This document shows positions 1-42,630 of a DNA stretch of 42,630 nucleotides, piece by piece. Positions within the stretch are counted from its first letter, which is position 1. Every line of letters begins with the position of its first letter. The stretch is from positions 1 through 42,630 of the IMG/VR virus record IMGVR_UViG_3300020201_000042. One strand, 5' to 3'. The position numbers were made by a program, and so were the translations under genes. The notes below the pieces were generated by a model. It did not search any database. It was not told the origin of the DNA and saw only the letters and a program-made list of their open reading frames with translations. The DNA is from a virus.

Positions 1-2
1 AT

Positions 3-605
3 TCTCAACCCAGCAGCTCCTCGCCCGCGCCCACTTGGGTAACGGCTCCGGTATCGAATTGGGGAGCTGCTCGCCCCGGGGATCAGTTATCTCTATTTAA
101 TCGGCCTGCGCCCAGCGCGGCTCCGCAACCTACTTCACCCGCCGTATCTACAAATATACAAGAAGATATAAAAAACGAATTGGAAGGAACGATTCGAGAT
201 TTTTCACCCATGCCTGTCGCTGCACCGGTTCCTCCGGTTCCACCAGTTACGGCTCCAGTTTTTTCTGCGGTGACCAATTTATCAAAAGCTACACCTGGAG
301 CCAAGCCTGCACCAAAACCATCAGCTCCAAAACCGCCACCACTTCCCAAAAAAGAAAAACCAGCTCCGATAAAAGCAAAACCAGCTCCGATAAAAGCAAA
401 ACCCGCACCTACTCCGGGCATTCCTTCCGCCTCTCCAGAGGTATCGGCATCAATCAAATTAGATTTCCTGACTAAATTAGCCTTTGCTAAAAATAAACAA
501 GAAATGATACATGGTATTTTGTCTTATTCGGAATTGATGGAAGATCAGGATCCGAACATGAGTATGAAATTACTAGCGATAGCGGAAGGGCTGGCAGATG
601 AATGA
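3..605 (+). CDS. Pro/Ala-rich protein, C-terminal part (5' end outside window)
   Basis: The reading frame is open from base 3 to the TGA at 603-605 with no stop, so this is the end of a longer gene. A TTG at 180 is a possible start, but the frame upstream continues the same Pro/Ser/Ala-rich composition and I treat it as coding. The protein is a long low-complexity linker (APVPPVPPVTAP, KPAPKPSAPKPPPLPKK, two copies of KPAPIKA) followed by a compact helical tail of about 50 residues (LDFLTKLAFAKNKQEMIHG...). Its stop overlaps the next start (598) by 8 nt, suggesting translational coupling with the lysozyme-domain gene. The function is not recognised. Pro/Ala linkers tethering a small helical domain are common in virion proteins; that comparison is inference. 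Confidence 0.75.
   Translation, partial: SQPSSSSPAPTWVTAPVSNWGAARPGDQLSLFNRPAPSAAPQPTSPAVSTNIQEDIKNELEGTIRDFSPMPVAAPVPPVPPVTAPVFSAVTNLSKATPGAKPAPKPSAPKPPPLPKKEKPAPIKAKPAPIKAKPAPTPGIPSASPEVSASIKLDFLTKLAFAKNKQEMIHGILSYSELMEDQDPNMSMKLLAIAEGLADE
360..401 (+). repeat. 21-bp tandem duplication
   Basis: Two perfect 21-bp units (360-380 and 381-401) encode PAPIKAK twice in the Pro-rich linker. The third unit has decayed. It is probably a replication-slippage product inside a tolerant linker. Confidence 0.85.
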
Positions 606-2622
606 AATTACAAAATTATCTTTCCAACTCTATACCGCACATGACAAAGATATAATTAAAGTTTCAGGCATCCTTGCTAATCTGAAGAATGTAGTTACTA
701 GATTTGTACGAAAAATAATGTCACGTGACTATGGTGCGTTCCAGGAACGCAACCAGGAACTAAGAACTATTCTTAGCGGTCTTTACAAATCTTTCGCACG
801 GATCGAAAAGTCAATTGATGATTTTGATGTACAGGAATATCAGGTTAATCTTAAAGATATTAAGGGGCAGATAAATAGCCTTAATGAGTGGATTAGTAAA
901 TCTGAATTAGTTGCTCAGAAGGTACAGGATGAGGCCAATACTACTTTCAAAGAAAAATTTGAGAATGTAAGCCCGGCTGAACAGGAAAGAGTTAAGACTG
1001 AAATCAGTAAAGAAGTTGTAGCGACAAAACCGCAATCTTCGGAACAATCATCACCAGTTAAATCAGTCAAAAAACCATCCGTCGCTCTCAATTCTGAGCA
1101 GGCCGGAATACTTGAAAAATATCTTAACGATCCCGGCGCTTTTAAAGCGGTCGCAGGTAAAATATTAAGTCAAACTGAGTTTTTCAAACTGATTAATGGA
1201 TTTTATATTTCACCAGGCCAGATTGAAATTGTTAAAAACATTTTAAATAAAAATGGAATAACAGTAACGAATGACTCTGCGTTTATCTCGCAGATCCAAA
1301 GTAATTGGAAGAATGGTGAAATGCGAGGGTGGAAGTACAGCTCTCTTGCATCAGAAGATAACGGAGATCCGGTCGGTGGTCTGGAAATCCCTTTGGATTA
1401 TTCCAAATTTTCAGATAAATCAGGAAAAGTATCTTTAGTTATTCATTGCAGGTTCCATCTTTCCAATTCTAATAATTCTTTGCACGTTAAAAAGATATCT
1501 AATCAATTAAAAATCACACCTATTGTTAATGAGCCAGATCAGGATGAGGAATATCCGAAATCAAGAGACATTAATGATAAGTATGATGATTTACTTATAG
1601 CCGAGAATGATAGGTTTGGTGCGGATGATTATCAAATCAACGTAACAGCTTCGTTAAATCCTCCCATGACCCTGTCGGATAAGGGTCTCAAATTCATTGC
1701 AGATCAGGAAGGATTTAGAGAGGATGCTTATCCCGACGGTAATGGATTTGCGATCGGATATGGACATTCATTACCAAAAGGCGTCACGACTGGAAAAATA
1801 ACAAAAAATGAAGCTTTGACATTTTTTCGTTCAGACATTAATAAAGTTGAAAAGGGTATTAATGATTTTGTTTCGGTTACTTTGAACCAGGATCAGTTTG
1901 ATGCATTGGTATCGTTTGCATTTAATATTGGTGTTGCGGGTCTGGGAAACTCTACCCTTCTTAAGAAACTAAATCAGGGAGATTATGAAGGCGCGGCCCA
2001 GGAATTCAAACAATATAATAAATCAAAAGATAAAAATGACAAATTACAAATTCATCCAGTATTGACTAATCGGCGTGCAGCTGAAGCACAAATATTCTCA
2101 GGCTCGGGTCCGACCAAATCTCTCACGCCTGCACCGGAATCAGCTCCGGCTGAAGAAAATGTTTGGATTGCCAGGTTACTAAATACGTTAGGGCTGAAAG
2201 ATATCAAGCCTACACCAAACTTTTTAAATGATATCTTGACGGGACTTCCATCTTGGGCCGGTTCAGAATCCGTTGCGATAAATGTAATCGGTGCGGATCT
2301 GCCAACTCAAACATCTTATTTAATGATGCTCAAATCATCGTTAAGGCATGACCTGAAGGTTGACTCTCAATTCAGATCTAGTGGATTACCATACCTTATT
2401 GTTAATGCGGGCCAAGATGAGGTTATGGAATTATTGTCAGATTTTCATAAAACATTCGTTAATCGTTATAGTGATGAAATGTATTTTATTGTAAAATCAG
2501 CCAGTACCATCGCTAGTAATCCAGGAACTCTCATGGATCATGAAAAAGTTTCTAGAAACAAAAGAATTTTTGAGTTAAAGAAATTAGCAGGGCTCAGAGC
2601 TAACAACATCGCAAATGATTAA
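598..2622 (+). CDS. Large virion protein with embedded GH24 lysozyme domain
   Basis: 674 residues. Residues about 1-350 are unrecognised, with a helical N-terminus. Residues about 355-503 are a phage-type lysozyme (GH24): candidate catalytic Glu371 in QEGFRED, Asp380 in YPDGNG, then the IGYGHS core and the typical FDALVSFAFNIG and RRAAEAQIF segments. The residue usually Thr before IGYG is Ala385. Residues 504-674 are a Pro-rich linker plus an unknown C-terminal domain. GH24 enzymes cleave the MurNAc-GlcNAc bond of peptidoglycan. In a 674-residue protein among structural genes it is more likely a virion-associated wall-penetration enzyme than a free endolysin (inference). The start ATG at 598 overlaps the upstream stop, and the 3' end overlaps the next gene by 8 nt. 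Near the C-terminus is FELKKLAGL, similar to motifs in neighbouring proteins. Confidence 0.85.
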   Translation: MNEITKLSFQLYTAHDKDIIKVSGILANLKNVVTRFVRKIMSRDYGAFQERNQELRTILSGLYKSFARIEKSIDDFDVQEYQVNLKDIKGQINSLNEWISKSELVAQKVQDEANTTFKEKFENVSPAEQERVKTEISKEVVATKPQSSEQSSPVKSVKKPSVALNSEQAGILEKYLNDPGAFKAVAGKILSQTEFFKLINGFYISPGQIEIVKNILNKNGITVTNDSAFISQIQSNWKNGEMRGWKYSSLASEDNGDPVGGLEIPLDYSKFSDKSGKVSLVIHCRFHLSNSNNSLHVKKISNQLKITPIVNEPDQDEEYPKSRDINDKYDDLLIAENDRFGADDYQINVTASLNPPMTLSDKGLKFIADQEGFREDAYPDGNGFAIGYGHSLPKGVTTGKITKNEALTFFRSDINKVEKGINDFVSVTLNQDQFDALVSFAFNIGVAGLGNSTLLKKLNQGDYEGAAQEFKQYNKSKDKNDKLQIHPVLTNRRAAEAQIFSGSGPTKSLTPAPESAPAEENVWIARLLNTLGLKDIKPTPNFLNDILTGLPSWAGSESVAINVIGADLPTQTSYLMMLKSSLRHDLKVDSQFRSSGLPYLIVNAGQDEVMELLSDFHKTFVNRYSDEMYFIVKSASTIASNPGTLMDHEKVSRNKRIFELKKLAGLRANNIAND

Positions 2623-3340
2623 ATTATCATTTATACGTAAACTTCCTAACGGGAAATATAGAGTCGTGTCTAAAAAAGGCCGAAATCTCGGTACCTACAC
2701 GACTCTAGAAGAAGCCAAGGAAAGATTACGTATGGTTGAGTGGTTTAAACATAAATCAAAATTTAAAAAGAAAGCATCCGAAACCACGATCTCGACCAAT
2801 CTCAACTCTATAAAAGAATTAACTTATTCAGAAATTCATCGTCAATTAAGACAATCTGGTGATGAAACGATACTAGAGGGTTTTAGATCTGTATTTAAAT
2901 TTTATTTTGATCTTTACTGCTATAAATATCCTGATAAATGTGAAATCATGGCTATCAGTAAAACTTTAAATATATTACATGCGATCCAGCCTATTCAGTT
3001 GGAAGATCGGCATGCCAGTAATATAATTTCAGGACTAGTAAAAACAGCCGAACCGGTTAATCTTGGTGACCCTAAAATTGCCGCTAGATATTTGTCTGAC
3101 TTTATAAAGTTTCTTTTAAGAAGAATATCTCCAGAATCACGAACCAGGTCTATGCAGAACCTTGCTACAAAAATTCAAAACTTAAATGAATTAGACATAG
3201 CTTCGAAGAAGACTCCGGTCTCTGCATCTATCGGACAATCAATAACTCTTGTTAAAAACGTCCTGACGAATCAAAATCCACAATATATACGAGAGGTTTT
3301 GAAAGAAATAGCTAATCATTTGATGACAGGTAGCCAATGA
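2615..3340 (+). CDS. Structural-region protein with short N-terminal basic domain, unknown function
   Basis: 241 residues. The first 45 form a compact basic domain (LPNGKYRVVSKKGRNLGTY then TTLEEAKERLRMVEWFK). It resembles small phage domains of the type KYRVxSKKGKxLGTYxTxxEAxxRLRQVEYFK that I recall at the ends of phage proteins; their function is unknown. The rest is mostly helical with no recognised fold. It contains FKKKASE (about 50-56) and GLVKTAEP (about 138-145), two copies of the K-x-A type motif seen in neighbouring proteins. The ATG lies inside the end of the lysozyme-domain gene (8-nt overlap), and its TGA overlaps the next ATG (ATGA). This places it in one co-translated block with the lysozyme and phosphatase genes. 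Confidence 0.7.
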   Translation: MIKLSFIRKLPNGKYRVVSKKGRNLGTYTTLEEAKERLRMVEWFKHKSKFKKKASETTISTNLNSIKELTYSEIHRQLRQSGDETILEGFRSVFKFYFDLYCYKYPDKCEIMAISKTLNILHAIQPIQLEDRHASNIISGLVKTAEPVNLGDPKIAARYLSDFIKFLLRRISPESRTRSMQNLATKIQNLNELDIASKKTPVSASIGQSITLVKNVLTNQNPQYIREVLKEIANHLMTGSQ

Positions 3341-4068
3341 TTCGCCGTTTTGTACAGGTAGATCCGTATGTTTTGAGGGGCTCCGCTCCAACACGTCAAG
3401 ATGTAATTATACTGAATAAACGTTTTAATGTAAAAAGAATCATAAGCCTTGATTTCAACTCTGGTAATGAAATATCAGAAATATGTTTTATATTAGGAAT
3501 CCAGCATATTATGATTCCGATATTTGTAAAACAATACAATTCTTTACATAAATTAAAATCTATCGATCTGAATGAACTATTTCGGTACAACGGCAATAGT
3601 CCTGAAGATGGAAAAACATTTGTCCATTGTCTTCAGGGCAAGGATAGAACTGGATTGATGGTTGCCTTGTATAGGATCCAGAATAAATGGCCTGCTGAAA
3701 AGGCACGTGAAGAGGCTATTAAATTGGATTTTGGAAAAAATCTACCTACTGAAGTGACTCGTGCATATATGAAAGTTATGGATGATAATTCAGCTTTTGA
3801 TATTCCGATGCAGAGCGATTATATTGCTGATTCAAAATTCAATAATAATTTTCAGAATTCTTTCGCACCGTACGATTCTGACGTGACGCCTCAAGAACAA
3901 TACGGAATTGTAAATCAATGGTCAACGAATTTAGATTTTTGGGATAATAGAGAAATTCCTACGGATCCAAGATTTGTTGGAGAATCTGTGCCTCGTGTGG
4001 GCGAATTTGATAATTATACTGCAATGAATTGTTTTGGCCCGGTTGGCGTGGGAGGCGGTTTCGTATGA
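3337..4068 (+). CDS. Protein tyrosine/dual-specificity phosphatase-like protein
   Basis: 243 residues. The signature P-loop of the cysteine-based phosphatase superfamily is clear: VHCLQGKDRTGLM, with Cys98 as nucleophile and Arg104 (C-x5-R). The upstream segment (YVLRGSAPTRQD, then RIISLDFN) matches the usual N-terminal strands of DSP/atypical phosphatases, and DFGKNLP follows the catalytic helices. Residues about 155-243 are an extra tail rich in Asp, Asn, Phe and Gly, with no fold recognised. Such enzymes remove phosphate from Tyr/Ser/Thr or sometimes from RNA or lipids; the substrate here is unknown. It sits in a coupled block with the lysozyme gene (4-nt overlap upstream, 4-nt overlap downstream), so it may be a virion component or be co-expressed late. 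Confidence 0.85.
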   Translation: MIRRFVQVDPYVLRGSAPTRQDVIILNKRFNVKRIISLDFNSGNEISEICFILGIQHIMIPIFVKQYNSLHKLKSIDLNELFRYNGNSPEDGKTFVHCLQGKDRTGLMVALYRIQNKWPAEKAREEAIKLDFGKNLPTEVTRAYMKVMDDNSAFDIPMQSDYIADSKFNNNFQNSFAPYDSDVTPQEQYGIVNQWSTNLDFWDNREIPTDPRFVGESVPRVGEFDNYTAMNCFGPVGVGGGFV

Positions 4069-4631
4069 AAAAATACTCTTTTAACATGAGAATGAATTAT
4101 GACATTAGCGATGCCGAACAGGTCAGGGCTGAGAAATGTTTAGACGGATTAGATAAACTGATCCTTACGTGTGATGCATTTCAGAGTCACCTAGATAAGA
4201 TACAGATTCCATTTAAAGAGAATCAGGATATAACTCCAGAGCAGATTTGGAAATTCAGGTCGGTATTTAGAAATTATCGTGATGAGGCAAAAATTAAATT
4301 TTTATCCATCCAGGAAGAGGCATTTAAGTGCAGCGATCTTCTTAATGAGTTTTCTTCGGATACTCAAGTTGAAAAAATGATCAGTTCTTTTGATGGCTGT
4401 ATGGAAGACCTATCACAATGTTTTGATGATTTTTGCGAGACTTTCGATGCCATGCAGGCAAAGGAATTTAAAGAACTGAACATTGCCGCGATAGATAAAT
4501 TGAATAAAAAGATAAAAGAATTGAAACAACTTATTGACGAGCGAGTAGCGAAATTTATGCAAAATGATATATTGGATAGCAACTGGTATGATAAATTTAT
4601 AAAAGAAAAAGAAAAATTGCAGTCAATTTAA
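4065..4631 (+). CDS. Helical protein of unknown function
   Basis: The frame is open from 4029, but I choose ATG 4065. It overlaps the previous TGA (ATGA) and has a GGAGG site at about 4050-4055 with good spacing. That gives 188 residues. The sequence is almost entirely helical and charged (for example NKKIKELKQLIDERVAKF near the C-terminus), with a cluster of Cys residues (CMEDLSQCFDDFCETF). No catalytic motif is visible. It is the last gene of the first coupled block; an AT-rich gap of 43 bases follows. Plausible roles are core or chaperone protein, but nothing in the sequence decides this. Confidence 0.75.
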   Translation: MKKYSFNMRMNYDISDAEQVRAEKCLDGLDKLILTCDAFQSHLDKIQIPFKENQDITPEQIWKFRSVFRNYRDEAKIKFLSIQEEAFKCSDLLNEFSSDTQVEKMISSFDGCMEDLSQCFDDFCETFDAMQAKEFKELNIAAIDKLNKKIKELKQLIDERVAKFMQNDILDSNWYDKFIKEKEKLQSI

Positions 4632-4674
4632 ACACATATTTTTACCAAACTTATAATATTTTATTTGAGGATTC

Positions 4675-4866
4675 ATGATAATTAAACGCGGCGATGGAAA
4701 AATCTTAACAGTTATTGAAGATCAGGATGAGATTGACTCAGCTCGAATCAATCATTCAAAAGTGGCTACGGATGTTGAATTAGAGTCAGACGGAACCTCA
4801 CCGTTGGTGCAGGATAAATTGCAAATTACGAAACCGCTACCTAGCAAGAAACCCGAGAGTAACTAA
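4675..4866 (+). CDS. Small conserved-looking protein upstream of protease
   Basis: 63 residues with ATG at 4675 and a GAGGA site just upstream. It begins with a short beta-like segment (MIIKRGDGKILTVIED) and continues as an acidic, Pro/Lys-ending tail without a recognised domain. Its stop (4864-4866) is immediately followed by the ATG of the protease-scaffold gene. The preceding gap (4632-4674) is very AT-rich, with TATAATATTTT-like sequence, a possible promoter position. Function unknown. Confidence 0.7.
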   Translation: MIIKRGDGKILTVIEDQDEIDSARINHSKVATDVELESDGTSPLVQDKLQITKPLPSKKPESN

Positions 4867-7800
4867 ATGTTTCTTAAAATAGGACAATCGTTCGAGATCT
4901 CTACTACTAATATACTTTCGTCAGAAGCGGTCCTGACTGATCCCGAGATCGAAGCTAATTTTCGTAAATTCGCTGTTGAATTGAAGCGTATTGCTCCGAA
5001 GGCTGATGATTTTCTTTATTTCTCAGCCGTGATGATGCATGCAGCGGAGCATGCTCTTGTGAATGCTGACGGGACCACGAAACTTCTTGCTAATGGTAAG
5101 AAAGCCGAAGCTCATTGGGAAGACCGTGGAGACTCGATACGTTGGGTCAGCAATGATCCATCTATACGTCCATTCAAAAATAACAATCTAGATATTTTTC
5201 CGGAGCGCGAACTTCTTAAGGCATATAAGAAGTGGATCGGAAAACCATTATGCATTGATCATAAATCAAATTCTGTCGACTATATACGCGGCATAATTGT
5301 TGATACGTATTATGACCATATAGGCAAGCGTGTCATAGCTCTGTGTGCCTTGGATAAGAAAAATTATCCAGATCTGGCACATAAAGTAAAATCAGGGTAC
5401 GCGACATCCGTTTCCATGGGAACGGCAGTATTGAGAGCTGTTTGTTCGGATTGTGGGCAAGTTGCCCGGACTGAACAAGATTTTTGCAATCATATGCGTT
5501 CAAAATCTTGTTACGGCGAAATCAATCTTGATCTTCAGCCAATTGAGCTTTCGATCGTTGTGAACGGCGCCGATCCCAAAGCAAAGATCAAGCATATTAT
5601 CGCTGCGGCCAATTCCCTTTCAAGATATGCTGAAATGAAGCAGGGAGAGCTGGCTTCGGAAATGTCTGATCTTGCGATTGATAAGGTCAACGAGATTAAA
5701 GAAAAAATTGTTGATGACATTAAGAATGGGCTGAATGATTTGGTTCGTGAATTCGAATCAATCAAACAAGACACGACAGGCTCTGAGGCCGAGGCCATGA
5801 GTAAAGAAGTCACGGAAGAACCGATTTCAGAAAAATTTGATGAAGAAGATAAGAAAATAGATAATTTAGTTGAAGCTTCTGACAATAATGAAGTATTGAT
5901 TCGGAAGTTTAACGAAATAAAAGATTCTATCTATAACACTTTATCAATTATTCAGCAAGAATTTAGTAAGCTTTCTAATTTGAAGGATGGATTAAGGGAA
6001 ACCAACATGAATAAAAAAGGGTATTTTCAGGGTGCAGGTAGCGAGGGTGGTGGCGTGAACATGCCAACCCCAGGTCAAACAAAGTATCCGGCTGAGCCGC
6101 AGAACAATGCGTTACGTGAACGCGGCGATAAACATATGGAAGGCCAGATGGATACAGGTCCCGTTGACGGAATGCATCCAGGCCCCGAGTCGGTTGGAAT
6201 GAGCGAGATGGAGCGAAAGAAAATGCTCGCCCGCGCCGAAGCCGATGAGCGTGCAGCCCGGCGCAAATTGGCAGTCGAGCAGGCGAAGGTTGCTTATTTC
6301 CAGAGCGGAGACAGTAAGAATGATCCGACTCCAGGTAAAGCGCAGTATCCTAAAGAGGATGCCGATTCGATTCGTGACAAAATGGATCGTCAGATGAATG
6401 GCCAGGCTCCGTTTCCCGGCGTTGGCAAGGTTGACGGACTTCACCCATCCCCAGAATCAGCCGCTCAGAAAGACGAACTAAAGCGCAAAGAGATGTTGGG
6501 CCGTGCAAGCTTAACTGCAAAATTTGTTAAAGCGGCCACTCCAACGGGTGCGCAGGATCGTGCAAATAGCGTATGGCAAGTATTTTCGAATAATAAATTG
6601 GTTCTCACGGCATCCGTGAAAGACCTCTCGGGAGGTCGCGTCGATACCCTGTACGATGTAATCGCAACCAAAGCATTCGGCACCAAGATGCTTCAAAAAG
6701 TAAAGAGCGTTGGTCTTGAAAAAGCCGCTTCACTTTACAAAGCAGCACAGGAAATGCCCGCGATGCCCGCGATGCCAGAAATGCCCGCGGCTGCACCGGC
6801 GGCCCTCGCTGCCCCGGCTGAGGCACCGGCACCGGCACCGGCACCCGCACCTAGCGCGGCCCCAGAAACGGATGACGCGGATGAGGCAAATAAAGGTGGA
6901 TCTGGAAATCCAAAAGAGACCATTCTGACCCTCGTTGATAAGGCAACGAACCTTCTTTCTGATGTAAAAGAAGAAATTTCGAACCTAAAAGATGAGCAGG
7001 TCGATATGGGTCCCGAAATGGATGACGCACTCCCGAAAGCAACCGCATCACTATTCAAGATGCGTCGTGAGCTGAATGCACAGCTGTATACTGAACTGCG
7101 CAAATGTGGCCGGGATCTATCCGACAGCATTGAAGAGCTGAAGTTGATTTCGAGCCTGTACGATCAGAACGGTGTCACCGATACCAACCGCGAGTATGTT
7201 GAAGCGATTTCTGAAGATGCAGTAAACGAAGCCAATAAGATCATGGCAGAAGCAGCTGAATTAGGCAGCGCTTATAACAAATACTCACTCGGTACGGATT
7301 CAATGCTTAAACGCGCTGCGATTGAAAAAGTTCTCGTAACAGAGGCTCAGGATATGAATATGTCAAATATGGATATGGGCGACGACAGTCCCAGTGCATC
7401 AGCCGATGAATTTAATGATAAAGAAATTCTTGCCGAGTTAGGCCTTCTACCAGAAGATCATGAAGAGGAAGATCATGAAGAGGAAGATCATGAAGAGGAA
7501 GCTCATGGGCATGAAATGCACGGTGATGAAATGCACGGGGATTCAAATCCAGCCATCGATGTAACGATGGATGAAAAGGATCTTGCCAAGATGCAGACTG
7601 CGGGCGTCAAACTACAATCAAAAGCTAGTTTCGACCTAACGACCAAAAAAGGTCGGTCTGCATATCGTGCGAAACTTGCTGGTGATATGAAATACTCACC
7701 GATGCTTGATCAGGCGCACAAAGGTGGCGGAACGACTCCGAAGTTTGACATGAAACCACAGGGCGATCTCGCGCTTGTCGAGACTCTTGAGGAGAATCAG

Positions 7801-8355
7801 GAGCGCATGTTGGAAGTCGCAACGGCTCCGGCGAAGGTTCGTAAAGAAGCTGCGGATATCCTGGCACTTGTTAAATCGGGCAAGCTCAAAGCGGAAGAAG
7901 TTGATGGTTTGGTCGCGCATGGTGTGGATGCCGATGCAGTCAAATACTTCAAGAAAATGTGGGCCGATGCAGAAGGTGGTTCAGAATTCGCCTCTGAGCT
8001 GGTTAAGGAGCATGTCAAGGCAGCGGTTGCGGAAGAAATGTCTGTATACCGGACCAAGATTGCTCGTGCGTATGAGCTTGCGTACGACATGGTTGAACGT
8101 GGAATCTGCGCGCGTGACCGTGAGGTCGTAACGGCACAGGTAAATGAGATCATGCAGTACAATGATGAGGCTTTTGATAGCCTGAAACGTGTTGTTGCGC
8201 GGCACGTACCGACTCAGTTTACGAAAGAGGCTTCTCTTTCAAGACTTCCGGTTGTTGGTCAACTTGGCAATGGTGACCCGTTTGCCGATGCAGCTCCTCA
8301 GGGAGATGACTTTGTAAGCAGTCTCAACCGCGCCTTCGCAAACCGTCGTTACTAA
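4867..8355 (+). CDS. Prohead maturation protease fused to scaffold
   Basis: 1162 residues. Residues about 1-250 resemble phage prohead proteases: IGKPLCIDHKSN with candidate catalytic His132, and GYATSVSMGT with candidate nucleophile Ser183, followed by PIELSIVVNGADP, the typical end of the protease fold. A Cys/His cluster (C193, C196, then CNHM and C further on) suggests a zinc-binding insert between Ser and the last strands. Residues about 381-1162 look like scaffold: charged helices, two related PTPG...VDG.HP.PES blocks, an Ala/Pro linker (about 630-660), a His/Glu run (EDHEE x3) and a conserved-looking C-terminal helical domain ending with TKEASLSRL at 1119-1127. In known phages such proteases cut the scaffold and packaged proteins during maturation. 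An internal start at 6007 would make scaffold alone. Codons become GC-richer after that point. Confidence 0.85.
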   Translation: MFLKIGQSFEISTTNILSSEAVLTDPEIEANFRKFAVELKRIAPKADDFLYFSAVMMHAAEHALVNADGTTKLLANGKKAEAHWEDRGDSIRWVSNDPSIRPFKNNNLDIFPERELLKAYKKWIGKPLCIDHKSNSVDYIRGIIVDTYYDHIGKRVIALCALDKKNYPDLAHKVKSGYATSVSMGTAVLRAVCSDCGQVARTEQDFCNHMRSKSCYGEINLDLQPIELSIVVNGADPKAKIKHIIAAANSLSRYAEMKQGELASEMSDLAIDKVNEIKEKIVDDIKNGLNDLVREFESIKQDTTGSEAEAMSKEVTEEPISEKFDEEDKKIDNLVEASDNNEVLIRKFNEIKDSIYNTLSIIQQEFSKLSNLKDGLRETNMNKKGYFQGAGSEGGGVNMPTPGQTKYPAEPQNNALRERGDKHMEGQMDTGPVDGMHPGPESVGMSEMERKKMLARAEADERAARRKLAVEQAKVAYFQSGDSKNDPTPGKAQYPKEDADSIRDKMDRQMNGQAPFPGVGKVDGLHPSPESAAQKDELKRKEMLGRASLTAKFVKAATPTGAQDRANSVWQVFSNNKLVLTASVKDLSGGRVDTLYDVIATKAFGTKMLQKVKSVGLEKAASLYKAAQEMPAMPAMPEMPAAAPAALAAPAEAPAPAPAPAPSAAPETDDADEANKGGSGNPKETILTLVDKATNLLSDVKEEISNLKDEQVDMGPEMDDALPKATASLFKMRRELNAQLYTELRKCGRDLSDSIEELKLISSLYDQNGVTDTNREYVEAISEDAVNEANKIMAEAAELGSAYNKYSLGTDSMLKRAAIEKVLVTEAQDMNMSNMDMGDDSPSASADEFNDKEILAELGLLPEDHEEEDHEEEDHEEEAHGHEMHGDEMHGDSNPAIDVTMDEKDLAKMQTAGVKLQSKASFDLTTKKGRSAYRAKLAGDMKYSPMLDQAHKGGGTTPKFDMKPQGDLALVETLEENQERMLEVATAPAKVRKEAADILALVKSGKLKAEEVDGLVAHGVDADAVKYFKKMWADAEGGSEFASELVKEHVKAAVAEEMSVYRTKIARAYELAYDMVERGICARDREVVTAQVNEIMQYNDEAFDSLKRVVARHVPTQFTKEASLSRLPVVGQLGNGDPFADAAPQGDDFVSSLNRAFANRRY
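5994..5999 (+). promoter_or_regulatory. Shine-Dalgarno site for internal scaffold start
   Basis: AAGGGA lies 7 nt before ATG 6007, inside the protease-scaffold reading frame. It is the reason for proposing a second translation product. Confidence 0.55.
6007..8355 (+). CDS. Nested scaffold protein from internal in-frame start (candidate)
   Basis: ATG 6007 is in frame with the protease-scaffold gene (codon 381) and is preceded by AAGGGA at 5994-5999 with a 7-nt spacer, better than many true gene starts here. The product would be the 782-residue scaffold part without protease. The upstream residues are acidic coiled coil, and the composition changes at this Met (MNKKGYFQGAGSEGG). The arrangement is the same idea as lambda C/Nu3, where a scaffold is made from an internal start of the protease gene. 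Because scaffold is needed in far more copies than protease, this is functionally sensible. There is no direct proof; the ATG could be an internal methionine only. Confidence 0.55.
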   Translation: MNKKGYFQGAGSEGGGVNMPTPGQTKYPAEPQNNALRERGDKHMEGQMDTGPVDGMHPGPESVGMSEMERKKMLARAEADERAARRKLAVEQAKVAYFQSGDSKNDPTPGKAQYPKEDADSIRDKMDRQMNGQAPFPGVGKVDGLHPSPESAAQKDELKRKEMLGRASLTAKFVKAATPTGAQDRANSVWQVFSNNKLVLTASVKDLSGGRVDTLYDVIATKAFGTKMLQKVKSVGLEKAASLYKAAQEMPAMPAMPEMPAAAPAALAAPAEAPAPAPAPAPSAAPETDDADEANKGGSGNPKETILTLVDKATNLLSDVKEEISNLKDEQVDMGPEMDDALPKATASLFKMRRELNAQLYTELRKCGRDLSDSIEELKLISSLYDQNGVTDTNREYVEAISEDAVNEANKIMAEAAELGSAYNKYSLGTDSMLKRAAIEKVLVTEAQDMNMSNMDMGDDSPSASADEFNDKEILAELGLLPEDHEEEDHEEEDHEEEAHGHEMHGDEMHGDSNPAIDVTMDEKDLAKMQTAGVKLQSKASFDLTTKKGRSAYRAKLAGDMKYSPMLDQAHKGGGTTPKFDMKPQGDLALVETLEENQERMLEVATAPAKVRKEAADILALVKSGKLKAEEVDGLVAHGVDADAVKYFKKMWADAEGGSEFASELVKEHVKAAVAEEMSVYRTKIARAYELAYDMVERGICARDREVVTAQVNEIMQYNDEAFDSLKRVVARHVPTQFTKEASLSRLPVVGQLGNGDPFADAAPQGDDFVSSLNRAFANRRY
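7456..7500 (+). repeat. 15-bp tandem repeat encoding EDHEE
   Basis: Three consecutive 15-bp units encode EDHEE-EDHEE-EDHEE, followed by AHGHEMHGDEMHGD. The run is very rich in His and acidic residues and lies inside the scaffold half. It may bind divalent metal or simply be a disordered acidic segment. Confidence 0.8.
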
Positions 8356-8366
8356 TCAACCAATCA

Positions 8367-8492
8367 ATAGGAACCAAAATGAAAAGAAATATGATTGGTA
8401 ATGCAGTCGCGGCAGATATGCAGGAACTGCTTCGCAGCCAAGAGTTTGAGAGTCTTTTCTCAAAAAGCTTCAAAAAGGAAGCCTCGTTGACT
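8367..8492 (+). repeat. Copy 1 of duplicated 126-bp leader cassette
   Basis: This 126-bp stretch matches 14825-14950 with a single base difference (codon 21: CAA Gln here, CCA Pro there). It comprises the ribosome-binding site region (ATAGGAACC), the ATG and the first 38 codons. Similarity stops abruptly on both sides. Confidence 0.95.
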
Positions 8493-8972
8493 GTTGAGGT
8501 ATCATGCACCCACAAAGGTAAATGCAAAAGCGAAGATTGTACTCATGCAGAGGATTGTGGCGCGGCAACGGATTGCGCACCCTGTCCAGAAAAGAAGTTA
8601 GCAAATATTTATGACGTGTTGGGTTATCTTATGAAAGTGTCGGAAGTGTTGGACGAGGTAGGTCTCAACCGTACCGCGGAACTTAGCTTAAAGCTCGCCG
8701 ATATGATTGTTGTTGAGGCGAAAAAGAAATCAGAAGAAGACGACAAAAAATCTAAAAAAGATCCGAAAGCAAAAGACGCAGATAAGGCTGGCGCAAAGTC
8801 AAAGGATCCGAAAGCAAAAGACGCAGATAAGGCTGGCGCAAAGTCAAAGGATCCGAAAGCAAAAGACGCAGATAAAGCAAAGGATCCTAAAGCAAAGGAT
8901 GCCGATAAAGCAAAAGATGCAAAGTCTAAAGCTGACGCAAAAGATAAAAAAGAAGAGTTAAAAAAAAAGTAG
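8379..8972 (+). CDS. Leader-bearing Cys-rich / Lys-Asp-Ala repeat protein, probable internal virion protein
   Basis: 197 residues in three parts. Residues 1-38 are the leader shared almost exactly with the 14837 protein, ending in SFKKEASLT. Residues about 39-70 are Cys-rich (CTHKGKCKSEDCTHAEDC and more), resembling a small metal-binding or disulfide cluster. Residues about 74-110 are a helical hairpin (YLMKVSEVLDEVGLNRTAEL) like those in several neighbours. The rest is a highly charged tail of repeated DPKAKDADKAG units, polycationic overall. The gene follows the scaffold by 23 nt and ends just before a terminator. A shared N-terminal leader next to a prohead protease recalls the capsid-targeting sequences of T4 internal proteins. 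I infer packaging in the head; a Lys-rich tail would suit DNA binding. Confidence 0.75.
   Translation: MKRNMIGNAVAADMQELLRSQEFESLFSKSFKKEASLTVEVSCTHKGKCKSEDCTHAEDCGAATDCAPCPEKKLANIYDVLGYLMKVSEVLDEVGLNRTAELSLKLADMIVVEAKKKSEEDDKKSKKDPKAKDADKAGAKSKDPKAKDADKAGAKSKDPKAKDADKAKDPKAKDADKAKDAKSKADAKDKKEELKKK
8760..8890 (+). repeat. 45-bp tandem repeat (DPKAKDADKAGAKSK)
   Basis: Two perfect 45-bp units (8760-8804, 8805-8849) and degenerate shorter copies afterwards encode a Lys/Ala/Asp repeat at the C-terminus of the leader-bearing protein. Confidence 0.9.
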
Positions 8973-8995
8973 CAAATAAATACTTTTCGGAAAAG

Positions 8996-9026
8996 GCTCG
9001 TCAGGATTTTCCTGGCGGGCTTTTTT
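8996..9026 (+). terminator. Rho-independent terminator
   Basis: GCTCGTCAGGA pairs with TCCTGGCGGGC around a short TTT loop (G-U pairs allowed), followed directly by six T. It closes the capsid-scaffold and leader-protein unit. Confidence 0.85.
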
Positions 9027-9079
9027 CATTTGCACAAGAAACGTCTTATGATCTCACCCGAACAATTCAAAACGCTTCC

Positions 9080-9424
9080 ATGACCCCTCAACACGGTATT
9101 ATTAATTTTACTGATGAATTGAAACGCTATAATGAGCAAAATTTATCTAAAAACAAACAAATTGAATCATTTCATTTGATTGTACAGGTGAATAAGAGCA
9201 ATGACGTTGAATTGGTGAGAATCGCTGTCGATCCGACTCCATCATCACTTCCGGCCGCACATATTCTACCAGATTTAGAAAATATAAAAATTAATCTTAC
9301 TAAAACCATTCCTGCATATTTTAGTAAATTCTACGAAACATTGAATCAAGTCAGAGCCGGAACATATGATTGCATGTATGAGATCCCGGTATCTCAATCT
9401 GATCAACGTGTTTCGGGCAAATGA
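9080..9424 (+). CDS. Small protein of unknown function
   Basis: 114 residues, no recognised fold; mixed alpha/beta prediction by eye, no membrane segment. The ATG at 9080 has no clear Shine-Dalgarno site. It overlaps the TGA of an 11-codon mini-ORF (ATG 9048 to TGA 9083), so initiation could be coupled to that short leader peptide. It is the first gene after the terminator at 8996-9026 and thus probably begins a new transcript. Function cannot be inferred. Confidence 0.6.
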   Translation: MTPQHGIINFTDELKRYNEQNLSKNKQIESFHLIVQVNKSNDVELVRIAVDPTPSSLPAAHILPDLENIKINLTKTIPAYFSKFYETLNQVRAGTYDCMYEIPVSQSDQRVSGK

Positions 9425-9451
9425 TATAGAGACTATGAGGAAAATATCAAC

Positions 9452-9649
9452 ATGACCATAGCTAATGAATTAGAAGCTGCGATGCAGCAAAATCTTCAAG
9501 AATCTGACGCAAAAGAATCTAATGTTTTGATTGTTTCGGCAATGGAAAAATTGGATCGCGCGGCAGAGCGGCTTGATCGTCAAGGGTACCGATCTTCTTC
9601 TGAGGTCGTTACTCGTTTGCTTGAAAGTTTAGGTGAAAAATGTTTTTAA
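9452..9649 (+). CDS. Small helical-hairpin protein
   Basis: 65 residues, ATG 9452 with a GAGGAAAA site upstream. It contains a helix-turn-helix hairpin of the form AMEKLDRAAERLDRQGYRSS, then EVVTRLLESL. The same pattern (helix, LDxxG turn, second helix with Ala and Leu) recurs in the 8379, 9640, 10758 and 14837 proteins. The last codons overlap the next gene by 10 nt. The role is unknown; it may be an interaction module of virion core proteins. Confidence 0.65.
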   Translation: MTIANELEAAMQQNLQESDAKESNVLIVSAMEKLDRAAERLDRQGYRSSSEVVTRLLESLGEKCF

Positions 9650-9984
9650 AGAAATCATCCGCCAACGAAATGGCACAGCATATGCAGGATCGGCTGATTG
9701 ATAATCAGTCAAAAGATTATACCGAAACCGTTGCATTGTTACGAAGTGCCTTGACGGACCTTCAATCATCAGGGTTAGTCAGGGAAGCCGAAACATTATC
9801 TATATTGATTGATAAAATCAAACCTGAATCGGATCAGGAAGTTACTAATCTTTTGGAAACCGGAACACTGTTTCCTAGAAAAGATTATGCCGATTCTAAA
9901 GATGAAAAGATAGATACTGACCTTGAAATTTCTCAAGAAGAATTAGAAGAGGTTGAGAGGCTTTTAGATTTTGAAGACGAATAA
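9640..9984 (+). CDS. Small acidic helical protein
   Basis: 114 residues. The ATG at 9640 sits within the end of the previous gene. The first half has the same hairpin pattern (LLRSALTDLQSSGLVREAE, then LSILIDKI). The second half is strongly acidic (SQEELEEVERLLDFEDE at the end). No enzyme motif is visible. The acidic tail may pair with basic partners such as the Lys-rich internal protein; that is speculation. Confidence 0.65.
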   Translation: MFLKKSSANEMAQHMQDRLIDNQSKDYTETVALLRSALTDLQSSGLVREAETLSILIDKIKPESDQEVTNLLETGTLFPRKDYADSKDEKIDTDLEISQEELEEVERLLDFEDE

Positions 9985-10005
9985 TTTTTAGACGGGCAAG
10001 TAAAT

Positions 10006-10698
10006 ATGGCATTTAGATTAATTCAGATAGGCAATAGTCTCCCGTTTTCTTTTATTGTTGATCCTAGTTCAGAATTTGAAGGCGGGATGATTGCCCAACT
10101 AACCACATCAGGCAATCAGATTGTATGCGGAGTTAGCGATGGTCGGGCACCCATAGGAATCATTGATGACATAAGAACACGGGCATTTACGGCACCTTCA
10201 TGGAACGAAACCGTAATAGCACCAGCCATGGGCGTCCTGAATAGTGCCGGAAAACTAGTCACACCGGTTGATGTCAAGATAGAACTGAAAAATCCAAATG
10301 TTATTCAATCCAGTTTTGCCTCCAGCATATCCATGGCATTGAATGCTAGAAATGGAGTCGTGACGTTTGTCGCGGGAACAGAGTTGAATTTTGACCAGGC
10401 CGGTTCCGGAACACCCGATTCCATTCGAGCTATAGTTAATTATCGTTATCAAATACCAAATATTATCGGAGACGATTCCACACAAGGGTCAGGAAGAGTA
10501 ACGGTTTGGTTTCAGCGGTTCATCGGTAGTACTGATATGTATGAAACGAATCAGGTCTATATGTTGAATTCGAATTTATTTGTAAGCGAGAATGGTCTCC
10601 TCACGACGAGACAGCCAACGACTCACCATCCAGCCGTAGCGATCGTCACCGGTCCCCCTTCATCGGTCCTGGGATCGCTTGAATTTCTTTGGTATTAA
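10006..10698 (+). CDS. Capsid decoration-like protein, paralogue of the 16199 product
   Basis: 230 residues, beta-rich. The second half matches the 16199 protein in order and spacing: GSGRVTVWFQ against GSGKVTCWNR, then an L/LYVS..GLLT segment (LFVSENGLLTTRQ against LYVSPAGLLTPNS), then a final strand pattern ending in LEFLWY against FHWLGK. The start (GVSDGRAPIGIIDD) resembles repeated GV..G.IDD turns of phage surface beta proteins. By position and relation to a gene placed next to the capsid gene, I infer a minor capsid-surface protein. The start at 10006 is preceded by a weak GGGCAAG site. Confidence 0.6.
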   Translation: MAFRLIQIGNSLPFSFIVDPSSEFEGGMIAQLTTSGNQIVCGVSDGRAPIGIIDDIRTRAFTAPSWNETVIAPAMGVLNSAGKLVTPVDVKIELKNPNVIQSSFASSISMALNARNGVVTFVAGTELNFDQAGSGTPDSIRAIVNYRYQIPNIIGDDSTQGSGRVTVWFQRFIGSTDMYETNQVYMLNSNLFVSENGLLTTRQPTTHHPAVAIVTGPPSSVLGSLEFLWY

Positions 10699-10757
10699 AT
10701 TAATATATTATTTTAACTTGGATAATAAAGTATAACAGATGAATCGTGGAGATAATT

Positions 10758-11102
10758 ATGAATGATGTAAAATCAAATGTTCTGGTTTTATGCGCAAAAC
10801 TAAGAGAAGACGGTTTTGAACGGCATGCTGCTAACCTTGAAACGAAACTACTAAGCTATATAAAAGCATCTTCCGCGGCATCACTTTATAATATTCAGGA
10901 TGAAACCGGAGAAGAATTGCTTGAACTGGCTCATCCGGAAGGATCGGTTGAGATCATTCCGGCCAAGGATGATAATGGACTTATGATGGGTCAGCTGGAT
11001 CAGCATAAAAAAATTCTTCTGACAATTAAGTCTGCGTCCTTTCAAAAAGATAAAAACAGAACCATTAAAATGGTTATGGCGGCTCTTAATGATTCCGAAT
11101 AA
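10758..11102 (+). CDS. Small protein with helical hairpin, unknown function
   Basis: The frame is open from GTG 10746, but ATG 10758 is chosen because GGAG at 10748-10751 gives a good ribosome-binding site. 114 residues. The N-terminus carries the recurring hairpin (LCAKLREDGFERHAANLETK) followed by YIKASSAAS, similar to the K-x-A motifs in other proteins of this region. The remainder is a compact alpha/beta segment with no known signature. It overlaps the next gene by 14 nt. The AT-rich gap before it (10699-10745) could hold a promoter. Confidence 0.65.
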   Translation: MNDVKSNVLVLCAKLREDGFERHAANLETKLLSYIKASSAASLYNIQDETGEELLELAHPEGSVEIIPAKDDNGLMMGQLDQHKKILLTIKSASFQKDKNRTIKMVMAALNDSE

Positions 11103-12303
11103 AGTTGCGGCAGGAAGTAATAATACACCCGGAGCAACAGGGGCCAGCGGAGCAACAGGGGCCAGCGGAGCAACAGAGGCCAGCGGAGCAACAGGGGCCA
11201 GCGGAGCAACAGGGGCCAGCGGAGCAACAGGAGTAAGTGGAACTACTGGAGCCAGCGGAGCCACAGGAGGAGCCGGACCTGCAAGTAGTGGTGGTCGTGC
11301 TGCCCCATCCAATTCAGTTAATGAGATGCAAAGAAAACTCCTTGAGCTTCATAGTTTGATCCAAGCAAATGATGTTTTCAATGCCGCGACCAGACCTACG
11401 GAAGGCCAATATGCAATGGCATTTGATGCGGCCAAAGCAAAATACCAAAATTTTATGTCGTACCTGCTGACCAATTACGTAACGTCGGATCAGGGAAGAC
11501 AATACGATAACGATCCAGAATCTATCCAGGGCTCAGGACGTGAGCGGCAAGTAGGGCCGGTTCCGGGTCAAGCCGGATCATGGAAGCGCAGGCCAACAGA
11601 TAATCTTAGTTATTTTCTCGATGATATCAAATCTGTAGGCAAACATAACCAGTCTGATGAGCAATCTCCTGATGGTCTGTGGGGACCCAGAACAAACAAT
11701 TCTTTGAATAATACTGCCGCGTTTGCCAAGGGCATGGTCAGTATGTTCAAGGAAATGAAGTTTGAAAATAACATATTAAATGATGCTCAGGCTGATTCAA
11801 TGAGTAAATTGATTCCGCCGGATCCAAAAAAGTTAAGTCTTGATGATTCAGAACGCGCGACAAGACTTCTTCCTTACCTCAACGCAACTGTCATGCTTTT
11901 CAAAACGTTCCGAGACCGAATTACAACGGGATCGATGAAAGATGTCGTGGGAGGAAAAACTCCTATGGGTAAGGGAGTGAACCAGGCCAGCACTCTAGAA
12001 AAAGCTCTTGGCAATAATCTAGAACGATACAAAGCAATTAAGGATTCACCTCTCAATAATAAATCAGGTCAACCAATAGCTATTCCGGGAGTCTTTACTA
12101 CTAAGGGCCAGCCTGTTCCGGGATCCAATCCTGTACGGATCCGGTATGTTAATCTTGAGAACAAATCAACTTTTTCTGATTATTTAAAAAATAACATTAG
12201 AGTCCAGGATGGAGCAGATGTCAGGTCGGTCAAGAACGGACCTGAGTTATTAGCCATTTTCAACACTATATACGGCATAGTGCAGGATTCATTCAGAACC
12301 TAA
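11089..12303 (+). CDS. Collagen-like protein with PGB-like motif
   Basis: 404 residues. Residues about 14-65 are collagen-type Gly-X-Y triplets (GATGASGATGAS and variants), with one Gly replaced by Glu (GATEAS). The remainder is helical and unrecognised, except for SPDGLWGPRTNNSLNN, which resembles the DGxWGPxTxxAL core of peptidoglycan-binding type 1 domains. The start ATG overlaps the previous gene by 14 nt; no other good start precedes the triplets. Collagen-like stretches are known in phage fibres as trimeric stalks. Located among core-protein genes, this could be a trimeric virion protein. Role not determined. Confidence 0.7.
   Translation: MIPNKVAAGSNNTPGATGASGATGASGATEASGATGASGATGASGATGVSGTTGASGATGGAGPASSGGRAAPSNSVNEMQRKLLELHSLIQANDVFNAATRPTEGQYAMAFDAAKAKYQNFMSYLLTNYVTSDQGRQYDNDPESIQGSGRERQVGPVPGQAGSWKRRPTDNLSYFLDDIKSVGKHNQSDEQSPDGLWGPRTNNSLNNTAAFAKGMVSMFKEMKFENNILNDAQADSMSKLIPPDPKKLSLDDSERATRLLPYLNATVMLFKTFRDRITTGSMKDVVGGKTPMGKGVNQASTLEKALGNNLERYKAIKDSPLNNKSGQPIAIPGVFTTKGQPVPGSNPVRIRYVNLENKSTFSDYLKNNIRVQDGADVRSVKNGPELLAIFNTIYGIVQDSFRT
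11131..11274 (+). repeat. Eight 18-bp collagen-coding repeats
   Basis: Eight consecutive 18-bp units with consensus ggagcaacaggggccagc encode GATGAS. Units 1, 2, 4 and 5 are identical, unit 3 has one change, and units 6-8 have diverged. This suggests recent slippage expansion. Confidence 0.9.
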
Positions 12304-12319
12304 TAGATCGGACAGCGCG

Positions 12320-13618
12320 ATGTCTTTCATTACAAAAGATACTTCACTTATAAATCAGCTGCTCAGAATAGCGCAGCAGGCAGATCCGTCTGACGGAACT
12401 ATCGTAACGGGTTTGCTGGATAAGCTGAAATCTGAATTTCAAACGGTACAGATTGAAGGAGACACGACTGGACAGCAGGCCAGCTCTGTCACACCGACGT
12501 TTGATGATCTTTTCAATCTTAATGCATTTTTGACATTTATTGGAATAAATCCCCTCGTAATGGATAATATGCGTTTGGTTTGGTTGCGAAGAGAAATTGA
12601 TGGCAAGATAACGTTTGAATCGGCTGGAGATCGAGATAATCAATACACGTTATACCCGAAAGACCAACCTGCATTCAAGATATACATGGAAGGAATCAAA
12701 CAATATCTTGAATATTTAGTAAAAGAAGCCGTTCAGGAATATGACGAGGCGAATAAAAAGGATGAAAAATCCGACGAAACTACAAAGGCAAGACTTTATT
12801 GGGTAGCAGTTAATAAACTTATTACTCAGGCAAATAAGCAATTATCCTTGGGAATAAATATTAATGAAGTTTTTCAGGGACAAAGCGCTGATAAACCTGA
12901 AGGTCAGGCTTTGGCCGTTACGAAAGGAACTAAGCAAGAGGCATCAGGGTCGGGCAGTCCTGGCACGGCGGCCGGGCCGGATACTGTTGAAACTTCTGTT
13001 CCGGTTCCGACCGGCCCTAACGGAAACATTACGACGGAACCCATTAGTGAGCAGAATCCAGTAATTGCTAAACTCGGAACAGAACCGTTGCAAATAGATG
13101 AACTAGATTTACAGCTTATTATTAATTACTGTGATATAGTTAAAGCTTTTTTGCAAGATAAAGGTTTTTCTAATCTTATTTCTCTAATGTACCAAAAACC
13201 AATTGGCACAAGCACATCATATCAGCTTATAATTAATAGACTGGCTATTATTAATACACAGATTCAGAGTATCGAGGCAAATATCAGAACCGTAATGGCT
13301 AATTATTTATCTGATACAAAAATTCCGATCTCTCGTGTAGAAGCTCGCGGAGGCGAAGATTTATTGAAGAATTTCGGCCTTTTGCTTAAAAGCAATGAGA
13401 AACCATTGCGTGGGCGCGGTGCAGATATTGCCAATACGGTATCGCACTTGCGTTCAATAATACAATTGGTATTGATGGTTAATCGTAACATAACAATCAA
13501 GCCTAGTTTTATCAGTACTCAAGATTCAGTTGGTAATTATTGGATTCAAGCACTAAATAAAGTAATGTATGCGGCTCAGGGAGCGCAAACTCAGGAACAA
13601 GCTACGTTGCGTCTTTGA
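12320..13618 (+). CDS. Structural-region protein of unknown function
   Basis: 432 residues, mostly helical, with a flexible Gly/Pro/Thr linker near residues 205-245 (GSGSPGTAAGPDTVE and PVPTGPNGN) separating two helical halves. No catalytic motif, signal or membrane segment is evident. The N-terminus LINQLLRIAQQADPSDG resembles short helices at the start of other proteins here. It lies between the collagen-like protein and a membrane-segment protein. It is likely a virion or core component by context only. Confidence 0.65.
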   Translation: MSFITKDTSLINQLLRIAQQADPSDGTIVTGLLDKLKSEFQTVQIEGDTTGQQASSVTPTFDDLFNLNAFLTFIGINPLVMDNMRLVWLRREIDGKITFESAGDRDNQYTLYPKDQPAFKIYMEGIKQYLEYLVKEAVQEYDEANKKDEKSDETTKARLYWVAVNKLITQANKQLSLGININEVFQGQSADKPEGQALAVTKGTKQEASGSGSPGTAAGPDTVETSVPVPTGPNGNITTEPISEQNPVIAKLGTEPLQIDELDLQLIINYCDIVKAFLQDKGFSNLISLMYQKPIGTSTSYQLIINRLAIINTQIQSIEANIRTVMANYLSDTKIPISRVEARGGEDLLKNFGLLLKSNEKPLRGRGADIANTVSHLRSIIQLVLMVNRNITIKPSFISTQDSVGNYWIQALNKVMYAAQGAQTQEQATLRL

Positions 13619-13638
13619 CGCGGCAACAGGAGTGCGGG

Positions 13639-14676
13639 ATGCTAGATATTGAATATATTGCTGATTCAATAAATATTGAATCGTTTGCTAGATCCGATCA
13701 GTTCATTAAAACGGCTGATGCTGGCGTATGGTCCTGGATAAGTTCAAAAGTACAGGATGCGATTCATTGGGATCCAAACAATCCTGGCGCGAGTCTGTTG
13801 AGTCTGTCCGGACAGGTTCTGTTTTATACAATCATGCCGTGGTGGTTAGGCGTGCTGGTGGAAGCCGGAATGGAACTTTTAGGATTAAACCCTACAAAGA
13901 TTGCAGAAGATATTCTTAAAAAGCTAGCTGAAATGATGAACAATGGTGATGTGAAGTCAAAAGGAATTTCACAAGCCGTAAATAGCGTGGTTGATGAAAA
14001 AATTGGCGGTGGAAGCAGCGCTGACGATGGTCAGGATAAAATTGCAGAATCTCGACGCGTATTTGCAGAATCTAGACGCGTATTTGCTCAAATGACTCTT
14101 TTGAAACAGACCATAAATGACCAAGTTACTAAAACTGGTGGAGTCGCGACAGAAGTAGTAAAAGAAGGTCTTTCAAAATTTGTTCCATTGACTGGAATTA
14201 AAGGATTTATTGCCAAGATATTAAAATTTCTATTTAAAACATTACTCATGAAAACAGCGGCACATTATACGGCTGCCGTAGCAGAACCAATAGTAGGTCC
14301 GGCCATCAGATCTATCGTGACTCCTAAGAAAAAACTAAAATCAACAAATTTTGGTGAAACAAAAGAGGATCCGAATTGGGCTGCCCCGGTACGTTTTGAT
14401 CAAATTCCGAACCTTATTATGTCGTGGGTTTATCAAGCCTATCCTGAGCTCGGATCTACTGAACTAAAAAATAAAACAGAATCAGCAGTAGCGGGGTCTG
14501 GAAAATTCAGAACTCTTCTTCAAGAGATACGTTCAGAAAATTCAAAAAATAATATTCCAAATTCTACCTTCATACCACTGGAAGTTGATGGAAAATCTAT
14601 AAGAAGCAAAGCTGATGTTGTTAATTTCTTTATAGAAGATGTGGCGAATCAAATCGGTTACACCACAACGGGCTAG
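13639..14676 (+). CDS. Membrane-active or internal virion protein, unknown function
   Basis: The frame opens at TTG 13615, but ATG 13639 follows AGGAG (13628-13632), so I place the start there (345 residues). Near the N-terminus is DQFIKTADAG. Two hydrophobic stretches are visible: LLSLSGQVLFYTIMPWWLGV (about 50-70) and IKGFIAKILKFLFKTLLM (about 190-210). Between them is a charged region with a perfect 21-bp duplication giving AESRRVF twice. No enzyme signature. Hydrophobic helices in a head-region protein suggest an ejected protein that contacts membranes (inference). Confidence 0.65.
   Translation: MLDIEYIADSINIESFARSDQFIKTADAGVWSWISSKVQDAIHWDPNNPGASLLSLSGQVLFYTIMPWWLGVLVEAGMELLGLNPTKIAEDILKKLAEMMNNGDVKSKGISQAVNSVVDEKIGGGSSADDGQDKIAESRRVFAESRRVFAQMTLLKQTINDQVTKTGGVATEVVKEGLSKFVPLTGIKGFIAKILKFLFKTLLMKTAAHYTAAVAEPIVGPAIRSIVTPKKKLKSTNFGETKEDPNWAAPVRFDQIPNLIMSWVYQAYPELGSTELKNKTESAVAGSGKFRTLLQEIRSENSKNNIPNSTFIPLEVDGKSIRSKADVVNFFIEDVANQIGYTTTG
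14044..14085 (+). repeat. 21-bp tandem duplication
   Basis: Two 21-bp units (14044-14064, 14065-14085) differ by one base and encode AESRRVF twice in the linker of the membrane-segment protein. Confidence 0.9.
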
Positions 14677-14715
14677 ATAGATTCTACTACAAATTAACTA
14701 TAAATATAGGTTATC

Positions 14716-14859
14716 ATGAAAAGCGAAATTTTTGAAGAATATGCAAAACTTGCCCGTGAACGTGGTCTGGATGGTCTCGTAAAGACTGCCAGAAAGAAAG
14801 ATAAAGAAGAGATCAGCACGATCGATAGGAACCAAAATGAAAAGAAATATGATTGGTAA
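14716..14859 (+). CDS. Short ORF, possible remnant of displaced N-terminus
   Basis: 47 codons: ATG 14716, weak AGG site, TAA at 14857-14859. The start MKSEIFEEYAKLARERGL continues to GLVKTARKKDKEE, a plausible small core-protein sequence with the K-x-A motif. From 14825 on it runs into the duplicated cassette in another frame, so its last residues (DRNQNEKKYDW) are a by-product of that cassette. I infer either a genuine small gene overlapping the next one, or the old N-terminus of the 14837 gene separated when the cassette was inserted. It is preceded by TATAAATA at 14699-14706, similar to T4-type late promoters, although it is very close to the start. Confidence 0.5.
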   Translation: MKSEIFEEYAKLARERGLDGLVKTARKKDKEEISTIDRNQNEKKYDW

Positions 14860-14950
14860 TGCAGTCGCGGCAGATATGCAGGAACTGCTTCGCAGCCCAG
14901 AGTTTGAGAGTCTTTTCTCAAAAAGCTTCAAAAAGGAAGCCTCGTTGACT
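14825..14950 (+). repeat. Copy 2 of duplicated 126-bp leader cassette
   Basis: It matches 8367-8492 except at one base. The cassette supplies the ribosome-binding region, start codon and first 38 codons of the 14837 gene and interrupts the 14716 frame. Confidence 0.95.
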
Positions 14951-16042
14951 ATGGAGCAGGCTCATCCAGAACCTGCCGTTATTCTACCGGCACATGATAA
15001 AATCAATGGTTTGGTTGAAAATGAGATGGAGCGCCAAAACATTAATATAAACGTTATTCGTGATAAAAAGTTTCATGTATTTTATAGTCACAAGTATGCT
15101 GCGGATCAGCTTTCAATGGAGCTGATCCGGATAGCCAATGATCTTGATAATCGTGATAAAACAGAGCTTAGAAGTTTAGCTGATGAGTGTTTGAATAAAC
15201 TATCACCAATTAAAAAAGAAGCAATCGGCCCTCTTGCAATCGTAGCCGGTGCAGCAGCAGCCATTTTGGGCACCATTTGGGTATACCAACATATTTCTTC
15301 AGCCAATCAAGGACTGACGGTTTCGCTACAAGATGCAATCTCTAAATTAGATAATTTGAAGGATGATTCTGATTTCGGCGAAAATACATTGAAACAAGAA
15401 TTTAAAACAAATTTACAACAATTTAAAAATGAACTTTCTAGTTTATTGGCTGAAACGAAACAATTTGAATCGATAAAATCAAAAGTATTTATGCCAAGCT
15501 CCCATAAACAACTTATGGACATGGGCAAAACATTAGGTGCGGAAGCCAAAGCCAGTGTCACTAAATTTAGTGAAAATTTAAAAGAACGCGGTGAGAAAAT
15601 AACTGATTTCATTGATATGTTAGGAAATACAGAATATGTTAGATCACAGATACAAGATGAATCAGTAGTACGACAGATTATGGGTCCATTAAAAGATCTT
15701 TGGTCTGGAAAAGGAAAATGGTCATTGATGAGTGATGATTTCGAGAGACTTCAGATGTCGCTAAAGTCTCTTGCCGAAGCAATCAATTCTACTAATGATT
15801 TATTGGAAAATAGACTGGCAGCGTTTCAAGAGAAAGCAGCAGAAACGATTGTTAATCGCGAAAAGAAAAAAGAAGAATCTGAAAAGAAAAAAGAAGAAGC
15901 TAAAAAGAAAGAAACGGCTCCTCCACAAATTCCAGGTGATGAAGAGGCTCCCGCAACAACTGTTCCGGCAAATGACAACACTCAAGCAGAACCTAATGAA
16001 CTTGAGCAGGCAGATCGTGCGTTTCAAAATTGGCAACGGTAA
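14837..16042 (+). CDS. Leader-bearing protein with one membrane helix, probable internal virion protein
   Basis: 401 residues. Residues 1-38 are the leader shared with the 8379 protein. A second possible start, Met39 (MEQAHPEP), directly follows the leader. A helical hairpin (LIRIANDLDNRDKTELRSLA) leads to SPIKKEAIGP, directly followed by a hydrophobic segment (PLAIVAGAAAAILGTIWVY). Then comes a long helical region and a highly charged coiled coil (repeats of EKKKEE) with a Pro/Ala/Asn C-terminal tail. No catalytic motif. The K-K-E-A motif appears both in the leader and just before the membrane helix, so maturation cleavage could expose that helix (inference). It is the last gene before the structured leader of the 16199 unit. 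Confidence 0.75.
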   Translation: MKRNMIGNAVAADMQELLRSPEFESLFSKSFKKEASLTMEQAHPEPAVILPAHDKINGLVENEMERQNININVIRDKKFHVFYSHKYAADQLSMELIRIANDLDNRDKTELRSLADECLNKLSPIKKEAIGPLAIVAGAAAAILGTIWVYQHISSANQGLTVSLQDAISKLDNLKDDSDFGENTLKQEFKTNLQQFKNELSSLLAETKQFESIKSKVFMPSSHKQLMDMGKTLGAEAKASVTKFSENLKERGEKITDFIDMLGNTEYVRSQIQDESVVRQIMGPLKDLWSGKGKWSLMSDDFERLQMSLKSLAEAINSTNDLLENRLAAFQEKAAETIVNREKKKEESEKKKEEAKKKETAPPQIPGDEEAPATTVPANDNTQAEPNELEQADRAFQNWQR

Positions 16043-16106
16043 ATTATTAAAAAAATAATCAACCGTACTACTAATAAGTATATATTTTTTTGAATTATGT
16101 AAGCAA

Positions 16107-16184
16107 CGGCCTTAAGGCCGCAAGATGTAAGACCGAATCAGTTTGGTAGATCCGATTGATTCGCGAAGCTGCCAACGTAGCTTC
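16107..16184 (+). promoter_or_regulatory. Structured 5' leader with three hairpins
   Basis: The 156-base gap 16043-16198 contains an AT-rich stretch (about 16075-16098, possible promoter) and then three hairpins in a row. A perfect 14-bp palindrome CGGCCTTAAGGCCG lies at 16107-16120. A stem CGAATCA/TGATTCG with further inner pairs lies at 16134-16163. GAAGCT/AGCTTC lies at 16165-16184. The ribosome-binding site AAAAGGAAA follows at once, before ATG 16199. No T-run follows any hairpin, so they are not terminators. They could stabilise the mRNA or control translation of an abundant protein. Confidence 0.6.
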
Positions 16185-16198
16185 AAAAGGAAATCAAA

Positions 16199-16876
16199 AT
16201 GTTAAAAGTTCTTCAATCAGATATTCATCCACTTGGCCAGTTTGACGGTCTTGATTCACAGGTTACTGCGATGAAGGGTGGCGAAGTCGTCACGCTCGTT
16301 GGCGTTGCTTTGGATCAGGCAACTGACAAACACGCTTCGGACATTGATGACGGTTACGCCGGTACGACCACGCAGCGTCGTCCCGCCGTAACATCAACAC
16401 TCGGCACGGGCGCAGCGGGTCCGTATTGGCTCTCTGACGAAGGTACGACTGGTTACGGTACCCTTTTCGGTAGCGTAGTCGGTGGCACGGCCGGTACGGT
16501 TGTGACGGGTGGCGCGCAGCTTGGTCCGCACACGGCAACGGGTTCTGGCAAGGTTACTTGTTGGAATCGTGCGGGCCTTTATGGAGTTACGCTGGATGCA
16601 TGCGATACCACGGCATCCACGGGTCTCCAGCCCACCAACTCAACCCTTACGGTTGCGGCTGCACTGTATGTCTCGCCAGCGGGTCTTCTGACTCCAAACT
16701 CAGGCGCCGGTACTGCAAACGGTGGTGCGATCATGGCACGGTTCGTTGAATTCACGACTGACGGGTCTCTCGTCACGACTCCGAATTACCTCGCTTCGGC
16801 GCTTAATTCACCGTCAGGCTCACTCGGTGAGCAGCTGCGATTCACCATGGCCGTGTTCCACTGGCTCGGCAAGTAA
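16199..16876 (+). CDS. Probable abundant capsid decoration protein
   Basis: 225 residues, rich in Gly, Thr, Ala and Ser, beta-type, no charged helices. GGEVVTLVGVALDQATDK followed by DIDDGYAG resembles the barrel of small phage head-decoration proteins. The C-terminal half is paralogous to the 10006 protein. GC-rich, uniform codon use, an excellent AAGGAAA site, a structured leader and its own strong terminator indicate high expression. It lies directly before the major capsid gene, the usual place for decoration or head-stabilising proteins. The exact family is not certain; a tail-tube role is less likely given the location. Confidence 0.65.
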   Translation: MLKVLQSDIHPLGQFDGLDSQVTAMKGGEVVTLVGVALDQATDKHASDIDDGYAGTTTQRRPAVTSTLGTGAAGPYWLSDEGTTGYGTLFGSVVGGTAGTVVTGGAQLGPHTATGSGKVTCWNRAGLYGVTLDACDTTASTGLQPTNSTLTVAAALYVSPAGLLTPNSGAGTANGGAIMARFVEFTTDGSLVTTPNYLASALNSPSGSLGEQLRFTMAVFHWLGK

Positions 16877-16882
16877 TAACGA

Positions 16883-16920
16883 ATGACTGATTGATCAGAT
16901 CAGTCTAATCAATCAGTCAT
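16883..16920 (+). other. Perfect 12-bp inverted repeat after decoration gene
   Basis: ATGACTGATTGA pairs with TCAATCAGTCAT around a 14-nt spacer. It has no T-run of its own but sits just before the terminator at 16928. It may protect the 3' end of the mRNA or be a protein-binding site. Confidence 0.75.
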
Positions 16921-16927
16921 CAACATG

Positions 16928-16964
16928 ACCCTCGGCTGGGAAATCCAGTCGGGGGTTTTGTTTT
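16928..16964 (+). terminator. Rho-independent terminator
   Basis: ACCCTCGGCTGG pairs with CCAGTCGGGGGT (G-U pairs allowed) and is followed by TTTTGTTTTG. It separates the decoration gene from the capsid gene. The rest of the gap (16965-17094) is an AT-rich stretch, possibly a promoter, and a leader with AAAAAGGAAACG before ATG 17095. Confidence 0.85.
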
Positions 16965-17094
16965 GTCCGGACTGTTATTATATTTTTTTTAAATTTTATT
17001 TAAATTATGGGCATACCTTTTTATTAAATGTGAAGGTGGCATTTCTGCCTTTACTGCTGGGAAACTGGCAAACCATTCAACAAAAAGGAAACGA

Positions 17095-17310
17095 ATGTCT
17101 TTGTTTAACAACAAGGGTGAAATCAACGCGAGTTCACTCCGCGACGCACTATCGGTGGTCGCAAAGTACGCATCAGTACTGGAAGAAAATCAGCCATCAA
17201 ACACGTCACTTGCCGGGTCCATGACGGACGAGGCCCGTGACATTTTGATTTCACGAGCCATTTTGACGCAGGACGGTAAAATCGCCCTCGCGCAGTCAAT
17301 GGCAAACCCT
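17095..17310 (+). CDS. Major capsid protein, exon 1
   Basis: 72 codons from ATG 17095 (site AAGGAAA). The sequence ends LAQSMANP at 17310, and the next triplet is a TAA that belongs to the intron. Joined to exon 2 at 18511 it reads ...SMANP-ITNLIRRNLDYHG... in phase, giving a 338-residue protein. This N-terminal arm precedes the conserved core. Without splicing only a 72-residue fragment would be made. GC-rich codon use matches exon 2 and differs clearly from the AT-rich endonuclease gene in between. Exon 1 ends in T, and CCC-T-T can pair with AGGGG at 17319-17323, as expected for a group I 5' splice site. Confidence 0.8.
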
Positions 17311-18510
17311 TAATGGATAGGGGCTCCCGTAAGTAATTATGGGATGTGAATTTGGCCATATGCTGGAAACTCTAAAAGCCATCTCACTATAACACTCTAA
17401 AGGCTACGCATCGCAGCTAGTCTATCCGGAAACGGAATCGTTATAGTAACAGAAGATGGATGATATAGACAATCAGCAGGAAAGACTGGCAAGTGACAAA
17501 CGAAGAAATTAAAATTCTTTATGAGACTGGATTAACAGTTAGAGAAATTGCTGAACGACTTGATAAAAGTTACGAAACAGTAAGAAAAATTCTCAAAGCT
17601 GCTAAAGTAAAATGGACAAGAAATTATATTTCGGACCTGACACCTGATCAGGTAAATGATATTATTAATAAATTTGATAATGGCGAAACAATAAAATCAT
17701 TGTCCAAATGGTATGAAATATCCGGACCCTCTCTATCAAAATTACTAAAAGCTCACAACAGAGTAGTAATTTCGAATCTTCGTAAATATGATATTTTACG
17801 ACAAGTACCACTTAACTCAGTTCAAAAGCAACTGATTGTAGGAGGAATGCTTGGAGACGGTTGTCTTTATAAAGATTCAACTAAAGGTAACTTTAAATTT
17901 TCGTTTGGTCACTGTGAAGCGCAAGAACAATATTTTCATTGGAAGGTTGCAATGCTGGATCCGTTTATTAATACTTTTAATAAAAGTGTTAATAAAACCA
18001 GAAATTCAACTATGTTTCAAACTACCACGATTTGCCATCAAGATTTGAATTTTTTTGGCAAAATGTTTTATGATGAAAATAGAGTTAAACATGTTCCTAA
18101 AAATTTAGATATGTACCTAACACCCTTATCACTAGCAGTATGGGTACAGGATGACGGTAATCTAAATGCAAAAGTAAACATGAGAATCGCTTCAATGGGT
18201 TTTACAGAATCAGAAAATTATCTACTTAGAGATTATTTAAAATCATGTTTTGATTTAAATTCTAAAGTGATGATTTTTAATTACAAAGGTAAAAAATATT
18301 ATCAAATAACTTTAAATAAAGAAAATACACAAAAGTTATCTGATATTATCAGGCCGCATGTAATTGATTCTATGAAATATAAACTCATGCCAGAATCCTC
18401 AACGAGTAGATGCCAAACGCCGATAGATTGATTATTCAATCATTGGATGATGATGTATTCTGAACTTTACTGAGAAGTAAAGAAGCGCCGAACGGGTAAC
18501 CCAAAGCGCG
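17311..18510 (+). ncRNA. Group I intron in the major capsid gene
   Basis: About 1200 bases separate two halves of one protein frame. P1: C307-C308-C309 pair with G323-G322-G321, U310 wobbles with G320 and U311 pairs with A319, so the splice follows U17310. The core shows the usual pattern: GCTG (17362-65) with CAGC (17414-17), AGCC (17377-80) with GGCT (17402-05) in a CTAAAAGCC...CTAAAGGCT context, and P7 GTCTAT (17420-25) with ATAGAC (17465-70) preceded by GAAGATGG. A P9-like hairpin CTTTACT-GAGA-AGTAAAG lies at 18465-18482. The 3' end is placed after G18510 because it keeps phase and ends in G. The 3' site is less certain than the 5' site. Confidence 0.85.
17493..18431 (+). CDS. LAGLIDADG homing endonuclease, intron-encoded
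   Basis: 312 residues, GTG start with AGGAAAG (17478-17484). Residues 1-90 carry two helix-turn-helix segments (LTVREIAERLDKSYETVRK and a second near 63-86). Two LAGLIDADG motifs follow: LIVGGMLGDG at 114-123 (Asp122) and LAVWVQDDG at 214-222, the pattern of a single-chain two-motif enzyme. Such enzymes cut intronless alleles at the insertion site and drive spread of the intron. The ORF is AT-rich, unlike the flanking exons, as expected for a mobile gene. It lies downstream of the P7 strands, so probably in the P9 region. Its last codons (ESSTSRCQTP) overlap intron RNA sequence that resembles a core R-type element. Confidence 0.9.
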   Translation: MTNEEIKILYETGLTVREIAERLDKSYETVRKILKAAKVKWTRNYISDLTPDQVNDIINKFDNGETIKSLSKWYEISGPSLSKLLKAHNRVVISNLRKYDILRQVPLNSVQKQLIVGGMLGDGCLYKDSTKGNFKFSFGHCEAQEQYFHWKVAMLDPFINTFNKSVNKTRNSTMFQTTTICHQDLNFFGKMFYDENRVKHVPKNLDMYLTPLSLAVWVQDDGNLNAKVNMRIASMGFTESENYLLRDYLKSCFDLNSKVMIFNYKGKKYYQITLNKENTQKLSDIIRPHVIDSMKYKLMPESSTSRCQTPID

Positions 18511-19311
18511 ATAACAAATTTGATCCGAAGAAATTTAGATTACCACGGGGTGGCACGTAGAGCCCTTGTTGTAGACATGTTGCCGCAGGGCGCTCTACCG
18601 ACGTATGACCGTGATATTGATGTCGCGGCGGTAGTTGTTTCGAGCAACGGTTCAGCGCCGGAGAGCCGTGTATTCGGTGATCGCGTTGTTGTTCCGGAAT
18701 TCGAAATCGTATCCAACCCCACGGTTCGTATTGCGGAAGTCCGGCGTCGTCGGTTCAACGTGATTGATCGTGCGGTTCAGAAGGCACGTCAGGAAATCAT
18801 GGCTCAGGAAGACGCGAACGTCTTCGCAGCGCTTGATTCAGCCGCTTCGGTGGAAAACACCGTTCAGGACGTTACGGACGCGGGTCTTCTCAAACGCGAC
18901 CTCCTTGAGCTGAAAGTTCAGGTTGATCGTTGGGACCTCGTAACGACCAAGTACTTCATGAACATCAATGAATTTACCGATATCCTCAAGTGGGGTTCGG
19001 GTGGTGGTCAGGGCGTTGGTGGTGGCGAGCTTGATCCAGTTTCGCAGCGTGAAGTTCTCCAGACGGGGCTTTATGCTCACATCTGGGGCGCGGATATCAT
19101 CGTAAGCAAGATCGTTCCCCCGGGAACGGTGTTTGCGTGCGCGGATCCGGAATTCGTCGGAGTCATGCCGGTTCGGCAGGACATTGAAGTTCTTCCGGCA
19201 GACGAGCCCAAGCGCCTGTCGCTTGGCTGGGTTGTGTCGGAAATCGTCGGTTGCGGCATCCTGAATGCCCGCGGCGTTTCTGCTGGTCGTAAGTCAGTAC
19301 TGGCTGGCTGA
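18511..19311 (+). CDS. Major capsid protein, exon 2
   Basis: 266 codons plus stop after the splice, including ITN before the in-frame TTG at 18520, which is not a real start because the upstream frame is needed. The sequence is typical of a phage capsid protein of HK97 type: FEIVSNPTVRIAEVRRRRF, DRAVQKARQEIMAQEDANVF, a glycine loop GSGGGQGVGGGELDPVSQRE, and a late beta region GADIIVSKIVPPGTVFACAD ending in RLSLGWVVSEIVGCGILNAR. The family assignment comes from overall pattern, position after the protease and decoration genes, and strong codon bias, not from an exact match. Twin hairpins follow. Confidence 0.8.
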   Translation: MTNLIRRNLDYHGVARRALVVDMLPQGALPTYDRDIDVAAVVVSSNGSAPESRVFGDRVVVPEFEIVSNPTVRIAEVRRRRFNVIDRAVQKARQEIMAQEDANVFAALDSAASVENTVQDVTDAGLLKRDLLELKVQVDRWDLVTTKYFMNINEFTDILKWGSGGGQGVGGGELDPVSQREVLQTGLYAHIWGADIIVSKIVPPGTVFACADPEFVGVMPVRQDIEVLPADEPKRLSLGWVVSEIVGCGILNARGVSAGRKSVLAG

Positions 19312-19322
19312 TAACTGATATG

Positions 19323-19345
19323 AAGGGATGGCCTGACCATCCTTT
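19323..19345 (+). terminator. Hairpin after capsid gene (first of two)
   Basis: AAGGGATGG pairs with CCATCCTTT around CCTGA. It is followed by TCTCTAATT, not a clean T-run, so it is a weak terminator or 3' stabiliser. Confidence 0.6.
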
Positions 19346-19352
19346 CTCTAAT

Positions 19353-19388
19353 TAAGGCTCGGGAGGTAACTTCCGGGCCTTAGTTATT
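19353..19388 (+). terminator. Hairpin terminator after capsid gene
   Basis: TAAGGCTCGGGA pairs with TTCCGGGCCTTA around GGTAAC, followed by GTTATTTG. The stem is strong and the T-tract is imperfect. Confidence 0.7.
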
Positions 19389-19409
19389 TGAATAATACAA
19401 CATATAAGT

Positions 19410-20153
19410 GTGCAGGGTCTCGCCTTTCAACGGGGCGTAAGAAAAATCTGGAATAAACTTCTCACGAAGTTCCTTCCCTGTCTAATACTCTGCGCTATCG
19501 TAGTTTTTTCTTTATCTTGCGAAGGAAGTAGAAAAGCTAAAATACCAATCATCCGGGCAGCTCCGGTCCAGCCCGTTACGTGGCCCGTTAGTAACGATAC
19601 AGTATTCAACGCAACAATATATGTTGATTACCGATTTGAATCTGTAGAATTACTTGAATTACAAAAAGCAGTTCAGGAATGGGAGCGAGTCACGGTAAAT
19701 ACAGTTCAGTTCAATCTGATCTGGTCCTATTCGCATGTCGGTTCATCTGAATTTGCACCGGATCGAAACATTATACAGGTGGTACAGGATACAGACCCAA
19801 TCATTACTGACCTGGATACTTTGACACTTACAATCTATAAACAAAAACTAAATGTTTTAGGATTCGCGAAAAGAGATGAATCTTGGAAAAATTTTAGAAT
19901 TGGACTGGTTCAGAGTAGGATGTCCAACACTAAACAGTTCAGGTCAGTAGCTTTGCATGAGCTTGGACATATATTAGGATTGGTACATCGTGATGGCAAT
20001 AGATCTGTAATGAATTCTATAAATTCAGGACTTAATTGTATAACTAGGTTTGATATGGAACAGTTTTGTGAAAAATTTAATTGCAAGGTAGATACGTTTC
20101 CATATTGTACGGAACAACCCATTTCTAGACATATAGACACCAGTCGTGATTAA
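19410..20153 (+). CDS. Secreted metzincin-type zinc metallopeptidase
   Basis: 247 residues. HELGHILGLVH (His183, Glu184, His187, His193) is the full HExxHxxGxxH zinc site, followed by RSVMNS with Met201 as Met-turn, the metzincin (matrixin-like) pattern. The N-terminus has basic residues, then a hydrophobic stretch FLPCLILCAIVVFSLSC ending at Cys37. This could be a lipoprotein signal, but the residues before Cys fit the classic lipobox only loosely. The start is GTG 19410 without a good ribosome-binding site; no better start precedes the signal. It is the first gene after the capsid terminators and overlaps the next by 8 nt. An exported peptidase among virion genes is unusual. It may act at the host envelope or on virion proteins. 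Confidence 0.8.
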   Translation: MQGLAFQRGVRKIWNKLLTKFLPCLILCAIVVFSLSCEGSRKAKIPIIRAAPVQPVTWPVSNDTVFNATIYVDYRFESVELLELQKAVQEWERVTVNTVQFNLIWSYSHVGSSEFAPDRNIIQVVQDTDPIITDLDTLTLTIYKQKLNVLGFAKRDESWKNFRIGLVQSRMSNTKQFRSVALHELGHILGLVHRDGNRSVMNSINSGLNCITRFDMEQFCEKFNCKVDTFPYCTEQPISRHIDTSRD

Positions 20154-20982
20154 ATTATACGCATATACTTATGAAATACTAAACGCCCTGAATCGTGATG
20201 ATCAGACTCGTGACGCCGCTCGTTCTTTGCGAATCAATCATATAAAGAATGCAGTGTCATCCAAAGGTGAAATCATAAAGGTTGCTTTCGACACAAGAAG
20301 ATTTGATCAAGAAACACAAATAAATCCTCGTCGTAATCTACAAAATTATCATCGGTCAGAACCATTCATTGATAAAGATTCATCTGATAAGATCAAAACA
20401 TTTTTCAAATTAAAATCAGTCGTGGATGCGATAAAAGAAGATTTTAATGGAGACCCGGATTGGCTGGATAGTTATTGTAGAATTTTATCCGCGACACTCA
20501 ACAGTACACTCAGGATAGAACAAAAAGATTTTGATTTCTTTAAACCACAATTAAATTATCTTGAAGAATTACTTTATCTTCGTTATCGTTTACGACCGGA
20601 AGATATTGAAAAATTAGACCAGAAAGAACTTAGACAATTAATTATTGATCGAGATGAGCGTTTGCTGCATAAAACAATTTATGCAAATTATAATCTTGGC
20701 GGGATCAGTAAGAATAGTGCGCCGGTTCAGAATAATTTACAAAAATCATCTGATCCATTGATTGAGAAGCTTTTTGGTGATGTAAAGGCTAGTAAAGAAA
20801 ACCCTGAAGTCCAGAGAAGCGTCACCATTACCATTCAGGATAAATTGGTCAGTCAAGGTGTTGAGCCGGATTTACAGGTAAAACGAGCTGATAATGTTTC
20901 GCAAGTTTCAGATGAGGATATGACGAATCAAATTGTTGATGGATTTTTTGCAAAGCCAGAGTTAGAAATCACAATTCCATAA
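20146..20982 (+). CDS. Structural-region protein, unknown function
   Basis: 278 residues. GTG start at 20146, inside the end of the peptidase gene. Mainly helical; the middle (DWLDSYCRILSATLNSTLRI, then YLEELLYLRYRLRPEDIEKL) is a compact helical domain. The N-terminal 25 residues (YAYTYEILNALNRDDQT) are probably helical too. There is no catalytic motif. A position two genes after the capsid gene would suit a head-completion or connector protein, but I do not recognise it. Confidence 0.65.
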   Translation: MIKLYAYTYEILNALNRDDQTRDAARSLRINHIKNAVSSKGEIIKVAFDTRRFDQETQINPRRNLQNYHRSEPFIDKDSSDKIKTFFKLKSVVDAIKEDFNGDPDWLDSYCRILSATLNSTLRIEQKDFDFFKPQLNYLEELLYLRYRLRPEDIEKLDQKELRQLIIDRDERLLHKTIYANYNLGGISKNSAPVQNNLQKSSDPLIEKLFGDVKASKENPEVQRSVTITIQDKLVSQGVEPDLQVKRADNVSQVSDEDMTNQIVDGFFAKPELEITIP

Positions 20983-20998
20983 TCAGGAGACAATAGCC

Positions 20999-21643
20999 AT
21001 GTCTGGAATGAATGATTTTGCTCCGTTTCAAAAGAAACGTCAATGTTTTACCGTACGTAATATTTCAGATCCAAAGAAAACAGTAAGAATATTTCATTAT
21101 CCTATAACGTATGGATACGAGAGAGATCTCCTTGATATTCCGGGCGTAGCCGAGGCTGATATCAGATCTTCCTTACTAAAAGGCGAGATTATGGTTAAGT
21201 TGTTTGCAAAAGAGATTATCGTGACGTGCAGTGATATTGATCTTCTGCAATTTAATGATGAACAGAAGCAGTTTTTGAAAGATTCTGGAATAATTAAAGG
21301 AACGGAAATTGGTATTGATCAGATCGTGCCCGGGACCATTACCGGAGGTGGAGGAACCCCCGTGACATTGGATTATGTATTCAGACAGGGTGTTCAGTTG
21401 ATCGGTGTAACGAATGCTGCAAACAGAATATTCACCACACCTGATAGATTTATTAACGGAATGTATAGCGGAAATCTTTTCCGAATTCAAGTCCGACATA
21501 ACGGTAGAACATTAAAACAGGATTCCGAATATATCGTACAGGAATCAGCTGGACCCGGAACAGGGTACGATACGGTCATCATTACAAGCTTCAGTCCAGC
21601 TGCGAGAAGCCAGTTAATGTGCGATTATGTTGTACAGAACTAA
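20999..21643 (+). CDS. Structural-region protein, unknown function
   Basis: 214 residues, ATG 20999 with AGGAGA upstream. The N-terminal 100 residues (QCFTVRNISDPKKTVRIFHY ...) describe a beta-type domain that handles an attribute list of the kind seen in phage proteins (DIRSSLLKGEIMVKL, EIIVTCSDIDLLQFN). After a Gly linker (ITGGGGTPVTL) a second beta domain follows (VQLIGVTNAANRIFTTPDRF and later VRHNGRTLKQDSEYIV). The first domain shares the FxVxNIS-D and LCDLNL-like logic of the minus-strand 36011 gene (FFVTNISDRNVSLCDLNL). No enzyme motif. It is likely a virion protein. Confidence 0.65.
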   Translation: MSGMNDFAPFQKKRQCFTVRNISDPKKTVRIFHYPITYGYERDLLDIPGVAEADIRSSLLKGEIMVKLFAKEIIVTCSDIDLLQFNDEQKQFLKDSGIIKGTEIGIDQIVPGTITGGGGTPVTLDYVFRQGVQLIGVTNAANRIFTTPDRFINGMYSGNLFRIQVRHNGRTLKQDSEYIVQESAGPGTGYDTVIITSFSPAARSQLMCDYVVQN

Positions 21644-21768
21644 TTATTATAAGTGGTTAAATTTTTATTATATATCAATGACAACTTTTATAGTTATAAT
21701 TTAACATAAATTTACAATAAGTGCGTGAGTGAGTTAGTATTTTAGTCCTTTATTAAACGGAAACAAAA
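21644..21768 (+). promoter_or_regulatory. AT-rich intergenic leader, possible promoter
   Basis: 125 bases with no ORF, very AT-rich, containing TATATATC and TAGTTATAATTTAA segments. The neighbouring starts are well separated, so a promoter for the 21769 gene is likely here. No -35/-10 pair with standard spacing is convincing, so a phage-specific promoter is equally possible. Confidence 0.4.
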
Positions 21769-23265
21769 ATGGCAACAACCCTTGATAATCTTTTGGACCA
21801 GGTTCTAGATATAGCTGGTTCTTTTACACAAACTCCAACCATGACCCTTGCGGAGGAGCCGCTTTTTTATGGCGCTCCTCTTTCTGGACAAACCGGAGCC
21901 GTTGCGAACATTACGGTATTCAGCGCTGGAGAATCGACACTTACCGGATTGACCGGTATGACTGCCTCATCACGAGGAAGATTCTTGACAGTTTCCGGAG
22001 CCGCATCAGGAGGTAACAACGGTACATTTGAAATAAGTGAATTTATTTCTGCCACCTCTGTAAAAGTTGGTAATGCGTCAGGTGTAGCTCCGGATGCAAA
22101 CAACGGTGCTATCACGTGGACCGAACGTGGCCCGTATATGTTGGAAGATGATATCAACTACACCAGAACAGATCGTGCCGCTATTAAGGGTGTGGCATTT
22201 TCTGCGCCGATTCCGACGTATCAGCGTCCCACGGCAGTCGGTACGAACGTTCCGGCGAATCTTTCAAATATTGCAAACAAAACAACCGATGCCAAGGCAT
22301 TAACGATTACTCGTAAATTTGACGCCGTAACAACCGCCGTAACCAATACATTCATTACTCTTTCCGATACTGGTAATCTTAAACACGCCACTTCTACCGA
22401 TAGAACGGGTGTACCGATTCAAGACGGAGCGGATGCCGGTGCATTTGAATCCAGCTATGTTGAGATTATCAATCCGCTCACCGAGGCAGCGTTGGAAGTT
22501 CTGGCGGGTGGCGATGCCGGAAAACGTATTTATGGTAGAACGCGTGCAGGATCCTCGACATCTCCCAATACAGTTGAAGTTGAATTCCGTGCGGTTGCGA
22601 AAAATGCAGCACTTTCAACATCCGTCGCGTACACATGGGAAGCGGCTCAGCCAACAACCGTTGATATGTATTACGGTTACCGTGAGCGTCTTGACCTAAT
22701 GACTGATACGGCGCTCCGTACGACTCTTGTTAATGGTATCATCGGTGATGCCGATACAACTCAAGATATTAATGATATCCGTACGACCATTGGTATCGGA
22801 GATAACGTTACGAGTCTTGCTGGTCTCCTTACCAATACAACTAACTTTTTCGTGTTTAGCAATCTTCCTGACGGAACCCCGTCAGTTGTCGAAGCTCTAA
22901 ATACGCTAAATACTCAAATCGGAGATCGTGTTTATACAGGCGGTATCCTTACGAGCGGTCAGACTCTTACGGCATCTCTTCAGGCTCTATCAAACAGTAT
23001 CGCCGCGTCTACTTTTGTCAGAACGATCGAGCGCCTGGCTGCGGATATCCCGGCCGGAACCGCACATACACTGCCGGGTGGTCAGTCCTATACTCTCGAC
23101 GGTACTAATAATGGTCAGAATTTAACTGTTTTCGTTAGAGGATTGCTTCAGGATCCAGGTCCGGTTCTGACTGGAAATGATTACGCCGAAACCAGCACGA
23201 CCAGCATTACGTTTTATCAAAAAGTTAAAAATAAAGACCATATCAATTATTACCTGTACGCGTAA
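21769..23265 (+). CDS. Beta-rich virion structural protein
   Basis: 498 residues, ATG 21769 with a weak GGAAAC site. Composition is rich in Thr, Ala, Gly, Asn and Ser, like tail or head-surface proteins. Residues about 45-125 form a beta domain (GAVANITVFSAGESTLTGL... SGGNNGTFEIS), and similar phrasing (FEISEFISATSVKVG) recurs in the 24085 protein (AAGTYTINSIINSTTIDV). The centre has the EFRAVAKNAALSTSVAYTWE segment, and the C-terminus (YAETSTTSITFYQKVKNKDH) looks like a jelly-roll end. Codon use is relatively GC-rich and a strong terminator follows, so expression may be high. Exact role unknown; a tail or fibre component is plausible. Confidence 0.65.
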   Translation: MATTLDNLLDQVLDIAGSFTQTPTMTLAEEPLFYGAPLSGQTGAVANITVFSAGESTLTGLTGMTASSRGRFLTVSGAASGGNNGTFEISEFISATSVKVGNASGVAPDANNGAITWTERGPYMLEDDINYTRTDRAAIKGVAFSAPIPTYQRPTAVGTNVPANLSNIANKTTDAKALTITRKFDAVTTAVTNTFITLSDTGNLKHATSTDRTGVPIQDGADAGAFESSYVEIINPLTEAALEVLAGGDAGKRIYGRTRAGSSTSPNTVEVEFRAVAKNAALSTSVAYTWEAAQPTTVDMYYGYRERLDLMTDTALRTTLVNGIIGDADTTQDINDIRTTIGIGDNVTSLAGLLTNTTNFFVFSNLPDGTPSVVEALNTLNTQIGDRVYTGGILTSGQTLTASLQALSNSIAASTFVRTIERLAADIPAGTAHTLPGGQSYTLDGTNNGQNLTVFVRGLLQDPGPVLTGNDYAETSTTSITFYQKVKNKDHINYYLYA

Positions 23266-23285
23266 TATATACCTGATCTAGACAG

Positions 23286-23339
23286 ATGGGTCGGAAGGGA
23301 TTGATTCAGAACAATCTTCTTCCGACCCATTATATTTTT
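23286..23339 (+). terminator. Strong hairpin terminator
   Basis: ATGGGTCGGAAG pairs perfectly with CTTCCGACCCAT, with an inner GATTG/CAATC pairing, followed by TATATTTTT. It ends the 21769 unit. Confidence 0.85.
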
Positions 23340-23350
23340 GGTATAGTAGT

Positions 23351-23593
23351 ATGCGGCCAACTGTTCCGGATTTAGTAATTTCCCAAACGGAAGAACCTCC
23401 GATGAACCATTGGTGTAGTTCTGGGCACACCGCGCCTGAATTTTTTCGACGTTTGGGTCCCGGAACCGAGCCCGAACCAACAAGATTTTACCATTTAAAA
23501 TCAAACGATATAGATACAGTGGTGTGTGAGCCATGTTTGATTATTGCGAATCATGTGGCTAAAATTAAAAGACAGCAATTGAAAAAATTATAA
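23351..23593 (+). CDS. Small putative zinc-binding protein
   Basis: 80 residues. Possible metal ligands are C22..H26 (HWCSSGHTAPEF) and the CEPC pair (VVCEPCLIIANHV) about 37 residues later, an incomplete zinc-ribbon pattern. The C-terminus is basic (KIKRQQLKKL). The ATG at 23351 lies just after the terminator and its ribosome-binding site is weak. The opposite-strand ORF over this stretch contains the terminator and is not credible. Function unknown. Confidence 0.55.
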   Translation: MRPTVPDLVISQTEEPPMNHWCSSGHTAPEFFRRLGPGTEPEPTRFYHLKSNDIDTVVCEPCLIIANHVAKIKRQQLKKL

Positions 23594-23601
23594 AGAGCCA
23601 T

Positions 23602-24042
23602 ATGTCATATCAAGAAGATCTTAATAAGTTAAGAAAACGAATCATTGATGCGGTGGAACAAGAAGTATTGGATCCGAAGCTTCGTGAATTTTACGAAGCT
23701 ACGATGATTCAAATCATGAATGAATCTGAACGCCAACGTCAAACATGCGTTCAACAGGCCGAAACATTACGACGTCAAGCCGCAACCCTGGACGGGCAAG
23801 CGTCTGCATTTGCAATGCAGAGCAGTATTGTATACAATGTATTGAATTCGTTCGTATTGATGGCTGAAAAACAAATTGCGGAAGAAAAAATACGTGAAGC
23901 TCAAAAGAAACAATCTGAAGATGATATGACGGATCAAGAAAAAGAAAATATTAAAAAATTAATTGAAGAACAAGAGAAGTCAACATTTATTTCAGTTCAG
24001 GATCTTTCACAAACAATAGATAAAAAACGAAATAAGAAATAA
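23602..24042 (+). CDS. Coiled-coil protein, unknown function
   Basis: 146 residues, almost fully helical and charged, with Gln-rich heptads (RQRQTCVQQAETLRRQAATL) and a basic end (IDKKRNKK). No membrane segment or enzyme motif. The position before the fibre genes suggests a chaperone, a tail-assembly factor or a structural rod; nothing in the sequence decides. It is spaced 8 nt from the preceding gene. Confidence 0.65.
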   Translation: MSYQEDLNKLRKRIIDAVEQEVLDPKLREFYEATMIQIMNESERQRQTCVQQAETLRRQAATLDGQASAFAMQSSIVYNVLNSFVLMAEKQIAEEKIREAQKKQSEDDMTDQEKENIKKLIEEQEKSTFISVQDLSQTIDKKRNKK

Positions 24043-24084
24043 TAAGCTTAAGTCCTGATTGGCATTATCTTATTATTAAGGTAG

Positions 24085-24783
24085 ATGTCCAAGATCCGTA
24101 AAGAAGACATTATTGATGCAGAAATTGTTGACGCGGATGAATTAATATCCGACGCCACATTAGTATATTTCGCTACCATTACGATCGTCTCTACAACCAC
24201 CGGAACAAACATAATTGTTGTATCGGGATTTACATTTAATAATCCGGATGTTCAGGTTGAAGCGGGAGATTTGATCCAAATAACCGGTTCGGCAGCCGCG
24301 GGAACCTATACGATAAATTCTATCATCAACAGTACCACTATTGATGTTGTGGAATCGATCGTCACTTCTACCGGTGGGACTGCGGATCTTCTGTACGATT
24401 CTGGATCTCTAAGAGTTGGATTCAATCCGGCCGGATTGACAGCTGTCTCGGCTACGGATGTTCAGAATGCAATTCAACAACTCGCGACATCTATCGGAAG
24501 CACTACTTTAAATTATGATCTTTTGTTATCTGTAGATCCTCCGAGGCCAGATAATAACTATTCTAATATAAAGACAAATAATAATATTACACAAGAAACT
24601 TGGAAAAGAACTGATCTTACGAATTTAAAACGAATAGATTATACCTATACATCTAATAAGGTAACGACTGAAGTTATTAGAGTGTATGCGGCTAACGGAT
24701 CAACAGTAGTGGCGCAGTTGACCAGCACAATGACTTATTCCGGCAATACAGTCACGGCCATAGCATCGGTTAGGAACATTTAA
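24085..24783 (+). CDS. Fibre-region beta protein, unknown function
   Basis: 232 residues, ATG 24085 after AAGGTAG. A short acidic N-terminus (KEDIIDAEIVDADELISDAT) leads into a beta domain (FTFNNPDVQVEAGDLIQITG, then AAGTYTINSIINSTTIDVVE). The motif LTAVSATDVQNAIQQLA is typical of phage tail-fibre assembly or attachment domains (AVSATNVQDAIDEL type). The C-terminal 80 residues are another beta segment. Its stop overlaps the next ATG (TAATG), so it is co-translated with the first giant fibre. Probably the adaptor or base of the fibre. Confidence 0.65.
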   Translation: MSKIRKEDIIDAEIVDADELISDATLVYFATITIVSTTTGTNIIVVSGFTFNNPDVQVEAGDLIQITGSAAAGTYTINSIINSTTIDVVESIVTSTGGTADLLYDSGSLRVGFNPAGLTAVSATDVQNAIQQLATSIGSTTLNYDLLLSVDPPRPDNNYSNIKTNNNITQETWKRTDLTNLKRIDYTYTSNKVTTEVIRVYAANGSTVVAQLTSTMTYSGNTVTAIASVRNI

Positions 24784-27731
24784 TGTCCGGAATATTCTTT
24801 TTAGGACCGCAACCAGTAATTGAGAATCTGAACCATCAGATTGCTCTATCTAATGCTACCGTTACGACGAACGGAAACATTGTCCTGACAGGGTTTTCGT
24901 CTCCAGATTTAAAAGTAATAGTTAATATCACGGGAACTCCAACCGGAACATCACCTCAGCTTACTTTTAATATTAATGAAGTAGATCCGATCGATCAGAC
25001 AACAACCTTCGGTTCTTCTGGATCACTCGGGCCATATTCGGCACCTGTCATTACTAGCCTGACCCTCAATCCGTTATCTGGAGGTGCGGTTAATGTTTCA
25101 TGGGTAATTTCAGGAGCCGGAGCTACATTTACCGGAGTTAATGTTTCGGTCGTCGATATCAATACTGGAAGAAATGTCAATGTATCCGGAACAGTTTCCG
25201 CAACTCAATCCGGAACCTGGACTGTACAGCCAGGAAATACTGCCAATACGACTCCCTGGTTAACTACAATTAATCAAGGTGGCAATTCTGCTACGGTTAC
25301 GGGCTCTAATGCTTTAAAAGTAGATGGTTCCGCAGTAACTCAGCCGGTCAATGGAACCGTAACGGCAAATATCGGCACTACTGGCGGATTAGCTCTCGAC
25401 GCAACAGTTGCCAAGTTAACAATAACCCAATCAACTGCATTAGGATCTAACACTCAGATTCTTGTAGGTGGTTCCGTTACCACCGCATCACCTACCTACT
25501 CTACTGGAAATATAAACCCATTTTCATTAACTACTGCCGGAGCTTTAAGAGTAGATGGATCCAGCACTACTCAACCTGTTTCCGGAACCGTAACTTCCAA
25601 CATCGGAACAACAGGGGGTTTGGCTCTCGACGCAACTCTTACCGGTGGAACCCAAACAACAAGGATTACTGACGGAACCAACACCGCAACAGTAAAAGCC
25701 GCCAGTACTGCGCCGCTCGCAACAGATCCAGCTTTAGTTGTTTCGATAAGTCCAAATTCAAGCATCACCGCTACCAATCCATCCGTAAGTCTTACCGGGA
25801 CCAGTCCTCCAGCCAGCGCTACTTATATTGGTGGTTCGGTAACGTCAGGGACACCGTCTTATACGAATGGGCAAATGAATGCTCTTTCCCTTACGACCGG
25901 AGGATTGTTGCGAACAGATGGATCCGGGTCAACCCAGCCTATCAGCGCTGTATCGTTACCACTTCCTACTGGTGCGGCTACCGAAACCACCCTATCGACT
26001 CGTCTCGCCGATGCTACTTTTACGGCCAGAATTAATACATTAGGGCAAAAAACATCTGCCAATTCTACACCTGTTGTGATCGCTTCCGATCAAAGCAGTA
26101 TCGCTGTAACGGCATCTCAATCCACTGCTGCGAATCTTAGAGCCCAGATAGCTTCCGAATCTGCAACGGGTTCCGCTACACCTGCAACGGCATCTCTTTC
26201 AGGCGGAGCCGTTACAACGGCCGCGCCTACCTATACAACAGGAAATCTTGGAGCGTTATCATTAACTACAACCGGTTCATTAAGAATAGATAATTCTAGT
26301 TGGATCGGCTCAACCGCTCCTACGGTTGGCTCAAAAACTAGCGCAAATTCAATACCAGTCGTTATTGCCTCAAATCAAGGAGCCGTAACGGTCAATGCCT
26401 CTGCTACTGTTGGTCTGGTCGACAATGCAGTATTTACTGATGGTACGACTAGAGTACAGCCGATTGGTTTTATTTTCGATGAAACAGCCGGTACCGCATT
26501 AACTGAAAATGATGCTGGTGCCGCTAGAATTGACACGAAACGTGCTCAAATTTTAGTAATTGAAGACGCGACGACAAGAGGCACCAGAACAGCTGTAAAG
26601 GCTGCCAGTACCGCTGCCGTTGCGACGGATCCGGCATTAGTAGTCGCGATATCTCCAAACAACACAGTTGCCGTTACAGGAACCGTTACTGCTAATAATG
26701 CATCTGTCAGTACAACCGGGTCTTCGCCTCCAGCCAGCGCTACATATATCGGAGGATCCGTAACAACTGCTGCTCCGACCTATACAACTGGTCAGATGTC
26801 AGCACTATCACTTACGACAGGAGGATTATTAAGAGTTGATGGTTCTGGAGTCACTCAACCCATCAGTGCTGCATCGTTACCGCTTCCGACCGGAGCCGCG
26901 ACCGAAACTACACTATCAACACGACTTGCCGATGCAACATTTACTGGCAGAATAAATACATTAGGGCAAAAGACATCTGCTAATTCTACACCTGTTGTTT
27001 TGGCATCGGATCAATCCACATTAACTGTCAGCGGTACCGTTACGGCGAATCAAGGAACCGCAGCTTCCTTGGCAAATGCCTGGTCTACCAAGATAACCGA
27101 TGCAACGAATGGCCCGGTTGCCGTAAAAGCAGCCAGCACAGCTGCCGTGGCAGCGGATCCAGCATTGGTAGTAGCGATCAGTCCTAATAATAATGTATCG
27201 GTTCTGTATAGAGAATTAGCAACATTTACTGCGCTCGCCACGGCAATCGTTCCGGCTAATAATAAATCTATGTGGTCTATTCTGAATGCAGTAGGCAGCT
27301 CCGTTAGAATAAAAATACAAGAAATTTATCTAGTAAATGTTAAAGTCAGTGGTGTTACGGGGGTCGCGATTACATTTGAATTAAGACGAATAATAGGTCA
27401 TTCCGCTGGAACCGCTATCACGGCGATTGAAAAAATGGATTCAGCCGATACATTGGATTCAAACGTTACCGTCAGAACCAACGCAACCGTTGCGGGAGAA
27501 TCGGCAACTTTATTGTGGCGAAATATTTGGAGCAGCGATGAATGGGGGCCCGGAGCACAAGACGTTGAGTCTTCTGATCATGATCTTCAAACGATGTTTC
27601 CAATTTTTGCAAAGAAAACAAATGATTCAAAATCAGTACTTTTGAGAGCCGGTGAAGGCCTGACAGTAAAATGTGCAACATCAACTACCGCCGGAACATT
27701 TGATCTTCTGGTTATATTTACTCAAGAGTAG
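24783..27731 (+). CDS. Repeat-built fibre protein 1
   Basis: 982 residues. Residues about 1-125 are Ig-like beta (PVIENLNHQIALSNATVTTN...). From about 130 to 810 the chain is assembled from repeated beta modules: GTVTANIG-type strands, four GGSVTT..PTYTTGQ...LSLTT copies, three TSANSTPVV.ASDQS copies, and one FxFDETAGTALTENDAGAAR module. Residues about 815-982 form a distinct C-terminal domain. Repeats of this type occur in phage and prophage fibre or head-fibre proteins. They suggest a long trimeric beta rod with a receptor or attachment end. Copies are highly alike as protein but differ at synonymous sites. Confidence 0.75.
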   Translation: MSGIFFLGPQPVIENLNHQIALSNATVTTNGNIVLTGFSSPDLKVIVNITGTPTGTSPQLTFNINEVDPIDQTTTFGSSGSLGPYSAPVITSLTLNPLSGGAVNVSWVISGAGATFTGVNVSVVDINTGRNVNVSGTVSATQSGTWTVQPGNTANTTPWLTTINQGGNSATVTGSNALKVDGSAVTQPVNGTVTANIGTTGGLALDATVAKLTITQSTALGSNTQILVGGSVTTASPTYSTGNINPFSLTTAGALRVDGSSTTQPVSGTVTSNIGTTGGLALDATLTGGTQTTRITDGTNTATVKAASTAPLATDPALVVSISPNSSITATNPSVSLTGTSPPASATYIGGSVTSGTPSYTNGQMNALSLTTGGLLRTDGSGSTQPISAVSLPLPTGAATETTLSTRLADATFTARINTLGQKTSANSTPVVIASDQSSIAVTASQSTAANLRAQIASESATGSATPATASLSGGAVTTAAPTYTTGNLGALSLTTTGSLRIDNSSWIGSTAPTVGSKTSANSIPVVIASNQGAVTVNASATVGLVDNAVFTDGTTRVQPIGFIFDETAGTALTENDAGAARIDTKRAQILVIEDATTRGTRTAVKAASTAAVATDPALVVAISPNNTVAVTGTVTANNASVSTTGSSPPASATYIGGSVTTAAPTYTTGQMSALSLTTGGLLRVDGSGVTQPISAASLPLPTGAATETTLSTRLADATFTGRINTLGQKTSANSTPVVLASDQSTLTVSGTVTANQGTAASLANAWSTKITDATNGPVAVKAASTAAVAADPALVVAISPNNNVSVLYRELATFTALATAIVPANNKSMWSILNAVGSSVRIKIQEIYLVNVKVSGVTGVAITFELRRIIGHSAGTAITAIEKMDSADTLDSNVTVRTNATVAGESATLLWRNIWSSDEWGPGAQDVESSDHDLQTMFPIFAKKTNDSKSVLLRAGEGLTVKCATSTTAGTFDLLVIFTQE
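25187..27190 (+). repeat. Repeat array in fibre protein 1
   Basis: Interspersed modules of about 30-70 codons recur in varying order: GGSVTT..., RVDGS..TQPVS, LGQKTSANSTPVV, VKAASTA.VATDPALVV and ATQSGTWTVQPGN. DNA identity is clearly lower than protein identity. Boundaries are approximate. Confidence 0.8.
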
Positions 27732-27745
27732 AATAAGGCACGATA

Positions 27746-30700
27746 ATGGCAAAGATTGGTTCAGGTCTGATAAGAATAGATGTTTCGTGGACATCTTTCA
27801 AAAGTACTGTTTCGAGTAAAAATCTTACTATTCAGTATGAAGAAACCGCAACCGCGTATGAGATATTTTCACTTGATGGAAATATAATATATTACGTCCT
27901 GATCTTCAAAGTTACAGTTCCGAATGCAAGCTACAATCAGGTTCAAAACGATCTTGATAAAACTGATTTTGAAACCAACTACAAAGATATCGTTACGAAT
28001 CGCGTTGTGTCGCCTCCAGCTGCCGTGGATGGTTCCGCAGCCAACTCAACCAATCCTACATTAATTGCTGCGAGTGACGGAAGTATAGTCAGGACCGTAA
28101 GGTCTGATTCTTCTGGAAGACTCATAATGATCGGGCAGGGTGTCGCCGGGACTCCAGCCGGAGGAGTACTTAGCATTCAAGGTGTTTCCGGAGGAACCGC
28201 CATAACGGTCAGCGGGACCGTCACGGCTGCAAATGCATCCGTCAGTACTACCGGTTCAACTCCTCCAGCCTCCGCTACGTATATTGGGGGATCCGTCACA
28301 ACGGCAGCTCCCTCCTATACTACGGGACAAATATCTGCCTTGTCCCTCACAACGGGAGGACTATTACGTACTGACGGATCCGGTACGACACAACCAGTCA
28401 GTGGAACCGTATCAGCAACACAATCCGGTACCTGGACAGTTCAGCCGGGTAACACTGCCAACACTATTCCCTGGTTAACTACTATTAATCAAGGCGGCAA
28501 TTCAGCAACCGTTACCGGAGCTAATGCTCTTAAAGTCGATGGCTCGGCTGTAACCCAACCGGTCAGCGGTACCGTAACCGCTAATGTCGGGACTACTAAT
28601 GGTTTGGCACTCGACGTAACTCTTGCCAAATTAACTATAGCGCAATCAACGGCACTTGGATCCAGTACCCAAGCTCTTGTCGGTGGTTCCGTAACTACTG
28701 CGGCTCCTACATATACAACTGGAAATATAAATCCATTATCACTTACAACGTCTGGTGCGTTAAGAGTTGATGGTTCCGGCACGACTCAGCCGATAAGCGC
28801 AGCATCTTTACCATTACCTACGGGTGCCGCAACCGAAACTACTCTCGGCACTCGACTTGCCGATTCTACATTTATCGGAAGAATAAATACATTAGGCCAA
28901 AAAACATCTGCCAATTCAACACCAGTTGTTCTGGCAACAGATCAGTCTACTATTGCCGTTACCGGGACCGTCACTGCAACCAACCCTTCAGTATCGGCAA
29001 CCGCTGCGTCACCGCCCAGCAGCGCTACATATATTGGTGGTTCTGTCACGACCGCCGCACCTACCTATACAACTGGTCAATTAAATGCACTATCACTAAC
29101 AACTGGCGGTTTGCTTCGTACTGATGGATCCGGTGCAACACAACCTGTCAGTGGAACTGTCGCAGCAACCCAATCAGGTACCTGGACAGTTCAACCGGGT
29201 AATACTGCCAACACTACTCCATGGCTAGCAACTATAAATCAAGGTGGTAATTCAGCTACCGTAACAGGTTTAAATGCATTAAAAGTCGATGGATCCGCAG
29301 TAACACAGCCAGTCAGCGGAACTGTTACGGCAAATATCGGAACGACTAACGGATTAGCGCTTGATGCATCAGTTAATGGTATTTTATTAACGCAAGGATC
29401 TACTACTTCTGGGCAAAAGGGCAATTTAGTTCAGGGGGCTGTCACGACAGCCGCGCCATCTTATACGACCGCTCAAACTTCACCTCTTAGTTTAACGACT
29501 GCCGGGGCATTACGAACAGATAGTTCTGCCACGACTCAGCCTGTATCTGGAACCGTTACCGCAAATGCCGGTACAGGTAACTTTACAGTCGTACAGTCAA
29601 CAGCTGCTAATTTAAGATCTCAAACCGCATCTGAATCAGCAACCGGATCTACTACGCCCGCTACTGCCGGATTGGCTGGTGGAACCGTCACGACTGCCGC
29701 ACCAACCTACACTACTGGAAATTTAGGCGCTTTATCACTAACTACTTCAGGACTTTTAAGAGTAGATGGGTCCGGTACGACTCAACCTGTATCTGGTACC
29801 GTTACTTCTAATATCGGCACTACCAATGGTTTAGCACTCGATACGACGTTAACTGCACACTCTGTAGCTGATAACGCGGCGTTTACTGACGGAACAACAC
29901 GGGTTCAACCGGTAGGATTCATCTTCGATGAGGTCGCCGGTACATCGTTAACGGAGAACGATGCCGCGGCAGCTCGTATCGACAACAAACGTGCCCAGAT
30001 ACTAGTTATTGAGGATGGAAGCACACGTGGCACTCGTGCAACAGTTAAAGCTGCCAGCACAGCCGCGGTTGCTTCGGATCCTGCTCTAGTTGTTGCGATC
30101 AGTCCTAATAATGCCATTACGGTAACCAATCCATCTGTCAGTACGACGGGTTCCGCTCCTCCAGGATCCGCTACCTATATAGGAGGATCCGTAACAACAG
30201 CTGCACCTTCCTATACTACGGGACAAATGTCCGCATTGTCGCTCACCACAGTAGGAGCGTTACGTGTAGACGGATCAGCCGTGACACAGCCTGTATCGGC
30301 CGCTTCGCTTCCATTACCAGCCGGAGCAGCTACGGAATCAACGTTAGCAACTATACTGACTTTGTCTGGATTCCAATCTAGAATAAATACTTTGGGCCAG
30401 AAAACAATGGCCAGTTCTACTCCGGTAGTATTGTCATCTGATCAATCCGCAATACCAACATCACAATCAGGATCTTGGACCGTAACGGCGAATGCCGGAT
30501 CCGGGACATTTGCAGTGTCCGCGGCATCACTTCCGTTACCGTCTGGCGCCGCAACCGAAACATCATTAGCTAAATTAACTCTAACCCAAGGTTCGACTAC
30601 ATCTGGACAATCCGGCACACTATATTTGGGCGCCGTTACCACGACTGCCCCAACATATACTAACGGCCAATCTAGCCCGTTATCACTCGATACATCTGGC

Positions 30701-32656
30701 GCATTAAGAATTACCGGATCTATTTCAGCGTCTAATCCTTCGGTATCGACTACCGGCACGACTCCTCCCGCCTCTGCAACGTATATTGGTGGATCCGTTA
30801 CCACGGCAGCCCCATCCTATACTAATGGGCAGATGAGTGCTCTATCACTCACCACAACTGGATTACTAAGAGTAGATGGCTCGGGTGTTACGCAGCCAGT
30901 ATCCGGAACCATAACGGCGAATATCGGAACAACAAATGGTCTTGCGCTAGACGCTAGCATTACTGCGCAGTCATTAGTAGATAATGGTGCGTTTACCGAT
31001 GGTACGACTAGAGTCCAACCGGTTGGTTATATTTTCGATGAAGTCGCGGGTACCGCACTGACTGAAAATGATGCCGCGGCAGCCAGAATAGACTCTAAAC
31101 GCGCTCAGATCAATGTAATTGAAGACGGAACCACCAGGGGAACCAGGGCAACTGTAAAAGCCGCCAGTACCGCTGCGGTTGCCGGAGATACTTCTTTTGT
31201 TGTTGCGTTGTCTCCTAATTCACCTGTCCCGACTGGTAGCAATACTATCGGTATAGTTAATCAGGGAACCTCCGCATCATTAGCCAATGCCTGGTCTACC
31301 AAGATAACCGATGCTACGAATGGTCCAGTTGCGGTGAAAGCTGCCAGTACCGCGGCTATAGCGACTGATCCTGCTCTTGTAGTTGCGGTGAGTCCAAATA
31401 ATACACTTCCGGTTCAGGTTGCGGACGTCACTGCTACCGGAACGCTCAATGCACTTAATGCAAATGTTCAGATAACATTAGCCGGTAGAGAAACTGCTGG
31501 GTTTCAGTTGGCTGCCGGGACATTAATCGGAACTATTCTTGCAGAAGTTTCTTTTAATGGCGGAACTACTTGGAACTCCACATACATAGATAATACCGGT
31601 GGAAACAAAGTATCTAGTATAGTATTCAGTTCTTCCAATACTGCTACATCCAGCACCATAATTGGAGTGGGTGGCGCAGGGTTGGCACGTATCATAGTAT
31701 CGGCATTTACTTCCGGTACCGCTAATATTACGTTACGAGCCTCTAATGTATCGGATCCGAGTATATTATTCGGAGGGACGCCCGGGTCCACCACACAGCC
31801 GCCAGTTGGGGCCCAAATTGCTGGTTATGACAGCGCAGGTGTTTTGAGGGTTCCGTCAGTCAAGGCTGCTTCAACTGCACCAGGAGTATCGGATCAAGCT
31901 TTAGTAGTAGTGTTGAGTCCGAATCAACCAGCCATTCCCGTAACCACCGCTCCAACCACTTCAACTCCTAATTTATCAGTTGGCGTGATTGTTTTATCAT
32001 CCGTTACTACTTCATCTATACGTAAAACCACATATACCCAACAAACTTCAAATTTTACCGGATCCATAGCTTCTGCTAGCGCCAACGATAAATCAGCCGG
32101 TACCGGTGCCAGAACAGTTAGAATTTTTTGGGTCAATAGTACCGGAACAACAAACGGTACGGAAGATGTTACGTTGAACGGAACTACAGGCGTGAATCTT
32201 GTTACGACGACTATATGTCATATAGAAAAAATAGAAGTATTGACTGCTGGATCCGGCTTAGTAAATGCCGGAATTATTTCACTTTATACCGGAGTAAACA
32301 AAACCGGCACGGTTGTTGGATCAATCGCAGCCGGTGATAATGCTACTTTCTGGGCTCATCATTACGTAATAACCGGAAAAACATGCAACGTTACGGGAAT
32401 CTATCATGGTAACAGCTCTACAGTTTCCGGCGGAACTTCGGTATCGGTGCTCAGAACGAAATCCTTGACTGGTTCGAATGACGTAGAAAGACAAGTTTCA
32501 GACTTTATTAGCGTGGCAGGTGCGGCAAATCCGTTTACTCGGATTTATGGATCCGTTATAAGGGTTGCTGGACCAGTCGTATTAACAATGTACGTCACGA
32601 CTTCTTCCTCTACAACTATAAATTATAGAGGATCATTTGATTCATACGATGAATAA
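27746..32656 (+). CDS. Repeat-built fibre protein 2 (very long)
   Basis: 1636 residues, the largest gene in the window. Residues about 1-90 form an N-terminal module ending VQNDLDKTDFETNYKD, shared with the 32665 protein, so probably a common attachment domain. Residues about 140-1225 contain eight GGSVTT..PSYTTGQ.SALSLTT-type copies, two FxFDEVAGT.LTENDAAAAR modules and many GTVTAN strands. The last 400 residues are unique beta sequence, including GRETAGFQLAAGTLIGTI and two further beta regions, probably the distal tip. Good site AAGG before ATG 27746. By analogy with repetitive phage fibres it is likely a long virion fibre; the receptor is unknown. Confidence 0.75.
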   Translation: MAKIGSGLIRIDVSWTSFKSTVSSKNLTIQYEETATAYEIFSLDGNIIYYVLIFKVTVPNASYNQVQNDLDKTDFETNYKDIVTNRVVSPPAAVDGSAANSTNPTLIAASDGSIVRTVRSDSSGRLIMIGQGVAGTPAGGVLSIQGVSGGTAITVSGTVTAANASVSTTGSTPPASATYIGGSVTTAAPSYTTGQISALSLTTGGLLRTDGSGTTQPVSGTVSATQSGTWTVQPGNTANTIPWLTTINQGGNSATVTGANALKVDGSAVTQPVSGTVTANVGTTNGLALDVTLAKLTIAQSTALGSSTQALVGGSVTTAAPTYTTGNINPLSLTTSGALRVDGSGTTQPISAASLPLPTGAATETTLGTRLADSTFIGRINTLGQKTSANSTPVVLATDQSTIAVTGTVTATNPSVSATAASPPSSATYIGGSVTTAAPTYTTGQLNALSLTTGGLLRTDGSGATQPVSGTVAATQSGTWTVQPGNTANTTPWLATINQGGNSATVTGLNALKVDGSAVTQPVSGTVTANIGTTNGLALDASVNGILLTQGSTTSGQKGNLVQGAVTTAAPSYTTAQTSPLSLTTAGALRTDSSATTQPVSGTVTANAGTGNFTVVQSTAANLRSQTASESATGSTTPATAGLAGGTVTTAAPTYTTGNLGALSLTTSGLLRVDGSGTTQPVSGTVTSNIGTTNGLALDTTLTAHSVADNAAFTDGTTRVQPVGFIFDEVAGTSLTENDAAAARIDNKRAQILVIEDGSTRGTRATVKAASTAAVASDPALVVAISPNNAITVTNPSVSTTGSAPPGSATYIGGSVTTAAPSYTTGQMSALSLTTVGALRVDGSAVTQPVSAASLPLPAGAATESTLATILTLSGFQSRINTLGQKTMASSTPVVLSSDQSAIPTSQSGSWTVTANAGSGTFAVSAASLPLPSGAATETSLAKLTLTQGSTTSGQSGTLYLGAVTTTAPTYTNGQSSPLSLDTSGALRITGSISASNPSVSTTGTTPPASATYIGGSVTTAAPSYTNGQMSALSLTTTGLLRVDGSGVTQPVSGTITANIGTTNGLALDASITAQSLVDNGAFTDGTTRVQPVGYIFDEVAGTALTENDAAAARIDSKRAQINVIEDGTTRGTRATVKAASTAAVAGDTSFVVALSPNSPVPTGSNTIGIVNQGTSASLANAWSTKITDATNGPVAVKAASTAAIATDPALVVAVSPNNTLPVQVADVTATGTLNALNANVQITLAGRETAGFQLAAGTLIGTILAEVSFNGGTTWNSTYIDNTGGNKVSSIVFSSSNTATSSTIIGVGGAGLARIIVSAFTSGTANITLRASNVSDPSILFGGTPGSTTQPPVGAQIAGYDSAGVLRVPSVKAASTAPGVSDQALVVVLSPNQPAIPVTTAPTTSTPNLSVGVIVLSSVTTSSIRKTTYTQQTSNFTGSIASASANDKSAGTGARTVRIFWVNSTGTTNGTEDVTLNGTTGVNLVTTTICHIEKIEVLTAGSGLVNAGIISLYTGVNKTGTVVGSIAAGDNATFWAHHYVITGKTCNVTGIYHGNSSTVSGGTSVSVLRTKSLTGSNDVERQVSDFISVAGAANPFTRIYGSVIRVAGPVVLTMYVTTSSSTTINYRGSFDSYDE
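28206..31404 (+). repeat. Repeat array in fibre protein 2
   Basis: The same module family as in fibre protein 1, with more copies and a different order. Adjacent modules within this gene are often closer to modules in gene 1 than to their neighbours. This implies shuffling between the two genes. Boundaries are approximate. Confidence 0.8.
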
Positions 32657-32664
32657 GGAATAAT

Positions 32665-33759
32665 ATGGCCATTACGATCGCACAAAATTATACACAAAGA
32701 AATTATAGCTGGACCGATTGGAAAGTTATATTTGCAATCAAAAGGTTTCTGCACCAATATGATGATGATGGCGTCATGTATACCGTATGGGGATACGACG
32801 GGCCGGAAGTTCATCTGTGTCAAATTTGGAAAGGAACTATTCCGGAAACTGTCTTACTGAACGGCTCTATTACTCAAGAACAGAATGATCTTGATAAAAC
32901 TGATTTTGAAGATAATTACAAAAACAATGCAAATAAATCAATTAAAAAAATAGACTCTGAAGGCAGAGACATTACGGTTCCGTTTCCTAGAGTCGGTACG
33001 GATATTATACTGGTTTCTCATAACTTTTCCGATCCATGCAGTTGGTACCAGAGAAGCCAAAGAATAACCGAAGAGACTTTAACAAGCTCTGATGGTTTTC
33101 AATGGTCAAGTGATAATGTTAATTGGATTGATATGCTGTCTGGCAGAATGTATCATGATTATATTTATAGATTAGAGGTTGGTCATAATTACGATGTTGT
33201 GGTGACGGTTGATGGGTATGCAAAATCATACCGGCAACCATTTGCTGATTCTGGTGGTGATTATGAAATTTTTTATGAAGATGGTTACATAAATTCTTTT
33301 GATGATTGGTCAGGAAAAGAGGTATTGTGCAGCTATTCCCACGCTACAACATCTGAATGGACATTGACTCCGCCGCCTAATAAAAAAATTGATATTGAGG
33401 TAGCGGATGTACAGTACACCAGTGATATCGTTTTGAACGATACGATCGTTTTCGATACTTATGTCTATAATCCATATGATTATCCAAATAAATTTCTATA
33501 CGAGACAACATATTTCAAAAATATGAAAAATCTTATAGAAGAAGCGTTGGGACAGTATCCACTGATACCAAAAGCCAATGGTCCCAGGGGAACATCAGGA
33601 GAAACGGTTGAACTGCCATTCAGATACGGATCTGTAAAAACATTATCATATTCTACCGGAGTAGAATTCACAATAAGATTAGCGGATAACAGGCCATTTA
33701 TTGGCAGTAAAGGTTCTTTTGCTACGGTTTCGTTCTATGGAGCGATTGGCGATGAATAA
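32665..33759 (+). CDS. Fibre-associated protein sharing N-terminal module
   Basis: 364 residues. The N-terminal 90 residues are related to fibre protein 2: SWTDWKV against SWTSFKS, a beta strand block, and then QNDLDKTDFEDNYKNN against QNDLDKTDFETNYKDI. No repeats follow; residues about 100-250 are a beta domain with acidic loops (GRMYHDYIYRLEVGHNYDVV). The end (GVEFTIRLADNRPFIGSKG) is another beta segment. It probably docks at the same virion site as fibre 2 or replaces its tip. ATG 32665 after AAGGAATA. Confidence 0.65.
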   Translation: MAITIAQNYTQRNYSWTDWKVIFAIKRFLHQYDDDGVMYTVWGYDGPEVHLCQIWKGTIPETVLLNGSITQEQNDLDKTDFEDNYKNNANKSIKKIDSEGRDITVPFPRVGTDIILVSHNFSDPCSWYQRSQRITEETLTSSDGFQWSSDNVNWIDMLSGRMYHDYIYRLEVGHNYDVVVTVDGYAKSYRQPFADSGGDYEIFYEDGYINSFDDWSGKEVLCSYSHATTSEWTLTPPPNKKIDIEVADVQYTSDIVLNDTIVFDTYVYNPYDYPNKFLYETTYFKNMKNLIEEALGQYPLIPKANGPRGTSGETVELPFRYGSVKTLSYSTGVEFTIRLADNRPFIGSKGSFATVSFYGAIGDE

Positions 33760-33773
33760 ATATTAGGATAAAA

Positions 33774-34637
33774 ATGAGATTTCTTGTAATGTCGGGTGGT
33801 TCATGCAGAGGAGCGTTTCAAACAGGCTGTTTGAAATATTTATTAAATGATCTTGAACTTCAATACGACGGAGTCTGCGGCATCAGCATCGGTGCAATAA
33901 ATTCAGCAGTATTGGCTCAACATAGAAAAGATCAGCCGAAAGAAGCTTTTCTTGAATTAGAAAATCAATGGAATAATATTTCTCAAGAAAAAGTAATAAA
34001 ACCTTGGTGGCCGTTCGGAAAGCTTTCAAGCGTCTGGAAACAAAGTCTTTTTGATTCAACACCCCTGACTACTTGGTTAGAAAAAGATGTTGATCTTAAA
34101 AGAATCAGAGCTAGCGGAAGAATGATCGGTGTAGGTGCGGTTTCACTGGTTACGAATAAATATAGAATGTTCACGGAAAAAGATGATGATCTGATCAAGG
34201 GAGTCATTGCCAGCTCCAGTTATCCTGGATTCTTTATTCCGGTTAAAATTGGCGATGATATCTTTAGTGATGGTGGCTTAAAGAAACAAGTAAATCTGTC
34301 CGATGCTATTAATTTAGGTGCGGATGAAATTGATATGTTGGTTTGCAATCCTCCAGCAGAAGGAAGCAATGATCCTAAGTTGGGGAATACGATTGATGTT
34401 CTGGGAAGGACTTTAAGTACATTGTCGAATGAACTTATGGAATATAATATAAATACTTGTATTTTTTACAATAAATTAGTAACGGCGGGGTTGTCTGAAG
34501 GTAAACGTTATATTAAACTTAATGTTTTGAGACCAGAAACCAGCCTAATTTCTGATTCGATGGACTTTAGCCATGAAAGCTATAAAAGAATGTTTAATAT
34601 CGGATACGATCTGGCAAGAAAGAATTTCAAGCCATAG
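33774..34637 (+). CDS. Patatin-like phospholipase
   Basis: 287 residues. All hallmarks of the patatin fold are present: oxyanion loop SGGSCRGAFQTG (7-18), nucleophile Ser38 in GISIG, and Asp166 in SDGG completing the Ser-Asp dyad. The length is normal for a single-domain enzyme and there is no signal peptide. Patatins hydrolyse phospholipids or other acyl esters in membranes. As it follows the fibre genes with good spacing (ATG 33774, AGGATAA), it may be a late-expressed lysis or membrane-remodelling enzyme, or be virion-borne; the sequence does not decide. Confidence 0.9.
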   Translation: MRFLVMSGGSCRGAFQTGCLKYLLNDLELQYDGVCGISIGAINSAVLAQHRKDQPKEAFLELENQWNNISQEKVIKPWWPFGKLSSVWKQSLFDSTPLTTWLEKDVDLKRIRASGRMIGVGAVSLVTNKYRMFTEKDDDLIKGVIASSSYPGFFIPVKIGDDIFSDGGLKKQVNLSDAINLGADEIDMLVCNPPAEGSNDPKLGNTIDVLGRTLSTLSNELMEYNINTCIFYNKLVTAGLSEGKRYIKLNVLRPETSLISDSMDFSHESYKRMFNIGYDLARKNFKP

Positions 34638-34666
34638 GTATATTTTCAGGATATAGATAGGGCAGA

Positions 34667-34966
34667 GTGAAGTTGATTCGTAACAAATGTGAGATTGAAG
34701 GGTGTGAAGAACGGGAAAATCTTCATCTACACCACATTTGCGAACGTACAGAGGTAAATACCACGAATCATCCGATGAATCTCGCTATTCTTTGCGCCAA
34801 CCACCACGGATATACGCATTCAGGAAGGTTAAAGGTTATTGGGGTTTATCCTGGTTCCCGACTTCCCAACGGAAGAATATTGGTTTATGTTCTGGATGGA
34901 ACAGCCAATGTTCCGGGTATTGTTGAACCCTACGTAACGTTTAAAAACAAATCAATAAAGGTATGA
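34667..34966 (+). CDS. Small HNH-family nuclease-like protein
   Basis: 99 residues, GTG start. HNH/zinc pattern: C8-x4-C13, then LHLHH (His22-His23), NHPMNLAILC (Asn38, Cys43) and NHHGYTH. These match the beta-beta-alpha metal nuclease fold with a zinc-holding Cys set. Small HNH proteins of this size are frequent in phages, as free-standing homing nucleases or packaging-linked nucleases. Here it sits in a cluster with accessory genes, so I prefer a free-standing mobile or repair nuclease. It overlaps the next gene by 4 nt. Confidence 0.75.
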   Translation: MKLIRNKCEIEGCEERENLHLHHICERTEVNTTNHPMNLAILCANHHGYTHSGRLKVIGVYPGSRLPNGRILVYVLDGTANVPGIVEPYVTFKNKSIKV

Positions 34967-35196
34967 TGGTAAAAGCAACACCAGAACAGATCAGTAGGAG
35001 AAATCTTCTCAATACTGCAAGAAAATTGGGATTCGAACATGAAGTGTTGGAAATTCTCAAAAATACAGATGAGCAGATGAAACGGTGTACGGATCCGGTT
35101 GAACGGAAGCAAATTGCTCTGTATGGAATCGTACAGATTGATCGGATATTTGGTAGTAGCAATACGTTAGAGGTTGACGGGAAAATTATTTATTAG
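34963..35196 (+). CDS. Small helical protein, unknown function
   Basis: 77 residues beginning [16 protein letters not shown], mostly helical with basic character, and a short C-terminal strand LEVDGKIIY. It starts inside the HNH gene stop and is 8 nt before the cold-shock gene, so the three are probably one transcript. No motif is recognised. Confidence 0.65.
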
Positions 35197-35204
35197 GAAG
35201 CATC

Positions 35205-35435
35205 ATGAGTGATAATAAAGAAGAAGAACGGTTTCAAGGTACGGTAGTTTGGTTTGATCCACGTAAAGGTTACGGATTTATTGGCCTGGATGGTCAGGAT
35301 GACCTTTTTGTTCATTTCTCTGATATTGTTTCGGAAGGATTCCGAACTCTTAAGAAAGAACAAAAAGTATCATTCACCATGGGTGTGAATAAAAAAGGCA
35401 AACCAAAAGCTGCCAACGTAATGGTTCTTCAATAA
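35205..35435 (+). CDS. csp: Cold-shock domain protein
   Basis: 76 residues. An OB-fold cold-shock domain with RNP1 KGYGFI (21-26) and RNP2 LFVHF (34-38), preceded by an acidic 10-residue extension. Such proteins bind single-stranded nucleic acid, melt RNA structures and affect translation. Here it could assist expression of structured phage mRNAs. Site AGGAAGC before ATG 35205. It ends convergently with the minus-strand genes, 8 nt from the stop of the 35444 gene. Confidence 0.9.
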
Positions 35436-35443
35436 TATAAAGT

Positions 35444-35848
35444 TTAGTGTTTCAGAACACTTTGAATGATCGTGATGAGACTTCCTGCACCCGCGCCGCC
35501 TATCATGATGCTCAGTTTAAATATAGCGCGGTCAATTTCATCTATTTTTGATTTGATTTTATCAAAAAGATCTTTGTTTTCAGTTATCTTTTCTTTCAAA
35601 GAAACCTGATTCTCTATAACTTCTTTCAGTTTATCATTTATCAGATCAATTTTTTTGAAGTTTTGGCTCTGTTCAGATAATGATTTAATTATATCTTCGT
35701 TTTGTTTTTCTACTTCAAGATAAATCGTTAGCGCTTTTTGATTAGCTTCAAGAATAATATTTACATCACTGATCGTAAGGAGACCGTTTTCGCCCTCAAG
35801 AAGATCAGGGCTACTTTTAGTAATTATACTTTTTTTACGGTCAACCAT
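35444..35848 (-). CDS. Coiled-coil protein with C-terminal membrane helix (XhlA-like)
   Basis: 134 residues. A long coiled coil (DIIKSLSEQSQNFKKIDL, ENQVSLKEKITENKDLFDKI) leads to AIFKLSIMIGGAGAGSLITI, a small-residue-rich membrane segment, and a short basic end. This order (helical rod, Lys/Ile-Asp heptads, then one TM near the C-terminus) is that of small phage lysis-associated proteins such as XhlA-like or spanin-like anchors. No enzyme motif. It is the last of three minus-strand genes with a 1-nt gap. Role inferred from architecture only. Confidence 0.65.
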   Translation of the reverse strand: MVDRKKSIITKSSPDLLEGENGLLTISDVNIILEANQKALTIYLEVEKQNEDIIKSLSEQSQNFKKIDLINDKLKEVIENQVSLKEKITENKDLFDKIKSKIDEIDRAIFKLSIMIGGAGAGSLITIIQSVLKH

Positions 35849-35849
35849 T

Positions 35850-36014
35850 TTAAACCTTAGAATTCTTTTCTATATTATTTATCTTAATTCTTGCGATACA
35901 CTGATCATATAACTTATTCAATTGTCTATACTGGTCAATTATTTCTTTTAATTTGACCATACAGTCTGGTTCCTCATTTTCTTCGGATTGATTTTTCTCA
36001 GCTAGATTGCTCAT
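35850..36014 (-). CDS. Small helical protein between two minus-strand genes
   Basis: 54 codons read leftwards from ATG 36014-36012 to TAA 35852-35850. The start overlaps the stop of the 36011 gene (ATGA), and the end is 1 nt before the ATG of the 35444 gene. This tight packing is the main evidence that it is real. The sequence begins MSNLAEKNQSEENEE, acidic, and goes on with a helical segment (MVKLKEIIDQYRQLNKLY). No known motif. It is probably co-translated with the genes on both sides. Confidence 0.7.
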   Translation of the reverse strand: MSNLAEKNQSEENEEPDCMVKLKEIIDQYRQLNKLYDQCIARIKINNIEKNSKV

Positions 36015-36451
36015 TTTAGATAGTCTTTACGCTCAGCCGATACGATATCGACATTTTCTTGAGCAAACATATCATCAGAGATATTCAGCTCTTCGTATTG
36101 TGGTTGAACCGACTCTACAATAGATTTTGTACGACTAGGGCTGTGGACTTCATCGCCTAATGTATATTTAGAAATTATTTCTTGCTGAGGTGGAATCTTT
36201 CTAACTTTTACAAGACTTCTTTTTTTAAATAGAGATCCGGAGGATTTAGATAATTCTAACTGTTCTTCTGTCAAATGGTAATGGCCCCGAGACAAAAGAT
36301 TGACAGTTGTTCTGGCCGGAATAGTCAGATTAAGATCACACAGACTAACATTTCTATCGGAAATATTGGTTACAAAGAATGTTTTTTCAATAGTTTTGAT
36401 AGACTTCATGTTTGCAAAAATGTTATTATATGCGTATTTCACCATTCTCAT
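36011..36451 (-). CDS. First gene of minus-strand operon, small beta protein
   Basis: 146 residues if ATG 36451 is used; Met15 (start at 36409) is an alternative because the 36451 start lies only 4 nt from the start of the divergent gene and has no Shine-Dalgarno site. Residues about 20-75 (FFVTNISDRNVSLCDLNL, then TIPARTTVNLL) resemble the FxVxNIS domain of the 20999 protein. The rest is a basic loop (SGSLFKKRSLVKVRKIPPQQ) and an acidic tail. Function unknown; possibly a virion attachment protein. Confidence 0.65.
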   Translation of the reverse strand: MRMVKYAYNNIFANMKSIKTIEKTFFVTNISDRNVSLCDLNLTIPARTTVNLLSRGHYHLTEEQLELSKSSGSLFKKRSLVKVRKIPPQQEIISKYTLGDEVHSPSRTKSIVESVQPQYEELNISDDMFAQENVDIVSAERKDYLK

Positions 36452-36454
36452 AGG

Positions 36455-36787
36455 ATGAGATCTATTCTGTATAGTCCAGGCCAGACTGCCACGCTTACCC
36501 TTACCTGTCTTGATGGTTACGGGAGTCTTGCGGATGCCGCGGTATTACCTAACGTTAAGGCTATTTATTTTCCCAATTCAACTTTAGCTGTAGGTTTTCC
36601 GGCCGCCATGACTAAACTTTCAACTGGAATCTATACGTATAAATTTAAACTTCCGATCGGTGCTTCGGCTGTCGGTACGTATATCGCGGTGATGGAATTC
36701 ACAATGGACGGGACTCTTCTGAGGAACGAAACGATTGATCTGTTGGTACAGGTTCCTTTTGGTAATTTTTCTATAACGGGCTCCTGA
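36455..36787 (+). CDS. Beta-sandwich virion protein (short)
   Basis: The frame is open from 36275, but the first 60 residues are Cys/Arg-rich noise antisense to the 36011 gene. I place the start at ATG 36455 (110 residues), where the domain begins: LYSPGQTATLTLTCLDG. It is paralogous to the N-terminal domain of the next gene (HPKDTITLRATFKDDSG), including the LSTGIY motif found in both. That gives an Ig-like or carbohydrate-binding-like beta domain. The divergent minus-strand start is only 4 nt away. Role: tail or baseplate surface component, inferred. Confidence 0.6.
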   Translation: MRSILYSPGQTATLTLTCLDGYGSLADAAVLPNVKAIYFPNSTLAVGFPAAMTKLSTGIYTYKFKLPIGASAVGTYIAVMEFTMDGTLLRNETIDLLVQVPFGNFSITGS

Positions 36788-36812
36788 GGCCCGGGACATT
36801 TCGGAGGCTTTC

Positions 36813-37709
36813 ATGGCGATAAAAACCCGCGCCGAAACAATTCATCCAAAAGATACCATTACGCTCCGAGCAACTTTTAAAGATGACTCCGGAACACCTA
36901 CTGATTTGGATCTTTTTCCAACCGTATCGATTCGTGAACCAAGCGGTCTCGTATCCCTCGCCCCTACCAGCTCCGGAGTCTATCGTCTCTCAACCGGCAT
37001 CTATGGTTTTGATTATACATTCGGCATTAATCCAAACAATGGCGTTTATAATGATGTCTGGAGAGGGAATGTATCAGGATTTCCATTAGAAGCTACATTT
37101 AATTTTATTGTCTCGGGAACAGATCTTCCAAAATTAAACTCCGATGGTTACGTAGCGCTGGGTGATGACCCGGGGTTCAACTATACTCAAACTGCAATCA
37201 GAAATATCAATATTCTTCTTAAAGGACTGAAAGCCAGATTAAACAGTTCTGGCAAAGCTGTCCGTACGGATGAGCACGGAAATACCGTATATATTGATTG
37301 TGATATATTTTCAATCGATACATTGGTTACTTTGCTTTGTATGTCACTTAGTGATTTTAATCAAACTCCTATATTTACAAGCTTTACTTTTGAAGATACT
37401 CCGATCATAGAACTGTTTTTTGATATTTTGATCCGTGGAGCTACCATTTATGCTCTAGCGAGCAAAGCACTGATCGAAAAAGGTAGGGAATTCATCATTA
37501 CGGATAATGGTCTTAGTTTTAATCCACCATCCGTGTCAGATCTTCTGAATTCTCAATACGGCACGGTTTTGCAAAATTACTTTGAACAACTAAAATATAT
37601 CAAAAACAATATGCGCCCGGCTCCATCTGGATTGGGAACCTGGAGTGTCAGCTCTACCAATCCTCAGTACAGGAAACTACGGCACCTTCGTGAAAGAAGG
37701 CTAATATAA
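36813..37709 (+). CDS. Virion protein with Ig-like N-terminal domain
   Basis: 298 residues, ATG 36813 with a strong GGAGG site. Residues about 10-105 are a beta domain (DTITLRATFKDDSGTPTDLD, LVSLAPTSSGVYRLSTGIYG), followed by a helical middle (TAIRNINILLKGLKARLN), and a C-terminal part with QYGTVLQNYFEQLKYIKNNM before a basic end. Type and position (next to the zincin and spike genes) suggest a baseplate or tail protein. It is not a named family to me. It overlaps the next gene by 1 nt. Confidence 0.65.
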   Translation: MAIKTRAETIHPKDTITLRATFKDDSGTPTDLDLFPTVSIREPSGLVSLAPTSSGVYRLSTGIYGFDYTFGINPNNGVYNDVWRGNVSGFPLEATFNFIVSGTDLPKLNSDGYVALGDDPGFNYTQTAIRNINILLKGLKARLNSSGKAVRTDEHGNTVYIDCDIFSIDTLVTLLCMSLSDFNQTPIFTSFTFEDTPIIELFFDILIRGATIYALASKALIEKGREFIITDNGLSFNPPSVSDLLNSQYGTVLQNYFEQLKYIKNNMRPAPSGLGTWSVSSTNPQYRKLRHLRERRLI

Positions 37710-38215
37710 TGGAACGTTTTACATTACAGCAAGTTAAAACGTTCTCTCCAGAATTACTCAGACGGGTCATACAGAGAGCAAAACACTTCCTCATGAAGGA
37801 TCCTGTAATGCTTGAAGTATTTAGTAAATATGATGTGCCGATTGAGGATCTGAAAGAAATTCCTATATGTTTTGCTGACCTGGATGTTTCCGCTAGAACA
37901 AAACACGGAATAATATTCATTAATTATAAGCTTCTTTGTGATGGTGATTTTTATAAAGATTATTCTTACCTGATTCATGAAATAACTCATCAGCTACAAC
38001 AAACTACTTCCGATGAAGCTCTCCCTTCTTCTGATGGTGAAGATTATCTCGATTCTCCGCAGGAAATTGAAGGATTTCAGAATCAAATTCAATGGATATC
38101 GGAAGAGTTTGGATCAGGTGAGGCTGATAAGTATCTTGATCGTATGCTTGATTATCATGAATTAGAAGGAACGGAAAAGAATAATAAAAAAGAACAACTG
38201 AGCGCTAAAGTTTAA
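37709..38215 (+). CDS. Small zinc metallopeptidase-like protein (HExxH)
   Basis: 168 residues. HEITH (His90, Glu91, His94) in SYLIHEITHQLQQ is the HExxH zinc site; a Glu of QEIEGFQNQ (about 116-118) is a plausible third ligand as in thermolysin-like zincins. There is no signal peptide or prodomain, and the acidic C-terminal stretch ends in a basic tail. The type is known among phage tail-region genes as small zincins, but the substrate is unknown. ATG 37709 overlaps the previous stop by 1 nt. It might process tail proteins or be a virion-delivered peptidase (inference). Confidence 0.75.
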   Translation: MERFTLQQVKTFSPELLRRVIQRAKHFLMKDPVMLEVFSKYDVPIEDLKEIPICFADLDVSARTKHGIIFINYKLLCDGDFYKDYSYLIHEITHQLQQTTSDEALPSSDGEDYLDSPQEIEGFQNQIQWISEEFGSGEADKYLDRMLDYHELEGTEKNNKKEQLSAKV

Positions 38216-38223
38216 GGACTGGT

Positions 38224-39789
38224 ATGCCGTATTATCTATCCAGAACCATAGTTGGGGTGTCGGAAGTTTCGGCATTTAATGATGGCTTTACCGTTGAAGT
38301 TAAATGGAATACGGCCTATCCTGAATCCGTACTACTGAATATTGCCTATCATATCTATTACAGTACGGATTCCGAAACTGTATTTTCAGAAGGTGTTAAA
38401 TTCATCGCACTGACAGGTAATTCAGCCAGGATTGCCGATTTGACTCCCGGGGATACGTATTTTTTTGCAGTCAGGGCCGTTGAGTATGATCCAAATATTG
38501 TATCCCCCTCACAACTAATACCAGTGACGGATGTTCTGTTTGCGTATCCGTCAACCATGCTCACACAAAATATACTGGCTACCGATACAACTATTCCGGT
38601 TATCTCGACAACAAGGTTTCCTGATTCTGGACTTATCCGGATCGGTATAGAACTGATCCGTTATACGGTCAAGGGAGCTACTTTTTTCTTAACCAATTCA
38701 AGCGGTCGTGGTTACGCCGCCACTACCGCAAGTCATCACGATACCGATGGGTACGACGGAACTCGTATCCAAGATACCAATATTGGTTTGTTTTTAGGTA
38801 CGGAAGATCAGAATACTAAAATTTATAATGTTCTTTGCAGATTTGATCTTGATCATTTTTCATACAGAACAGCAGATGGTTACGCTCAAAGATTAAAAGA
38901 TTTCATGACAAGCGATCTCGCTAGCAGCGATCTCGCGAATGAAGATTTTCAATCGTATGATTATGCAGGTTGGCACCGAACCGACCCAACATTGTTATTA
39001 AATGGTGAATGTGTCGATACGTATATTGGCGGAGAACAAGGTTGCGCTGATGGGTACGGAGGAGTCGGTAGGGTCCGGAGAGGGTTGTCGATTCAGGAAC
39101 AAAACAATCAGCGACAAGAATTCCTATTAAACGTAATTGGAGAGCCGGTTGTTTTGGTCAAGAAACAACGAGCCGGTATTTATTGTAAGTGTTATTTACC
39201 ATCTAGTGAATATCCTGATAATAGATGTCCAGTATGTCTGGGTTCAGGGTTTGTTAGCGGCTGGGAGCAATATTTTAATCAAAGACGATCAGATCGAAGA
39301 ATAATGGTTCGTTTTGGTCCGGTTGATGATAAATTAAAATCCGGAGAAGCTGGATTGGATCCGGGAATTATATTTGATTGTTGGACCCTTACGGTCCCGA
39401 CGATAAAAGATCGTGATTTTATTATTCGGTTTGATCAGGATGGAAACGAAGAATTTAGATATGAAGTTCTTTCGGTAAGTAGAAATAGATTGCTTCAAAG
39501 TTTGATGGGTGGGCAAAAATTTAAAGCACAACGTATTCAAAAAACCGACCCTATTTATCAAGTAAGAGTATTGAGGGATGCCGCGCCACTACCTAGAGTC
39601 CTCACGACGAGCATTGCTAGCAGCCCTGGAATCCTACCTCATTCGCACCAAATTGTTGTCGTGGATGGCGTGACGACGCTTTCCGAAGTCAATCAAACAA
39701 CATCCATCGCGCAGGGACATTCTCATCAAATTATCGATGGAATCGTGCAGACTCAGTGGCTCGGACATACCCATACAATTGTTATTTAG
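38224..39789 (+). CDS. Baseplate/tail protein with Fn3, zinc-ribbon and HxH motifs
   Basis: 521 residues. Residues 1-105 resemble an Fn3 domain (EVKWNTAYPESV, VKFIALTGNSARIADLTPGD, YFFAVRAVEY). At 321-338, C-x-C...C-x2-C (YCKCYLPSSEYPDNRCPVCL) followed by GSGF is a zinc-ribbon like those in phage tail-baseplate proteins. The C-terminus has three HxH pairs: LPHSH (473/475), GHSH (499/501) and GHTH (515/517), resembling metal-binding HxH motifs that bind iron in trimeric tail-fibre tips (T4 gp12 type). Length and mix of modules suggest a trimeric baseplate hub or spike-like connector; not certain. Confidence 0.65.
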   Translation: MPYYLSRTIVGVSEVSAFNDGFTVEVKWNTAYPESVLLNIAYHIYYSTDSETVFSEGVKFIALTGNSARIADLTPGDTYFFAVRAVEYDPNIVSPSQLIPVTDVLFAYPSTMLTQNILATDTTIPVISTTRFPDSGLIRIGIELIRYTVKGATFFLTNSSGRGYAATTASHHDTDGYDGTRIQDTNIGLFLGTEDQNTKIYNVLCRFDLDHFSYRTADGYAQRLKDFMTSDLASSDLANEDFQSYDYAGWHRTDPTLLLNGECVDTYIGGEQGCADGYGGVGRVRRGLSIQEQNNQRQEFLLNVIGEPVVLVKKQRAGIYCKCYLPSSEYPDNRCPVCLGSGFVSGWEQYFNQRRSDRRIMVRFGPVDDKLKSGEAGLDPGIIFDCWTLTVPTIKDRDFIIRFDQDGNEEFRYEVLSVSRNRLLQSLMGGQKFKAQRIQKTDPIYQVRVLRDAAPLPRVLTTSIASSPGILPHSHQIVVVDGVTTLSEVNQTTSIAQGHSHQIIDGIVQTQWLGHTHTIVI

Positions 39790-39833
39790 CTATTCTGTAC
39801 CATATTTTGAGTATTATATTGTGAGGCTGGCCC

Positions 39834-41696
39834 ATGGTAGTTTTTGATAAAACAAAGGGAATCGGAAGACTTGTTACGGACAGGTTCGATTTCGAAAAAC
39901 ATATAAAAGGCGAGTCATTCCGACATACAGCCTCACAAATCGACACCACTGCCATATCTGGAATCGCCAGCACGAACGTTCAAGGTGTCCTTCAGGAAAT
40001 CTATACGGTTTCTCAAGGCGCGGCACAGTTCGTAGTCGTGGGAGGCTCTACCTACGATATGTATGCTACGGGAACCCTTAATGATACGGTTCCGTATTTT
40101 GATCCAGTTCTGAATGATCTTTTTACCAATCCATCCAATCCAAATTATTCTCGTGTTCAGGATGGTGGATTGGTATTCATTAAGGCCGGAACATATAAGA
40201 TATCCGGTACTGTACAGGTTCCTCCGGGCGTAACCATAATGGGGGAAGGCGCGGGAGCAAGATTTGTAAATCTCACGGTTGTGGCACACGGAACCGGAAG
40301 AGCGCTTTTTAACATAAAAGCCGATCCTTTTAGAGTGCCGGAGCAATCCGTTACTGGTTCAGTTGTGGGTTACGACCCATTCATAGCTTATAAAACAACC
40401 ACTCTTACCAACCTAGTTATTCAGGACAATTATCCATATCCAAAAGTAACTGGTGATCTTACGTATAAAGATCCGCAAAGTACCAATATAGCATTGGTTA
40501 CGTTGGAGCAGGGAGGGTCTCTTTCCTGCTCAGAAGTATTGTTTTTGGGAAGATCTAATCTTACCACCAGTACGGCTAAAGCAATTGACCTGACTGCTTC
40601 AGTTGTCAGCAGTTATTCAACATTGCTAAAAGTTACGGGATGTGGATTTGATGGATTTAGCGTGCCGGTTCAATTCCAGACATTGAATGGTGCAGCGGAT
40701 CATATTCAGTTTATGAATAATAAGGTAAGGGCATTTGGAAAATTATCTGGAGATTCCAGCGGTCCTGGAAATAATTGTTTCATAAATTCAAATGCTGCCA
40801 ACATTACGGTATCGGATAATTATTTTTGGGGAGATCTCAGTACTGTGCTGACGCTCCTATATATAAATGATGTTGTCGGTACATCATTAGTTTTTGGAAA
40901 TTATAGTAAAATAGTAGTCGCGGATAATAACGTTACGATTAATAAATCATCTTCCGCGGCTTTGTCGACGTTTAAATTTATTCGATACAATACATCTATC
41001 GTGAGTCCCGGGACGAAGCTTACGGCGTTGGATTGCGGAAATAATTATAATGGAAATTTTCAAGTCAGCGTCACTACTACCGGAACGCCACAAATAGTTT
41101 TGACGCCATCTACGTTTGAGCTGGGAACACATTTACAATTTACTCAAACTAACGCAGCGGTTATCGGTACCAATTTAAGTGTCAGCGCGACTACCCTGAC
41201 CAATTCCATATCTACGTCAATAACTAATAACACTGCGACAATAATTAATACCGTTGCGACCATTAATAACAATGCTTCGGCAACTATAAACAATACCGCT
41301 CCGACTATTAACTATACTGCCGGATTTATTAATTTTGACGGATTGATAAATCAAGTAGCCGGAAGACACATAAATTTATTTTTGAACGTAAGAGCCGTAA
41401 CGCTTGGACCTTTTACAAATTATACTGTTGTGGCGGATGATATTGTATTGCTCATAACTACAAATGCTATAAATCCATTACAAGGTCAAGCCTTAGTATT
41501 GCTTCCGACTGCTGCATCCTCCACGTATCGTGTTTTGATTATAAAAGATGCAGCGGGTGCCGCTTCTACAAGCCCCATTACGATCGTTCCGAACGGCACT
41601 GATAAGATAGAAGGACTTAATGCCGGTAAGGCAATTGATGTAGATTGGGGCGGATTGACAATTGTAAGTAATGGTACAGATTGGCTCGTGATATAG
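39834..41696 (+). CDS. Tail spike/fibre with beta-helix
   Basis: 620 residues, ATG 39834 after GAGGCTGG. Residues about 1-60 are an attachment region (FRHTASQIDTTAIS). Residues about 95-420 are a right-handed beta-helix of pectate-lyase type: GGLVFIKAGTYKISGTVQVP, then PPGVTIMGEGAG and coils marked by ITVSDNYFWGD and IVVADNNVTI. A Thr/Asn-rich repetitive neck (TATIINTVATINNNASATIN) follows, and a C-terminal domain ends PNGTDKIEGLNAGKAIDVDW and then WLVI, common at the ends of phage spikes. Beta-helix spikes often bind or cut surface polysaccharide; no catalytic site is recognised here. Confidence 0.85.
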   Translation: MVVFDKTKGIGRLVTDRFDFEKHIKGESFRHTASQIDTTAISGIASTNVQGVLQEIYTVSQGAAQFVVVGGSTYDMYATGTLNDTVPYFDPVLNDLFTNPSNPNYSRVQDGGLVFIKAGTYKISGTVQVPPGVTIMGEGAGARFVNLTVVAHGTGRALFNIKADPFRVPEQSVTGSVVGYDPFIAYKTTTLTNLVIQDNYPYPKVTGDLTYKDPQSTNIALVTLEQGGSLSCSEVLFLGRSNLTTSTAKAIDLTASVVSSYSTLLKVTGCGFDGFSVPVQFQTLNGAADHIQFMNNKVRAFGKLSGDSSGPGNNCFINSNAANITVSDNYFWGDLSTVLTLLYINDVVGTSLVFGNYSKIVVADNNVTINKSSSAALSTFKFIRYNTSIVSPGTKLTALDCGNNYNGNFQVSVTTTGTPQIVLTPSTFELGTHLQFTQTNAAVIGTNLSVSATTLTNSISTSITNNTATIINTVATINNNASATINNTAPTINYTAGFINFDGLINQVAGRHINLFLNVRAVTLGPFTNYTVVADDIVLLITTNAINPLQGQALVLLPTAASSTYRVLIIKDAAGAASTSPITIVPNGTDKIEGLNAGKAIDVDWGGLTIVSNGTDWLVI

Positions 41697-41703
41697 GAAT
41701 ATT

Positions 41704-42012
41704 ATGAAGTATGTTGTATTTAAAAAATGTGGTTCTGGCTCTGTAGATTTACCATCAGAGTATATAACAGAATTTTATTATGTCGATGATGCCAACATAA
41801 CTACGCCAGATGGCAGCTTTGTATTACCGGAAGACGAGTTTAACGTATTGCTTCAAAACAATCAAAGCCTGATGAATACGTATCGGCAGGAAAAACGAGA
41901 GCAAGAAATTATTCTTCAAAATAATGAAGCTGATAGACTGAGGGGACTGCGTCAAGAATTCGAGGAATTTAGGGCTTGGCGAGCTGCTCAAAGTGACGGG
42001 TACAGCACATGA
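41704..42012 (+). CDS. Small spike-associated protein
   Basis: 102 residues. A short beta segment (KYVVFKKCGSGSVDLPSEYI) followed by a long charged coiled coil (NTYRQEKREQEIILQNNEAD, EFEEFRAWRAAQSDG). It lies 7 nt after the spike gene and overlaps the next gene start (ATGA). Small coiled-coil proteins next to spike genes are often assembly chaperones; this is inference from position, and no family is recognised. Confidence 0.65.
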   Translation: MKYVVFKKCGSGSVDLPSEYITEFYYVDDANITTPDGSFVLPEDEFNVLLQNNQSLMNTYRQEKREQEIILQNNEADRLRGLRQEFEEFRAWRAAQSDGYST

Positions 42013-42630
42013 GTATCTCTAGATTAAAATTTGTTCGCATTGTTTCTCCACTTGGCGTCCTCGCAGGCAACTATAGTTTTAACTGGACCACACCTGCTGG
42101 AGTTTCAGTTATTTTTATTGCAGGCTGCGGCGCCGGTGGCGGCGGCGGCTCGGGCGGCGCCTTCTCCGCGACCTTCGGCGGCGGCGGTGGCGGCGGCGGT
42201 GGCGCCGGTAGTACTCTTGGATATTCATTCATTCCGGTCACACCCGCAATTTCGTATGCTGGGTCTTTGGGAACATGCCTAGCTCGATTCCTTACATACC
42301 AGGATGGTAATCCTGGAGAGGCCAGCACATTTGGATCTTTAATTTCATTTCCCGGAGCTACTGGAGGTCTTAGAGGAGGACATGCGAATGGCGCAGTTTC
42401 TCCTGGTCTTGGCGGCGCAGGCGGCGGCGGTATTAATTTTACATTATCAAAATCAGGCGGGGCCGGAGGTGACGGAGGCGCCGGAGCCGTGTCTGGTGTT
42501 ACTGGTTTCCCTGGCCAAGCAGCTCTGGCTCATTACACAAACTCTGCTTACACTGATGGAGGATACGGAGGTATACCTCCGAGCGGTGGCACCGGCGGCG
42601 GCGGCGGAGGTGGTGCAGGTGGAACCTCTC
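42009..42630 (+). CDS. Glycine-rich tail protein, 3' end outside window
   Basis: ATG 42009 overlaps the previous stop (ATGA) and the frame stays open for 207 codons to the window edge. After a short N-terminal beta segment (FVRIVSPLGVLAGNYSFNWT) come many runs of Gly (CGAGGGGGSGG, GGGGGGGGGAGS, GGTGGGGGGGAGG) with GGAGGDGGAG blocks. That composition is typical of glycine-rich phage tail adhesins or receptor-recognition proteins and stacks as polyglycine-type sheets. It follows the beta-helix spike, so it may be the receptor-binding tip. The C-terminus is missing. Confidence 0.7.
   Translation, partial: MSISRLKFVRIVSPLGVLAGNYSFNWTTPAGVSVIFIAGCGAGGGGGSGGAFSATFGGGGGGGGGAGSTLGYSFIPVTPAISYAGSLGTCLARFLTYQDGNPGEASTFGSLISFPGATGGLRGGHANGAVSPGLGGAGGGGINFTLSKSGGAGGDGGAGAVSGVTGFPGQAALAHYTNSAYTDGGYGGIPPSGGTGGGGGGGAGGTS

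Follow-up and report, generated by a model that had tools for sequence, protein, structure and literature searches.

A probable mobile group I intron with a LAGLIDADG endonuclease gene in the major capsid gene of a giant phage of the phage G type, and related introns at neighbouring sites

Introns in capsid genes are already known from LittleE, Tuc2009 and crAss-like phages. In mycobacteriophage LittleE, splicing of the capsid-gene intron was proven by RT-PCR together with protein sequencing (PMC3706429), and the same article cites a group I intron in the capsid subunit gene of lactococcal phage Tuc2009. For crAss-like phages, PMC7886860 describes group I introns in the MCP, with one MCP gene in five fragments. 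The huge Jug phages are rich in group I introns, some of which are spliced in metatranscriptomes, and the host genes named for them are mainly terL, nrdD and polymerase genes (PMC12363816). Finally, the PhiPA3 gp210 endonuclease cuts an RNA polymerase gene of PhiKZ, a case of endonuclease-driven interference (PMC11620839).

The locus described here lies in the window, by which we mean the whole analysed stretch of 42,630 bp from an IMG/VR virus record. From sequence comparison we consider it very probable (about 0.93) that the major capsid gene at this locus belongs to a giant phage of the phage G type and is split by a mobile group I intron. The locus shares with LittleE an intron in the major capsid gene, an endonuclease gene, a U at the exon end and a G at the intron end. 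The LittleE intron differs by its phage group and host, its 819-bp insertion, its single site and its only probable intron class, and its endonuclease is an HNH enzyme encoded on the opposite strand, whereas that of the window is a LAGLIDADG enzyme (PMC3706429). With Tuc2009, an unrelated phage, the likeness is that of a group I intron in a capsid gene, as far as its citation in PMC3706429 goes. The crAss-like phages form a different group, and the portion of PMC7886860 considered contains no report of several sites within 20 nt. PhiPA3 gp210, an endonuclease likewise encoded by an intron of a jumbo phage and directed at an essential gene, is an HNH enzyme in an RNA polymerase gene, unlike that of the window (PMC11620839). 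We found no description of a capsid intron hot spot of the phage G type in the open-licence literature searched. A hot spot with so many closely packed sites, like the preference of the intron sublineage for capsid genes across six families, appears to be undescribed so far; both are presented below. Separately, crAss-like phage cr116_1 (NC_055882.1) has an annotated major capsid protein in two pieces flanking an HNH endonuclease gene, and another core-like match directly follows the second piece.

In eleven uninterrupted relatives the capsid protein reads MANP directly followed by IRRNLDY, with no insertion. A splice-aware alignment of the window, which imposed a U before the intron and a G at its end but neither the frame nor the protein match, placed the intron at 17311-18522. 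Judged against the empty sites of the relatives, the insertion is clean and the frame is kept. The initial annotation had ended the intron at 18510 and joined a protein of 338 residues; the true end lies 12 nt further, at 18522, exon 2 starts at 18523, and the corrected product has 334 aa, a length equal to that of the reference relative. The 18510/18511 junction was rejected: it would insert ITNL, four residues seen in none of the relatives, and it would lose P10 (GGAU/AUCC), which forms only with the corrected 3' site. Its other boundary assignments stood, namely exon 1 at 17095-17310 (72 aa), the in-frame TAA straight after exon 1, and the wobble P1 with a U.G pair at the splice site (CCCU/GGGG). 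The U and G ends and a P1 were found both in the window and at the sites of the relatives, where P1 measures 4 to 9 bp at well-mapped sites, against 4 bp in the window. The exon-end U paired to G in P1, the intron-final G and P10 are thus all present, as in a group I intron.

The spliced product aligns through the junction to the phrog_2522 family ('major head protein'), the profile running from position 67 to position 68 where the uninterrupted relatives are continuous, and this alignment bore out the earlier identification of the joined protein as a capsid protein. Exon 1 covers profile positions 10-67 with an E-value of 0.02, which is weak on its own, and exon 2 continues from position 68 with an E-value of 1e-65. 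Exon 1 is 50-74% identical to exon 1 of the relatives, and among annotated phages Bacillus phage G comes closest, with 52% identity across exon 2. The profile of the uninterrupted relatives matched the structure of phage G gp27 (PDB 6wkk, 6wkk_A) at 8e-105. An AlphaFold2 model of an uninterrupted capsid relative reached a pLDDT of 37 and was set aside. As the contigs of the relatives reach up to 480 kb, the window probably represents one piece of a giant phage genome. All the features of the locus are described in Table 1.

Table 1. Features of the interrupted capsid gene in the window, and mini-exons between neighbouring introns in relatives (sites in nt of the capsid cDNA)
Feature	Position	Strand	Details
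Exon 1, major capsid gene	17095..17310	+	72 aa; ends MANP; last base U
P1	17307..17323	+	exon CCCU 17307-17310 / GGGG 17320-17323; U.G at splice site
Group I intron	17311..18522	+	1,212 nt; first codon TAA; last base G; empty sites and splice-aware alignment
P10, 5' strand GGAU	17315..17318	+	partner exon 2 AUCC 18523-18526
P3, 5' strand UUUGGC	17351..17356	+	partner GCCAAA 18412-18417; covariation in relatives
P4, 5' strand UGCUGG	17361..17366	+	partner UCAGCA 17473-17478; sequence and fold
Extended P5 arm	17379..17459	+	CCAUCU/AGAUGG, ACUAUAAC/GUUAUAGU, GAAA-capped hairpin; fold
Shine-Dalgarno-like AGGAAAG	17478..17484	+	8 nt upstream of endonuclease GTG start
P6/P6a, 5' strands GGA; CUGGCA	17479..17491	+	partner 18388-18398; sequence and fold
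LAGLIDADG homing endonuclease	17493..18431	+	312 aa; GTG start; N-terminal HTH; Pfam, I-SceI match, dN/dS
P7, 5' strand GAGUA	18404..18408	+	partner UAUUC 18456-18460; double change C-G to G.U
P3, 3' strand GCCAAA	18412..18417	+	covariation
P8	18420..18446	+	CCGAU/AUUGG, inner hairpin; fold
P9 hairpin	18465..18482	+	CUUUACU-GAGA-AGUAAAG; fold
Exon 2, major capsid gene	18523..19311	+	262 aa; starts IRRNLDY; stop codon included
Mini-exon, 12 nt	L086, sites 206 and 218		
Mini-exon, 16 nt	L090, sites 206 and 222		
Mini-exon, 19 nt	L105, sites 255 and 274		
Mini-exon, 14 nt	L115, sites 260 and 274		

The ORF-less core of the window folded at -97.9 kcal/mol, compared with -75.4 +/- 5.4 for shuffled sequences (z -4.15), and the fold includes P1, P2, P4, P5, P6, P7, P8 and P9. 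P3, being pseudoknotted with P7, was checked apart from the fold. Over 18 distinct strand sets, P3 and P7 showed 24 double-change cells against 7.2 after shuffling, and none of the 500 shuffles scored as high. The strands were paired in 98% of the cells, a percentage that leans upward because strands were taken by motif and partly by best pairing; it dropped sharply once the partners were slid. P7 is GAGUA/UAUUC in the window against GACUA/UAGUC in relatives, so that both strands have changed with the pairing kept, which is evidence of a maintained fold. The pair that is G.U in the window is C-G in all 17 relatives compared, and splicing could be weaker in the window than in these relatives because of this G.U and of the 4-bp P1. 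The core pairings proposed in the initial annotation were thus confirmed by the fold and by the P3/P7 covariation, the latter marking the pseudoknot core of a group I intron. The expected match to an Rfam group I model was found only in part. Over the whole window nothing reached the gathering score of RF00028, and a permissive search returned two low-scoring fragments on the same strand (18.4 and 17.2 bits), whereas ORF-less introns at two other sites of the same gene, in the relative L086, scored 74.9 and 72.1 bits; we attribute the low score of the window to the endonuclease gene, which splits the core. P6 is closed by a short loop in the ORF-less relatives. A candidate for P7 upstream of the ORF, AAGACUGG, was discarded as a part of P6, the ORF-less relatives placing the P7 5' strand after the ORF.

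The endonuclease gene sits in the P6 loop, and its 3' end encodes through P6', P7 and P3' and into P8; in relatives the endonuclease frame often extends as far as P7'. That a two-motif LAGLIDADG gene lies within the intron (17493-18431) had been noticed at the outset and was corroborated by matches to Pfam LAGLIDADG_2 (PF03161; 5e-32, 111 bits for a cut-off of 25) and to I-SceI (2e-8). The two-motif core aligns with I-SceI across about 200 residues spanning both motifs, and LGDG and DDG, with both catalytic Asp, are retained. The window enzyme differs from I-SceI by an extra N-terminal HTH of about 100 aa, by a C-terminus that the intron core encodes, and by its phage host. Compared with relatives its dN/dS (NG86) is about 0.11-0.19, with dS saturated; on sequence evidence the endonuclease is intact and under purifying selection. 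In the endonuclease tree, the window copy (site 216) pairs with that of L085 (site 222) with a support of 83/96, and both are nested among copies mostly from sites 218 and 222, plus one from site 274. This grouping suggests that neighbouring splice sites share a single endonuclease lineage. In the endonuclease of L085 itself (1394-2344), the nearest relative, motif 1 reads LGNG, with N replacing the first catalytic D, and this enzyme may therefore be inactive. A scan of cellular genomes recovered only distant LAGLIDADG genes, at about 24-39% identity, many of them in Patescibacteria MAGs.

Among the 80 capsid loci fetched first as the most similar, 75 were contiguous at the site and 1 (L044) was cut by the contig end; the intron or its kin was present in 4, three of them near-identical to the window (L002, L003, L004) and the other being L078. 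More intron loci were collected by pattern scans for the intron core and by endonuclease searches. Insertions were mapped to eleven sites of the capsid gene (cDNA nt 206, 216, 218, 222, 225, 255, 260, 274, 483, 491 and 734), five of which fall in 20 nt; two loci (L122, L125) were moved to site 218 by hand, and the low-scoring or partial loci L096, L098, L101, L103 and L123 were not accepted at face value. Site 216 is restricted to the window and to near-identical contigs of the same phage population, and relatives carry related introns 2, 6, 9 and 10 nt from it. Several phages carry two or three introns in the capsid gene. For instance, L086 (1995-3814) has three group I introns there, two of them without endonuclease, and the first two are separated by the 12-nt exon. 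Capsid genes with and without introns are interleaved, with 10 changes by parsimony, on a capsid tree whose weak support makes the number of gains uncertain. The presumed target stretch around MANPIRRN is conserved in relatives. As judged from these mapped insertions, the capsid gene of the related phages is a hot spot for intron invasion. An in-frame stop occurs within four codons in 28 of the 35 mapped introns, against 30 of 70 counts for the other two frames. Such an early stop probably keeps translation and splicing apart, as ribosomes would stay off the core.

From these features splicing and mobility can be pictured as follows. The intron RNA would fold around P3-P8 with the end of exon 1 held in P1 (CCCU/GGGG) and a guanosine bound in P7, and would remove itself by two transesterifications, P10 (GGAU/AUCC) positioning exon 2 and G18522 being the final intron base. 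The spliced mRNA would give the 334-aa capsid protein, and unspliced RNA only a 72-aa fragment because the intron opens with an in-frame stop; the earlier proposal that full-length capsid protein requires splicing is supported to this extent. Mobility would begin with a cut by the LAGLIDADG enzyme encoded in the P6 loop, made in a capsid gene that lacks the intron and close to the codons for MANPIRRN; repair would then copy the intron in. The stop at the first intron codon also excludes an intein. Inteins and group II introns are both known to split phage genes, but no group II family matched and the group I pairings, with the RF00028 hits in relatives, fit a group I intron, so that we give either of these two elements practically no credence. 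It is hardly more plausible that the intron has decayed, or that an assembly artefact has left the capsid gene broken: the P7 of the window does deviate from the consensus of the family, and its P1 is short, yet the separate contigs L002, L003, L004 and L084 carry this insertion too, with their exons and ORF intact, and in P7 each strand has a change that compensates the other.

The initial annotation had also proposed that the intron times or limits the production of capsid protein, to the benefit of the phage. The stop at the first intron codon, and the excess of early in-frame stops over the other two frames (28/35 against 30/70), would suit a regulator of this kind. However, early stops are equally expected of any intron whose core must be kept free of ribosomes, the insertion sites vary among relatives, and among the 80 most similar capsid loci 75 have no interruption. 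Occurrence this patchy and intron-poor is better explained by a selfish mobile element than by a control that the phage needs, and we regard a regulatory role as improbable. Together, the patchy occurrence, the diversity of sites and the intact endonuclease fit a self-splicing mobile element that tolerates its location. Compatible with a mobile intron, and less easily dismissed than regulation although still doubtful, is the idea that the endonuclease chiefly acts against phages without the intron during co-infection, by cutting their capsid genes, in the manner of PhiPA3 gp210 towards PhiKZ. The enzyme is intact and under selection, its presumed target stretch is conserved and intron-free relatives are numerous, but plain homing accounts for the same facts.

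The intron sublineage was also searched outside the phage-G-type capsid genes. Of the 47 contigs hit by pattern A (P3-P4-P5), 32 had the match in a capsid gene of the phage G type and 13 in a capsid gene of another family (phrog_1357, 267, 1328, 9953 and Mu gpT, called by PHROG or by identity to a PHROG-assigned contig), and 2 were left without assignment. Pattern B, built on the opposite end of the core, matched 45. Of these, 14 had been found before, 21 were new and lay in capsid genes (the call being weak for L209 and made by eye for L215, from a peptide match to L192), 7 had no assignment, 1 lay near a glycosyltransferase gene (L201) and 2 were chance matches lacking a core (L191, L205). 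As a control, the broader pattern C gave 68 new contigs, of which at least 16 had the match in MCP genes, 15 in a single cluster of major tail proteins, 3 in tape measure genes and 2 in other head proteins, with 32 left unassigned. Strict capsid specificity was rejected, isolates having similar cores in nrdE and tape-measure genes. The capsid bias is strong in the sublineage of the window and weaker in the wider class, and it is a lead and not a proof, given that capsid introns served to build patterns A and B and that the contigs lack independence from one another. Tentatively, the sublineage might be specialised on major capsid genes and move by small steps, with eleven sites in one family and five within 20 nt, an apparently shared endonuclease lineage and only the guide sequence changing; it would have reached at least five other families, possibly via reverse splicing into the late mRNA present in the largest amount. 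On the tail side, a major tail protein family (phrog_4574 for the tested representative) of many metagenomic phages repeatedly hosts a related class of group I introns (contigs L231, L235, L237, L238, L245, L252, L260, L264, L272, L274, L276, L279, L285, L287 and L290).

No late product is needed by a phage more than its capsid protein, so an element surviving in the capsid gene must splice very well. Related introns at positions 2-19 nt from one another in a single gene, some with an endonuclease and some lacking it, together with intron-free relatives, constitute a natural test set for the change of site by group I introns, for the uncoupling of endonuclease target and splice site, and for the minimal exon (12 nt) between two introns. 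They also call for caution in annotation, such capsid genes being easily missed as two or more fragments.

Other genes of the window were noted in passing. Directly 3' of the capsid gene, 19410-20153 encodes a zinc metalloprotease (HELGHILGLVH), recognised by eye, as were a tyrosine-phosphatase-like protein (3337-4068, HCLQGKDRTG), a patatin-like lipase (33774-34637, GISIGA) and a cold-shock protein (35205-35435). The otherwise different ORFs 8379-8972 and 14837-16042 have almost the same N-terminal sequence (MKRNMIGNAVAADMQELLRS[QP]EFESLFSKSFKKEASLT), which may be a leader that was duplicated or a propeptide removed in head maturation. Two very long ORFs, 24783-27731 (982 aa) and 27746-32656 (1,636 aa), consist of repeats like SATYIGGSVTTAAPTYTTGQMSALSLTTGGLLRVDGS and probably encode tail or fibre proteins. 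Finally, the 674-aa product of 598-2622 contains a phage lysozyme domain (Pfam Phage_lysozyme, 1.6e-35) and is perhaps a virion-borne enzyme.
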